Shown in pieces: positions 1 to 53,831 of a stretch of 53,831 nucleotides of DNA (position 1 is its first letter; each line of letters starts with the position of its first letter). The notes under the pieces are model-generated. The model did no database searches. It had not been told where the DNA came from and saw only the letters and a program-made list of their open reading frames with translations. This DNA comes from Candidatus Kaiserbacteria bacterium (GTDB taxonomy: Bacteria; Patescibacteriota; Minisyncoccia; Phycocordibacterales; JABAAK01): positions 1 to 53,831 of the forward strand of contig JAPOOC010000004.1 of NCBI GenBank assembly GCA_026713605.1. The letters are read 5' to 3'. The position numbers were made by a program, and so were the translations under genes.

Positions 1-65
1 GGGAATCGAACCCCCTGTTTTTGGCTCTGACAAAAACCTGACTACCAGACCGCCGTGAAAGGCGG
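1..65 (-). tRNA. tRNA-like segment truncated by the window edge, identity not assigned
   Basis: Reverse complement ends ...GGGGGTTCGATTCCC (T-arm like), preceded by a TTTTG..CAAAA stem and a TGGTAG D-loop-like motif. Stems do not fold cleanly to a canonical cloverleaf and the 3' end is outside the window. Confidence 0.35.
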
Positions 66-117
66 AAACCAAAGTGGTAGGAATTGATCAGGCGCAACAG
101 CGCGCGGTAATACTGGG

Positions 118-189
118 TGACCCCACGGGGAATCGAACCCCGGTTTCCGCCGTGAAAGGGCGGCGTCCTAGCCGCTAGACGATGGGGCC
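118..189 (-). tRNA. tRNA-Glu (anticodon TTC)
   Basis: Reverse complement GGCCCCATCGTCTAGCGGCTAGGACGCCGCCCTTTCACGGCGGAAACCGGGGTTCGATTCCCCGTGGGGTCA: 7-bp acceptor, CCGCC-CTTTCAC-GGCGG anticodon arm, GGTTCGATTCC T-arm. Confidence 0.96.
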
Positions 190-341
190 AGTAAACAAAG
201 TATAGTATATACCACATCCCGACCATGCCCCACACTGCATTAGATTATCGGCTGAGATGCAACAAGTGCAGTATACATCTGAGCAGAAGTGAAGAATGTG
301 TGGTACGCTATGTGCAGAAGATAAGGAAGGGAGGGGAGAGA

Positions 342-635
342 ATGAAAGACGACCACAATGAACAACGCGACACTTCCTGCGGCACGGTAAGAGAGGGCTA
401 TATTTCCCAAATCATTTCATTCGTCTACTTAATCCGTGAAGCAAAGATTTATAGTAGCGCTATGGGAATAGATGACTGCATGGTTTTGTTTGAAAAAAAC
501 AATGCAAAAAAAATCATCATTGATTTTCATGAGCAATACTTACACCACATCCGCACAAAATCAAATGATTTTTATGGTGCGGATTCCCGCAAGCTCTTTA
601 AGGAACTCTTAGAGGTTTTAGGAATGAGGGAGTGA
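342..635 (+). CDS. hypothetical protein
   Basis: ORF 225..635; the internal ATG (MKDDHNEQRD...) follows an AGGGAGGGGAGAG purine tract, so it is the more likely start. Confidence 0.5.
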   Translation: MKDDHNEQRDTSCGTVREGYISQIISFVYLIREAKIYSSAMGIDDCMVLFEKNNAKKIIIDFHEQYLHHIRTKSNDFYGADSRKLFKELLEVLGMRE

Positions 636-718
636 GTTCAATAGGGGCATGACCAGAAAGCCGTGCTCCTATTTTTATAAAACAAACACACAGCATCAAG
701 AGTGCTTAGCGATACAGG

Positions 719-792
719 TGCGAATGGTAGGACTCGAACCTACGACCTCTCCATTATCAGTGGAGTGCTCTAACCACCTGAGCTACATTCGC
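719..792 (-). tRNA. tRNA-Ile (anticodon GAT)
   Basis: Reverse complement GCGAATGTAGCTCAGGTGGTTAGAGCACTCCACTGATAATGGAGAGGTCGTAGGTTCGAGTCCTACCATTCGCA; complete cloverleaf with CTGATAA anticodon loop. Confidence 0.96.
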
Positions 793-1075
793 ATGGTATA
801 TAGTATATAACAAAAGCACACTTTTTGTGTTTGTCCATAGCAGATTACCCTGAATTGCAATAAGTTCAGTATACACCCGCAATACCAATGCGTAGGTAAT
901 GACATTGCCTCAATGGTTAGGCGGGGAAATTGGATAAACACCCAAAACAGATGGAGTGAGAATCTAATCGCTCGCAAGGTACTGTGGTACACTATAGATA
1001 GAAGCGTGCAACTAGCGAAAGGTACAATGGTAACGCCATGAGCTGTATTGATTGAAAACAAAAGGAGGAACAAAA

Positions 1076-2404
1076 ATGAAAACTATCTTGACGGTACTTT
1101 TCACATCCATATTCGTGTCCGCCGCACTAGCACACACAGACCCCATCACATCCATTGGCTTGAGGGTGCTTGAAGACCACGGAGTACAGAAGAGAGTGGT
1201 TGACGGAGAGACGACAGAGTTGGATTGGCATACCCTCTCATACACTGCCGTAGGGACAAGTGAGGAGACCGAGTTCTCTACGCCGCGACAAACAAGCGGA
1301 CATTGGCATCCTGAGAAAACGAACAAGAGAGTATATCAACACACTGATACCCATGCGCATAGTGAGGTAAACCATGCGCATGACAACTATGTGAGTCACA
1401 CGCATCCAGGCGTTGACGGATACCCACATTTTCATTCGGAAAGTTGGAAGGAGCATTATCACCACGATCATGCTGGTGTTGAAATTAAAATAGAAGTTGC
1501 CGATCCTGTCGTGGGCAAGGTGGAAAATGACCCTGCGGTAAAGATTGGACTCGGCACAATAGCACCGCCGGGGCAGGTCCCCAGCCCTGACACACGACCA
1601 AGCGCTGAAACGCCACCTACACCGACAACAGAGACAGCGCCACAGCCGACGGGAACAGCAGCCGAGGACACTTCAACGACAATCGTTCAGTCAGCAGTGG
1701 ACACACAACCGACAGGAAGGGTGCAACCCACAGCGGAAACGCCGACAGCAGGTGCGACACCACAGCAGGGACCACATCCTACGGAGCAAAGCGAGCCACC
1801 AACTCCTGAACCTCAAAGTCCTCTAATAGTGACAGAGTACATGGTTCGGGATTGGTCGATGTTCGGCGGGGGCGGCCAACCACAGTGGGTGGAGGTATAT
1901 AATCCAAATGACACCCCGGTAAACCTTGACGGGTATGTATTTCAATATGCAGCTCGCAAGTTTATCAATCACCCGGTTAAGATCATGAGCGTTGCAATCG
2001 GTGAAGGGGAAATAGAGGGTTACGGCACTGCGATTTTTGCTACCAGCAAGATCAGATTCACAAAATACAGACAAGCGGGCATCAGTGAATCTCAGGTATA
2101 TGCACTGCAGATGCCCAATGTCTTGAAAAGAGGGTGGTGTATCAAAGATGCACAAGGAGAGATCGTTCACGCGATAGGAGAAGCGTTCGACTCTTTGTAT
2201 AGACCTGTCGCGCCACTACATCAAGAGGGTGGCAAGCGAGTATCCCATCATGTGGTACAAAGCGAACCGCCTGCAGATGACTACTATTACGGTAGTCGGG
2301 TTGACATCGGACACCCTGGATTTCACGAACCCATGGTCCCGAAAGCACCCACCGCACCCAAAGTCAAAAAGATTTTGACATGGGGGTCGCTTAAAAAGAG
2401 GTGA
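1076..2404 (+). CDS. exported protein with His-rich segment, Pro/Thr-rich linker and C-terminal lamin-tail-like domain
   Basis: AAAGGAGG SD before ATG 1076; signal peptide MKTILTVLFTSIFVSAALA; HTH/HFH/HYHHDH cluster; PTP/TET-rich linker; LIVTEYMVRDW...QWVEVYNPNDTPVNLDGYVFQ resembles the LTD fold. Confidence 0.7.
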   Translation: MKTILTVLFTSIFVSAALAHTDPITSIGLRVLEDHGVQKRVVDGETTELDWHTLSYTAVGTSEETEFSTPRQTSGHWHPEKTNKRVYQHTDTHAHSEVNHAHDNYVSHTHPGVDGYPHFHSESWKEHYHHDHAGVEIKIEVADPVVGKVENDPAVKIGLGTIAPPGQVPSPDTRPSAETPPTPTTETAPQPTGTAAEDTSTTIVQSAVDTQPTGRVQPTAETPTAGATPQQGPHPTEQSEPPTPEPQSPLIVTEYMVRDWSMFGGGGQPQWVEVYNPNDTPVNLDGYVFQYAARKFINHPVKIMSVAIGEGEIEGYGTAIFATSKIRFTKYRQAGISESQVYALQMPNVLKRGWCIKDAQGEIVHAIGEAFDSLYRPVAPLHQEGGKRVSHHVVQSEPPADDYYYGSRVDIGHPGFHEPMVPKAPTAPKVKKILTWGSLKKR

Positions 2405-2475
2405 AGCATTCCCCCATCTTTGCACGCATCGGCGACAGTCGGTGAGTCGCAATCGTTTCTTTTCAATTAACACAA

Positions 2476-2497
2476 GGGCGCAACGCATGTTGCGCCC
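2476..2497 (+). terminator. hairpin terminator
   Basis: Perfect 9-bp inverted repeat GGGCGCAAC-GCAT-GTTGCGCCC followed by ACTTTTATTT. Confidence 0.75.
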
Positions 2498-2531
2498 ACT
2501 TTTATTTCCTCTGCTGTACAACAAATCTTTA

Positions 2532-3947
2532 CTATGTACCCCTCTTTTTCACCACCGTACTGATACCATTAGCATCTATAACTTCATAGCCGAGTTCGTT
2601 AATACGAGTACGAAGTGCATCAGCGGTTGAATAATCCTTGTCGGCGCGAGCGGTATTGCGCTGAACGAGGAGATCTTGAACCTCCGGCGGGATTATCACC
2701 TGCTTACCCCTCTGCTTCGGGCGACAGAGAATGCCGAGTACACGATCCGCATAGCGGAGCGTGTTTCTTTTGCTAATAGGGGTAAGGGAAGTGTCACGGA
2801 GGATAGCATGTACCGTTGCCAGCACCTTTGCAGTGTTAAGGTCATCCGCAATAGCGGCATCAACTGCCGCACAATGCGCCGCATTGCGTTCAACATTGAG
2901 ATACGAAAGGAGGGAGTGGGGAAGGGCAGCGTACTCCTTGTGCAGACGAAACAGCGCCGTTTGGGCAGAATCAAGCGCTGCAAAAGAAAATGAGAGAGGA
3001 GTACGATACGATGCTTGCAGGAAGAGGTAGCGAAGAGCAAGTGGGTGGTACTCACGCTGCTCAAGGTCGTCAATAGTGTAAGTATTGCCAAGTGATTTTG
3101 ACAACTTCTCGCTACCCATAGTGAGAAAGGCGACATGCATCCAAAGGTTTGCAAACACAGTATCAGACGCACCTTCACTCTGAGCGATTTCATTATTGTG
3201 ATGCACGGCAATGTGATCCATACCACCGGTGTGGATGTCAATAGTCGTGCCGAGCAGTTTCATCGCCATCGCAGAACACTCTATATGCCAGCCAGGAAAG
3301 CCACGACCCCAAGGCGAATCCCATTCCTGCTGGCGAGTCACCCCGTCTGGCGTCCGCTTCCAAAGAGCAAAATCATGCGGGTGTTTTTTGCCGGCAACGC
3401 GCTGTATGCGCGCATGCTCATCACTTTCTTCAGTGTTCGGCAATCCGAGCGCACCGTAGGGTTTGTACGCCTGCGTGTCAAAGTAGATACCATCCGCAAT
3501 GTCATAGGTATATCCTTTTTGTTCCAACTGCTGTGTCAGCGCTATTTGCTCCTGGATATAGTGCGTGGCACGAGGAAAGCGATAACGGTTTGTTTTGATA
3601 TTCAATTTTTTTAAGTCAGCGAGAAAGAGGTCGCCAAAGCGGGCAGTGATTGCTTCTGCCGCCTGGTTTTCCTGCGCCGCCTGCTTCTCCACCTTATCTT
3701 CACCAGCGTCAGCATCATCAGTGAGATGCCCGACATCAGTAAAGTTGATAACATGGTTTGGGGAGTAACCAAAATGGCGCAACGCACGATGTAAAGTATC
3801 AGCAAACACATACGCGCGCATGTTGCCAATGTGTGCCGCTTGGTAGAGGGTTGGTCCGCAAGAATAAATACACACTTGTCGCCCGACGAGCGGAGTGAGC
3901 GGACGCAATGTTTTGGTTTGAGTGTCGTAGAGTTCAATAAGACGCAT
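2532..3947 (-). CDS. cysS: cysteinyl-tRNA synthetase
   Basis: MRLIELYDTQTKTLRPL...YSCGPTLYQAAHIGNMRAYVF; WHIECSAMA; GGMDHIAVHHNNE; SEKLSKSLGN. Start moved from the ORF start at 4109 to the Met at 3947. Confidence 0.95.
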   Translation of the reverse strand: MRLIELYDTQTKTLRPLTPLVGRQVCIYSCGPTLYQAAHIGNMRAYVFADTLHRALRHFGYSPNHVINFTDVGHLTDDADAGEDKVEKQAAQENQAAEAITARFGDLFLADLKKLNIKTNRYRFPRATHYIQEQIALTQQLEQKGYTYDIADGIYFDTQAYKPYGALGLPNTEESDEHARIQRVAGKKHPHDFALWKRTPDGVTRQQEWDSPWGRGFPGWHIECSAMAMKLLGTTIDIHTGGMDHIAVHHNNEIAQSEGASDTVFANLWMHVAFLTMGSEKLSKSLGNTYTIDDLEQREYHPLALRYLFLQASYRTPLSFSFAALDSAQTALFRLHKEYAALPHSLLSYLNVERNAAHCAAVDAAIADDLNTAKVLATVHAILRDTSLTPISKRNTLRYADRVLGILCRPKQRGKQVIIPPEVQDLLVQRNTARADKDYSTADALRTRINELGYEVIDANGISTVVKKRGT

Positions 3948-4003
3948 ACAAAATGTGGACTGAGTAGTATACTTAGTATGCCATAATGCTATACTTAATA
4001 TAT

Positions 4004-5680
4004 ATGAGCGAAACAAAGAAACGCACAACGAAAAAAACGGCCGCAAAAAAAGTCGTGCGCAAAAGGGCAAAGAAGAAAACAGCGACAACAACACGAAGAA
4101 CGCGGGCAAAAAAAAGTGCCGTTAAAAAAACAAAAAAGACAGCAAGAAGTGTGGGAGTAGAAGTACCAATACAGCGCGACAAGGAGAAAGGCGGCATCCC
4201 AAGCAACGGCGATGAAATGTCTATTACCAGAAAGATGTTGACCGAAACAGGATCAAAAAGGCGGATCAGTTTGCAACAGTGTATGAGCGGCCTATATCGA
4301 GTTGCCCGCGCATGCCAGCCGAGGAGTACCGCCGGTGCCATCGGCATTTTCCTCTTGGGAGTACTGATTGGTATTTTTGCACTAATCGGCACAGTATATG
4401 TCAGCAAAAACGGTACGCTGCTTCGGCTACTGGTCGGTGCTGAAGTACTAGACATTAACGGAGTTGCGATACGAGTGGAAGAGGAGATTGATTCTTCATT
4501 TAGAAACCTGCTCGCCAGCGATGTACCAAGCGACTTTAAAGATGTTAACCTGCATGACTTTTGGCAAGTGTGGCGACTCATCGAAGAATCATATGTGCCA
4601 CCACCCGAAAAAGTGACGAATGGGATTGCCACAGAAGGCGACGATATACTCAGCCGAGACGCGCTGATTACCGGCGCTATAAAGGGGCTAACGCTCGCAA
4701 CCAAAGATCGGTATACAAACTTCTTCCTCCCAAAAGACGCTGATGACTTTGAGGATGAAGTACTCAATGGCGAAATTGACGGCATCGGTGCCTACCTCAC
4801 CATCAATGATAACGATGTGCTTGAAGTGGCAAGACCAATTGACGATGGCCCCGCCGACAAGGCAGGACTACGCGCCGGCGATCTCATTATGACAATTGAC
4901 GGTGTAGACAGTTCAGAATACAACTTATCCGAGGCGGCAGACAACATTCGCGGACCACGAGGCACAACAGTAATACTAGAGATTTACCGACCAATTCTTG
5001 AAGAAGATTTAGAAATCGCCATCGTCAGGGATCGGGTAGAAATCCCGACCGTGGAGACCGAGGTGCGGGACGGTGTGTTTATAATAAAGCTCTCAACCTT
5101 TACCAAGATCACCCCGAAAGCATTTGCGGCAGCACTGCAGGAGTTTGTGGAAACAGCAAACGCTGGCGGCCCAAACCGCATCCTTCTGGATATGCGTGGC
5201 AACATGGGGGGCATTTTGTCAGTGTCGGTGTATGTCGCCGGACTATTCCTGCCACCAGAATCTCCCGTTCTCTATGAGTACGCAGGTACAGAAAAATTGA
5301 AGGTATACAAAACAGAAGAGCCGGCATTCCAAAACGGCGTTCTGCCAAAAATAACCATACTCGTTGACGGCGCAACCGCATCAGCAGCAGAGATATTAGC
5401 AGAAGCGTTACGACACTACGATGTCGCAGACATTGTCGGCACAAAAACCCTCGGAAAAGGATCAGTCCAGGCGATAAGACCGGTCGGTAGCGATAACGCA
5501 CTCCTCAAGATAACCGTCGCGCACTGGCTCACACCGGCAAAAGAATCAATCGGCGGGGAAGGGGTTACCCCTGATGTAGATTATCAAGAAGAGTTAGAGA
5601 ACCTATACAAAGAAGACCCTGAAACAGACACCGACGAAGTCGCCCTCAAAAAGGCGATAGCACACCTCATGCAGAAGTAA
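4004..5680 (+). CDS. S41 family C-terminal processing peptidase with Lys/Arg-rich N-terminal tail, one TM segment and PDZ domain
   Basis: PDZ-like DGPADKAGLRAGDLIMTIDGVDSS; S41 core VDGATASAAEILAEALRHYDVADIVGTKTLGKGSVQ; N-terminus KKRTTKKTAAKKVVRKRAKKKTATTTRRTRAKKS. Confidence 0.9.
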   Translation: MSETKKRTTKKTAAKKVVRKRAKKKTATTTRRTRAKKSAVKKTKKTARSVGVEVPIQRDKEKGGIPSNGDEMSITRKMLTETGSKRRISLQQCMSGLYRVARACQPRSTAGAIGIFLLGVLIGIFALIGTVYVSKNGTLLRLLVGAEVLDINGVAIRVEEEIDSSFRNLLASDVPSDFKDVNLHDFWQVWRLIEESYVPPPEKVTNGIATEGDDILSRDALITGAIKGLTLATKDRYTNFFLPKDADDFEDEVLNGEIDGIGAYLTINDNDVLEVARPIDDGPADKAGLRAGDLIMTIDGVDSSEYNLSEAADNIRGPRGTTVILEIYRPILEEDLEIAIVRDRVEIPTVETEVRDGVFIIKLSTFTKITPKAFAAALQEFVETANAGGPNRILLDMRGNMGGILSVSVYVAGLFLPPESPVLYEYAGTEKLKVYKTEEPAFQNGVLPKITILVDGATASAAEILAEALRHYDVADIVGTKTLGKGSVQAIRPVGSDNALLKITVAHWLTPAKESIGGEGVTPDVDYQEELENLYKEDPETDTDEVALKKAIAHLMQK

Positions 5681-5830
5681 AATGCTACAAAACCGCCAAA
5701 ACCCCTTATGCATAGGGTAAAATAGGAGGTATTTAGGTATATACACTATCATCACTGAACATTTTCCCGCAAAAAGTGCAATATGTCCTTGCACATTACC
5801 TTGTAACTTGCTTTTTTTGCTATTTTATGG

Positions 5831-5836
5831 TATTAT
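5831..5836 (+). promoter_or_regulatory. candidate -10 (TATTAT) with TTGCTT 17 nt upstream, just ahead of an inverted-repeat leader
   Basis: TTGCTT(5808-5813)-N17-TATTAT(5831-5836); a TATAAT also lies at 5846-5851. Confidence 0.4.
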
Positions 5837-5849
5837 ATCATTAAGTATA

Positions 5850-5901
5850 ATTTGTAATGGAATGGGGTTTGTGCATATCCCCCGCTTTGAACATTACAAA
5901 T
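5850..5901 (+). repeat. 5'-leader inverted repeat ATTTGTAATG...CATTACAAAT (10 bp, 32-nt loop)
   Basis: Arms 5850-5859 and 5892-5901; the loop contains GGGG...CCCC. Confidence 0.75.
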
Positions 5902-5968
5902 CATCAAAAAACTTTGCCCTCAAAGAGGGCACTACCATGGCAAGCGAGTGCAAAGACCGCTCACACCC

Positions 5969-6238
5969 ATGGTGACTTCCGCCCTCCATCAGGAGGAAGT
6001 GGTCGCCAAGAGCGGCGACCTAGTCGCCATCGGAAGGCCAGCACAGAACGAAGTGCAGGTCTTCCGCCGCCGCAAGTCGGAAGAAGGAGGGCTAACCCTC
6101 CTTGAAACGATAAACCCCACCGACCAAAATACTCGGGGCTTCGGCTCCGAGGTCTCGTTGGTTTATGCCAGCGAGGGCTGGTGGGTAACGATCTACTCTC
6201 TGACGGGAGAGGCCCTCTCTAAGAGGGTCGAGGAGTAG
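5969..6238 (+). CDS. small hypothetical protein (GC-rich codon usage)
   Basis: MVTSALHQEEVVAKSGDLVAIGRPAQNEVQVFRRRKSEEGGLTLLETINPTDQNTRGFGSEVSLVYASEGWWVTIYSLTGEALSKRVEE; stop lies 8 nt before a perfect terminator. Start (GTG 5948 or ATG 5969) uncertain. Confidence 0.6.
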   Translation: MVTSALHQEEVVAKSGDLVAIGRPAQNEVQVFRRRKSEEGGLTLLETINPTDQNTRGFGSEVSLVYASEGWWVTIYSLTGEALSKRVEE

Positions 6239-6246
6239 ACAAAAAA

Positions 6247-6270
6247 GCCGTGTGCTGTACAGCACACGGC
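6247..6270. terminator. strong hairpin terminator
   Basis: AAAAAAGCCGTGTGCTGTACAGCACACGGCTTATTTT: perfect 10-bp stem with GTAC loop, A/T tracts on both sides. Confidence 0.85.
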
Positions 6271-6363
6271 TTATTTTCATACACAACATCGCACGAACAA
6301 CCAGTTATACACATAGTACACATATTTCCACGACGGAACCAGTAGTGTAGCGATATATGAGTA

Positions 6364-6939
6364 ATGACGCGTGGTACTATGCTGATGATGCAGTATGATT
6401 TCAGTAGCTTTTCTGAACGAGAGGAAGAGGCGCTCAAGTGGCTGAGTGCCGAGTATGTCCAGATACAGTCGGGAAGGATAACGACAGCACTACTAGATCG
6501 AGTTACCGTTTCCGCATACGGCGCGAAAACTGCGCTGAACCACTGCGCCACCATCGCAGTGGAGGACGCAAAGACACTAACGGTCACACCGTATGACCCG
6601 ACACTACTACCTGACATAGAAGCGGCACTGCGGGAGCAAGCGCCATCGGTGAGCGTGGCAGTCGGCGAGACAACAGTACGGGTAATAACCCCTGACTTGA
6701 CCGGCGAACGACGAGCAATGTTAGAGAAAACCGCACGAGAGCGAATGGAGGAAGCGAAACAGTCCATTCGTGGCGGACGGGAAAAAATATTATCAGACAT
6801 GAAACAAAAAAAGGCAGACGGAGCACTGTCGGAAGATGAAGAATTTACAATAAAAAAAGAGTTGCAAGAGAAAATTGACACAGCAAACAAAAAAGTGGAA
6901 GAGATGTGTGAAAAAAAAGTGCAGGACATACAGGTATAG
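6364..6939 (+). CDS. frr: ribosome recycling factor
   Basis: VQSGR-like VQIQSGRITTALLDRVTVSAYG; TPDLTGERRAMLEKTARERMEEAKQSIRGGREKI; C-terminal helical domain. Confidence 0.93.
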   Translation: MTRGTMLMMQYDFSSFSEREEEALKWLSAEYVQIQSGRITTALLDRVTVSAYGAKTALNHCATIAVEDAKTLTVTPYDPTLLPDIEAALREQAPSVSVAVGETTVRVITPDLTGERRAMLEKTARERMEEAKQSIRGGREKILSDMKQKKADGALSEDEEFTIKKELQEKIDTANKKVEEMCEKKVQDIQV

Positions 6940-6942
6940 CGT

Positions 6943-8109
6943 ATGGCAAACACTGCAAAAGAAAAAAGAGAGATTGGGAGCAAAGGACTGGATTTACTAC
7001 AGAAACAAAAACTCTACCAACGCGTGGTATTAGGGAGAAAGCCACCAGAGACAGCGCAAGCAAGACAGCCGAAAGCACCACCAAAAAAGAAAACAACACC
7101 CGTACTCAGAGCGTTTGGGAACCATATAGGCATTGACCTCGGCACTGCAACAACAGTGGTGTATGTGGAGGGCAAGGGGGTAGTGATGCGAGAGCCAACA
7201 CTCGTCGCGGTGAACAGACGGACAGACCAAGTAGTTGCTATGGGGAAACGAGCGCGACAAATGATCGGGCGGACACCAGAGCATATAGAGGTAATACAGC
7301 CGATACAGTTGGGTGTCATCAATGACTATGAAATAACCGAACAGTTGTTTGAGCACATCTTTAGAAAGGTGCAGGATGCGTCACCAAAGATCTTCAGCCC
7401 TTCAGTAATCATCGGTGTCCCATGCTGCACCTCACAGGCGGAAATAAATGCAGTGCGAGATGCGGTTATTGATGCAGGTGCACGACGAGTGGGAATTGTG
7501 TATGAACCATTCGCGGCAGCAGTCGGCATAGATTTGCCATTAGTGGGAGAGACGGCAGTTATGGTAATTGACATCGGTGGTGGCACCAGTGACACAATGA
7601 TTCTTGCCGGAGGAGAAATAGTCGCCTCAGACAGCATACGGCTTGCGGGTGATGCGTTTGACAAGGCAATCGTTGAAGGATTAAGAGAGAAGAAGCAAAT
7701 TATCATCGGAGAACGAACTGCAGAAGACCTAAAGGTCGCAACGATGCAATCAGCAAATGAGCAAAAAGTATTCAGCGTGCAAGGAAGAAGTAGTAGCACC
7801 GGATTACCACTTGAAGCAGATGTCTCTTTTGATGAAATTGTTCGGTTTCTTGACCCATGTCTGGGAAAGATCGTTGAGTATGTCGGAACATTTGTCGGGC
7901 GGTCATCACCAGAAGTGCAGGCGGACTTGAAAAATAATAACATCTATTTTGTCGGCGGCGGACCAGCAATACACGCCTTTCCAAGAAAGATTGAAGAAGC
8001 ACTTAATTTGCGTATCGTCGTACCAGAAAACGCAACCGGTCTCGTTGCACGCGGCACCGCACTGATCGCACAAAGCCCTGAACAGTATGAAAAATACTTT
8101 CTCTCATAA
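6943..8109 (+). CDS. mreB: rod shape-determining protein MreB (basic N-terminal extension)
   Basis: HIGIDLGTATTVVYVEGKGVVMREPTLVAVN; VIDIGGGTSDTMILAGGEIV; GLVARGTALIAQ. Confidence 0.95.
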   Translation: MANTAKEKREIGSKGLDLLQKQKLYQRVVLGRKPPETAQARQPKAPPKKKTTPVLRAFGNHIGIDLGTATTVVYVEGKGVVMREPTLVAVNRRTDQVVAMGKRARQMIGRTPEHIEVIQPIQLGVINDYEITEQLFEHIFRKVQDASPKIFSPSVIIGVPCCTSQAEINAVRDAVIDAGARRVGIVYEPFAAAVGIDLPLVGETAVMVIDIGGGTSDTMILAGGEIVASDSIRLAGDAFDKAIVEGLREKKQIIIGERTAEDLKVATMQSANEQKVFSVQGRSSSTGLPLEADVSFDEIVRFLDPCLGKIVEYVGTFVGRSSPEVQADLKNNNIYFVGGGPAIHAFPRKIEEALNLRIVVPENATGLVARGTALIAQSPEQYEKYFLS

Positions 8110-8122
8110 ATTTTGAACCGAT

Positions 8123-8938
8123 ATGCAAAAACAAAAGCAGACAACAAGCAAGGTCAGCTATATACTGACAGCACTCATTCTGGCAACCTACATACTCTTC
8201 CCAGCGTGGTACCGGGCAATTTCACAGAAACTATTCAGCACAATATATACCCAGCACGCGCAAGTGTCGCAGGGCAGGGTACCCGCCGCCAGTGATAGAG
8301 CAGTAACAAATCCCGACCTGCTGCCAATCTCTGTCATAGTCCGCCCACCACAAACACCATACGACTATGTAATCACCACCACGCCAGAGCAGTATCAGCA
8401 AACAGCACACGAGGAGGGAGTGCGGTATGTGTACGACACAGCAACAAGACCAGTCGGTTTCGTGGAAAAGGCATACCCATCGTTACTCATCGTCTCATTA
8501 TTCAGCGCCCCGGGGGGCAACGAGAAGTTTTCAGTAAACGGCTATGTTACTCGTGGCAGAGGAGAAGGCGGCGGCAGTTTCTCTCTGCAAGTCCCCATAG
8601 ATATGGCAGTCACGGTCGGCGCACCGATTGTACACCAAGCGACCGGAAAGGTAGTCAGCACCGCCGTCAGCATCAAGCGTATTCCGGAAAAGAATGTGCA
8701 ACAAGTTATCGGCGTGCTGGGGAGCAGTCCCTTACAAATGGCGACACTGTACATACCACGCAAGCAGAATACCGCACCATCACGCAAGACACTTGACTCA
8801 GCAATTGAAGCGGCACACAGTAGGGCAGAAGATGCACAGCAGGAGCAGGAAAAGCAAGAAGAGCAGGGAACAAACAAAACACCAGAGCAACACGCCACCC
8901 CACCACAAGCCACCCCAGAAGAGCAGGGATCAGAATAA
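8123..8938 (+). CDS. mreC: MreC-like protein
   Basis: N-terminal TM, beta-rich domain, position between mreB and a small membrane protein plus mrdA; sequence similarity weak by eye. Confidence 0.6.
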   Translation: MQKQKQTTSKVSYILTALILATYILFPAWYRAISQKLFSTIYTQHAQVSQGRVPAASDRAVTNPDLLPISVIVRPPQTPYDYVITTTPEQYQQTAHEEGVRYVYDTATRPVGFVEKAYPSLLIVSLFSAPGGNEKFSVNGYVTRGRGEGGGSFSLQVPIDMAVTVGAPIVHQATGKVVSTAVSIKRIPEKNVQQVIGVLGSSPLQMATLYIPRKQNTAPSRKTLDSAIEAAHSRAEDAQQEQEKQEEQGTNKTPEQHATPPQATPEEQGSE

Positions 8939-8943
8939 CTACC

Positions 8944-9210
8944 ATGCAAGCCATACACACGAAAATTATCGGATGCATACTATTCGCCATAGGGGTCATA
9001 ATGGCACCACTCATACCGTTTTGGGGCTTATTAGGTATACCACTACTCTTACTGTGGCGCGGCTTACCAGTACACGCAGTGCTATTCTCAGTACTCGTTG
9101 ACTCATTCTTGGCACCCGGAGGGATGTTGCCAATAGGGACATCACTCACCCTATACACCACACTTTCCCTGCCGCTGTGTCTCTACATACGATATACTAC
9201 TACCTTATGA
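8944..9210 (+). CDS. small integral membrane protein in the mreD position
   Basis: Hydrophobic 88 aa; stop overlaps the next ATG (ATGA, 9207-9210). Confidence 0.55.
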   Translation: MQAIHTKIIGCILFAIGVIMAPLIPFWGLLGIPLLLLWRGLPVHAVLFSVLVDSFLAPGGMLPIGTSLTLYTTLSLPLCLYIRYTTTL

Positions 9211-10901
9211 ATAATCCATTCCACAGCAACAAAAAACTATTCAAGAGAAGAAAGAAAACACAGCACGCCCACCTGCACAAAACATATGTTGATAAAGCAA
9301 TCTCTCATGAGGAGTTCTCAGTACGAGACGGCGAGGGACACCTGCGCAGATCCATAGCAACCCACCAACTCTACTGGCTCGGTGCCGTATTTATGCTATT
9401 CGTATTAGTAATGCTATTCCGAACTGCCCACCTGCAGATCGCAGAAGGGGATCACTATACCCGCATCAGTGAAAATAATTCATTCGACCGCATGGCAGTG
9501 CTACCAATCCGAGGGAATATATATGACAGACATGGCGCACCGATTGCATGGAATGTGGGAGAAGCCGGTAACACCGTGCCAGAGCGACGGTACCCAGGGG
9601 AAGGGTTCAGTTCACTCCTTGGATTCATACGATACCCAAAGCAGGACACGGGAGGAGAGTATTACCGCCGAGAAACAGAAGGAGCCGGAGGGCTGGAACA
9701 AAAGTATAATTTTTTACTTGCCGGAGGAAGCGGGTCAATTGTACTGGAAAAAGACGCAGGCGGCAGTGTCATCTCTGAGCTCTACATAGAAGAGCCAACA
9801 GACGGAGACACAGTAGAAGTGTCCCTCGACGCAGATATACAAAAGATGCTCTACACGGCAATCAAGCAAACAGCGGAAGAGCGAGAGTTTCAGAGCGGCT
9901 CCGGTAGCATGCTGGATGTGCAGACCGGCGAGATCATCGCACTCGTGTCATACCCCGACTTTGACAATAATATACTCGTGAACCGAAAGGAGAAAATACC
10001 AAAAAACTATCTCCAAGAGCAAGATGAAGGAGTGTTTGTACACCGAGCAGTTTCCGGACTATACAGCCCCGGCTCAACCGTGAAACCATTTTTCGCTGTT
10101 GCCGCACTGCAAGAAGAAATTGTCGCACCAACCGACATCATAACCAGCAAAGGGTCTATCACCGTGCAGAACCCATACGACCCAGACATTGTATACACCT
10201 ATAAAGATTGGAAACCACATGGCGACCTCACAATGTATGATGCAATAGCACAATCATCCAATGTGTATTTCTACTATGTCGGCGGCGGCTACGGACACAT
10301 AGATAAAGGACTCGGCATTGACCGTTTGAATTTCTATGCCGAGATGTTCGGATTCGGCCGACCAACAGCCATAGGCGTATTTCATGAACCAGAAGGATTA
10401 GTACCAAACCCAAAATGGAAAAAAGAGCGATACGGTGAAGGGTGGACTATCGGCGACACCTATAACACAGTCATCGGACAGTATGCATTTCAAGTAACAC
10501 CACTCCAGCTCGCCCGCGCAACAGCAGCAATCGCAAACGGCGGCATGCTTCTTGAACCACACTTAGAAAATAACAAACAGTCAAAAAAAGTCCGACTGGC
10601 AATAGCAGAAGAAAGTTTAGCAATGGTACGAGTAGGAATGAGAAAAACAATTGTAGAAGGAACAGCAAGAACACTGCACACAGACGCATATAACCTTGCG
10701 GCAAAAACAGGAACAGCACAGGTAGGCACAGACGGTCTCCTCAACTCCCTCCTAATCGGATTTTTTCCGTATGAAAAACCAGCATACGCCTTCGTCATTG
10801 TCATGGAGCGCAGCGAACAAGAAAGCGGCGCCATAGTCGCAGCAAGAAAATTCTTCAACGCAGTGATGACCAAGCACCCACACTACATGACCGGCAAATA
10901 G
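9207..10901 (+). CDS. mrdA: class B penicillin-binding protein (PBP2)
   Basis: YSPGSTVKPFFAVAAL (SxxK), QSSNVYFYYVGG (SxN), AAKTGTAQVG (KTG); N-terminal TM; start at MNNPFHSNKKLFKRRKK. Confidence 0.93.
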   Translation: MNNPFHSNKKLFKRRKKTQHAHLHKTYVDKAISHEEFSVRDGEGHLRRSIATHQLYWLGAVFMLFVLVMLFRTAHLQIAEGDHYTRISENNSFDRMAVLPIRGNIYDRHGAPIAWNVGEAGNTVPERRYPGEGFSSLLGFIRYPKQDTGGEYYRRETEGAGGLEQKYNFLLAGGSGSIVLEKDAGGSVISELYIEEPTDGDTVEVSLDADIQKMLYTAIKQTAEEREFQSGSGSMLDVQTGEIIALVSYPDFDNNILVNRKEKIPKNYLQEQDEGVFVHRAVSGLYSPGSTVKPFFAVAALQEEIVAPTDIITSKGSITVQNPYDPDIVYTYKDWKPHGDLTMYDAIAQSSNVYFYYVGGGYGHIDKGLGIDRLNFYAEMFGFGRPTAIGVFHEPEGLVPNPKWKKERYGEGWTIGDTYNTVIGQYAFQVTPLQLARATAAIANGGMLLEPHLENNKQSKKVRLAIAEESLAMVRVGMRKTIVEGTARTLHTDAYNLAAKTGTAQVGTDGLLNSLLIGFFPYEKPAYAFVIVMERSEQESGAIVAARKFFNAVMTKHPHYMTGK

Positions 10902-10936
10902 TCACCGCACCCAAAGAAAGCATATGCCCCACAAAA

Positions 10937-11407
10937 TCAACAAGAGATATCAACAACAGTAGGGCGAATAACAGACCTATAATCATCAGATTGCATAGCA
11001 ATACTGGCAGTGCGCTCACCACAGTTAAAGACAATGCGCTCATTAGCAAATAGCTTTTGATCAGCATACACCGTAAGATTAAAAAGCGTGCCAAACGGCG
11101 GCACCGCACCCGGCAGTATCCCATCAGTAATGTCAGCCAACTCCTCCCGAGTGGCAAAACGGATATTTTTTGTTTGCAACACCGCACGCAACTTACTATT
11201 TTTAAACTTCGTATCACCAGGAACAACCACCTGCACAAAACCAACATCAGTTGAAAGAATAAGCGCCTTCGCCCCTTCCGAAAGAGAGTAGTCCTTGCGT
11301 ATCACCGCCATCTCCTCGCTGGTAGTACCTGCCGCATGCTCCATAAAAGAATACGGAACCCCCTGCTCATCAAGAAGTGAGCGAATAGATGAAACAATAG
11401 GATGCAT
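10937..11407 (-). CDS. YbaK/EbsC-family aminoacyl-tRNA deacylase
   Basis: MHPIVSSIRSLLDEQGVPYSFMEHAAGTTSEEMAVIRK...KALILSTD...VVVPGDTKFKNSKLR...GAVPPFG. Confidence 0.88.
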   Translation of the reverse strand: MHPIVSSIRSLLDEQGVPYSFMEHAAGTTSEEMAVIRKDYSLSEGAKALILSTDVGFVQVVVPGDTKFKNSKLRAVLQTKNIRFATREELADITDGILPGAVPPFGTLFNLTVYADQKLFANERIVFNCGERTASIAMQSDDYRSVIRPTVVDISC

Positions 11408-11511
11408 ACAAAAACAGTGTACAGGGTTGCGGGGGGTTCAGGTGCGCCATATAATTCTGTTTTACTTGAAACGCTGAACCGTGGTTAACAGGTGTTGAGT
11501 AAGATAAAACA

Positions 11512-12111
11512 CTACTCATTTTCACGCTCACGCTTGAAATACTCACTCGAAATCCGTTGTTTGAGTTCAAATAGAAGGTGGGAAAAAATCGAATCTGAAT
11601 TATCTCCGTGAGGATCTGAAGGTCCTTCAGACAAAGTTCCTGCTTCAGCTTTTTCATAGGAGGAGTCATGCAGTTCGTTAGCAAGTTGTACATCATCCCA
11701 GGAAACATCGGAGAAATCAACATCTTCAAAATGGTCTGACAGAATCTGTGCCCGCTCATTATCGTTCCTATTCTTTGCGTAATAATACTCTCTCGTTCTT
11801 TCTTCTAGCTCCTGATATCCTTCGGGATATTTCCCCATCCGTGAAGAATCCTCTTGCATGTTGTAATAAAGAGTCAAATCTTCTCTTGAAGGTCTATCGT
11901 CTTCCCACAAGCCCTCATTCTTGTACGCACTGATAATCTCATCTAGCTTAAACTTTTCTCCCATTCTTTTTAAGCCGCTCTCAGTTCTTTCAAGCTCTTT
12001 TTCTTTTTCTTTAATTATTTGGGATAATTCTTTTCTCCTCTCTGCCATTAATTGATCAATTTCATTCCCCCCCCCTCTTTTTTCAATTTTTTTATTCTCA
12101 TTAAATTTCAT
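11512..12111 (-). CDS. hypothetical coiled-coil, acidic protein
   Basis: 199 aa, charged; no recognised motif. Confidence 0.6.
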   Translation of the reverse strand: MKFNENKKIEKRGGGNEIDQLMAERRKELSQIIKEKEKELERTESGLKRMGEKFKLDEIISAYKNEGLWEDDRPSREDLTLYYNMQEDSSRMGKYPEGYQELEERTREYYYAKNRNDNERAQILSDHFEDVDFSDVSWDDVQLANELHDSSYEKAEAGTLSEGPSDPHGDNSDSIFSHLLFELKQRISSEYFKRERENE

Positions 12112-12295
12112 ACTATATATAATTTCAACTTAATAATTATATAAATAGTATGCCATACCAAACGAGAAGTTACAGGAAGTTACAGTTTGGATTACCATGA
12201 AGTGCAATAATCACTAAAATTAGAATTTATTAACCACAACTTAGTACTTCAAGCGAGTCAACATCTTGTGTATTGTGAGAAATGCAGATACATCA

Positions 12296-12574
12296 CTACT
12301 TTGTGTCAATAGTCGCCATAGTACGATTCTTCGCCTTACCAGTAAAGTTTGTTTTCCGACGCGTGATAAACCGAACGACACCATCCTGCAGAGCAAACAG
12401 CGTGTGATCTTTACCAACACCGATACCTTTACCAGCAAGAATACGCAACCCCCGCTGCCGAACCAACACCTCACCAGTACGCACCTGCTGACCATCACCC
12501 CGCTTAATGCCGAGAAACTTGGGCTTTGAATCGCGTAAACTTTTTGCGGAACCTCCCGCTTTCCTATGTGCCAT
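12296..12574 (-). CDS. rpmA: 50S ribosomal protein L27
   Basis: [62 protein letters not shown]. Confidence 0.95.
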
Positions 12575-12595
12575 AATGCTATCAGTATACAGCAT

Positions 12596-12913
12596 ATGAA
12601 AGATTTTTACAACGAATGGTATGTGATAATAGTAGTCGTATTAGTAGGAATAGGCATGTTCATGCTCGGCGGACTATTCGTACACTCACTATACAAACCA
12701 GCAAAAGCCACAGCAGACATACACCTCAAACCACTGGCAGTTGAACAACAAAACACCAACATGCGACGAGTGTACGCCTCAAAACAAGGCAAACGCTACT
12801 ACCCCTGGTGGTGCGACGCAGGCAACACCATCGCCAAAGAAAACAAAGTGTGGTACAACACCCCAGAAAAAGCAAAAAAAGAAGGATACACCATCGCAAA
12901 AGGATGCCAGTAG
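12596..12913 (+). CDS. single-TM protein with C-terminal [14 protein letters not shown] module
   Basis: [78 protein letters not shown]. Confidence 0.75.
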
Positions 12914-12942
12914 CAAAATGAGATATACTAATACTGTAATCT

Positions 12943-13110
12943 ATGAAAGACATAACATTTCAGCACAAGGAGAACCGACTGCGCCCCGAAGTAGCCACAC
13001 GCATTGAAAAGGATAAAAAAGATTGGGAAGAAGGGCGAAGAGAAAATTTCTCAAAACCACTTACAGATACCGCAAAAATAGACACATGGCTTAATACACG
13101 AGCATCATAA
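12943..13110 (+). CDS. 55-aa ORF (X1), shares its first codons with the gene at 16067
   Basis: Below the track cutoff: MKDITFQHKENRLRPEVATRIEKDKKDWEEGRRENFSKPLTDTAKIDTWLNTRAS. First 26 nt identical to 16067-16092. Confidence 0.5.
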   Translation: MKDITFQHKENRLRPEVATRIEKDKKDWEEGRRENFSKPLTDTAKIDTWLNTRAS

Positions 13111-13152
13111 GGGGGTGTTGCTTGCTAATGTTGTTGTGGCAGAATATCAACA

Positions 13153-13983
13153 ATGGCGTTACGAAAAAACAATGGAGGCGGCATTGCGTTAATATCTGGT
13201 GACAAAGCCCATAAAGTTCTCCGGTATATTGCCAAATATGACAATCAGAGTAAGAAGACATCATCTCTCATGATTTATCCTGTGAGGGGGAAAGAAGACA
13301 CCAATCCGTACATCCTCAGGAAAATTTGTTCGGGTAAGGTGGAGCGTGAGGAAGAATCAAGCGCAAGGGGTCTGAAAATAAACTTTCACACAAGCGGTGA
13401 ATATCATATATCTGGCGGTGGTTTTAATAAGGGCAAGGGTGGGGGTAATCCATATAAAGCGCAAATAGCGTATAAACCCAATGCTCCCGGCTACTACCTG
13501 TCCCTTGCAGCAATAACCGATCACACCCGATGTCCAATTATTACAAATTTGAGGCAGGAGAGGAATAAGAAGATAGATATTCTATTTGAAATGCCGCCAG
13601 GCGGGGACGGGTGTGTGTTCATTGTGTTTATACGATTGAACAAAGGCGATGGGTACACAATACAAGGAAACACTGACAGGGGTCCAGGAGGTAGTGTGAC
13701 ATTAGATCCTGAATTAAAGGAAAGAATATGGTGGTATGTTAATGGTTTTTGTGTGCGACTTGCCGGTGGAAGCGCCTTTACTCTTAACAAAGACGGAATA
13801 GTTCCACAAGTTCTCGCAGAGGACATCTCTTCGAACGGCTGCATCTACTTAGTTTTGTGTATACCAGCGATACGCAGGGATAGGAACTTAGTGAACAGCA
13901 GAACATTAAAAAATGCGGTGATAGCACAAGTAAGTGAAATGGGCAGAGAAGTCACCACCCCATCACTTGTGTTGTTGTGGTAG
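13153..13983 (+). CDS. hypothetical protein (Y1)
   Basis: 276 aa, Gly-rich, no recognised motif; its C-terminal coding end is repeated at 16476-16540. Confidence 0.65.
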   Translation: MALRKNNGGGIALISGDKAHKVLRYIAKYDNQSKKTSSLMIYPVRGKEDTNPYILRKICSGKVEREEESSARGLKINFHTSGEYHISGGGFNKGKGGGNPYKAQIAYKPNAPGYYLSLAAITDHTRCPIITNLRQERNKKIDILFEMPPGGDGCVFIVFIRLNKGDGYTIQGNTDRGPGGSVTLDPELKERIWWYVNGFCVRLAGGSAFTLNKDGIVPQVLAEDISSNGCIYLVLCIPAIRRDRNLVNSRTLKNAVIAQVSEMGREVTTPSLVLLW

Positions 13984-14127
13984 GGACTTCTTATTTTTGT
14001 GATTATGCAGGAACTATCGCAACACCTTGGGCACCCTTTTCAAGCCATTCACATCTCATAGATCTCCAAATAATGTAGCAACAAGTAAATAAAATGGTAC
14101 TACTATGATTAGGTTCCCATAGGTACA

Positions 14128-15828
14128 ATGGATAACATGGTTACACTGAGCAACCTTTCTAACACATCTGCCCATATAGATTTTAGCGGTGCCTTAGCGG
14201 CATTCGGCTTAATTTTTACTGTATACCAACTTCGTAAACCCAGTTGGGAAATTGTTTTGCACATAAGAAGTTGGTGGCAGAGACACCTTGTTTGGATATT
14301 TGGTGGCATCGCCCTTTTGTTAGTGTTGATTAAAGCGGTGGCACCCCTATCTTCCAGTTTGGTTTTGTTTCTTGAGGTTGGGGCATATATCTCCTTCATT
14401 CTTTCCCCCTTATCGTTACTATATTTTTCCACAAAAACAAAGAAACTTTTTAAGGGAAGGGAGAGGAGGTTCTACGCAGAGATGAGTTCGGCAATTGCCA
14501 CAACAAATGATGACTACGCTCGCCCTGTCGTAAAAATACTGTTAGATAATCTGGATGACATCTGCCTATCCGCGAAAAAGTATTTTAATCACACGACAGG
14601 AGGTGAAAGCAAAGTGACAGAAGAAGAGAGAACAACCTCTTTAGCACGATCAGTGCTTAATGTGTTTCTAAGTGATGAATCAGTGGCGAAAATTCTTACA
14701 ACAAAAAATCTTGCCGCCCTTCGCCACCTTTTTGTTACTATACAGAAACACAATTTGGGCGATGAAATCGAAACAGGCCTCTCTAAGATATTTCACAATC
14801 TTTACAATGACAATGAATCATTCTTTTACAAACACCTTGACTATGTAGGTCTTTCAATCTCTTCCAGCATCTATAAAACCATCTTTGGTTCTAATGATTT
14901 TCTGAATAATTTTAACCCATACCCTCCTTTTTATTTTAGGGATAAACCTCCGAGTCCATTGAGTGTGAGAGTAATAGTACATGCTTTGTCTTGCGGAATA
15001 AGGACACACTTAACGAAAGGGAACGCACCTTTAAAATCCCTTAATCGTACAGCACCAAGAAATATCAACCTTGGCCTTGAACATCTTTCTGAAATTTTTA
15101 ATAGCACATGTTTAAAAATGAATATCAAGGAATCTCGCAATTCTGATGTTGGGTATTCAATGAAAGATTGGCGGGACATATTAAACACCATCGCTCTCTT
15201 TCTCGTCCACAATTACTCATTTTTAGCACGCAGGGAAAATGTGAATAAAAATGTGAAACGCATGGAGGGAGAAACTTCAGAAGCAGACTTTTACTCAAAC
15301 ATGACAATAAATGCCGGTATTGCGGCATCCTTGTGTGAAGCGATTAAATCACTTTCATGTGTCGAGAATTATAACTCCATACACTCCATCAATGTTAATT
15401 TGTTTCGCGGGTTAAGGGGGCACTATGAAAAATACAAAAAAGGATATGAGAAACCATTCGAGAATGCGTTGTGGAGAGAGATCAAAGATAATGTTGCACT
15501 TCGTGGCTATCCGGCAACATTAAGGACATATCTTGGCTTTATAGGGGTTCACCTTGTCAGCAAAGGAAGAGAGGGAGAGTGGATGAGTAACCAAATTGAG
15601 AGAGTCCGAAGATTGTTGTATATTGATTTAAAGCCTCTCATAGATAGGTGTGAAAAAATGATTGATAAAACCGACATCAAAGAAGCACTCTTACCGACTC
15701 ATTGTATGGACTACAGAAAGGGGAAATTTATTTATATATACCGCGGTGGATCGGAAAAAGAGATTGACCCGCCGAAAGATGGCGCCAAGTCCGCCTTCTT
15801 GGAAGGCATTGATGATCTAGCGCATTAA
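14128..15828 (+). CDS. hypothetical membrane protein with large helical soluble domain
   Basis: Hydrophobic segments within the first ~100 aa (HLVWIFGGIALLLVLIKAVAPL; LFLEVGAYISFILSPLSLLYF) then ~450 aa soluble. Confidence 0.7.
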   Translation: MDNMVTLSNLSNTSAHIDFSGALAAFGLIFTVYQLRKPSWEIVLHIRSWWQRHLVWIFGGIALLLVLIKAVAPLSSSLVLFLEVGAYISFILSPLSLLYFSTKTKKLFKGRERRFYAEMSSAIATTNDDYARPVVKILLDNLDDICLSAKKYFNHTTGGESKVTEEERTTSLARSVLNVFLSDESVAKILTTKNLAALRHLFVTIQKHNLGDEIETGLSKIFHNLYNDNESFFYKHLDYVGLSISSSIYKTIFGSNDFLNNFNPYPPFYFRDKPPSPLSVRVIVHALSCGIRTHLTKGNAPLKSLNRTAPRNINLGLEHLSEIFNSTCLKMNIKESRNSDVGYSMKDWRDILNTIALFLVHNYSFLARRENVNKNVKRMEGETSEADFYSNMTINAGIAASLCEAIKSLSCVENYNSIHSINVNLFRGLRGHYEKYKKGYEKPFENALWREIKDNVALRGYPATLRTYLGFIGVHLVSKGREGEWMSNQIERVRRLLYIDLKPLIDRCEKMIDKTDIKEALLPTHCMDYRKGKFIYIYRGGSEKEIDPPKDGAKSAFLEGIDDLAH

Positions 15829-16066
15829 TCTAAGGAACGATATTGTGAAAACGCATAAATACATGACTTGACACACGAGCATGTCTATCTCCCAATAGTC
15901 AAACCTCGTATTACTACGGCAAGCCCCTGCCTTTTCTTTTGCGATGCACTCGTTTCCTACTTGCACTGCTACACACCGTCGACCTTGTCTTTCATATTGA
16001 CTTTATAATGTTGGTGTAGATGGATGGGGCAACCCACTGCCTGCATTAACAAGATAAAAATCAATT

Positions 16067-16480
16067 ATGAAAGACATAACATTTCAGCACAAAGGGAGCG
16101 GCATTAAGATCACCTTCTCTTCCAATGTGCCAAAAAGAACAGACCTTTCACCAGCAGAGCTGAAAAAGCATGAGGAAGAGAGTGAAATGATGGAAAGCAA
16201 AACAAGTTTTCACTGTCCTACTTGCATGTTTCACAAGCCAATAAGGGATAGGGAACTGACAATGGCACTTGATTGTGCAACAATCAATCCAGAGGTTAAG
16301 AAGTCCTTGTACGAATATCTGTGTATTCAATGTGCCACCAACATTAAAGGAGGTGCGTATAACTGGTATACATGGATACAGAAACTTATCCGCTCAGGTC
16401 TGCGTAACTGCTCTGAGGGCAGAAAAAACATGATAAAAGATGCGCATGATATGGGGTATAAGGTTGTAGAAGAAAATTAA
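16067..16480 (+). CDS. hypothetical protein with putative zinc-binding Cys pairs (X2)
   Basis: MKDITFQHKGSGIKITF...FHCPTCMFHKP...YEYLCIQCATN. Confidence 0.65.
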   Translation: MKDITFQHKGSGIKITFSSNVPKRTDLSPAELKKHEEESEMMESKTSFHCPTCMFHKPIRDRELTMALDCATINPEVKKSLYEYLCIQCATNIKGGAYNWYTWIQKLIRSGLRNCSEGRKNMIKDAHDMGYKVVEEN

Positions 16481-16540
16481 AAAATGCAGTGACAGCACAA
16501 GCAAAAGAAATCACCACCCCATCACTTGTGTTGTCGTGGT
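16476..16540 (+). pseudogene. remnant of a second copy of the 13153 gene
   Basis: KNAVTAQAKEITTPSLVLSW* in frame versus KNAVIAQVSEMGREVTTPSLVLLW* at 13911-13983; identity continues past the stop (GGACTTCTTATNTTTGTGATT). Confidence 0.75.
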
Positions 16541-16798
16541 AGGGACTTCTTATCTTTGTGATTGGGTTGCTATATGTGTCTGGTTTTTCCTCCCGCTGAT
16601 TAGTTACTGTCATAGTTACTCATGGTATTGCATACAAAAAAGTCAAGCATTTCACCACAAGGAAAAGTCAAGCTAGATTTTCCTTTTAACTGTAAGGCAT
16701 TCTTTAGTTTTCCAGTGGAGGATTTTAATGGCTATTATGAAGGGTTACAATAAATAAGAAAGTACTGCTTATTGGGGTCGGTGCATCGTATATTTCTT

Positions 16799-18076
16799 AT
16801 GACAAGAGAGCGTAATAAAAATACTAGTTGTTTAATAGACATGGGAACGGGTGACTATGCAGATATTGAAAAATTTTTTAATAAATTAAATGAAGATCAA
16901 AGCCACTTTGTTAATTCAAACGATGAATCAACTCCTATAGGGTGTGTTAAAGAGATGGTGGACACCATACCAGATAGTTTTTGGAGGAAAAAAAATTTAA
17001 AAATACTTGATCCTTGTGCTGGTAATGGTAACTTTCATGCATATATTTTTAATAAAAAAACAAAGATAGAAAATTTAATTTTTAATGAGATAAATGATAA
17101 GAGAGTGAAAAACATAAGAAAAATATTTGGAAATAGCGCCAATATAAGTTTAAAAAACTTTTTAGAATTTAATGAGAGCGAGGAATATGATTTGGTGGTT
17201 TCTAATCCGCCATACGCAAAGTTTAATTCAAAGGGAAGGACTGCAAAAAATCATAATCTTTCAAGAGATTTTATAAGGAAAGCGATAAAGATAACAAAAA
17301 AGAATGGCTTTATACTTTTTATCGTCCCTGATAATTGGATGTCTTTTGCAGACAGAAATGATGTAGTCGAAATTTTGAGTCAATATCAGTTTTTGCATTT
17401 AAATATTCATGGAGCAAAGAAATGGTTTCCCAAGATAGGATCTTCATTTTCTTGGTTTTTGTTGCAGAAAACAAAAAATAGCAAACCATTTACTGTTGAA
17501 AATTTTTACAAAGTAAAATCTACTGAAAGGGTAAAGATTGATCCTGGTGTTCGTTTTATTCCGCTATACTATTCACCAGTTGTAAAATCTATCATTGATA
17601 AAACAATCAATGCTGATAATGAAAAGTATCAAATTGAAACTTCAAGCGATCTACACAAGCATACAAAAAAAGATTTGCTTTCTGTCCATAAAAACAATAT
17701 ATATAGGTATAAGGTGATACATACCCCAACTCAAGTTGTGTGGAGTAAAAGACCACATAAATATCAAAGTGGATATAAAGTTTTCATATCTCTCACCAAT
17801 CAGTACAGTACTTTTATTAATCGAAATTGTGGTGCGACGCAGAGCGTTGCATTTATTCGATGTAAGAGTAAGGAGGAAGCAGAGCAAGTGAAGGGAGAGT
17901 TAGATAGCCCTATTTACTCTTTCTTAAACAATGTTACAAGATATGGCAATTTTAATAACATACGAGTGCTACAGCATTTCCCTAAAATTAGAAGTTTCCT
18001 GCTCACAAAAAAAGAAAGAAGTTTTGTTGAGACATTTAACAAAGAATATTACAAGAGGATGTCAACAAGGAAATAA
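16799..18076 (+). CDS. adenine-specific DNA methyltransferase (NPPY class)
   Basis: ILDPCAGNGNFHAYIF SAM motif; DLVVSNPPYAKF catalytic motif; lower GC than its neighbours. Confidence 0.9.
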   Translation: MTRERNKNTSCLIDMGTGDYADIEKFFNKLNEDQSHFVNSNDESTPIGCVKEMVDTIPDSFWRKKNLKILDPCAGNGNFHAYIFNKKTKIENLIFNEINDKRVKNIRKIFGNSANISLKNFLEFNESEEYDLVVSNPPYAKFNSKGRTAKNHNLSRDFIRKAIKITKKNGFILFIVPDNWMSFADRNDVVEILSQYQFLHLNIHGAKKWFPKIGSSFSWFLLQKTKNSKPFTVENFYKVKSTERVKIDPGVRFIPLYYSPVVKSIIDKTINADNEKYQIETSSDLHKHTKKDLLSVHKNNIYRYKVIHTPTQVVWSKRPHKYQSGYKVFISLTNQYSTFINRNCGATQSVAFIRCKSKEEAEQVKGELDSPIYSFLNNVTRYGNFNNIRVLQHFPKIRSFLLTKKERSFVETFNKEYYKRMSTRK

Positions 18077-18080
18077 TATT

Positions 18081-18596
18081 TTAGGTTTGCGTGCAGAATA
18101 TTGGCATTTTATCCTCCTTTTTCATCTTTTTTAAAATACTCTTCTCCCACTGTTTTGGCGGCAATGATATTTTTTCCTTTTTTCCGAATACCAATCGGTC
18201 TATTTTTGGCGCAAAGAACGCGTACACCTCCACCTCCTTTTTGAAATTTAAAAGAGATTGCAGTACAAAATAGTTTGTTGTCGAACATGTCCCTCTTTTT
18301 CTCGCCTTGCCCTTACCGCAATTATACGACTGAACTCTTTCTTTGAAATTCTGTGTAGTACTTCCAACCTTTAAAAGGTTCTTTCCTATGACGAATATGT
18401 AAACCAGCCCTCTCCGTCGCATGTCTGAATCCTTGGCATCTTCCCTTGGCATAATTTCAAGGCACTCCTTTTTGTTGTTTGGGCGTATGTTGCAAAGAGG
18501 TTTAAATTTTGACTTATTTGGAAGATCATTAAAGCCCAGGGTAATTTTCTTAAGATCATTGATTTTTAAAGGATTGTCGTTTCTATTTTTTGACAT
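18081..18596 (-). CDS. GIY-YIG-like nuclease-fold protein (paralog 1)
   Basis: GLVYIFVIGKNLLKVGSTTQNFKERVQSYNCGKG...STTNYFVLQSLL...VEVYAFFAP; convergent with the methyltransferase, 4-nt gap. Confidence 0.65.
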   Translation of the reverse strand: MSKNRNDNPLKINDLKKITLGFNDLPNKSKFKPLCNIRPNNKKECLEIMPREDAKDSDMRRRGLVYIFVIGKNLLKVGSTTQNFKERVQSYNCGKGKARKRGTCSTTNYFVLQSLLNFKKEVEVYAFFAPKIDRLVFGKKEKISLPPKQWEKSILKKMKKEDKMPIFCTQT

Positions 18597-18605
18597 ACTG
18601 TATTT

Positions 18606-19151
18606 TTATCTTTGAGTGCAAAGCACCGGCTTCCTGCCTTCTTCTGCCAGCGCTGCCAATATCTTTCGTTCCCAGTGTTTTGGGTTTGGTTCAACATCCA
18701 TCACAGTACCAAATATATCAGCGGCTTCTGTTTCTGGAAAAAATGCATATACATCAATAACCTTACCAAGCTTAAGAAATGATTGAAGACAGAAATAGTT
18801 TGTCGTTGAATTTTTTCCTGCTATTCTATACCTTGTTTTCCCTGTGTTATATGACTGCACTCTTTTTACAAAGGGGGTGATTGTTGATCCTACCTTTAGA
18901 ATTTTCCCATCTAAAACAAAAAGATACACTAACCCACTCCTTTTATCCACATTAAAGTCATCCGCATCTGTCTCATCAATCACCTCCAACTTCTCGTCTT
19001 TCTGGTTAGGCCTTAATTTGCAGAGGAAAGAAAAGTAATCACGATATTGAAAATTCTCTAGATATAAGTCAACCTTCTCTATCTCCTCACTCGTTACAAA
19101 ATTTTCATTTCTATTTGAGTATTTGTTGGCACTATGTTTTTTCTTTGTCAT
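18606..19151 (-). CDS. GIY-YIG-like nuclease-fold protein (paralog 2)
   Basis: GLVYLFVLDGKILKVGSTITPFVKRVQSYNTGKT...STTNYFCLQSFLKL...IDVYAFFPE; colinear with paralog 1 over most of its length. Confidence 0.65.
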   Translation of the reverse strand: MTKKKHSANKYSNRNENFVTSEEIEKVDLYLENFQYRDYFSFLCKLRPNQKDEKLEVIDETDADDFNVDKRSGLVYLFVLDGKILKVGSTITPFVKRVQSYNTGKTRYRIAGKNSTTNYFCLQSFLKLGKVIDVYAFFPETEAADIFGTVMDVEPNPKHWERKILAALAEEGRKPVLCTQR

Positions 19152-19332
19152 ATTTTTAGGAATCTGTTATGCACCAAAAACCACTTTTAAATCATTGGCT
19201 GTTGTCAGATGGTTATATGATATAAGTGTTTGCTTGGAGTGTCAAGATGTTTTAGCAGAAATCCAATTCTGCTCATTAAGAAAATCAGTTTCCACACAAA
19301 AGCACTGGTACACTACTCTTAAGCAAAGATGT

Positions 19333-19596
19333 ATGAAAAACAGTAAGACAGCAGAAAGAAAGTTTTCAATGACAGTGTCTGCACCGCACACTTTCGCGCA
19401 GGAGGAGCGTGACTTTTTGTCACAGGTAGTTACAGAAGAAATAAAAAAAGGTGCTGATATTATTGTTGATGAGGTGTTTGAAGAGAGAAACGCTGATGAG
19501 TATATCCTAAGTGGCGATAGTGTGTCTGCAGAAAGGTTGGCAGAAGCAATGGCGGACTATGTTGAATGCAAAGTTGTGCTCAAAGAGGTGCAGTAG
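19333..19596 (+). CDS. hypothetical small protein
   Basis: MKNSKTAERKFSMTVSAPHTFAQEERDFLSQVVTEEIKKGADIIVDEVFEERNADEYILSGDSVSAERLAEAMADYVECKVVLKEVQ; start uncertain. Confidence 0.5.
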   Translation: MKNSKTAERKFSMTVSAPHTFAQEERDFLSQVVTEEIKKGADIIVDEVFEERNADEYILSGDSVSAERLAEAMADYVECKVVLKEVQ

Positions 19597-19721
19597 GAGA
19601 GCAGTGCGGATCCGTCAGAGTCAGTAGTGTGTTGTCAAGGGGGTTAGGGGTAACTTTTACACAACGGCGGGGATAAAAAAATCCTATGGAATATAGACAT
19701 TTTTTGTTTTTGTGCAAAATT

Positions 19722-19755
19722 GTGGAAAAAAGTGGGGATATGTGGAAATAAATGG
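19722..19755 (+). promoter_or_regulatory. MraZ operator-like direct repeats
   Basis: GTGGAaaaaa-GTGGGgatat-GTGGAaataa-ATGG with exact 10-bp period, 47 nt upstream of the mraZ ATG. Confidence 0.8.
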
Positions 19756-19801
19756 TCTATAGTAGAAGCGTGGTGGGGAAGAAGTACCCTCTTGCGTACC
19801 T

Positions 19802-20236
19802 ATGGAATTTTATTTGACAATGGACAAAAAGCGGCGATTTGCCGTTCCGACGAAGTGTCGGAAGATACTCGGTACGACATTAATTGTCAGCCGCGGTCTT
19901 GATAAGTGTCTGAATGTGTACGCAAGCAAAGTATGGGAGAGCGGAAAAACGAAAGCGCAGGAGTTAGATAGGCGACTTTCTATCAGCGCAAAGCACCGAA
20001 AGCTATCAAGATTTCTCACAACCGTTGAAGAGATCGCTGTTGATGGCTCCGGCAGAGTGTTGGTACCGGAACACCTTGCACAATTCGCTGACCTGAAAGA
20101 TACCATTGTGTTTGTGAGCACCGAAGAGGGTTTTCAAATATGGAGTTCACAAGAATGGGAGAACGAGGGTATGCCTGATCTGCATGAAGCACAGATGCTT
20201 GCCGAAGGAGAAGAGTTTCAAAAACTGAGTGACTAG
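19802..20236 (+). CDS. mraZ: transcriptional regulator MraZ
   Basis: MEFYLTMDKKRRFAVPTKCRKIL...AVDGSGRVLVPEHLAQFADLKDTIVFVSTEEGFQIWSSQEWE. Confidence 0.93.
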   Translation: MEFYLTMDKKRRFAVPTKCRKILGTTLIVSRGLDKCLNVYASKVWESGKTKAQELDRRLSISAKHRKLSRFLTTVEEIAVDGSGRVLVPEHLAQFADLKDTIVFVSTEEGFQIWSSQEWENEGMPDLHEAQMLAEGEEFQKLSD

Positions 20237-20241
20237 AAGGT

Positions 20242-21138
20242 ATGGAGACGCACACACCCGTACTCGTGCAGGAGGTGCTTGAGCAGATGGCGATTGCACC
20301 GAACGGTATCATGCTGGATGGCACGGTCGGACTCGGCGGTCACGCAAAACATCTGTTACGAGCAATGCAAGGCGGCGTGTTCGTGGGTATTGACGCAGAC
20401 CGGAATGCACTAACGAAAGCGCAGGAAAACCTCGCACCAGCACCAAAAGAGGTAACGGCACATTTTGTGGAAAGCAATTTTAGAGATATCGCAGCTATCA
20501 CAAAAGAGTTGGCACTGCCAGGATACGACAGAGTGCTACTTGATCTTGGATGGGGGAGCCATCAGTTACACAGCGGGAGAGGATTTTCCTTCGCACAGGA
20601 CGAGCCGCTACAGATGTGCTACAGCACCCAAGAAGGAGCATGCGTGGTAACGGCGTTTGATGTGGTCAACACCTTTGAGGAAAGCAACCTTGCGGACATC
20701 ATTAAGGGATACGGCGGAGAACGATGGGCGGTGCGCATAGCGAAGCATATTGTGGAAGAGCGCGAGACGGCACCAATCGCCACGACAAAAAAGCTTGCGG
20801 CAATTGTGGCAGGGGCAATACCGAGGCGACTACACCCGAGGCGACTACACCCAGCGACGAAGACCTTTCAGGCAATTCGCATGACGGTGAATGATGAAAT
20901 AAATACGCTCAAGCAGTTTCTTGAGGTACTACCGAAACACATGCGACCAGAAGGAAGGATCGCCATCATAGCGTTTCACAGCGGGGAAAGCAGAATAGTG
21001 AAACAAACATTTAAAAAATGGGAAGAGGAGGGTTTCGGAAAACGATATACAAAAAAAGCGCATAAACCGACAGAAGAAGAGTGCGCGCGCAATCCGCGAG
21101 CGCGGAGTGCAGTATTACGAACCTTTATTGTTACTTAA
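20242..21138 (+). CDS. rsmH: 16S rRNA (cytosine-1402-N4) methyltransferase
   Basis: METHTPVLVQEVLEQMAIAPNGIMLDGTVGLGGHAKHLL; HPATKTFQAIRMTVNDEINTLKQFL; IIAFHSGESRIVK. Confidence 0.95.
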   Translation: METHTPVLVQEVLEQMAIAPNGIMLDGTVGLGGHAKHLLRAMQGGVFVGIDADRNALTKAQENLAPAPKEVTAHFVESNFRDIAAITKELALPGYDRVLLDLGWGSHQLHSGRGFSFAQDEPLQMCYSTQEGACVVTAFDVVNTFEESNLADIIKGYGGERWAVRIAKHIVEERETAPIATTKKLAAIVAGAIPRRLHPRRLHPATKTFQAIRMTVNDEINTLKQFLEVLPKHMRPEGRIAIIAFHSGESRIVKQTFKKWEEEGFGKRYTKKAHKPTEEECARNPRARSAVLRTFIVT

Positions 21139-21145
21139 AAATTAT

Positions 21146-21430
21146 ATGAAAAAAATAAAAAAAGTCAGTTTCATCCGTGGGGGCATCATAGGCAGCGTCA
21201 TTATCGGATGTATCGGGGTTATAGCGGCACATATGTATTTTGTATATATGAGTGGGCAGTATGTGAACATCGCGAGACAGACGGAGGAGGACATATATTT
21301 TGTACGGAATGAGATTGTGCAGATGGCAAGCGGTGGGGCAACGGGGGTAGATATGCATAGTATTGTCGCTTCGCACCTCGTCGTCGCAGAGCCGACAACG
21401 GTCTCATCTGGCTACACACCAGAGCATTAG
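21146..21430 (+). CDS. small single-TM protein in the ftsL position
   Basis: MKKIKKVSFIRGGIIGSVIIGCIGVIAAHMYFVYM TM; directly after rsmH. Confidence 0.5.
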   Translation: MKKIKKVSFIRGGIIGSVIIGCIGVIAAHMYFVYMSGQYVNIARQTEEDIYFVRNEIVQMASGGATGVDMHSIVASHLVVAEPTTVSSGYTPEH

Positions 21431-21526
21431 TCAACATGCCACCGAAGGTGTTGACCTGCAGTATGTTGCCTGCCCTGCCGACAGGGTTAGTGGATAGCGA
21501 GTCGGTTGTATCAGTTTGCGGTATGG

Positions 21527-21532
21527 TATACT
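21527..21532 (+). promoter_or_regulatory. extended -10 (TGGTATACT) 9 nt before the rpsP ATG
   Basis: GTATGGTATACTACAGACACTATG. Confidence 0.65.
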
Positions 21533-21541
21533 ACAGACACT

Positions 21542-22060
21542 ATGTTAAAGATACGATTACAGCGCATCGGTCGGCGGAATAATCCGTCGTATCGGGTGGT
21601 AGTGGTGGAATCCACGGTAGCGGCGCGAAAAGGGAAGCCAGTTGAACTGTTGGGGACATACGACACAATACGAAAGACAACCTCATTGAACAATGAGCGG
21701 ATACAGCATTGGCTATCAGTCGGAGCGCAAGCATCAGACACGATGCACAACATTTTGATCAAGAATGGTGTAATAGAGGGAGTTGCCGTCAACACATTGC
21801 CGAAGAAGAGTCCAGTGAAAAAGAAAAAAGATGCAGCCGACGGCGCAGAAGCAGAGCAGAAAAGTGAAGCGCAGGCAAGTACAGGTGATGCTCCTAAGGA
21901 CACAGCAGAACCAGCAGAACCAGCGGGCGACACAAAGGATGAGGCGCCAAAGCAGGAGGTCAAGACAGCAGAACAAAGCAATACAGATGACACCGCTGAC
22001 ACCGATGCAGAAAAACCATCTTCACCCCCTCCACAAGACACTCCTTCTACGGAAGGATGA
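21542..22060 (+). CDS. rpsP: 30S ribosomal protein S16 with long low-complexity C-terminal tail
   Basis: MLKIRLQRIGRRNNPSYRVVVVESTVAARKGKPVELLGTYD; tail rich in A/E/K/T/P. Confidence 0.95.
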   Translation: MLKIRLQRIGRRNNPSYRVVVVESTVAARKGKPVELLGTYDTIRKTTSLNNERIQHWLSVGAQASDTMHNILIKNGVIEGVAVNTLPKKSPVKKKKDAADGAEAEQKSEAQASTGDAPKDTAEPAEPAGDTKDEAPKQEVKTAEQSNTDDTADTDAEKPSSPPPQDTPSTEG

Positions 22061-22091
22061 AATAGTTATTGTTTACTAAAAATAGAAAAGT

Positions 22092-22358
22092 ATGACACAA
22101 GAAAAAGAAGAGGCACAGTTTCTCAGAGAAATTATTCAGAGAATTGTTGACAACCCCGACAAAGTTACGGTCGAGCATGAAGTTGATAAACAGGGGGTGA
22201 AATTAACACTCAATGTTGACTCAAGTGACATGGGGAAAGTTATTGGCGCGCAGGGAAGGATGGCAACCGCAATCCGAACAATTATGCACGCATACGGAGG
22301 TCAGCATGAAGCAAAGGTGAGCGTTATCATAGAAGAGCCAGAGAAGAACGAGATGTAA
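22092..22358 (+). CDS. khpA: KH-domain RNA-binding protein
   Basis: DSSDMGKVIGAQGRMATAIRTIMHAYG between rpsP and trmD. Confidence 0.9.
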   Translation: MTQEKEEAQFLREIIQRIVDNPDKVTVEHEVDKQGVKLTLNVDSSDMGKVIGAQGRMATAIRTIMHAYGGQHEAKVSVIIEEPEKNEM

Positions 22359-22368
22359 GGACTGCTCT

Positions 22369-23007
22369 ATGTTACGGGCACACATTATAACTTTGTTTCC
22401 GGAGGTTTGTACACCATATTTCCAATGTTCTATCTTAGGGAGAGCGGTGAAAGAAAACATAATTGACATACGGTATTACAACCCTATTGATGAGGTGCCA
22501 CTACTGAAGCGTGTTGATAGCCGGCAATACGGCGGAGGACCGGGTATGGTTCTCAAAGCAGAACCATACCTTCGGTGCTTTAACAAAACAAAACAGCACG
22601 AGGGGACGAGGAAAGCAATTTTCCTCACTCCTGGTGGTGTTTTGTTTACGCAGGAAAAAGCGAAAGAATACGCACAGTATGAAAACCTTATTTTTTTCTG
22701 CGGACATTATGAAGGTGTCGATGAGCGAGTCGCCGAGGCAACGAATGCGGAGCATGTGTCTATCGGCGACTATATTCTCACCGGCGGTGAGCTACCCGCA
22801 ATGAGCATCATTGATGCGACAGCGCGGGAGTTACCCGGCATCTTGGGAAATGAAACCTCCCGAGAAGATGCCAGAGTGGCGAGCAGAAAAGTGTATACTC
22901 GTCCGGAATCACTCGAATATGAGGGAAAAACCTATAGCGTACCAGAGGTATTGCGCTCAGGACATCATAAAAATATAGACGAATACCGGCAAGGGCTTGA
23001 CAGGTAG
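22369..23007 (+). CDS. trmD: tRNA (guanine37-N1)-methyltransferase
   Basis: ITLFPEVCTPYFQCSILGRA; RQYGGGPGMVLKAEPY; FFCGHYEGVDERV; SIGDYILTGGELPA. Confidence 0.95.
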   Translation: MLRAHIITLFPEVCTPYFQCSILGRAVKENIIDIRYYNPIDEVPLLKRVDSRQYGGGPGMVLKAEPYLRCFNKTKQHEGTRKAIFLTPGGVLFTQEKAKEYAQYENLIFFCGHYEGVDERVAEATNAEHVSIGDYILTGGELPAMSIIDATARELPGILGNETSREDARVASRKVYTRPESLEYEGKTYSVPEVLRSGHHKNIDEYRQGLDR

Positions 23008-23087
23008 GGTGCAAGATGTTGCAATCTGGTTTTACACAGCACTCTTGTGCAGATGTTTTTTAGTGTGGTAGAATTAACATACCCACT

Positions 23088-23312
23088 GTGATAAAACAAA
23101 AGAAGAGCAATCAAACGGAAGTAGTAGGAAGTGTTGACGAAACACTGCCGAATATGCTATTCCGGGTAACAGTGGAACAAACAAACGAGCAGACACTCGC
23201 GTATCTGTCGGGACGCATGCGAATGAATCGCATTAATGTCCTTGTGGGTGATAAGGTGTCTCTTGTGCTAGATCCACATGGCGGTAGAGCAAGAATCACA
23301 AAACGCCTGTAA
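23088..23312 (+). CDS. infA: translation initiation factor IF-1 (GTG start)
   Basis: VVGSVDETLPNMLFRVTVEQ...GRMRMNRINVLVGDKVSLVLDPH...RITKRL. Confidence 0.92.
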   Translation: MIKQKKSNQTEVVGSVDETLPNMLFRVTVEQTNEQTLAYLSGRMRMNRINVLVGDKVSLVLDPHGGRARITKRL

Positions 23313-23354
23313 GAGTGATAGATAGCACAGCATAACCACACCATAGTTTAGTGT

Positions 23355-23540
23355 ATGAAGGTCAGAACCTCCATTAAGGAAAAAGATAAAAATGATCAGA
23401 TAGTGCGTCGGAAGGGTCGTCTGTACCTCATTAATAAGACAAATCCTCGCAGGAAGATGCGGCAGAAGGCAAGTCCAAAAGGAAAAACACAGAAGCGACG
23501 ACGACCGACCGCTCACAGAAAGCGGAGAAAGAAAAAATAA
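23355..23540 (+). CDS. rpmJ: 50S ribosomal protein L36 with basic C-terminal extension
   Basis: [37 protein letters not shown] then ~24 extra K/R-rich residues. Confidence 0.9.
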
Positions 23541-23555
23541 CACAGTTAGTTTAGT

Positions 23556-23933
23556 ATGCGTATTGTTGGCGTAAATATACCTGAAAAAAAACATTTAAGA
23601 ATTGCGCTTACGGCGGTGTATGGCATCGGTCAATCCCGCGCGAAGAGTATTCTGGAAGAGTTATCTATAAACCCGACCAATACGGTGGGGGATTTGAATG
23701 CAGATCAAGAAACTGCTGTGCGTAAAAAGATTGAAGAATTTACCGTTGAGGGCGATTTGCGTCGATCATCTGCGCAGGATATCAAACGACTGAAAGACAT
23801 AAAAACCTTGCGTGGGTACCTACATGGTGTCGGATTGCCAGTTCGTGGACAACGGACAAAGACAAATGCGCGAACAAGAAAGGGGCCAAGAAAGACCATG
23901 GGATCAGGTCGAGTGAAGTTGCAGAAAAAGTAG
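23556..23933 (+). CDS. rpsM: 30S ribosomal protein S13
   Basis: MRIVGVNIPEKKHLRIALTAVYGIGQSRAKSIL...GYLHGVGLPVRGQRTKTNARTRKGPRKT. Confidence 0.96.
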   Translation: MRIVGVNIPEKKHLRIALTAVYGIGQSRAKSILEELSINPTNTVGDLNADQETAVRKKIEEFTVEGDLRRSSAQDIKRLKDIKTLRGYLHGVGLPVRGQRTKTNARTRKGPRKTMGSGRVKLQKK

Positions 23934-23934
23934 T

Positions 23935-24372
23935 ATGGGAAAAAAGCGAACAGCAAATAAAGTGGAGCAGAATAGGAGTGATTCTGGAAAGCGCACGAGG
24001 GTACTATCTAAGATTCCGAAAAAGAAGATCAGCAGAGGTGTTGTCTTTGTTGAGGCAACTTTTAATAATACCAAAGTACTCTTCACTGAGCCAGGCGGCA
24101 ATGTGGTGATGTGGGTAACCAGCAGCACGCTCGGCTTCAGCAGCGCAAAAAAAGCAACACCGTATGCGGCAGCAAAAGTTGCTGAAGCAATCGCTGAAAA
24201 GGCAATGGCAATAGGGGTGAAAGATATAGATATCATTGTAAAAGGAGTGGGAAGCGGAAGAGAGTCAGCACTCCGTTCATTTCTAAACCGAGGGTTTGTT
24301 GTACACTCCATTCGCGATAGGACGCCAGTGCCACATAACGGCCCAAGGCGCAAAAAGCCAAGGCGCGTGTAA
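23935..24372 (+). CDS. rpsK: 30S ribosomal protein S11
   Basis: GVVFVEATFNNTKVLFTEPGGNVVMW...RDRTPVPHNGPRRKKPRRV. Confidence 0.95.
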   Translation: MGKKRTANKVEQNRSDSGKRTRVLSKIPKKKISRGVVFVEATFNNTKVLFTEPGGNVVMWVTSSTLGFSSAKKATPYAAAKVAEAIAEKAMAIGVKDIDIIVKGVGSGRESALRSFLNRGFVVHSIRDRTPVPHNGPRRKKPRRV

Positions 24373-24404
24373 CAAACACAACTGGGCGGGTATCATCACA
24401 GGGT

Positions 24405-25004
24405 ATGAAGAAAGTAAAAAAACATAAAATCAGCAGGCGACTGCAAGCACCACTGTTTGAAAATTGTCAAACACAGAAATTTGCTCTGCGTGAGCAACGG
24501 CGTGTTCCAAAGCGACGCAGAAGGTCGGCATCTGAGTATGGCAAGCAATTAGCCGAAAAACAGAAAATGCGCTACCTATACAGCGTCTCAGAGCGAGTAT
24601 TGAAAAACTATGTGAAAAAGGCGGTTGCGAACCAAAAAGCGTCAGCCGAGGAAGCACTCGCCGAGGTGGTAGAACGACGGTTGGACAATGTGGTGTACCA
24701 GCTCAATCTAGTGCCGACCAGGCGCATGGCGCGACAGCTCGTCTCCCACGGCCACTTTACGATAAATGGCAGGAAAACAACCGTCCCATCATACCAGGTG
24801 CGTGACACAGACACGGTCGGAATCCGGGAAGGGAGCACAAAAACAAAACTTTTTGAGGTGTTGCTTGCCGGAAACACAACGAAGTCACGCGTAGGGTGGG
24901 CTTCTTGGGATAGCAAGGCGCGCCAAGGCACGATCACCGGAAAACCAGTGATTGGCGAAACGGTATTTTCAATCCCGTCAATTCTTGAGTACTATTCCCG
25001 CTAA
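24405..25004 (+). CDS. rpsD: 30S ribosomal protein S4
   Basis: EYGKQLAEKQKMRYLYSVSERVLKNY; ERRLDNVVYQLNLVPTRRMARQLVSHGHFTINGRKTTVPSYQV. Confidence 0.95.
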   Translation: MKKVKKHKISRRLQAPLFENCQTQKFALREQRRVPKRRRRSASEYGKQLAEKQKMRYLYSVSERVLKNYVKKAVANQKASAEEALAEVVERRLDNVVYQLNLVPTRRMARQLVSHGHFTINGRKTTVPSYQVRDTDTVGIREGSTKTKLFEVLLAGNTTKSRVGWASWDSKARQGTITGKPVIGETVFSIPSILEYYSR

Positions 25005-25028
25005 ATTACAAATAAACATTTTTATATT

Positions 25029-25976
25029 ATGACAGAGTATATTAACATCGCTATTCCCTCCAAGCCAGAGATAGTACAGGAAACAGACACAGAGGGAACA
25101 TATGAGATCTCAAGCTTATACCCCGGATACGGAAACACGCTCGGCAACGCCCTGCGAAGGATGCTACTGTCCTCAATACCGGGAGTGGCAATTACCACCA
25201 TACGCATACAGGGGGTGCCGCACGAGTTTTCAGCACTGGATGGGATCAAGCAGGACGCACTCACCGTTATCGTGAATATGAAAAATATTCGCGTCAAGGC
25301 GAATACAGACACCTTCCCACAACGAATAGCATTGAAGAAGAAAGGAAAAGGTGTTGTTACTGCCGGGGACTTTGAAGCGCCGTCGCAGGTTGAAGTGATA
25401 AATAAGGATTTAGTCATAGCGGAGATCGCTGACGACAAAACAGAGTTACAGATAGAGGCAGATATACAACAAGGCATCGGCTTTCGCCCTCGAGAAGATT
25501 TTTCTGACGATTCAGAGGTCGGGTCAATTGTCGTGGATGCGATATTCTCCCCAGTGAAGCGGTCGTCGTATGAAGTAGAAAATATGCGAGTCGGCGAGAG
25601 AACCGATTTTAACCGCCTCTCTCTATTTATTGAAACTGACGGAACCATCACGCCCCGTGAGGCACTGGAAAAGGCACTGCGCACTATGCTAACACAGTTT
25701 GAGGCAATGCTTGGCTTCCAGTCAGAAAATAAAGAAAAAATGAAAGAAATAGAGCAGGAAGCAAATGAAAACATGAAGGTGATTGCAATACAGGATTTGG
25801 ATCTGAGTGCCACCATTGTGAACGCACTAGAAAAAAACAATATACAAACCGTTATGGACTTGCTGAAAAAGGGAGCAGCCGGTATTCGGGAGATACCTGG
25901 CATCGGCACGAAAGCGGTTGAGGAGATCACCGAGCGCCTTGAAGGGCGAGGGATAATCCTGAAAGACGGAGAGTAA
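25029..25976 (+). CDS. rpoA: RNA polymerase subunit alpha
   Basis: LYPGYGNTLGNALRRMLLSSIPGVAITTIRIQGVPHEFSALDGIKQD; C-terminal AATG-like GIREIPGIGTKAVEEITERLEGRGIIL. Confidence 0.97.
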   Translation: MTEYINIAIPSKPEIVQETDTEGTYEISSLYPGYGNTLGNALRRMLLSSIPGVAITTIRIQGVPHEFSALDGIKQDALTVIVNMKNIRVKANTDTFPQRIALKKKGKGVVTAGDFEAPSQVEVINKDLVIAEIADDKTELQIEADIQQGIGFRPREDFSDDSEVGSIVVDAIFSPVKRSSYEVENMRVGERTDFNRLSLFIETDGTITPREALEKALRTMLTQFEAMLGFQSENKEKMKEIEQEANENMKVIAIQDLDLSATIVNALEKNNIQTVMDLLKKGAAGIREIPGIGTKAVEEITERLEGRGIILKDGE

Positions 25977-25986
25977 CACAAACACC

Positions 25987-26340
25987 ATGGCATACCACAA
26001 AAGAGGGAGAAAATTTGGGAGAAAAAGAGATCAACGAAAGCAGCTGATGCGCTCTCTCGCGCGATCTGTTATACTACATATGCGGGTTCAAACCACAGAA
26101 GCACGCGCAAAAAGTATTCGCCCCTACCTTGAGAAAATTGTCACCAAGGCGGCAGTCAATGACTTGTCGACCAGGAGATTGCTATTGAGTCGTTTCAATA
26201 ATGACAAAATAGTGGTAAAAAAGTTACTTGAAGAGTTGGGGCCGAAATACAAAGAGCGAAACGGTGGGTACACCCGCATCACCAAGGTTGAATCTCGCCC
26301 GGGTTCGGGGCGGACAGTTGCGGTGATTGAGTTTGTATAA
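25987..26340 (+). CDS. rplQ: 50S ribosomal protein L17
   Basis: MAYHKRGRKFGRKRDQRKQLMRSLARSVILH...NGGYTRITKVESRPGSGRTVAVIEFV. Confidence 0.95.
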   Translation: MAYHKRGRKFGRKRDQRKQLMRSLARSVILHMRVQTTEARAKSIRPYLEKIVTKAAVNDLSTRRLLLSRFNNDKIVVKKLLEELGPKYKERNGGYTRITKVESRPGSGRTVAVIEFV

Positions 26341-26348
26341 AAAGCAGT

Positions 26349-26708
26349 ATGGTAAACACACAAGAAAAAATAAGCATCAACGCAGCAGGGAAACGGCTCG
26401 GTTGTCTCGCATCTGAAATAGCGAATATGCTGAACGGTAAGCACACACCGGCATATGCGCCGAATAAAGCCCCCAATGTAGTGGTGGAGGTCTCCAATGC
26501 CGCACAGATGCAAATATCTGAAAAGAAAAAGGACAATAAAATATATGAGCGGTACACCGGATACTTTGGCGGGAGAAAAGAAATAACACTCGCGCAACTC
26601 ATAGAGAAGAAAGGGTATGGTGAAGCATTGCGCAAGGCAGTATATGGTATGTTGCCGGGCAATCGTTTGCGAAAAGTAAAGATGAAAAAATTACAGATTA
26701 ACGAATAA
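26349..26708 (+). CDS. rplM: 50S ribosomal protein L13 (short)
   Basis: INAAGKRLGCLASEIANMLNGKHTPAYAPNKAPNVVVEV...YERYTGYFGGRKE...VYGMLPGNRLRK. Confidence 0.92.
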   Translation: MVNTQEKISINAAGKRLGCLASEIANMLNGKHTPAYAPNKAPNVVVEVSNAAQMQISEKKKDNKIYERYTGYFGGRKEITLAQLIEKKGYGEALRKAVYGMLPGNRLRKVKMKKLQINE

Positions 26709-26712
26709 TAGT

Positions 26713-27126
26713 ATGTTAGAGAATCAAATAGAACGAGGGGGGTACATAGAAACCGTCGGACGGAGGAAAACCGCCGTCGCACGAGTACGCATTTCTAAGC
26801 TCGCAAGGGGGATCGTGGTAAACGGCAAGCCGATAGAGCAGTATCTGCCAACGCAGGAATTGGTCAAGACAGCAATGCAACCATTCCACGAAAAGGAGGC
26901 GTACAAAGAGTTCCTCGGGGCAACGGTGATCGTTAAAGGTGGCGGTTCATCAGCGCAAGCAGAGGCGATACGCCACGCACTGACCCGTGCATTTGTCGCG
27001 CATGAACCCACGGATAGAAAATTTTTCAAAGATTTAGGGTTTTTGACACGAGACCAGCGGAAGAAAGAACGGAAGAAGTTCGGCCTCAAAAAAGCCCGCC
27101 GCGCACCACAGTGGAGTAAGAGGTAG
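26713..27126 (+). CDS. rpsI: 30S ribosomal protein S9
   Basis: YIETVGRRKTAVARVRI...GGGSSAQAEAIRHALTRAFVA...FGLKKARRAPQWSKR. Confidence 0.96.
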   Translation: MLENQIERGGYIETVGRRKTAVARVRISKLARGIVVNGKPIEQYLPTQELVKTAMQPFHEKEAYKEFLGATVIVKGGGSSAQAEAIRHALTRAFVAHEPTDRKFFKDLGFLTRDQRKKERKKFGLKKARRAPQWSKR

Positions 27127-27255
27127 CGGTCATATGTCTATCAGATCTCCAAAGATAGCAAATACCTTATACCACAAGAGGCTCCGCAACATTTTTTCCA
27201 AAGCATTAAAAAACCCTATAAAATCAAGACCTTCTCCCATAATCTAGCCATAAGG

Positions 27256-27338
27256 CAAAAATATAGAACACCAAACACTCTATTCGTTTCATTTTAATGA
27301 AAACGAAATCATCTTGTGTTTGGTGTTCTATATTTTTG
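27256..27338 (+). repeat. perfect 23-bp inverted repeat in the 5' leader of the 27352 gene
   Basis: CAAAAATATAGAACACCAAACAC (27256-27278) and GTGTTTGGTGTTCTATATTTTTG (27316-27338); 37-nt loop with nested TTCGTTTCATT..AATGAAAACGAA. Confidence 0.95.
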
Positions 27339-27351
27339 CAAGGAGAAAAAA

Positions 27352-27792
27352 ATGGCAGCAAAAGTGAAACACCTACACAACTCCCAGCTCCGAGGGTTAG
27401 CGGGCGGCACTAGCCGCATCGCTAAAGATGCGGCACGGGAATTGGCGCGCCGCGCGGAGCAGCGCGAACAAATTCGAAAAGAGGCAAACTGCCGTGGACA
27501 TGTTTGGACACGCCACATGCGCCCCGCATATCCCGGTATGCGGGGTATAGAGGTGCAGGGAAGCCGTGTGCGGTGCGAGTCCTGCGACACGCATAGAAAC
27601 CTGCACATCGGGTGCTGCGACGACCCGCGGATAGAGGAAATCGTCCCGGAAGGGGACGATTTTCTCTGCTCCTGCAGGAGCTGCGGAGAGATTAGCATTG
27701 CCACTCTCTCCAAGAGAGAAATGAGACCTGCGTCCAGGAAAAGGTGGCACTCAACAACGAGGACCTATCAGCGCAGGGATAGGCACTCGTAA
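27352..27792 (+). CDS. hypothetical small protein with paired Cys motifs (putative zinc-binding)
   Basis: GCAAGGAG SD 8-9 nt before ATG; RVRCESCDTHRNLHIGCCDDPRIEEIVPEGDDFLCSCRSCGEISI; basic N- and C-termini. Confidence 0.75.
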   Translation: MAAKVKHLHNSQLRGLAGGTSRIAKDAARELARRAEQREQIRKEANCRGHVWTRHMRPAYPGMRGIEVQGSRVRCESCDTHRNLHIGCCDDPRIEEIVPEGDDFLCSCRSCGEISIATLSKREMRPASRKRWHSTTRTYQRRDRHS

Positions 27793-27825
27793 AAAAAAGG
27801 CCGTGAGGATTGGCCTTAAACCTCA

Positions 27826-27853
27826 AACCCACAGTTGAAAAAAACTGTGGGTT
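27826..27853 (+). terminator. intrinsic terminator (preceded by a second hairpin AAGGCC..GGCCTT)
   Basis: AACCCACAGTTGAAAAAAACTGTGGGTTTTTT. Confidence 0.85.
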
Positions 27854-27913
27854 TTTTGTATGCCCACACCTCACCTGAGGTGATTATACAAGGAAAACGC
27901 ACCTTGTTCCTTG

Positions 27914-28410
27914 TTAATGAGACCACTGCCTATCCCTCTTCTTCTGACCGTGTCGCCTCTTATGATCCATACGGCTTTGTGCTGCCCGGTTTCGTTTGCG
28001 CTGTATTTTTTCCCTTTTCCTCTCTCTTTCCTCTTCTGATTTTTCATTTGGGTGAGGGTTCAGCACCTTTTCAATTGCATTATTCAATCGCTTGAAAGCG
28101 GCTTTCTCATTCTGTTCTTACTCTTAAATTGTTTTGCGCGTATGATAATATCTCCCGCTTCATTCATTTTCACAAGAGCGTTAAGTGCGTCCGCCCTGTC
28201 CTGAACTTCCGGACTCAGGTACATAATGTTAACACGCATATCAACAGCTGTTTTGTTTCTGTTTACATTTTGTCCACCGCTTTTTGAGCCAGGGTTAATC
28301 GGGGTGAGGACAATATCCCTATCTCGCAAATGCGCTAAATGCGGATACTTCTTATACTCCGCAACCGCTCTGTGCTCAACACGATTAAGGTTAAAAAACT
28401 TACTCTTCAT
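27914..28410 (-). pseudogene. ArfB/YaeJ-like RF-1 domain (GGQ) protein with an apparent 1-nt frameshift
   Basis: Frame 0 (28084..28410): IVLTPINPGSKSGGQNVNRNKTAVDMRV...GDIIIRAKQFKSKNR then PLSSD*. The -1 frame continues NEKAAFKRLNNAIEKVLNPHPNEKSEEEREKREKIQRKRNRAAQSRMDHKRRHGQKKRDRQWSH*. Confidence 0.85.
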
Positions 28411-28467
28411 AATACTACACATAGTATGCTCTGGTATTTCAGATCTATTGTGTGGTGTGTGGAAAAA

Positions 28468-28505
28468 CAATACAGCCCCGAGGATTACTCCTCAGGGCTG
28501 TATTG
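28468..28505 (-). terminator. intrinsic terminator of the 28562 gene
   Basis: Minus strand CAATACAGCCCTGAGGAGTAATCCTCGGGGCTGTATTGTTTTT; 11+5 bp stem. Confidence 0.85.
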
Positions 28506-28561
28506 CTGTACTGTAATATCGTTTTCAGATAGGTAGCACCTAGTCACAGTTTCGTTCAGGA

Positions 28562-29665
28562 TTACTGCAGACGAAAAAGGTTTTTGAAGAAATTAGCGAT
28601 CTTCTTGAAAAGGTTGGTGAAAAAGTTTCCGGAGGTACTTTCGCCACCATCTTTCCCGTCTTGATCGTTCCGGATAATCTCTCCATTATTCCCTGCGTCA
28701 GAGTTAGATCCTGTTGCAACTGTGTTCTTCGGTGTTACACAATCTGTAACGGTAATCTTACCAAGTGCATTAGGTGTAATGCTGTTGATAAGGTTTCTTG
28801 TTTGCGCGTCTACCACCCCGGTGACCGGGATATGGTACGCTGACTGAAAACGCTCCAACGCTGCAAGTGTTCGCGGACCGAAATATGAAGTTTCCTGTCC
28901 GGGTGAACCTGCGCCAATTGTTGCAAGCGTGAAGCCGTTTCGGTTCAGAAACTGTTGTAAGTTCTTAACCGTTGGACCACACGAATCACAACCAAAGTCG
29001 TCAGTGGTGTTTCCTGTCAGTGCTGCGATTTGCTGTTGTAACACAGCAACTTGCCTTTGGAGATCAGCAATGTTTCGCATAATCGTGTCCTGTTTTCTGG
29101 TGGCATGCCTTTTGTCAGTTTGTACCGCTGTAACAACACGAGTGGTGTCAACAGGGTGTCCGACAAAGACAACCTCCAAATCCGGCGTGAGGTACGAAGT
29201 CACCTTCGTAACAACCGCATCAGAGGTTGATGGGTACCCAGAGAAGACGGTCTCCAAGTCAGGAGCAGAGTAGTGTACTTTGCTCGTAACTGGAAAACGC
29301 AACTCCGACCGAACCATAAAGGTTTCTGATGCAGGTACTTCCGCAACATATACCACAGCTTCTGAAGAAGTAGGCAGGTTGCGTACAACCTGGCTTGACT
29401 CCTTCGCAGCAACAGTAGTGTGTGGATGACCCACAAAAACAACCTCTGCGTCAGGGATAGTAAGAGAGACATGCTGCACGACAGTAGTCGGTGCAGGAGT
29501 GTTCTCAAATACGGTCTCTAAGCTCGGAGCAGTGTAAGAAACACTGCGTGCAACCGGGAAAAACAGTTCTGATTGTGCGAATACTTTACTACCCACCAAA
29601 GGGGTAGCAACACAAACAATAACCGCTACGATAATCAGTAACGAGTTTTTACACGCGTTACTCAT
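28562..29665 (-). CDS. exported repeat protein with C-terminal peptidoglycan-binding domain
   Basis: Signal peptide; four degenerate repeats (Y/L)(T/S).P(D/S)(L/A)E(T/V)VF.G.P; QQFLNRNGFTLATIGAGSPGQETSYFGPRTLAALERFQSAYHIPVTGVVDAQTRNLI. Confidence 0.85.
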   Translation of the reverse strand: MSNACKNSLLIIVAVIVCVATPLVGSKVFAQSELFFPVARSVSYTAPSLETVFENTPAPTTVVQHVSLTIPDAEVVFVGHPHTTVAAKESSQVVRNLPTSSEAVVYVAEVPASETFMVRSELRFPVTSKVHYSAPDLETVFSGYPSTSDAVVTKVTSYLTPDLEVVFVGHPVDTTRVVTAVQTDKRHATRKQDTIMRNIADLQRQVAVLQQQIAALTGNTTDDFGCDSCGPTVKNLQQFLNRNGFTLATIGAGSPGQETSYFGPRTLAALERFQSAYHIPVTGVVDAQTRNLINSITPNALGKITVTDCVTPKNTVATGSNSDAGNNGEIIRNDQDGKDGGESTSGNFFTNLFKKIANFFKNLFRLQ

Positions 29666-29898
29666 AATATAGTTAGTTAGATTAATAATAGGTGAAAGAG
29701 CGCAAAAAGAACGGTACAAGGGTCAGCAGAAAGAGGTATGGTGTGTACTGCTTTCTGGCATAAACTACCTTTATTTTGCCATATTTTACCAAAATAGGCA
29801 AGTTGACAAAATAGAGAAATATAGCATAAAAGATAGCAAAAAAAGCAATAAAATAAAGGTTTTTTGCAATACATCGGGTAATAAGCAATAGCATATAT

Positions 29899-29927
29899 TT
29901 GACAATAAAGCAATTATTATATATAAT
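29899..29927 (+). promoter_or_regulatory. consensus sigma70-type promoter
   Basis: TTGACA-N17-TATAAT, both hexamers exact consensus. Confidence 0.9.
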
Positions 29928-29950
29928 TATAGCAATGTAAGTCGTGTTTT

Positions 29951-30016
29951 ATGGTGTGTGGTTCGTTGGTCTATTACAATAATTGTTAAAGCTTAAAGCA
30001 GAGAACCACACACCAT
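29951..30016 (+). repeat. perfect 14-bp inverted repeat in the 5' leader of the 30085 gene
   Basis: ATGGTGTGTGGTTC (29951-29964) and GAACCACACACCAT (30003-30016), 38-nt loop. Confidence 0.92.
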
Positions 30017-30084
30017 GGTTGGAAAAATCAAAAAAAATTGAAAAAAGACCTCCCGCGTTTGGGATAGGCAAAAAGGAGAAAGAA

Positions 30085-31416
30085 ATGAAAAGTTTAAAGG
30101 GAATTTTTATCGTTTTGATCGCCATCGTGGCGACCATAATTGTGGGTTGTGACAACATGTCCAACCCGGTCTCACCCTCACCAGCAACCCCCACAACAAT
30201 GGGGGAACTGAAACAGGCAGCCACAACTCGCGCCGGCGGAATCAGCGCCGAAGGAGTTGAGGTTGTCAGCGGCGGCTCCGCCGCCGCCCCCAGCATCGTC
30301 AAGCAGATCGATGCTGAAGGCACACTCACCGTTTCTCTGTCTCACATTGAGACAGAAGAAGATGGCGACGAAATCATCGCCATCACCGCAAAAAGCGGAC
30401 AATTTGTCGGAAACGACAAATTCCGCTTCTACGCGGGTGGACGGTACCTCGGTAGGGTCACCCTGCCAGAGGACGCGGTCCTCATAGAGCTGCACATCCG
30501 CATGGATGATGCAGATCTCGGAACCGGGGAGAGCAACATTGAGGTCGAGGTCTCCCGCAACGGCAGAATCATCGCCGACGCGGAACTCGCCCTTGACCGG
30601 GCAATCCCCGGCCCTCGTCTTGAAGAAGCCAGAATCGGCGAATTCGCCGATGAGGTCGTCCTCGTATTCTCCGAAGATGTTGACGCTTTCCACGCCATCA
30701 AGGACAACCTCCGGGTTGTCAATGGCAGTGGCGAGGTGTTACAGATTCGGAGTTTCGGCGAAAACGCAGATGAGATCACACTCATCATGCGAAAAGATCT
30801 CAGCGTCGGCGAGTACACCATCACCTACAGCGGTGAAGGTGGACTTGAGTCGCTAAGTGGCGAACCTCTTCGCCAGTTCTCAACCACGCTGGTGGTTGGG
30901 GACGGAGATGCGGCTGACGAAGAGCCAACCGAAGACACGGCCGTATGGAAGACCATCCCCCACGGGCTATATAGCTCAGGGGATCAATTCCTGGTCGCCC
31001 TTGACGCCTTCGGCTACCTCCCGAGCAATTGGACTCGGGAGATCCTTGGAACGATCATGTTCCAAGTCCAGAGTGAGGTCGGCACCACCGACCTCTACCG
31101 CGTAACCGCGGCAGATCTCGGACTGAACGCGCCTTACTCGGCGAAGGATATTATCCTCGCTGTGGCAGGCGCCGGGTACCAACTGGTGCCAAGCGAGACG
31201 GCAGCGCAGCTCCGCCTCCTCATGCCGGAGCAGCCAGTAGGGGAAACCTTGCTGGTCGTGTCCGGCCCGCTGAACCGCCCCGGGCAAACGAGCAAATATA
31301 TGCTCGCCCTCGGCGGCGGCAACGCGGAACACCCCGGCAAACACCTGTTTGCCGTGGGTGTTGAAGAAACCCTGAACTCCGGGGAGTACCCGGAGTTCAT
31401 CGTGACCAAACAATAA
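30085..31416 (+). CDS. lipoprotein: SwmB/Ig-like domain plus C-terminal domain shared with the 31634 gene
   Basis: MKSLKGIFIVLIAIVATIIVGC lipobox; AAAAAGGAG SD; ARIGEFADEVVLVFSEDVDAFHAIKDNLRVVNGSG...; C-terminal WKTIPHGLYSSGD...ILGTIMFQ...SETAAQLRLLMPEQPVGETLLVVS. Confidence 0.85.
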   Translation: MKSLKGIFIVLIAIVATIIVGCDNMSNPVSPSPATPTTMGELKQAATTRAGGISAEGVEVVSGGSAAAPSIVKQIDAEGTLTVSLSHIETEEDGDEIIAITAKSGQFVGNDKFRFYAGGRYLGRVTLPEDAVLIELHIRMDDADLGTGESNIEVEVSRNGRIIADAELALDRAIPGPRLEEARIGEFADEVVLVFSEDVDAFHAIKDNLRVVNGSGEVLQIRSFGENADEITLIMRKDLSVGEYTITYSGEGGLESLSGEPLRQFSTTLVVGDGDAADEEPTEDTAVWKTIPHGLYSSGDQFLVALDAFGYLPSNWTREILGTIMFQVQSEVGTTDLYRVTAADLGLNAPYSAKDIILAVAGAGYQLVPSETAAQLRLLMPEQPVGETLLVVSGPLNRPGQTSKYMLALGGGNAEHPGKHLFAVGVEETLNSGEYPEFIVTKQ

Positions 31417-31429
31417 CTTGTTCTTTTTG

Positions 31430-31451
31430 AGGCGCGCCTTACGGCGCGCCT
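31430..31451 (+). terminator. intrinsic terminator
   Basis: AGGCGCGCC-TTAC-GGCGCGCCTTTTT. Confidence 0.9.
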
Positions 31452-31519
31452 TTTTCTATGCAGAAAAAACCACACGAAAACCACCAAGTACTGGCTTTCC
31501 TACACTATTACCTAAATAT

Positions 31520-31548
31520 TGGACAAATCAAGGGTTTTCGTGTATAAT
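31520..31548 (+). promoter_or_regulatory. sigma70-type promoter
   Basis: TGGACA-N17-TATAAT. Confidence 0.8.
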
Positions 31549-31559
31549 TAAAGCAAATG

Positions 31560-31603
31560 GTGTGTAGTGTAATTGTTCGTTAACAAAGACGAAAACTACA
31601 CAC
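31560..31603 (+). repeat. 9-bp inverted repeat in the 5' leader of the 31634 gene
   Basis: GTGTGTAGT (31560-31568) and ACTACACAC (31595-31603), nested TTCGT..ACGAA. Confidence 0.85.
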
Positions 31604-31633
31604 TACCAACTTAAGGAAAAAAGGAGAACTGAA

Positions 31634-32299
31634 ATGAGAAAAATTTTTCTCATGGTAGCCATGACCTTGGTTGCCATCACAATTGGCTGCGGCGACGCAG
31701 TCAACCCCGTCGCAGAAAGCGACGAAGACCCTCGCTGGATCCAAGAAGAGGGTGCCCATACTTTCAGTGTGGACACCGAAACCACGACCACGATCCGGGG
31801 CGGCACATGGATGACCGTCCCCCACGGGCTCCTTGACTCTGGCGATGACCACATGAACGCCCTCATCAATGAGGGCTTCAGAGTGGATCACCAAGGCGAG
31901 AGAATTTTTGGAACAATCATGTTCCAAACGGCCAAGGAAGAGGGTGAAACAACCCTCGGGCGTGTGAAAATCGCCGACCTGTTCCCAGAAGGGACAGGGT
32001 CGGTAACGCCGCAGGAGATCTACGACGCCGTCCGGCGAAGTGAGATCTTCGAGCCAGCACTGCCGGAGACGGCAGCACAAGTCCGGAGGCTGTACACCAA
32101 CCAACCGGCAGGGGAAACCTTGCTGGTGGTGTCCCACCGCATGAATGCGGTGAAGAGTGAAGAGAAGTGGCAATTCGCTCTTTACAACAGCGGTACTGGC
32201 GACGAGCCAGTACAGGGGCTTCGGTCAATCCAGATGTCCGAAAAGCTGGACTCGGACATCGTTGAAGTTGTCGTTGCCGTCAAAAGCAGCGACGAGTAG
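31634..32299 (+). CDS. lipoprotein paralogous to the C-terminal domain of the 30085 gene
   Basis: MRKIFLMVAMTLVAITIGC lipobox; WMTVPHGLLDSGD...IFGTIMFQ...PETAAQVRRLYTNQPAGETLLVVS. Confidence 0.85.
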   Translation: MRKIFLMVAMTLVAITIGCGDAVNPVAESDEDPRWIQEEGAHTFSVDTETTTTIRGGTWMTVPHGLLDSGDDHMNALINEGFRVDHQGERIFGTIMFQTAKEEGETTLGRVKIADLFPEGTGSVTPQEIYDAVRRSEIFEPALPETAAQVRRLYTNQPAGETLLVVSHRMNAVKSEEKWQFALYNSGTGDEPVQGLRSIQMSEKLDSDIVEVVVAVKSSDE

Positions 32300-32318
32300 G
32301 TAGTTTGAACTCTTTAAC

Positions 32319-32340
32319 GGCGCGCCTTATACGGCGCGCC
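32319..32340 (+). terminator. intrinsic terminator
   Basis: GGCGCGCC-TTATAC-GGCGCGCCATTTTT. Confidence 0.88.
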
Positions 32341-32425
32341 ATTTTTATACACAGAAAAACAAAGCAAACACAAGAAAAGCACCGTTTGCACAGGGCAAGA
32401 ACAGTGTGCTACTATATATACCATT

Positions 32426-33214
32426 ATGGCAAACAACAAAGACATCGCCCAAGAGATAGAACGGGTTGGGGGGCACTACGCCGTAACAAATCGGTACCGG
32501 CACCCGTCTTTGGGATCTATGATTGAAGGGAAGAAAGGCAATCAAGCAGTTTTTTCTCTTGAAAAAGTAACAGATCTGCTGGAAAAAACACTTGCCTTTG
32601 TTGAAGAGTGTGGTAAAAAAGGACACATCATACTGTTTGTTGCCACGCGCCAGGAGACGGTTGACTTAGTAAAGCAGACAGCAGAAAACCTCTCACTACC
32701 GTACATGCTCAATCGCTGGATCGGCGGCACCCTATCAAACTTCACCAACATCAAGGGGCGAATCAACAAAATGAGCACTATGCAGAAAGAAAAGGAGGAG
32801 GGCGCATGGACAAAGTACACAAAGAAAGAGAAGGTGCTATTAAATCGAGAGCTGGCAAAACTGGAAAACCGATTCACTGGCATCGCGGCATTGACTGAGT
32901 TGCCAAAGGCAATATTTATACTTGACACCCGAAAGGAAAGCATAGCGGTAAAGGAGGCAAACGGTGCGAAGGTGCCGGTCATCGGGTTTTCTACCGCCAA
33001 TGCGGATATACACCGCATACAACACCCTATCATAGCGAACATACACTCACGGCAAGCGGTCACCTACATTCTCAGCTTGGTTGAGGAGGCGTACAAGAAA
33101 GGGGCGAGCAACAAAGAAAAAGAGGTACCGCCTGCCGACAGCAAAAAGACAGATGGTGGAAATAGCGGTATGAGTCAGGAAAAAGCAGGTACTATACCTA
33201 CTAAACAGGTATAA
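32426..33214 (+). CDS. rpsB: 30S ribosomal protein S2
   Basis: GGHYAVTNRYRHPSLGSMIEGKKGNQAVFSLEKV; MLNRWIGGTLSNFTNIKGRI; FILDTRKESIAVKEAN. Confidence 0.95.
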   Translation: MANNKDIAQEIERVGGHYAVTNRYRHPSLGSMIEGKKGNQAVFSLEKVTDLLEKTLAFVEECGKKGHIILFVATRQETVDLVKQTAENLSLPYMLNRWIGGTLSNFTNIKGRINKMSTMQKEKEEGAWTKYTKKEKVLLNRELAKLENRFTGIAALTELPKAIFILDTRKESIAVKEANGAKVPVIGFSTANADIHRIQHPIIANIHSRQAVTYILSLVEEAYKKGASNKEKEVPPADSKKTDGGNSGMSQEKAGTIPTKQV

Positions 33215-33216
33215 CT

Positions 33217-33798
33217 ATGGCAGACATAGCAACTATAAAGAAACTCAGAGATGAGACCGGACACGCAATAGCAAAGTGCAAGGAGGCGCTAGAGGAGTCG
33301 GGTGGTGATATGGAAAAAGCACGAGAAGTACTAAGAGAGAAAGGCGCACTTGCCGCCCAAAAGAAAGCAGATCGTGACCTCGGGTCAGGGGTAGTGCAGT
33401 CGTACATACACACCACAAATCGTATCGGCACAATGGTTGAGTTGCTATGTGAAACTGACTTTGTCGCGCGTAACGAGGAGTTCGTTACGCTTGCGCGGGA
33501 TATTGCCATGCACTGCGCCGCGTTTCAACCGCAATACCTCGCGCGGGATAGCATGCCTGCGGAGGTCTTGGAGCAGATAACGGCTGAGTTGCAGGAGGGA
33601 GCAGATGCCGACAAGCCAGCCGAGGTGCGAGAAAAGATCGTGCAAGGTATGCTTGATGCGAAACTAAAGGAGGTCGTACTGCTGGAACAAGCATTTGTAA
33701 AAGATGACTCCCGAACCATCACACAATTGATTGAAGAGGCGGTGCAAAAGTTCGGTGAGCGCGTAGAGGTCGGTCGGTTCGTGGTTTGGGTGCTATAG
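33217..33798 (+). CDS. tsf: elongation factor Ts
   Basis: IKKLRDETGHAIAKCKEALEESGGDMEKAREVLREKGALAAQKKADRDLGSGVVQSYIH; VELLCETDFVARNEEF. Confidence 0.96.
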   Translation: MADIATIKKLRDETGHAIAKCKEALEESGGDMEKAREVLREKGALAAQKKADRDLGSGVVQSYIHTTNRIGTMVELLCETDFVARNEEFVTLARDIAMHCAAFQPQYLARDSMPAEVLEQITAELQEGADADKPAEVREKIVQGMLDAKLKEVVLLEQAFVKDDSRTITQLIEEAVQKFGERVEVGRFVVWVL

Positions 33799-33817
33799 GT
33801 GAGGGTATACTGTGGAT

Positions 33818-34312
33818 ATGGATACCGCTGAGATCATCGCCTACTCCTTTTTTGTAACAGCAGGGGTAACCACCCTATACCTGATACTCCTCGCAATAGA
33901 AACAAAAAGAGGAATTCGACTCGGAAGAAAGTTTCGGCAGTATATGGATCAAAAAGTGACCACGGTCGCAAAACGGCTGGGGAAAAATGCCACCTTGGTC
34001 AACACGCTCTATGAGCGAGGGGTTGATGAGGTTGAAAAAGACCTGATTGATCCGGTCGCTAAGCCGATTATAGAAACGCAGCACCAATATACAAAACTAA
34101 AAACCGGTGAGCGGGAAATTGTGTACACCGGGAAAAGAGGGGTATCACCGCACTTGCAGAAGATAGTGGATCTCCATAAAAAAAGCAAGAAAAAGAAACG
34201 GCGAAGAAAGAAAAAGCGAAAAGGAGAAAAGCAGCTCCAGCCACAAAAACAACCAGCGCAGCCGGAACAATCGCCGGAAGGCGAAGAAAGCAAGCGGCAT
34301 GATGAGCAGTAG
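33818..34312 (+). CDS. single-TM protein with polybasic C-terminal half
   Basis: TM AYSFFVTAGVTTLYLILLAIE; KKSKKKKRRRKKKRKGEKQLQPQKQ tail. Confidence 0.65.
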   Translation: MDTAEIIAYSFFVTAGVTTLYLILLAIETKRGIRLGRKFRQYMDQKVTTVAKRLGKNATLVNTLYERGVDEVEKDLIDPVAKPIIETQHQYTKLKTGEREIVYTGKRGVSPHLQKIVDLHKKSKKKKRRRKKKRKGEKQLQPQKQPAQPEQSPEGEESKRHDEQ

Positions 34313-34889
34313 AATACCCAAAACATTTTTTGCGGTGCCAACCGTGCAACTGGCGAAAGATCTGTTGGGGTGTGTGCTCATGCGGGAAACGGAGACAGGA
34401 CGGATGGCAGGCACCATCGTTGAGACCGAAGCGTACACCGAAGACGACGCGGCATCCCATTCGTTTGGGGGCAGGCGGACGAAACGAAACGCAATGATGT
34501 TTGCAAGTGCCGGACATGCGTATGTCTATGTGTCGTACGGTATACACCACTGTTTAAACATCGTCTCAGAGAGTATGGGGCAGGGGTGCGCGGTATTAAT
34601 CCGAGCAGTGATGCCAACAGAGGGCATCGCACAAATGCGAAAAAATCGTGGCGATGTGTCGGACACGCTACTGACAAACGGTCCGGGCAAGTTGTGTCAG
34701 GCATTTGGGATTACCGGAGAACACAATGGCATTGACATGACGGACGCGGGGTCACCGCTGTATGTAGTACCAAGAGAAGAAAAAGCAATAAGCATCAGAG
34801 CAACGCCAAGGATTGGCATCACAAAAGCAAAAAGCAAAAAATATCGATTTTTACGCAAAGAGCAACCACACAACCGACCAAGCCACTGA
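34299..34889 (+). CDS. 3-methyladenine DNA glycosylase (AAG/MPG family)
   Basis: LAKDLLGCVLMRE; IVETEAYTEDDAASHSFGGRRTKRNAMMFASAGHAYVYVSYGIHHCLNIVSE; GPGKLCQAFGI. Confidence 0.93.
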   Translation: MMSSRIPKTFFAVPTVQLAKDLLGCVLMRETETGRMAGTIVETEAYTEDDAASHSFGGRRTKRNAMMFASAGHAYVYVSYGIHHCLNIVSESMGQGCAVLIRAVMPTEGIAQMRKNRGDVSDTLLTNGPGKLCQAFGITGEHNGIDMTDAGSPLYVVPREEKAISIRATPRIGITKAKSKKYRFLRKEQPHNRPSH

Positions 34890-34910
34890 AAATGCTGTAC
34901 CATAGATACT

Positions 34911-35492
34911 ATGCACAGGTTTATTGCATTAGATGTAGAGTCAACAGGGGTAGATTTTTGTTCGTCGCAGGTTATTCAGTGTGGGGCAATATTTTTAGAT
35001 GAAAAAATGCAAGCAGTCGGTTCGCGGGAGTGGGATATTAAGTACATATCAGAAAAGTTTTCGTGGGACGCCGATGCCGAAGAGGTACACGGCATCAGTA
35101 TGGAGCAGGCAAAGACACACGGAGTCGCGCCAGAAGTTTTCTTAAAAGAATTTGAGCAGGAAATTGTGAAACGGTATGGTATCAGTGAGGACATTGAGCT
35201 ACATATTGTCGCCGCAAACGCTCATTTTGATTATTTAATGCTACAGCGACTATGGGATGCCTACCGATCTGACACCGCGCTACCCCTGTCAAGACGGATG
35301 ATGGACATCACCGCGCTAGCATTGGCAGCACTGGGAGTAGCGGGGATGAGTACCACACTTGAGGTGCTGGGGATTGAAGAAGAGGAGAACAAGCGGCACT
35401 CAGCACTATACGATGCAGAACTGCACCTGCAAGTATTTCGCGCATTATTAGGAGTGCTACAGCAGGAGGGAGTATCACTTGTACTCAAATAA
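34911..35492 (+). CDS. DnaQ-like 3'-5' exonuclease
   Basis: FIALDVESTGVDFCSSQVIQCGAI; HIVAANAHFDYLMLQ; RHSALYDAELHLQVF. Confidence 0.88.
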   Translation: MHRFIALDVESTGVDFCSSQVIQCGAIFLDEKMQAVGSREWDIKYISEKFSWDADAEEVHGISMEQAKTHGVAPEVFLKEFEQEIVKRYGISEDIELHIVAANAHFDYLMLQRLWDAYRSDTALPLSRRMMDITALALAALGVAGMSTTLEVLGIEEEENKRHSALYDAELHLQVFRALLGVLQQEGVSLVLK

Positions 35493-35561
35493 TCGTACAA
35501 ACTTTTCGCGGAACACACGACACGCCCTGCCAGCGCATCGGCAGGAGCGACGCATAGGTGG

Positions 35562-35567
35562 TATACT
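35562..35567 (+). promoter_or_regulatory. extended -10 (TGGTATACT) 9 nt before the trpS ATG
   Basis: GGTGGTATACTGATAAGAGTATGGG. Confidence 0.65.
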
Positions 35568-35576
35568 GATAAGAGT

Positions 35577-36578
35577 ATGGGTACAAAGCGGATTTTGACA
35601 GGACTACAGCCGACAGGAGCGCTACACATAGGAAACTACTTTGGGGCAGTGCGACAGATGGTGGAGCTGCAAGAGGTAGGAGAACTCTACTTCTTTATTG
35701 CCGACCTGCACGCACTGACGGACTTAAGTGATGAGCGGACGCAACAGAGCAGCGCGCAACGGCAGGAGAACAGCCGACACCTGCTTGCAGCGAGCATTGC
35801 ACTGGGAATAGATCCAAAAAGAACAATCGTATATCGGCAATCAGATTTCCCGCAAATAACCGAATTAATGTGGATCATCAGCTGCATGCTCAAGCATACC
35901 TTTTTAACAACCGGGCATGCGTACAAGGACGCAGTGCAAGAGCAACAAGATGTCGGGCTGGGAGTATTTTTGTATCCCGCTCTCATGGCGGCAGACATAT
36001 TAATTGCCAACGCCGAGATAGTGCCGGTAGGACAAGATCAAGCACAGCATGTAGAGCTAACTCGGGAGATGGCACGCAAGTTTAACCACATCGCCGGCGA
36101 AGCATACTTCACAGAGCCACAAGAGCAGATACAACAGGCAGTTGCAGTCATTCCCGGTCTTGATGGTAAGAAAATGAGCAAGTCAAAAGGGAACACGCTA
36201 CCAATTTTTGCTGACGAAGAGGTGTTGCGCAAGCAGATAATGAGCATCGTAACCGACTCAACGCCACAAGGCGAGCCGATTAATCCAGAGACCTGTTTGC
36301 CATGCGTATATCTTGAGAAGATAATGCCACAGGAAGAGTACGGCACGATAGCAAACCGCTGCACAACTGGGAACATTTCGTACAAAGAGTTAAAGGAGCT
36401 TCTGGTGGAGCAGTACGGTAGGTATTTTAAGGATGCGCGGGAGCAGTATGAAAAACTAATTGATGACAAAAAGCATCTTGAAAAAGTACTGGAACGCAAC
36501 AGAAAACACTTGGACGCCCATTTTACAAAACAACTCACAAAGGTAAAACAGGTACTTGGTGTTTTGTCCGGATCATAA
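35577..36578 (+). CDS. trpS: tryptophanyl-tRNA synthetase
   Basis: RILTGLQPTGALHIGNYFGAVRQMV; DQAQHVELTREMARKFN; KMSKSKGNTLPIF. Confidence 0.96.
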   Translation: MGTKRILTGLQPTGALHIGNYFGAVRQMVELQEVGELYFFIADLHALTDLSDERTQQSSAQRQENSRHLLAASIALGIDPKRTIVYRQSDFPQITELMWIISCMLKHTFLTTGHAYKDAVQEQQDVGLGVFLYPALMAADILIANAEIVPVGQDQAQHVELTREMARKFNHIAGEAYFTEPQEQIQQAVAVIPGLDGKKMSKSKGNTLPIFADEEVLRKQIMSIVTDSTPQGEPINPETCLPCVYLEKIMPQEEYGTIANRCTTGNISYKELKELLVEQYGRYFKDAREQYEKLIDDKKHLEKVLERNRKHLDAHFTKQLTKVKQVLGVLSGS

Positions 36579-36667
36579 GATCAGCGACAGTGTTTTTATG
36601 CTTCGCGCAGTAATGTTATGCCAATCACACTTGCCAAACAGGACTGTTGGGGGTATAGTTATACATA

Positions 36668-37222
36668 ATGGCAGCAAAAAAGAAAAAGGAAGACGCTAAG
36701 GAGGAGGTGGTATTTGAAGATGTCGCTGAGGCTACAAATGGTGCACTTGAGAAAGCAAAAAAAGCACTAAAAGCGTGTGAGAAAGAGCGAAAAGAGTACC
36801 TTGACGGGTGGAAGCGAGCAAAAGCAGACGCACTGAACGAAAAAAAACGACAAAAAGAGGTGTTGGAGCGAGAACGAAGCATAGCATTGCAGGGATGTGT
36901 TATGACCATATTGCCGATGATAGATTCCATTCGCGCCGCACTCAGTCAGGCATCGGATACCGCGGCAGCACAGTCAGGGGTGAAGCAGATACATACCCAG
37001 TGCCTACGGTCGTTTTCTGACCTTGGCGTAACCCTCATTGACACAGTCGGAGAGCCGTTTGACCCACTCCGACACCAATCAGTTGGAGAGCAAGAGGTTG
37101 CAGACAAAAAAAAGAGCGGCACAGTGACTGAGGTGATGCGAGCAGGGGCAACCGTCGGTGATACGGTCATTCGCCCCGCAATGGTGTCTGTTGGGGTTTG
37201 TGCAAAAGATGTGGATAAGTAG
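36668..37222 (+). CDS. grpE: GrpE nucleotide exchange factor
   Basis: Coiled-coil then MTILPMIDSIRAAL...GVTLIDTVGEPFDPLRHQSVG...VTEVMRAGATVGDTVIRPAMVSV. Confidence 0.9.
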   Translation: MAAKKKKEDAKEEVVFEDVAEATNGALEKAKKALKACEKERKEYLDGWKRAKADALNEKKRQKEVLERERSIALQGCVMTILPMIDSIRAALSQASDTAAAQSGVKQIHTQCLRSFSDLGVTLIDTVGEPFDPLRHQSVGEQEVADKKKSGTVTEVMRAGATVGDTVIRPAMVSVGVCAKDVDK

Positions 37223-37224
37223 GG

Positions 37225-37254
37225 TTGACAAAAATACAAGGTTCCTGCTATCCT
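37225..37254 (+). promoter_or_regulatory. rpoB promoter candidate, about 140-nt leader
   Basis: TTGACA-N18-TATCCT; rpoB ATG at 37393. Confidence 0.6.
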
Positions 37255-37392
37255 GCTGTACATTAAAGCACGGTGTGTATTTTGCTACGGGTCTGTCTGT
37301 TCTGTGTGCTTAAATGTGATGAGGTTCAAGCATAGCATCCTAACGCCTGGGTCTGTGTTTGATTGTGTTATACACCTACCAACATAATCAGG

Positions 37393-40300
37393 ATGAGCGA
37401 GCCACGGACAAAAAAAACTTTTTCACAGTACAAATGGTCCCCACTACCACTGGGGGGCATTATTGATTTTCAAAAAGAATCATACGATAAGTTTTTAGAA
37501 GAAGACATCCCGGCTCTTTTCAAAGAATTTTTCCCAATAGCAGATTCAAAAGAGCGATTCTTCATAACCTTTATTTCACACAAGTTAGAAGAGCCACGGT
37601 TAACACCTGCAGACGCAAGAGAGCAGTTTGCCAGTTACACTGCCCCACTTCGCGTTTTATTGCAATTAGAGAATAAGGTAACGAAAAAAATACGGGAAGA
37701 AGAGGTGCTGTTAGGCGATGTGCCGATTATGACACCGCAGCGATCGTTTGTGGTCAACGGTATAGACCGCACCATTGTCGCGCAGTTGGTGCGCGCACAG
37801 GGAGTGCGGTTTTTCAAAGAATTACGCGGAAAATCCGGCTTCACTTTTGGTGCGCAGGTGATTCCACAGAAAGGGAGAGGCATGTGGGTGATATTTGAGA
37901 GTAATGTGAGCGGCAATATCTATGTGCGTGTTGATCAAGGGGCGCGGAAAATCCCGGTTACCACCTTTATCAGAGCGTTTGGACCAGAAACACCCGAGCA
38001 AGTGCTGAAACTCTTTGACGACGACCCAAAGACACAAGAGATAGTGAAAAAAACCTTTGCTGTTGACACTGCCACGACCATGGACGAGGTGTGGACATCA
38101 TTCTATCGAACAATGCGTTCAGGTAATGTGGCAAGTCCAGATCGGGCAAAGCAGATTATCCAGTCACGATTTACCCCTGAGTGGTATGATATGGGCGAGT
38201 TAGGACGACTGAATTTCAACAGGCGGTTCAACCTACCAACAGACGGCGCAGCAAAAAAGCAGCGAGTGCTGACACTGGATGACATTGTGTTGATCACAAA
38301 AGAAATTGTTCGCCTGAACAACACGCCAGATGCACAAGGAGATGACATTGACCACCTCGGATCAAGGAGGGTACGGTCAGTAGGAGAGTTGGTGTATGAA
38401 TCCGCCCGAACTGGCTTTATGCGTATTCGCAAGAATGTCCGGGATAAAATGCTTACCATTGATCCAAAACTATTTGATTCACCAACCAGCGTGTTGAACT
38501 TGCGCACTTTTCAGTCAACAATTCACGGTTTTTTCAATACAAATGAGCTTTCACAGCCGTTAAAGCAGCAAAATGTGCTAGACGAGATAGAGCATCTGCG
38601 CACGATTTCTGCACTGGGCGCTGGCGGTGTAGCACGAGAGCATGCGAGTGTATCAGTACGCGACATCCACCAGACACACTATGGACGCATCTGTCCGCTG
38701 CACTCACCAGAAGGGGCAAACATCGGCCTCGTGCTGCACATGGCACTCTATGCGCGTATCAATAAGTATGGTTTGTTAGAGTGTCCTTACTTTAAAGTAA
38801 AGGACGGAAGGATAACCGATGAGGCAGTGTACTGTACCGCGGACGAAGAGGAGCGATACCGTATAGCCGGTGCCGATATTGAGATTGATGAGCAAAACAA
38901 AATAACACAGGAGTCAGTGCTGGTGCGATATCAAGGGCAATATGAGCGGGTTGGTCCGGAGCAAATTGACTATATTGATGTCGCAACCGGACAAATTTTA
39001 TCAGTCGCCTCAACGCTGATACCGTTTGCACACAACACACTGCCAGTGCGTGCTGCAACCGGAACCCGTATGCAACGACAAGCAATCCCATGCCTTCGAC
39101 CAGAGCCACCGCTCGTATCCACTGGGTATGAGCAAGAGTTCGCCAAGGCATCAGGGAGGGTGGTAATCGCTGAGGAGTCCGGTGAAGTCACAAGCGCTGA
39201 TTCAAAACATATCAGTATCAAAACAAGCAAAGGAGTGAAACGGCATGACCTTGAGGTGTTCACACTGGCTGGTTCTGCGTATTCATTTGCCAACCACCAA
39301 CGACCAATTGTGTCGCCGGGAGACAAGATAAAAAAAGGTGCGGTTATTGCGGACACCGCATCAACGGCAAACGGCGATTTGTCAATCGGAAAAAATCTAC
39401 GAGTCGCCTTTTTGCCGTATGATGGCGGCACTTTTGAAGATGCAATTATCATTTCTGAACGACTGGTGCGGGATGATGTGCTAACCTCAACACAGGTGAA
39501 AGAGCATGTCGCCGAGGTTCGTGAGACAAAACTGGGGTTGGATGTTATGACATCAGATATACCGAATGTCGCGGAACGAAAATTGAGAAACCTTGACGCT
39601 GAAGGAGTTATTCGAGTGGGGTCTGATGTGGTGCCGGGCGACATTTTAGTCGGTAAATTAACACCGCGCGGAGAAACACAGGTGTCCGCGGAAGAGCGAC
39701 TGCTACAGTCCATTTTCGGTGACAAAGCGAAGGATATGCGGGACACATCCAAGACATTGCCGCCAGGAGAGAGTGGGAAGGTGGTATCAGTGCAGGTACG
39801 CGACCGAGACACAGAACACATCGCCGACACCAGTATTTTGAAACAGATTCGTATTGTCATCGCTGACCTGCGTCGTATTTGTGTTGGCGACAAGCTGGCA
39901 AACCGCTACGGAAACAAAGGAGTGATATCACGCATTGCACCCATTGAGGACATGCCGTTCACGAAAGACGGGGAGCCGGTCGACATTATCTTGTCTGCCC
40001 TGGGTGTTCCATCTCGTAAGAACCTCGGACAAATTTTAGAAATGCACACCGGACTAGCAGCACACGCACTAAACTACCAGGCGGTCATACCACCAATGAC
40101 ATCAGTAACAGAGGAGGAGTTAGAAGAGGAGTTACAAAAAGCAGGACACGCAAAAACCGGTCAAGTCGCATTATACGACGGCAAAACCGGAGAAAAATTT
40201 TCTGGAGATGTGTCAGTTGGCTGGATATACACGATGAAGTTAGAACATATGGTGCAGGATAAAATACACGCCCGATCAACGGGGCGATATTCACTGATTA

Positions 40301-40638
40301 CCCAGCAGCCACCAGGCGGACGAGCGCGGTTCGGTGGTGGGCGATTGGGAGAGATGGAAGTATGGGCGCTGCTCGGACACGGCGCTGCGTATACGCTGCG
40401 TGAAATGCTGACCATCAAGTCCGACGATGTGCAGGGGCGGAACGCTGCATATAACGCAATTATCCACAACGAGCCGGTTACACAAATGGGAACACCGGCA
40501 GCATTCAATGTTTTGCTGTATTACCTGCGGGGACTCGGACTGAATGTAAATCTGGAGATCCCAGACAGAGACGAGCCGAAGGAGGAAGATGAAGAGCGAC
40601 GAAAAAAGCACGCAAGAAGAAAGATAAATACGAAGTAA
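37393..40638 (+). CDS. rpoB: RNA polymerase subunit beta
   Basis: QRSFVVNGIDRTIVAQLVRAQGVRF; HYGRICPLHSPEGANIGLV; YDGGTFEDAIIISERLV; QQPPGGRARFGGGRLGEMEVWALLGHGAAYTLREML. Confidence 0.98.
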   Translation: MSEPRTKKTFSQYKWSPLPLGGIIDFQKESYDKFLEEDIPALFKEFFPIADSKERFFITFISHKLEEPRLTPADAREQFASYTAPLRVLLQLENKVTKKIREEEVLLGDVPIMTPQRSFVVNGIDRTIVAQLVRAQGVRFFKELRGKSGFTFGAQVIPQKGRGMWVIFESNVSGNIYVRVDQGARKIPVTTFIRAFGPETPEQVLKLFDDDPKTQEIVKKTFAVDTATTMDEVWTSFYRTMRSGNVASPDRAKQIIQSRFTPEWYDMGELGRLNFNRRFNLPTDGAAKKQRVLTLDDIVLITKEIVRLNNTPDAQGDDIDHLGSRRVRSVGELVYESARTGFMRIRKNVRDKMLTIDPKLFDSPTSVLNLRTFQSTIHGFFNTNELSQPLKQQNVLDEIEHLRTISALGAGGVAREHASVSVRDIHQTHYGRICPLHSPEGANIGLVLHMALYARINKYGLLECPYFKVKDGRITDEAVYCTADEEERYRIAGADIEIDEQNKITQESVLVRYQGQYERVGPEQIDYIDVATGQILSVASTLIPFAHNTLPVRAATGTRMQRQAIPCLRPEPPLVSTGYEQEFAKASGRVVIAEESGEVTSADSKHISIKTSKGVKRHDLEVFTLAGSAYSFANHQRPIVSPGDKIKKGAVIADTASTANGDLSIGKNLRVAFLPYDGGTFEDAIIISERLVRDDVLTSTQVKEHVAEVRETKLGLDVMTSDIPNVAERKLRNLDAEGVIRVGSDVVPGDILVGKLTPRGETQVSAEERLLQSIFGDKAKDMRDTSKTLPPGESGKVVSVQVRDRDTEHIADTSILKQIRIVIADLRRICVGDKLANRYGNKGVISRIAPIEDMPFTKDGEPVDIILSALGVPSRKNLGQILEMHTGLAAHALNYQAVIPPMTSVTEEELEEELQKAGHAKTGQVALYDGKTGEKFSGDVSVGWIYTMKLEHMVQDKIHARSTGRYSLITQQPPGGRARFGGGRLGEMEVWALLGHGAAYTLREMLTIKSDDVQGRNAAYNAIIHNEPVTQMGTPAAFNVLLYYLRGLGLNVNLEIPDRDEPKEEDEERRKKHARRKINTK

Positions 40639-40644
40639 CATACT

Positions 40645-43600
40645 ATGAAAAAAACAATACGACAATCAAACAGGTTCAATGCGTTGAGCATAGGTCTCGC
40701 CTCTCCAGAGGAGGTGTTGTCATGGTCATTTGGTGAGGTGGCAAAACCGGAAACAATCAACTATCGCACACAGCGAGCAGAGCGAGATGGGTTGTTTTGC
40801 GAAAAAATATTTGGACCGGAGAACGATTTTCAATGCAGTTGCGGGAAATATAAGGGGTCGCAGTACCAAGGCATTGAATGTAGCAATTGTGGTGTAGAGA
40901 TAACCCGCTCAACAGTTCGTCGTGAACGCATGGGACATGTTGACCTTGCCGCACCCATCGCGCATTACTGGTATTTGCGCAAAGTGCCGTCTCACATCGC
41001 AACACTCCTCAACCTCTCTGCGCAACAAGTGCAAAATGTGGTGTATTTCTCATCGTACTACATAAAAAGTGTTGATGAAGAAAAGCGAAAAGAGCTGAAG
41101 AAAGAAATAAAACGGGAGTTTGATGAAAAAATACAAAAAGCAACACAGGAAGAAACACACCACATGCTGCAAGATCAGTATAAAAGTCGGGTAGCGGATA
41201 TTGAATCTATCCAAGAGCACAGCATTGTTGATGAGGCGCGACACGATCGCCTCAGTCGTCAATTTTCAGGGCTATTTGAAGCAGAAAAAGGTGGTGAAGT
41301 TATCTATGATCTCCTGAAAGAAATTGATTTAAAACAAAAAGAGAAAGATATTGTAGAGCAGTTAGATGGGGTGAACAAAAGCCAGAAAGAGAAGATGCAG
41401 CGACAGCTGTTAGTCGTGCGGTCACTGCTGCAATCCGGTAATAAACCGGAGTGGATGTTCTTGACCCGCCTCCCGGTGATACCCCCTGGCATTCGCCCAG
41501 TGGTGCCACTTGACGGTGGAAGGTATGCGAGTTCAGACCTGAACGACCTATACCGCCATGTGATTGTTCGGAATAACCGGCTGAAAGAGTTTATTGAGTC
41601 AAAAGCGCCAAAAATTTTTATCAACACACAAAAGCGGCTGCTGCAAGAATCGGTCGATGCCCTCTTTGAAAAAGAGATTGCCAGCAGAGGCAGAAGCTCA
41701 TCTCAGCGCGGTAAAAATCGACAGTTGAAAGCGATATCAGAATATCTCAGCGGTAAAACCGGAAGTTTCCGATTAAACTTGCTGGGTAAGCGAGTTGACT
41801 TTACCGGACGATCAGTTATCGTGGTTGGATCACACTTAAAAATTGATGAGTTCGGACTACCAAAGAAGATGGCACTGGAGATATTCCGTCCATTTGTGAT
41901 AGGAGAGGTGCTAAAGCGTGAGCTGGCGTACAATGTACGCGGCGCGCAACGACTATTAGATACAGAAGCACCAGTTGTGTGGGAGATTTTAGAAAAAGTA
42001 ATCCAGGGTAAGTATATGTTGCTGAACCGCGCACCAACACTGCACCGTCAAAGTATACAAGCGTTCAAACCCATACTGATAGAAGGACTTTCTATCGAGC
42101 TACACCCGCTTGTCTGTAAAGCGTATAACGCTGACTTTGACGGCGACGCAATGGTGATTCATCTGCCGCTGTCCAAAGAAGCGCAGGCAGAGGCGAAAAA
42201 TATACTAGTATCCACAAACAACATTATCAACCCTGCATCAGGAGAGATCAACGCGTCTCCTTCAGAGCAAGATATGGTATTAGGGTGTTACTGGGCAACC
42301 GTCGCAAAAGAAGGCGTGCAAGGAGAGGGGAGGTACTTCGGTAGCGTGAGTGAGGCAATAACCGCGTATGATTTTGGTATTGTTGATATACGCGCGAAGA
42401 TAAAGGTGCTGGCTTCCCAAAAAGAAAAGTATGGGGAAAACAAAGGAAAAATTTTTGAAACAACTGTTGGACGCCTGCTCTTTAACACAACGCTGCCAAA
42501 AGAATACCCGTTTGTGAATGAAACCATTGATAAGAAAATGATTAAAAAGGTGGTGCGTGGCATTATCAACACATTTGGGAAAGAGGAGTTGGTGAAGCAC
42601 CTTGATCCGATCAAGGACTTCGGCTTCCGATTCGCATCAAGGTCGGGAACCACTTTTTCGTGGAGCGACTTGCGAAGACCAGATGGACGAGAAGAGCGCA
42701 TACAGGAGGGATTGCAAAAGTCAAATGAGATACAGCAACAATACGAGGAAGGTCTGATATCACTGCAAGAGCGGAAACGAAAAAATATAGATCTCTGGCA
42801 GGAAATCAAGGAGGAGTTAGGACAAATCACAAAAGACAGTGTGCCGGAAGAGTCATCTATCGGTGATATGATTCGCTCTGGCGCGCGTGGATCATTCAAC
42901 GACCTCGGAGACATGACTGCGATGTTCGGTGTCGTTGACTCATCATCAGGAGAGCCGATAGAGCAGCCGGTGCTATCATCGCTAAAAGACGGTATTTCCT
43001 CGGTTGAATACTTCAATGCGTCATTCGGTGCGCGGAAAGGTGTGGCGGACACAGCACTAAAGACAGCGGACGCAGGATTCTTGTCACGAAAACTGTTTAG
43101 TGTTGCTCAAGAGGTGAAAATTGAAGACCTTGATTGTAAAACAAGCACCGGATTTACTCTGTACCGGCAGACCGCATCAGGCGCTGGCGACTCATTTGGA
43201 GAGCGAATCCAGGGGCGCTATCTGATTGAAGATGTTGCAAGCGCGGACGGGACAGTAGTAGCGAAAAAGAATGAACTGATAGGAGTAACGCTGGCAGAAA
43301 AAATAGACGCTGATGAGCAGGTGGAGAAAATACGGGTTCGTTCACCGATTACTTGTCGCCACGCACGGGGGATTTGTGCGAAGTGTTACGGTGTGGACAG
43401 AACAACAAATGAAATTGTTGATATTGGTGAGCCAGTCGGCACGATAGCGGCGCAATCGGTTGGTGAGCCGGGAACACAGCTAACTATGCGTACTTTTCAT
43501 GCAGGTGGTGTCGCAACGGCAGGCGGAGACATCACCGCTGGGCTACCACGAGTAACTGAAGTGTTTGAGCGGCGTACGCCAAAATCTCCGGCAGCTATCG

Positions 43601-44319
43601 CGCGTATTGACGGTGTCGTTGAGAAAATTGAGCAGCACAAAGACGGTGGACACACCATCCGCCTGAATGTGGGCGGCAAAAAAGCATCAACGGCTGAAAA
43701 GAATTACTCGGTATCACCGCTACGAGTGGTTAAAGTAGAAGTTGGCGATAAAATTACCAAAGGTCAATTTCTAACAGACGGGACGGCAGACCTGGAAGAG
43801 ATGTTAAAACAATGCAGCAAGGAGGCAACACAAGAGTATATTTTCAGTGAAATCGGAAAAGTGTATGAGCTGCAAGGGGTAAGCATTGCTCCAGTGCATT
43901 TTGAAATTATCATCCGTCAAATGTTTAGCAAGATGCTCATCACCGATCCGGGAGATGCTGCGTACATACCGGGAGAGGTCATTGACCTAAGCGAGTTAGT
44001 TGATCTAAATGAATGCCTTGAATCGGAAGGGCTAAAACCTGCAAAAGCAGAGAACATTGTAACCGGTATTACAAATGTGTCGGTGTCACGCAGCAACTTT
44101 CTTTCCGCGGCATCATTTCAAAACACCACAAGTGTACTCATTCGGGCGGCGGTGAGTGGTGCAATGGACACCTTGGACGGGGTGAAAGAAAATGTGATTA
44201 TCGGGCGATTAGTGCCAATTGGTAGCGGACATGAGGGCAGTGCAAAGCAGGTTATGGTGAAAGAGGTGCAGGATCAAGTCGCAAAGGAACTTGCAGAAAA
44301 AGAAGAAATGACCTCATAA
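40645..44319 (+). CDS. rpoC: RNA polymerase subunit beta'
   Basis: CSCGKYKGSQYQGIECSNCGVEIT zinc ribbon; NADFDGDAMVIHLPLS; GEPGTQLTMRTFHAGGVA. Confidence 0.98.
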   Translation: MKKTIRQSNRFNALSIGLASPEEVLSWSFGEVAKPETINYRTQRAERDGLFCEKIFGPENDFQCSCGKYKGSQYQGIECSNCGVEITRSTVRRERMGHVDLAAPIAHYWYLRKVPSHIATLLNLSAQQVQNVVYFSSYYIKSVDEEKRKELKKEIKREFDEKIQKATQEETHHMLQDQYKSRVADIESIQEHSIVDEARHDRLSRQFSGLFEAEKGGEVIYDLLKEIDLKQKEKDIVEQLDGVNKSQKEKMQRQLLVVRSLLQSGNKPEWMFLTRLPVIPPGIRPVVPLDGGRYASSDLNDLYRHVIVRNNRLKEFIESKAPKIFINTQKRLLQESVDALFEKEIASRGRSSSQRGKNRQLKAISEYLSGKTGSFRLNLLGKRVDFTGRSVIVVGSHLKIDEFGLPKKMALEIFRPFVIGEVLKRELAYNVRGAQRLLDTEAPVVWEILEKVIQGKYMLLNRAPTLHRQSIQAFKPILIEGLSIELHPLVCKAYNADFDGDAMVIHLPLSKEAQAEAKNILVSTNNIINPASGEINASPSEQDMVLGCYWATVAKEGVQGEGRYFGSVSEAITAYDFGIVDIRAKIKVLASQKEKYGENKGKIFETTVGRLLFNTTLPKEYPFVNETIDKKMIKKVVRGIINTFGKEELVKHLDPIKDFGFRFASRSGTTFSWSDLRRPDGREERIQEGLQKSNEIQQQYEEGLISLQERKRKNIDLWQEIKEELGQITKDSVPEESSIGDMIRSGARGSFNDLGDMTAMFGVVDSSSGEPIEQPVLSSLKDGISSVEYFNASFGARKGVADTALKTADAGFLSRKLFSVAQEVKIEDLDCKTSTGFTLYRQTASGAGDSFGERIQGRYLIEDVASADGTVVAKKNELIGVTLAEKIDADEQVEKIRVRSPITCRHARGICAKCYGVDRTTNEIVDIGEPVGTIAAQSVGEPGTQLTMRTFHAGGVATAGGDITAGLPRVTEVFERRTPKSPAAIARIDGVVEKIEQHKDGGHTIRLNVGGKKASTAEKNYSVSPLRVVKVEVGDKITKGQFLTDGTADLEEMLKQCSKEATQEYIFSEIGKVYELQGVSIAPVHFEIIIRQMFSKMLITDPGDAAYIPGEVIDLSELVDLNECLESEGLKPAKAENIVTGITNVSVSRSNFLSAASFQNTTSVLIRAAVSGAMDTLDGVKENVIIGRLVPIGSGHEGSAKQVMVKEVQDQVAKELAEKEEMTS

Positions 44320-45977
44320 TGTCAGTAATGGTAGAGCGAGCCAACCAAGTACAGGCGGTGAAGGATGCAATTGATATTGTTGATGTGGTGGGGCAGTACA
44401 CCACATTGACCCCGGCGGGGAAACGAATGAAAGGGTTGTCACCATTCACCAGCGAGAAAACACCATCGTTTTTTGTGGACCCTGAAGAGGGGGTGTATTA
44501 CTGTTTTTCCTCCCAAAAAGGTGGCGATATATTTTCGTTCGTGCAGGACACGGAAGGTGTAGATTTCAAAGAAGCACTACGGATACTTGCGGATCGGGCA
44601 GGCATAGCATTGACAGCCACCCCCACCAGCAACAAACAAAACAATGCACCACTATATCACACGCTGGAATCAGCAGCAACACTATACCAGCAAAAGTTAA
44701 CTGATGAGGTGAGGCAGTACCTTATCGGCAGAGGTATCAGCGAGCAGTCAATACAGGAGTGGGGCATTGGGTATGCGCCGGATGCCTGGAACACAATCTG
44801 CTCAAAGCAGTCGCCAAACCGCGCCGAGCAAGTAACAGCAGGCATGTGCGTAGAAAACAAGGAGAAGCAGTCCGTCTATGACAGATTTCGGAACCGAGTG
44901 CAGTTTCCATTTTATGATGAGCAGGGGCGGGTGATTGGTTTTTCCGGAAGGATATATGGAGAGAGCGAGGGTGCAAAGTACATCAACTCCCCAGAATCAC
45001 CATTGTTTGACAAATCATCCTTCCTATACGGGCTACACAGAGCAAAGCCACACATCCGGAAACACAATGTTGCGATACTGACTGAGGGTCCAATCGATGC
45101 GATTATGGTACACCAAGCCGGGTATCCGATGGCTGTTGCAACCTCGGGGACAGCAATAACAGAGAGGCACCTACAGAAACTGCAGCGACTATCCAACCGA
45201 TTACTACTCATACTGGATGGTGACGCGGCGGGACACCGCGCGGCATTACGGGTGATTGAAATGACCTTTACGCTCGGCATAGACAGCAAGGTGGTTGTGT
45301 TACCCGACGGGTCTGATCCAGCCGATGTGGTCGCCGAAGATGTTGAGCAATTTAAAAAAGCAGTGAAAGAGGCAGTAACAGCAGTTTCATTCCTCACAAG
45401 GTATGTCGCTGAACAGTATGGCGAGAACAGTGAAGACCGTATCAGGGGAGTACGAGAGGAGGTACTACCGATTATTGCGATGAACAGAGATCCAATGATG
45501 CGGGAACACGCCATCAAAGAGGTCGCCAATTTCTGCGGGTTAGATGTCAAGACAATCCAAGAGAGTATGCGACAGCGTACCGATACCACCCCCGCGCAAA
45601 ACACCGAACCCACACTCCGCCGCAAAAAGCCAATCATCACCGCGGCAGACCGCACCAAGACACAGGAGAGAAAAATTAACGAGTTGGGAAAGTCCATCGC
45701 TATGGCATTGCGTTTCCTCAAAATGAAAGGGGTGCCAATACCGAAACTAATCGAGGAGATGGTAAAAACAGTGCAAAAGAGCATAACACTCCCAGAAGTG
45801 GATGAAGAAGTCGTCCGTATATGGTACGAAGAAAATGTAACAACCGCAGACGCACCGGAGGTAACAATAGAGGGTGTCTTGTATAAGTTGGGGGTGGACT
45901 CGAAGAACCTCATTGCTGAACTAAAGAAGAAAGAGGAACTGGAAAAAGTGTACCCACCAACAGAGCCGACCACTTGA
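44319..45977 (+). CDS. dnaG: DNA primase (degenerate zinc-binding domain)
   Basis: KGLSPFTSEKTPSFFVDPEEGVYYCFSSQKGGDIFSFVQ; VLTEGPIDAIMVHQAGYPMAVATSGTAIT; LILDGDAAGHRAA. Start overlaps the rpoC stop (TAATG). Confidence 0.95.
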   Translation: MSVMVERANQVQAVKDAIDIVDVVGQYTTLTPAGKRMKGLSPFTSEKTPSFFVDPEEGVYYCFSSQKGGDIFSFVQDTEGVDFKEALRILADRAGIALTATPTSNKQNNAPLYHTLESAATLYQQKLTDEVRQYLIGRGISEQSIQEWGIGYAPDAWNTICSKQSPNRAEQVTAGMCVENKEKQSVYDRFRNRVQFPFYDEQGRVIGFSGRIYGESEGAKYINSPESPLFDKSSFLYGLHRAKPHIRKHNVAILTEGPIDAIMVHQAGYPMAVATSGTAITERHLQKLQRLSNRLLLILDGDAAGHRAALRVIEMTFTLGIDSKVVVLPDGSDPADVVAEDVEQFKKAVKEAVTAVSFLTRYVAEQYGENSEDRIRGVREEVLPIIAMNRDPMMREHAIKEVANFCGLDVKTIQESMRQRTDTTPAQNTEPTLRRKKPIITAADRTKTQERKINELGKSIAMALRFLKMKGVPIPKLIEEMVKTVQKSITLPEVDEEVVRIWYEENVTTADAPEVTIEGVLYKLGVDSKNLIAELKKKEELEKVYPPTEPTT

Positions 45978-46007
45978 CAGCTGGTTATCGTGATATAGTA
46001 AAAGTGT

Positions 46008-48560
46008 ATGCGATATATTCGGTATTCATTGGTATTGTCTGCACTGATCGGCGGATTATTAGCGATAGGTATCCTATCGGTTTCTTTTGCACAGCAAGGT
46101 GAGGGTGATTTTCGAATAGTGCAGATGCTGCGAAACAATATAAATCCGTCAGTCGTGGCGTTTCAGGTATACGGAACTTTTGAAAGTGAAGATGTGGTAA
46201 ATATGTACAGCAACGATGTATTTATTAAGGCAAAAGCAATCAACACACCAGACGCAATCGGAACAAAAGAGATCACCATTGAAAACATTTCAATTGATGT
46301 GTTTCAAACGGGAGACAACCTCATTGTGGCAAAGATAGAGCGCGCTGGTGCCGTGGTGCAACGGACGCCCGCATTCCGCCTAACCGTGCAAGAGCCACCA
46401 CCGATACCAACCGTCCGCGCGCTGGTCAATCAGGAAGAAGAGCTAATCGGGCTGGATATTACCGCCGCATTCAAAGAGAACGATGTCATACGAGTGTTCC
46501 TAAACGACGCTGAAATTCGGACAAAAACAATCCTCCTTGCTGACATCGGCAAAGAGACCGTGCGAATCGCCGGCATACCAATAGAGACATTGCGCATCGG
46601 CCAAAACTTTTTCACGGCAAGCGTGAGTCGCGGTGAAGCGGTGAGCGAGCGGAGCGAGCGGTCAGAGCCAATCCTCATAGAAGACCCGACAGAAGAAGAG
46701 GAAAAAGAGGAAGAAGGGGCAGCGCTACTACAGTGTGCGACCTACGGCGAACCACAAAAAATACTTGCCCGAGAAATAGATGCCTACGAGGGCTTTGGTA
46801 ATGATGTAGCAATGCGGGACGGCGTGCTTGCCGTCGGCACCCGAGGTGAAACTTCACACATATACATCAAGGAAAAAGAAGGTGCCGCACTGCGCAGCTC
46901 AGCGATATTGCGTGAACAGCACATTAAAAAGTTGGGATCAACAAGAAAGTCAGTTGCGGTACAGGACAAGATGACCGTGTTGGTCGGTGATCCAGGTTCC
47001 GACCATGTGGCGATGTCTGGAGGTGCAGTACAGGTCTATAAACGAGCGGCTGACCAGTGGACGGTGCGTAGCATAGTGGCCCCAAAAGACCTAAAGCCGT
47101 ATGAGGCATTCGGACGCACCCTTGCGGTAGAAGGGAACATACTTGCCGTCGGCGCCTCCCGCCTAGACAACAGCGGTGCCGTGTACATCTACACCAACAC
47201 GAACGGTGTCTGGGGAAACCCGTTCCGCGTGATACCAGACGACACCGCCCCAGATCAGGAATTCGGACACAGCATCACGGTCAGTAATGGCAGAGTCGCC
47301 GTCGGCGCTCCCGGCGATCGCTTCAGCAGGAGTGGTGCGGTATATGTATACACAAAAACAGGAAACGCATGGTCTGTGGAAAAAATAGTACCACAAAAGC
47401 GACGATTAAACGCCCATTTTGGCAACGAGGTAGTGCTCTATGACGGCGTGCTATTTGTCGGAGCAATGCGAGACGATCAGAGTGGCGACACACTCAACTC
47501 AGGCGCGGTGTATCTCTACATCAAAGAGGGAGGAGCATGGCAGTTAGCACAAAAATTGACACCACAGGCAAATGACACGGGTGCCGAATTCGGCACAGCG
47601 ATCGGGCGTTCAGGAAACATGCTTGCAATCGGCGCCCCCAGGAGCAATTTCGGACGCAAGAAGAGCGGTGCGGTATATCTGTATAAGCAGGCAAGGAAGG
47701 GAGCGCTGTGGTCTTTTGAGAGGGCTATCGCGCCGACCGGGCTGCAGAACGGAGATCGATTCGGCGCATCCATTGCATTTGACGGATTACATATATTTGC
47801 TGGTGCATACGGTGATGACGAACAAGAGAAAAATACCGGTGCGGTATATAGCTACGCCGGAGAAACAGTCGCATGTACTTCCAGTGCGACAGCATCTGCC
47901 ACAGAGGAAGAAGAAAAAATAGTCCCGTTATCACAGGCGGAGAGAGAGGAAAAAGTAACAAGTTTGTTAGACACCCTGAAGAAGCAGAAAGAGGTGCTGA
48001 GTACTTTAGCATCCAGCGCATCATCCATCGCAAGCAGGTTGGGCGAGCAAATTCAAGGGGCGTATGACGAGATAGCAAAAAAGAAGGAGGGCATTGTGAT
48101 CTATGACGAGGATAAGGTGCTCGCAAACGCTCAGCGCCGAGCAGCCGAGCAGCGCGGCATCATCGGGCCAGGGTTGCCAAACGCAGTGGCGGTGCAGCGA
48201 GTTGAATCTACTGATAAGATACCGTCCCCACCAACCGAGGAGACCGTACGAACACGGGATTCGGTAGTGCGAGAGACAGAGCAAAACTTAGGAACCGTAG
48301 TACCAGTTTCTTACAAAGATCTGCGCCTCGGTGATGTGCATGAAGATGTGTATCGTCTGCAAGTATTTCTAAATAGTAACGGATACCGCGTGGCAGAAGA
48401 AGGTGAGGGAAGCCCAGGCAACGAAACGAGCGTTTTTAACGAAGCAACAGATCGGACGCTGCGGTGGTTTCAGTTAGTGGAAGGATTACCAGTTACCGGC
48501 GTGTTAGACAAAGAGACACGAGAAAAGATGTTGGGTCGCATTACCACCTTTAAGCAGTAA
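46008..48560 (+). CDS. large exported protein: Ig-like domains, FG-GAP-like beta-propeller, C-terminal peptidoglycan-binding domain
   Basis: Signal peptide; repeats FG..(V/I)AV..G.LAVGA....SGAVY(I/V)Y; C-terminal VYRLQVFLNSNGYRVAEEGEGSPGNETSVFNEATDRTLRWFQLVEGLPVTGVLDKETR. Confidence 0.85.
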   Translation: MRYIRYSLVLSALIGGLLAIGILSVSFAQQGEGDFRIVQMLRNNINPSVVAFQVYGTFESEDVVNMYSNDVFIKAKAINTPDAIGTKEITIENISIDVFQTGDNLIVAKIERAGAVVQRTPAFRLTVQEPPPIPTVRALVNQEEELIGLDITAAFKENDVIRVFLNDAEIRTKTILLADIGKETVRIAGIPIETLRIGQNFFTASVSRGEAVSERSERSEPILIEDPTEEEEKEEEGAALLQCATYGEPQKILAREIDAYEGFGNDVAMRDGVLAVGTRGETSHIYIKEKEGAALRSSAILREQHIKKLGSTRKSVAVQDKMTVLVGDPGSDHVAMSGGAVQVYKRAADQWTVRSIVAPKDLKPYEAFGRTLAVEGNILAVGASRLDNSGAVYIYTNTNGVWGNPFRVIPDDTAPDQEFGHSITVSNGRVAVGAPGDRFSRSGAVYVYTKTGNAWSVEKIVPQKRRLNAHFGNEVVLYDGVLFVGAMRDDQSGDTLNSGAVYLYIKEGGAWQLAQKLTPQANDTGAEFGTAIGRSGNMLAIGAPRSNFGRKKSGAVYLYKQARKGALWSFERAIAPTGLQNGDRFGASIAFDGLHIFAGAYGDDEQEKNTGAVYSYAGETVACTSSATASATEEEEKIVPLSQAEREEKVTSLLDTLKKQKEVLSTLASSASSIASRLGEQIQGAYDEIAKKKEGIVIYDEDKVLANAQRRAAEQRGIIGPGLPNAVAVQRVESTDKIPSPPTEETVRTRDSVVRETEQNLGTVVPVSYKDLRLGDVHEDVYRLQVFLNSNGYRVAEEGEGSPGNETSVFNEATDRTLRWFQLVEGLPVTGVLDKETREKMLGRITTFKQ

Positions 48561-48597
48561 GAAAAGAACTGCATCATAGCGTGCCATACTAAAGACA

Positions 48598-50331
48598 ATG
48601 CCACTTTCTACGAAATACAAGTTAGACAGTCCATATACCGCCTTTTATGTGGTCATAGCGGTCGCGCTCCTCTCCATATTTATCCTCTACGACAACCAAT
48701 TCAACAAAAAGGTAGAGGGAAACACCGGCATATTTCTGCCATTTAGGAGTGTTGGCGACCGAGGGAATATCTACTTCATTGATAAAGAAGATGAAAAGCA
48801 TCTTGCTGCGACAACACACTTCGGGTACAACCTGAACATCTCCCCACTAGAGATTGAGGATGCAGAAGAGGTGTATGAACACCTCAGCGAAGAGATTGAC
48901 ATAGACCGGAAGAGTTTTTTCAAGAGCGCGGAAAAATCAGAAAAGGATGAGTATGAAATTATTGAGCGCGACATACCAGAGTCCATACAGGAAAAAATAC
49001 AAGCACGCATTGATCAGTACGGATTGAAAGGGGTGTGGCTTGAACCCTTCAAAAAACGGGAATATATCAATGGCTCACTCGCAGCACACACACTCGGTTT
49101 TGTGTCAGTTGACGAGGAGCAAGCGACACGAGGGCAGTACGGTGTAGAAAATATCTTTGATGATGTGCTCAGTAGCGCGAACAGGGTGCCAAAAACCGCA
49201 GCAACAACAGTGCTACGACAACTCGGTGAACTACCACCAGAAAATGATCGTCCGTCCGCCGGCAATGTTACCCTAACAATAGATATTAATGTGCAACGAC
49301 AGCTGGAGGAACAGTTGCGGAGAATACAGTACAACTGGGGCGCACAAAAGGTCGGAGGCATTGTGATGGATCCAAATGACGGTGCCATTGTTGCAATAGG
49401 AGCAGTGCCATCGTTCAATCCAAACACCTTCGGGCAGGTAACGGACTACTCAGTGTTTAACAATCCAATTGTTGAGGATGTGTATGAAATGGGGTCAGTG
49501 TTTAAGGCATTGACTGCCGCAATCGGCATTGATTCAGGGCGGGTATCATTGCGTGATTCATATACCGATTACGGGCAGGTAATTGTGGACGGAGAGATAA
49601 TATCAAATTATGACAGCCGCGGTCGGGGACCAAATACCAGTATCCAGACCATCTTGTCGCACTCACTAAACACCGGCGCCGTATTTATGCTACAAAAAAT
49701 TGGTATCGGCACCTACAAGGACTATATTGATGAGTTTCGCTTTGACAGCATCACACAAGTTGACCTACCAAAAGAAATAGCGGGATTAGTAGAAAACCTA
49801 AACAGCAATCGTGAAATAGAATTTGCAACCGCATCATTCGGGCAGGGTATCGCCGTCACACCGATAGCGGCAGCGCGTGCATTTGCCACCCTGGCAAACG
49901 GCGGTTTCCTCGTGCAACCCTATGTAACAAAAGATATTGAACAACCACAGGTCGGCGGGGTTATCTCGGGAAGAAATTTCACGCGAGAACGGAAACGAAT
50001 CTTCAACACTTCAGCAACAGACAAGGTAACAGCCCTACTGACAGGAGTGTATGATCGGGGGATACTTGGCGGATCACTACGGAACACGCAATACAGTATC
50101 GCCGCAAAAACAGGAACCGCACAGCTTGTTGACCCGCAAACCGGTAAGTACGCAGAAAACAAATTTCTCCACTCATTCTTCGGCTACCTTCCCGCATCAA
50201 AGCCAAAACACCTCATATTCCTCTTCGCCGTTGACCCAAAAACAAAATTTGCCTCCACCTCACTCTCCCATCCATTCGCTGCACTAGCAAATTACATCAT
50301 CTCCTACTACGCCATTCCGCCAGATCGCTAA
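48598..50331 (+). CDS. class B penicillin-binding protein (FtsI/PBP2-like)
   Basis: EMGSVFKALTAAIG (SxxK), SHSLNTGAVFML (SxN), AAKTGTAQLV (KTG); N-terminal TM. Confidence 0.92.
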   Translation: MPLSTKYKLDSPYTAFYVVIAVALLSIFILYDNQFNKKVEGNTGIFLPFRSVGDRGNIYFIDKEDEKHLAATTHFGYNLNISPLEIEDAEEVYEHLSEEIDIDRKSFFKSAEKSEKDEYEIIERDIPESIQEKIQARIDQYGLKGVWLEPFKKREYINGSLAAHTLGFVSVDEEQATRGQYGVENIFDDVLSSANRVPKTAATTVLRQLGELPPENDRPSAGNVTLTIDINVQRQLEEQLRRIQYNWGAQKVGGIVMDPNDGAIVAIGAVPSFNPNTFGQVTDYSVFNNPIVEDVYEMGSVFKALTAAIGIDSGRVSLRDSYTDYGQVIVDGEIISNYDSRGRGPNTSIQTILSHSLNTGAVFMLQKIGIGTYKDYIDEFRFDSITQVDLPKEIAGLVENLNSNREIEFATASFGQGIAVTPIAAARAFATLANGGFLVQPYVTKDIEQPQVGGVISGRNFTRERKRIFNTSATDKVTALLTGVYDRGILGGSLRNTQYSIAAKTGTAQLVDPQTGKYAENKFLHSFFGYLPASKPKHLIFLFAVDPKTKFASTSLSHPFAALANYIISYYAIPPDR

Positions 50332-50473
50332 CGGCAAAAACCAAAAAACCCCGCTCCGAAGAGTAGGGTTTTGGTCTGCTCACAAGGGTGTGGCAGCAAG
50401 TATAGTTGATGATCAGCGGAAGAAAAGCAGTACGCATACCACCTTCCTTCCACTGTGAGTCCTTTTACCATAG

Positions 50474-50507
50474 GGCAATAACACGGCGCTGTACACAGCG
50501 TATTGCC
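50474..50507. repeat. strong nested hairpin in the intergenic region
   Basis: GGCAATA-acacgg-CGCTGT-ac-ACAGCG-TATTGCC. Confidence 0.6.
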
Positions 50508-50666
50508 AAAGTACACACCACTACAGACAGTATAGGTATTTTCCAAAACTCCGCAATCTTGACAAAAACCAAATAATCCAAGGGTTTTTTGTCAACCCAA
50601 CAAGAGAAAACCGCATACAGAGCAATAGCAGAGAGGGCAGGGAGCCGGTTAAAAAAACGCAACACA

Positions 50667-50696
50667 AACACCCGCCACAAAACGGTGACGGGTGTT
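50667..50696 (-). terminator. probable terminator of the Fic gene
   Basis: Minus strand AACACCCGTCACCGTTTTGTGGCGGGTGTT, downstream GCGTTTTTTT; 8+3 bp stem with one mismatch. Confidence 0.6.
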
Positions 50697-50747
50697 GCGG
50701 CTGTGCAGGTAGGGCAAGAAAGACACGGACACCGTTCTTACTGGTTA

Positions 50748-51911
50748 TCATGCCTTAAAGAGGTCAATATAGTGATGTAACTTAAACACTTTATTGCGGG
50801 AGAAGCCAGTAGTTTCTTTGAGCATACCTTCCTTTACCATGCGCTCTATTACTTTTGTCGCGGTGGTTGTTGACACGCGTACCTCTTTCGCTGCGGTCGA
50901 TATATCAAACGCAGGTTTTGAAAATGCAAACATGAGCAATGCGTGCGCTGTTTTTGCCTGACGACCGAGTGGTAATAGTTTTTGTTCATACTCCCGTTGG
51001 AGGTTAAGCATGCTTTTGAGCGTTTCTTTCCCCTTTTTTGCTGTTTCAGTGATGCCAGAGAGGAAAAATAACAGCCACTGATCCATGTCGTTTTGTTCAC
51101 GCACAAATGTCAGAGCATCATAATATGCTCCCTTATTTTTTTCAAAAAAATCAGAAAGATACAGGACAGGTTTTTGCAGTACCCCCATATGCATCAGCTG
51201 CAACACTATGAGTATTCGGCCGACTCTCCCGTTTCCGTCATTGAAAGGGTGTATTATTTCAAACTGATAGTGTGCCATCGCTACCTTTATGAGGTTCGGT
51301 ATGGTGAAAAGTGCCGTATTCCAGAACTCTTCCAGATCTTTCAGTGTGTCCGAAAGGTCTTTTGGGTGTGGCGGGATAAATGATGCTGATTTGATTGATG
51401 TGCCTCCAATCCAATTTTGTTGTGTTCGTATTTCTCCCGGCTGTTTGTGCTCTCCGCGCACACCTTGCATGAGTCGCTTATGTATTTCACAGGTTAGGCG
51501 CATACAGATAGGCAGTTTCGGTAGTTGCGCCACCCCATAATTCATTGCCGTTATATAGTTCTGCACCTCTTTCCAGTCATCACGCTGTTCCGGGGCGATT
51601 TCTTTTTCTTCAAGCACTACCTCATCAATGCCGGTATAGGTCCCTTCAATGCTACTTGATTTTACCGCTTCATTGCGGACATGCATGGAGATGAAAAATT
51701 CTATGTCAGGCACGAGATCTGCATATGCGTCCAATCCTGCGAGGTGGTGTGCTGCCTCTTCAAGAAGGAAGGGAATGCGTTTGTCTTGGGTAGTATAAGG
51801 TGTGTTTATCGGGGACGGCAAAAAACTCTGATACGCATATTCTTTGCCATGAAACTGCTGTACATAGGAACCACTCACAAAACTTGACTTTTTTGATTTT
51901 TCCTGTCTCAT
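50748..51911 (-). CDS. Fic family protein with N-terminal inhibitory motif and C-terminal winged-helix
   Basis: HPFNDGNGRVGR Fic motif; VKSSSIEGT inhibitory-helix motif; KEVRVSTTTATKVIERMVKEGMLKET HTH. Confidence 0.95.
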   Translation of the reverse strand: MRQEKSKKSSFVSGSYVQQFHGKEYAYQSFLPSPINTPYTTQDKRIPFLLEEAAHHLAGLDAYADLVPDIEFFISMHVRNEAVKSSSIEGTYTGIDEVVLEEKEIAPEQRDDWKEVQNYITAMNYGVAQLPKLPICMRLTCEIHKRLMQGVRGEHKQPGEIRTQQNWIGGTSIKSASFIPPHPKDLSDTLKDLEEFWNTALFTIPNLIKVAMAHYQFEIIHPFNDGNGRVGRILIVLQLMHMGVLQKPVLYLSDFFEKNKGAYYDALTFVREQNDMDQWLLFFLSGITETAKKGKETLKSMLNLQREYEQKLLPLGRQAKTAHALLMFAFSKPAFDISTAAKEVRVSTTTATKVIERMVKEGMLKETTGFSRNKVFKLHHYIDLFKA

Positions 51912-51929
51912 ATATATAGTATATCACAC

Positions 51930-52044
51930 TTTCAGCCCTAAAAGTTGGATAAGAGGTTTCCTTATTCCAGTTTCAGCCCTGAAAGTTGGATAAGAGATTT
52001 CCTTATTCCAGTTTCAGCCCTGAAAGTTGGATAAGGGTCTCCGT
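51930..52044. repeat. three direct repeats, 41-bp period, upstream of the Fic gene
   Basis: TTTCAGCCCTRAAAGTTGGATAAGAGRTTTCCTTATTCCAG starting at 51930, 51971 and 52012 (third diverges after GGATAAG). Confidence 0.92.
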
Positions 52045-52125
52045 CACCCAAGTTTCTATGACTTATGGCAAATGTTTTCTGTGTAAAAAAACATTGACTT
52101 TTTTCTATGCATTGCTATAGTAAGC

Positions 52126-52314
52126 ATGAAGAATAAATATTATATACCCATGGAAAAAAATCAAAAAACATCACACAAAGTTATGTATACAAAAAAAGCA
52201 CTGAAAATCATTGATGAAATGGATAAAAAATACGATTTTGGTGGAAGAAATAACACACTGAGTTTTGCTCTCCATGCACTCAAACAGCTTGATAAACATG
52301 GGAGGATTAGTTGA
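52126..52314 (+). CDS. small hypothetical protein
   Basis: 62 aa; TTGACT-N16-TATAGT promoter just upstream. Confidence 0.5.
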   Translation: MKNKYYIPMEKNQKTSHKVMYTKKALKIIDEMDKKYDFGGRNNTLSFALHALKQLDKHGRIS

Positions 52315-52331
52315 TAACAAAAGAGGACTAT

Positions 52332-52577
52332 ATGTTTTTCCTTGAAGAAATTCTTCTTGCCTTGGCTTTCGGCTATGCCATGTATGCGATAGGCATATTC
52401 GGTGGAATACTGATTTGCACAACGATGTATGTGCTACCAATCATGATTGCGCTACTACGCTCCCACACTCGCCGCCGCCGCATCACCGTGATCACCTTGT
52501 GCCTAGGATGGACTTTCGTTGGGTGGGTGTGGGCACTCATATGGGCATGCACCGACAACACCGAAAAGAAATCGTAG
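52332..52577 (+). CDS. superinfection-immunity-like small membrane protein
   Basis: GIFGGILICTTMYVLPIMIALLRSHTRRRRITVITLCLGWTFVGWVWALIWAC; GWT.VGW.WAL.WA pattern of the phage T4 Imm-like family. Confidence 0.65.
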   Translation: MFFLEEILLALAFGYAMYAIGIFGGILICTTMYVLPIMIALLRSHTRRRRITVITLCLGWTFVGWVWALIWACTDNTEKKS

Positions 52578-52588
52578 CACCACAACAA

Positions 52589-52616
52589 TTGACCTTGCCC
52601 AGTCGGGCAAGGTCAA
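52589..52616. terminator. perfect 12-bp hairpin
   Basis: TTGACCTTGCCC-AGTC-GGGCAAGGTCAA. Confidence 0.7.
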
Positions 52617-52852
52617 TCACTTTGTATACACAGCGACCACAAGAAAGAAGCGACACAGACCAAGCACCACCGCCCACACCCACGAAGGGTACGAAGAGTG
52701 ATAGAAATGAATACAACTGCCGAAATACCGACAGCAAGAGTTTTACACAAAATGTGCAATACAAAGCCAAAAACAGGGTACTATACCAGTAATGATACAG
52801 GGTGTCAGATTTATTGTTGTGGAGTGCTATAAACAATGCATAAGAGTGCAAT

Positions 52853-53831
52853 ATGAATATGATTTTTAAGAAAAAGAAAGAAAGACGGTATACAGCAAGA
52901 CCTCAGAGACCGCCAAGCACAGGGAATCTGACATGGCACCCCACTCGTGTCTACCTCCTCGCCATCGCCACCCTCCTCACCATCCTCACCCTCACCACCT
53001 TCGCCGGGCAAGCGAGTGCGGAGGGTATCTGGCGCAAAGACGGAACGGGTAATGTGGTCACCACCACCATCAGCACCATAAAGATTGGGGCGACCGCAAC
53101 CATCACCGCAAGCATAACAGGCAGTGGCAATGCAATAAGTGCACTCTCTGCTTCTTTCAAAGGTGAACCCTGTAGTTCTTCCAACCTCCCCGCGAGTGGC
53201 GACACGGACTATGTTACCGATACCAATGCATCAGACGGGTTTTCTGTTTCGATTGTTGTACCGACAATTGCTTCTGGACGCATTTGTGTGTCCGTTACCC
53301 ACACTATTAGTTCGGTGGCAAGCACGCTCGCAATTCCTTTCTTTGGAGCAAGTCAAGACCTTTTTAAAAAGCCAGCCAGTGTTACCGCAACACGAGGCGA
53401 TACGCAGGTTACTCTTGGGTGGGCTGCAGCAAGTGGCGCGCCTAATCATATTAGAGGGTATCAGTACCGCTCAAAAGCAAGCGATTCTCAGACATGGGGT
53501 TCTTGGACGGATATCTCTGGTAGCGATCACACAACCACCTCACACACCGTTACCGGACTCACCAACGATACCCCATACGATTTTCAAGTGCGAAGTCGGG
53601 TAAATAATGGTACGATCAGTTCCACCAGTGGTGGCTTTATCCCCGGAGATACTTCAGATACCGTATCAGCGACCCCGGTTGCCATCCCCACAGCCCCTAC
53701 CGCTATAGTCCCACACAATGTAGGTGTAGACGGTTTCACTTATGACCTAGAAAATGTAACGGTAACGCTGCCGAGTGGTGCCAGCCCAACCAGCACAAGC
53801 ACCCTCACCGTATTTTCATACACACCAACCA
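52853..53831 (+). CDS. exported fibronectin type III-domain protein, truncated by the window end
   Basis: Absent from the ORF track because no stop is reached: MNMIFKKKKERRYTARPQRPPSTGNLTWHPTRVYLLAIATLLTILTLTTFAGQASA...KPASVTATRGDTQVTLGWAAASGAPNHIRGYQYRSK...HTVTGLTNDTPYDFQVRSR. Confidence 0.88.
   Translation, partial: MNMIFKKKKERRYTARPQRPPSTGNLTWHPTRVYLLAIATLLTILTLTTFAGQASAEGIWRKDGTGNVVTTTISTIKIGATATITASITGSGNAISALSASFKGEPCSSSNLPASGDTDYVTDTNASDGFSVSIVVPTIASGRICVSVTHTISSVASTLAIPFFGASQDLFKKPASVTATRGDTQVTLGWAAASGAPNHIRGYQYRSKASDSQTWGSWTDISGSDHTTTSHTVTGLTNDTPYDFQVRSRVNNGTISSTSGGFIPGDTSDTVSATPVAIPTAPTAIVPHNVGVDGFTYDLENVTVTLPSGASPTSTSTLTVFSYTPT

What the first reader, a model, noticed from the sequence alone, without database searches (positions are those of the whole stretch)
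16799..19151. NPPY methyltransferase convergent with twin GIY-YIG-like genes: candidate atypical R-M or defence module
The methyltransferase (DPCAGNGNF, NPPY) ends 4 nt from two tandem paralogs sharing GLVY(I/L)FV...LKVGST...F..RVQSYN.GK...STTNYF.LQS.L....(V/I)(E/D)VYAFF. This matches the GIY-YIG/T5orf172 layout, but the usual catalytic Glu position appears as Gln (LQS) in both. Two diverged copies suggest a heterodimeric nuclease, or one active and one regulatory subunit. Lower GC fits horizontal acquisition.
Basis: partly seen in the sequence, partly recalled or inferred. Interest (0 to 1): 0.65.

Follow-up and report, generated by a model that had tools for sequence, protein, structure and literature searches.

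The report
Hpy188I-type restriction-modification system, twin nucleases
This is a bacterial DNA-cutting defence system closely related to the known Helicobacter Hpy188I restriction system, carried by a bacterium with a very small genome and unusual only in having two diverged copies of the cutting enzyme beside one protective methyltransferase.

Summary
The genes are as described: a gamma-class adenine methyltransferase (16799-18076, +) ends 4 nt from two tandem minus-strand genes (18596-18081, "R-A"; 19151-18606, "R-B"), 43% identical. Both nucleases match restriction endonuclease Hpy188I over nearly full length (phmmer E 2e-35 and 2e-39; AlphaFold models find the Hpy188I crystal structures first). 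The methyltransferase is 59% identical to the one beside a gene identical to R.Hpy188I, 58% in its specificity half. So this is a Type II restriction-modification system of the Hpy188I family, most likely acting on TCNGA (inferred). Two nuclease genes for one methyltransferase is unusual; none of the ten or so relatives examined had two. The copies are as far from each other as from Hpy188I and equally conserved, so this is neither a recent duplication nor an obvious decaying copy. Heterodimer versus homodimers is undecided. The genes lie in an 8.9-kb low-GC island absent from two same-genus genomes. Known kind, modest new variant.

The parts
16799..18076 (+). M: gamma-class N6-adenine DNA methyltransferase, M.Hpy188I homologue (425 aa; alternative TTG start at 16772)
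   Evidence: PADLOC MTase_II PDLC03273 E 3e-166 full length; Pfam Eco57I E 2e-13; 58.8% identity to the MTase next to R.Hpy188I (L025), 62% catalytic half, 58% specificity half
18081..18596 (-). R-A: Hpy188I-family GIY-YIG restriction endonuclease (171 aa), all published active-site residues kept (Y66 K76 R87 Y91 E151 Q170)
   Evidence: PDB phmmer Hpy188I 3oqg E 1.6e-35; PADLOC REase_II PDLC03493 E 9e-39; AF2 pLDDT 90, Foldseek 3oqg E 2.7e-17; residues
18606..19151 (-). R-B: second Hpy188I-family GIY-YIG restriction endonuclease (181 aa), all published active-site residues kept (Y76 K86 R97 Y101 E161 Q180); first gene of a probable R-B/R-A operon (9 nt between them)
   Evidence: PDB phmmer Hpy188I E 2.1e-39; PADLOC REase_II E 1e-41; AF2 pLDDT 87, Foldseek 3oqg E 5e-17; residues
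19217..19245 (-). Promoter-like site TTGACA-17-TATCAT (11/12) upstream of R-B; inferred only
   Evidence: Consensus scan; promoter-like matches in the region are no more frequent than in shuffles (13 vs mean 11.2)
10902..19801 (.). Low-GC island between a penicillin-binding-protein-like gene and mraZ that holds the R-M genes; the two same-genus genomes have only a ~0.68-kb interval with a GreA-like gene there
   Evidence: Synteny; GC 0.39 vs 0.47

Best explanation
An Hpy188I-family Type II restriction-modification system. The methyltransferase most likely marks the adenine of TCNGA on both strands. R-B and R-A are GIY-YIG nucleases, probably made from one operon, that dimerise on unmodified TCNGA and cut both strands. 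In Hpy188I the metal-binding Glu149 of each active site is supplied by the partner subunit (my memory of the 2011 structure paper, which is not held here), so homodimers of either copy and an A-B heterodimer would all have complete active sites. I think both copies are active nucleases kept in check by the same methylation. Shown: homology, predicted fold, intact active-site residues, gene order, absence of the island from two same-genus genomes. Inferred: TCNGA, activity, dimer composition, phage defence.
For: Matches of both R proteins to Hpy188I and of all three proteins to PADLOC Type II models; AF2 models match Hpy188I crystal structures first, with TM 0.66-0.72 yet rmsd about 11.8 A, as expected if one segment is swapped in the crystal dimer; published active-site residues kept in both; MTase 59% identical to the M.Hpy188I equivalent, 58% in the specificity half; MTase-REase linkage in relatives (PMC2630997); R-A and R-B each keep 53 of 72 positions invariant in five relatives, so neither looks decayed; island absent from G001 and G002. 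TCNGA for Hpy188I: PMC4081073, PMC2749054; m6A at TCNGA in H. pylori: PMC4450513.
Against: No activity or methylome data. TCNGA is not avoided in this genome (observed/expected 0.88, same as relatives without the system), so restriction leaves no compositional trace, though a system that methylates its own sites need not leave one. The REases are only 44-45% identical to Hpy188I, so a changed specificity is possible, although M constrains it. His76 of Hpy188I is Ser in both copies (other relatives have Gln there).
Confidence: 0.85

Rival explanations
1. The functional nuclease is an obligate A-B heterodimer: each active site combines Tyr/Lys/Arg of one copy with the Glu of the other, possibly reading a slightly asymmetric version of TCNGA (as Bpu10I and BbvCI read asymmetric sites).
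For: Two tandem copies 9 nt apart in one probable operon; divergence between them as great as from Hpy188I (43 vs 44-45% identity) with equal conservation of both; R-A is more basic than R-B (pI 10.0 vs 8.6).
Against: Both copies keep every published active-site residue, so no need for a partner of the other kind is visible. Type IIT heterodimers generally come with two MTases (PMC4081073); here there is one. The relatives seen have one REase, which must work as a homodimer.
Confidence: 0.25
2. One copy is a spare or a regulator/decoy on its way out, or the two were picked up separately and only one works.
For: A groups with a REase from a viral contig (support 96/94) rather than with B; holding A and B together is weakly rejected, p-AU 0.045-0.048, so two separate acquisitions are possible.
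Against: Both frames are intact; each keeps 53 of 72 family-invariant positions and all published active-site residues.
Confidence: 0.2
3. The system recognises a different site (for example AGNCT, which this genome strongly avoids).
For: AGNCT is at 7% of expectation in 215 kb of this genome, TCNGA at 88%.
Against: M is 58% identical to the M.Hpy188I equivalent in its specificity half; AGNCT is also low in same-genus G002, which lacks the system (0.34); the genome has several other MTase genes that could account for it.
Confidence: 0.04

Closest known systems
Hpy188I restriction-modification system (Helicobacter pylori; R.Hpy188I PDB 3OQG/3OR3, TCN^GA)
   Same: Both nucleases homologous over nearly full length with the same active-site set; MTase 59% identical; genes adjoin
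   Different: Two REase genes instead of one; R genes convergent with M instead of overlapping downstream of it; His76 is Ser; found in a 0.6-Mb genome of another phylum
Type IIT heterodimeric enzymes (BbvCI, Bpu10I)
   Same: Two related REase genes side by side
   Different: Unrelated nuclease family (my knowledge); those generally have two MTases and asymmetric sites (PMC4081073); heterodimer not shown here
T4 endonuclease II (2WSH), UvrC N-terminal domain, and the GIY-YIG restriction enzymes Eco29kI/Cfr42I
   Same: GIY-YIG fold; endonuclease II and UvrC are the next Foldseek matches
   Different: No match by sequence search of the PDB at E up to 1; Eco29kI was not among the Foldseek matches shown; other families

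Membership tests
Hpy188I family of Type II restriction endonucleases | Sequence homology to R.Hpy188I along the chain | tested here: met
   E 1.6e-35 and 2.1e-39, query residues 1-171 of 171 and 20-180 of 181
Hpy188I family of Type II restriction endonucleases | Active site Y63, K73 (Lys in place of the YIG Tyr), R84, Y88, E149, Q169 | tested here: met
   All six present in both copies (PMC2630997)
Hpy188I family of Type II restriction endonucleases | GIY-YIG fold as in 3OQG | tested here: met
   AF2 plus Foldseek: best matches Hpy188I, E 5e-17 and 2.7e-17; prediction, not a solved structure
Hpy188I family of Type II restriction endonucleases | Linked gamma-class MTase of the M.Hpy188I type | tested here: met
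   58.8% identity to the MTase beside a gene identical to R.Hpy188I; stops 4 nt apart
Hpy188I family of Type II restriction endonucleases | Cysteine pair at 90 and 101 (most members of the R.Hpy188I branch) | tested here: inconclusive
   R-A has both; R-B has T and N; relatives L003, L023, L024 also lack C101
Hpy188I family of Type II restriction endonucleases | Cuts TCN^GA, blocked by the cognate methylation | not testable with these tools
   Needs an enzyme assay or a methylome
Type IIT heterodimeric REases | Two different subunits with two different catalytic sites acting together | not testable with these tools
   Two paralogous genes present, assembly unknown
Type IIT heterodimeric REases | Usually two MTases, one per strand of an asymmetric site | tested here: not met
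   One MTase gene at the locus
T5orf172 / Pfam GIY-YIG domain | Pfam match above the curated cut-off | tested here: not met
   R-A 18.3 bits to GIY-YIG (cut-off 22.6); R-B none; no T5orf172 match

The most novel reading that the evidence does not exclude
A heterodimeric GIY-YIG restriction enzyme (I know of no described example): two long-diverged Hpy188I-type subunits that complete each other's active site in trans and are kept in check by a single methyltransferase.
Probability: 0.2. Interest if true: 0.45.

Novelty: new variant of a known kind. Interest (0 to 1): 0.28.

Why it matters
It extends the small Hpy188I family, so far described mainly from Helicobacter, Campylobacter and marine metagenomes, to a reduced-genome bacterium, and gives a natural case of two divergent GIY-YIG restriction subunits with one MTase, in which the trans-supplied catalytic Glu could be tested by mixing subunits. 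Otherwise it is an ordinary restriction-modification system.

Tried and rejected
T5orf172 or generic GIY-YIG: at or below Pfam cut-off, while Hpy188I gives E 1e-35 or better. Glu-to-Gln loss: wrong column. Recent tandem duplication: identity only 43%, A+B sisterhood not recovered. TCNGA avoidance as a trace of activity: none, 0.88. AGNCT as the target: also depleted in a relative without the system. Viral-contig scans with the MTase alignment and with P0001, P0002 and P0003 alone found nothing, and the phage and plasmid collections hold no match. Other tandem-R members: none among the relatives found. The 2011 Hpy188I structure paper is not held, so DNA-contact residues were not compared. dN/dS of each copy was not attempted: no close relatives were found.

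Full report
OBSERVATION. The methyltransferase (M) runs 16799-18076 (+; alternative TTG start 16772). Four bases on, in the opposite direction, lies R-A (18596-18081) and, upstream of it on the same strand, R-B (19151-18606), with 9 nt between R-B's stop and R-A's ATG. R-A and R-B are 43% identical over 168 residues. GC is 31% for M and 37% for both R genes against 47% for the window.

IDENTITY. PADLOC gives Type II matches over nearly the full length of M (PDLC03273, E 3e-166) and of both R proteins (PDLC03493, E 9e-39 and 1e-41). A sequence search of the PDB finds Hpy188I for both: E 1.6e-35 for R-A, 2.1e-39 for R-B. AlphaFold2 models (pLDDT 90 and 87) match Hpy188I crystal chains first (E 2.7e-17 and 5e-17; 43-45% identity), then T4 endonuclease II and, more weakly, UvrC. 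TM is 0.66-0.72 but rmsd about 11.8 A: most of the chain fits and some segment lies elsewhere, which is what a segment swapped between subunits in the crystal would give. From memory of the 2011 structure paper (not held), Glu149 of Hpy188I is indeed donated in trans.

ACTIVE SITE. PMC2630997 names Y63, K73, R84, Y88, E149 and Q169 for Hpy188I. R-A has Y66, K76, R87, Y91, E151, Q170; R-B has Y76, K86, R97, Y101, E161, Q180. Position 76 (His in Hpy188I) is Ser in both copies and Gln in some relatives; Ser is common at this place in other GIY-YIG nucleases (my knowledge). So both copies look catalytically whole.

METHYLTRANSFERASE AND SPECIFICITY. One genome found in the search around L004 (L025) holds an R gene identical to R.Hpy188I (against the PDB sequence); its neighbouring MTase is 58.8% identical to M, 62% in the catalytic half and 58% in the specificity half. 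M.Hpy188I acts on TCNGA (PMC2749054), and TCNGA is m6A-methylated in H. pylori (PMC4450513). I therefore infer TCNGA; this is not tested. TCNGA is not avoided in 215 kb of the genome (observed/expected 0.88; 0.86-0.90 in relatives).

RELATIVES. Relatives are rare: only one other genome of the same family (G005) among 148 relatives, and none besides the own genome in 380 genomes across the phylum; 7 of 397 genomes of the phylum of L004; one MAG labelled Epsilonproteobacteria (L004); nine viral contigs, several of them a more distant branch. Where M and R were both found (L003/L029, L004, L012, L020, L023, L024, L025, L028, and L026 with a fragmentary M) there is one R gene each; L027 has R alone. 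Most are M then R, overlapping or nearly so; L012 is R then M; L020, a distant viral contig with a frameshifted R, has R and M tail to tail as here. The twin R arrangement was seen nowhere else, in a small sample.

ORIGIN OF THE TWINS. R-A and R-B are as distant from each other (43%) as from Hpy188I (44 and 45%). In an 8-row tree R-A pairs with L012 (96/94; L012 read across its frameshift), and holding R-A and R-B together is weakly rejected (p-AU 0.045; 0.048 with more rows), while without the L012 C-terminus it is not (0.295). So either an old duplication or two acquisitions; not a recent copy. Each keeps 53 of 72 positions that are invariant in five relatives, 45 of them shared: equal constraint, no sign that one is decaying.

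SETTING. In the same-genus genomes G001 and G002 a homologue of the 574-aa ORF at 9177-10901 (a penicillin-binding-type protein by position and paralogy to the 577-aa ORF; not family-searched here) is followed after about 0.68 kb, holding a GreA-like gene (my reading of its sequence), by mraZ and rsmH. In the window the same two flanks are 8.9 kb apart (10902-19801), GC 39%, holding the R-M genes and several ORFs of no known family; the GreA-like gene is not found in the window. This supports horizontal acquisition into this lineage.

MECHANISM. M protects TCNGA; the nucleases cut unmodified, incoming DNA. With the Glu supplied in trans, A-A, B-B and A-B dimers could all work. One MTase argues for a symmetric site and against a Type IIT asymmetric site, since such systems usually carry two MTases (PMC4081073). 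Dimer composition needs experiment.

VERDICT. An Hpy188I-family Type II R-M system (confidence 0.85), a new variant by virtue of two diverged REase genes. Ordinary in kind; the heterodimer reading is open (0.2-0.25). The rival statements on dimer composition are refinements within the best explanation, so their confidences do not add up with it to 1.

Noticed in passing
Own genome G000, 215-kb sample including the whole window (1-53831): Extreme under-representation of ACGT (14 seen, 804 expected, both strands; none in the 53.8-kb window) and AGNCT (46 vs 693), with GGCC 0.30 and TCGA 0.35; variable in relatives G001, G002, G004, G005. Suggests strong restriction pressure from other systems; AGNCT is not a specificity I recognise.
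   Followed up: partly
window 12942-14004 and 16066-16563: Two ORF regions share a near-identical start (MKDITFQHK, 32 nt, 94%) and a shared tail (58 nt at 95%, 44 nt at 84%..LKNAV.AQ..E..TTPSLVL.W, out of frame in the second copy) around unrelated middles; the leader occurs only twice in the genome. Looks like a cassette or a diversified gene pair.
   Followed up: partly
window 14128-15828: 566-aa ORF with an N-terminal hydrophobic, apparently membrane-spanning part and no family match in Pfam, NCBIfam or PHROGs, inside the same island.
   Followed up: no
window 10902-19801: The island takes the place of a GreA-like gene found just before mraZ in same-genus genomes; that gene is not found in the window.
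   Followed up: partly
G000, contigs C1, C4, C7, C9: Seven PF01555 (N6/N4 DNA methyltransferase) matches in a 0.6-Mb genome: many modification genes for its size.
   Followed up: no
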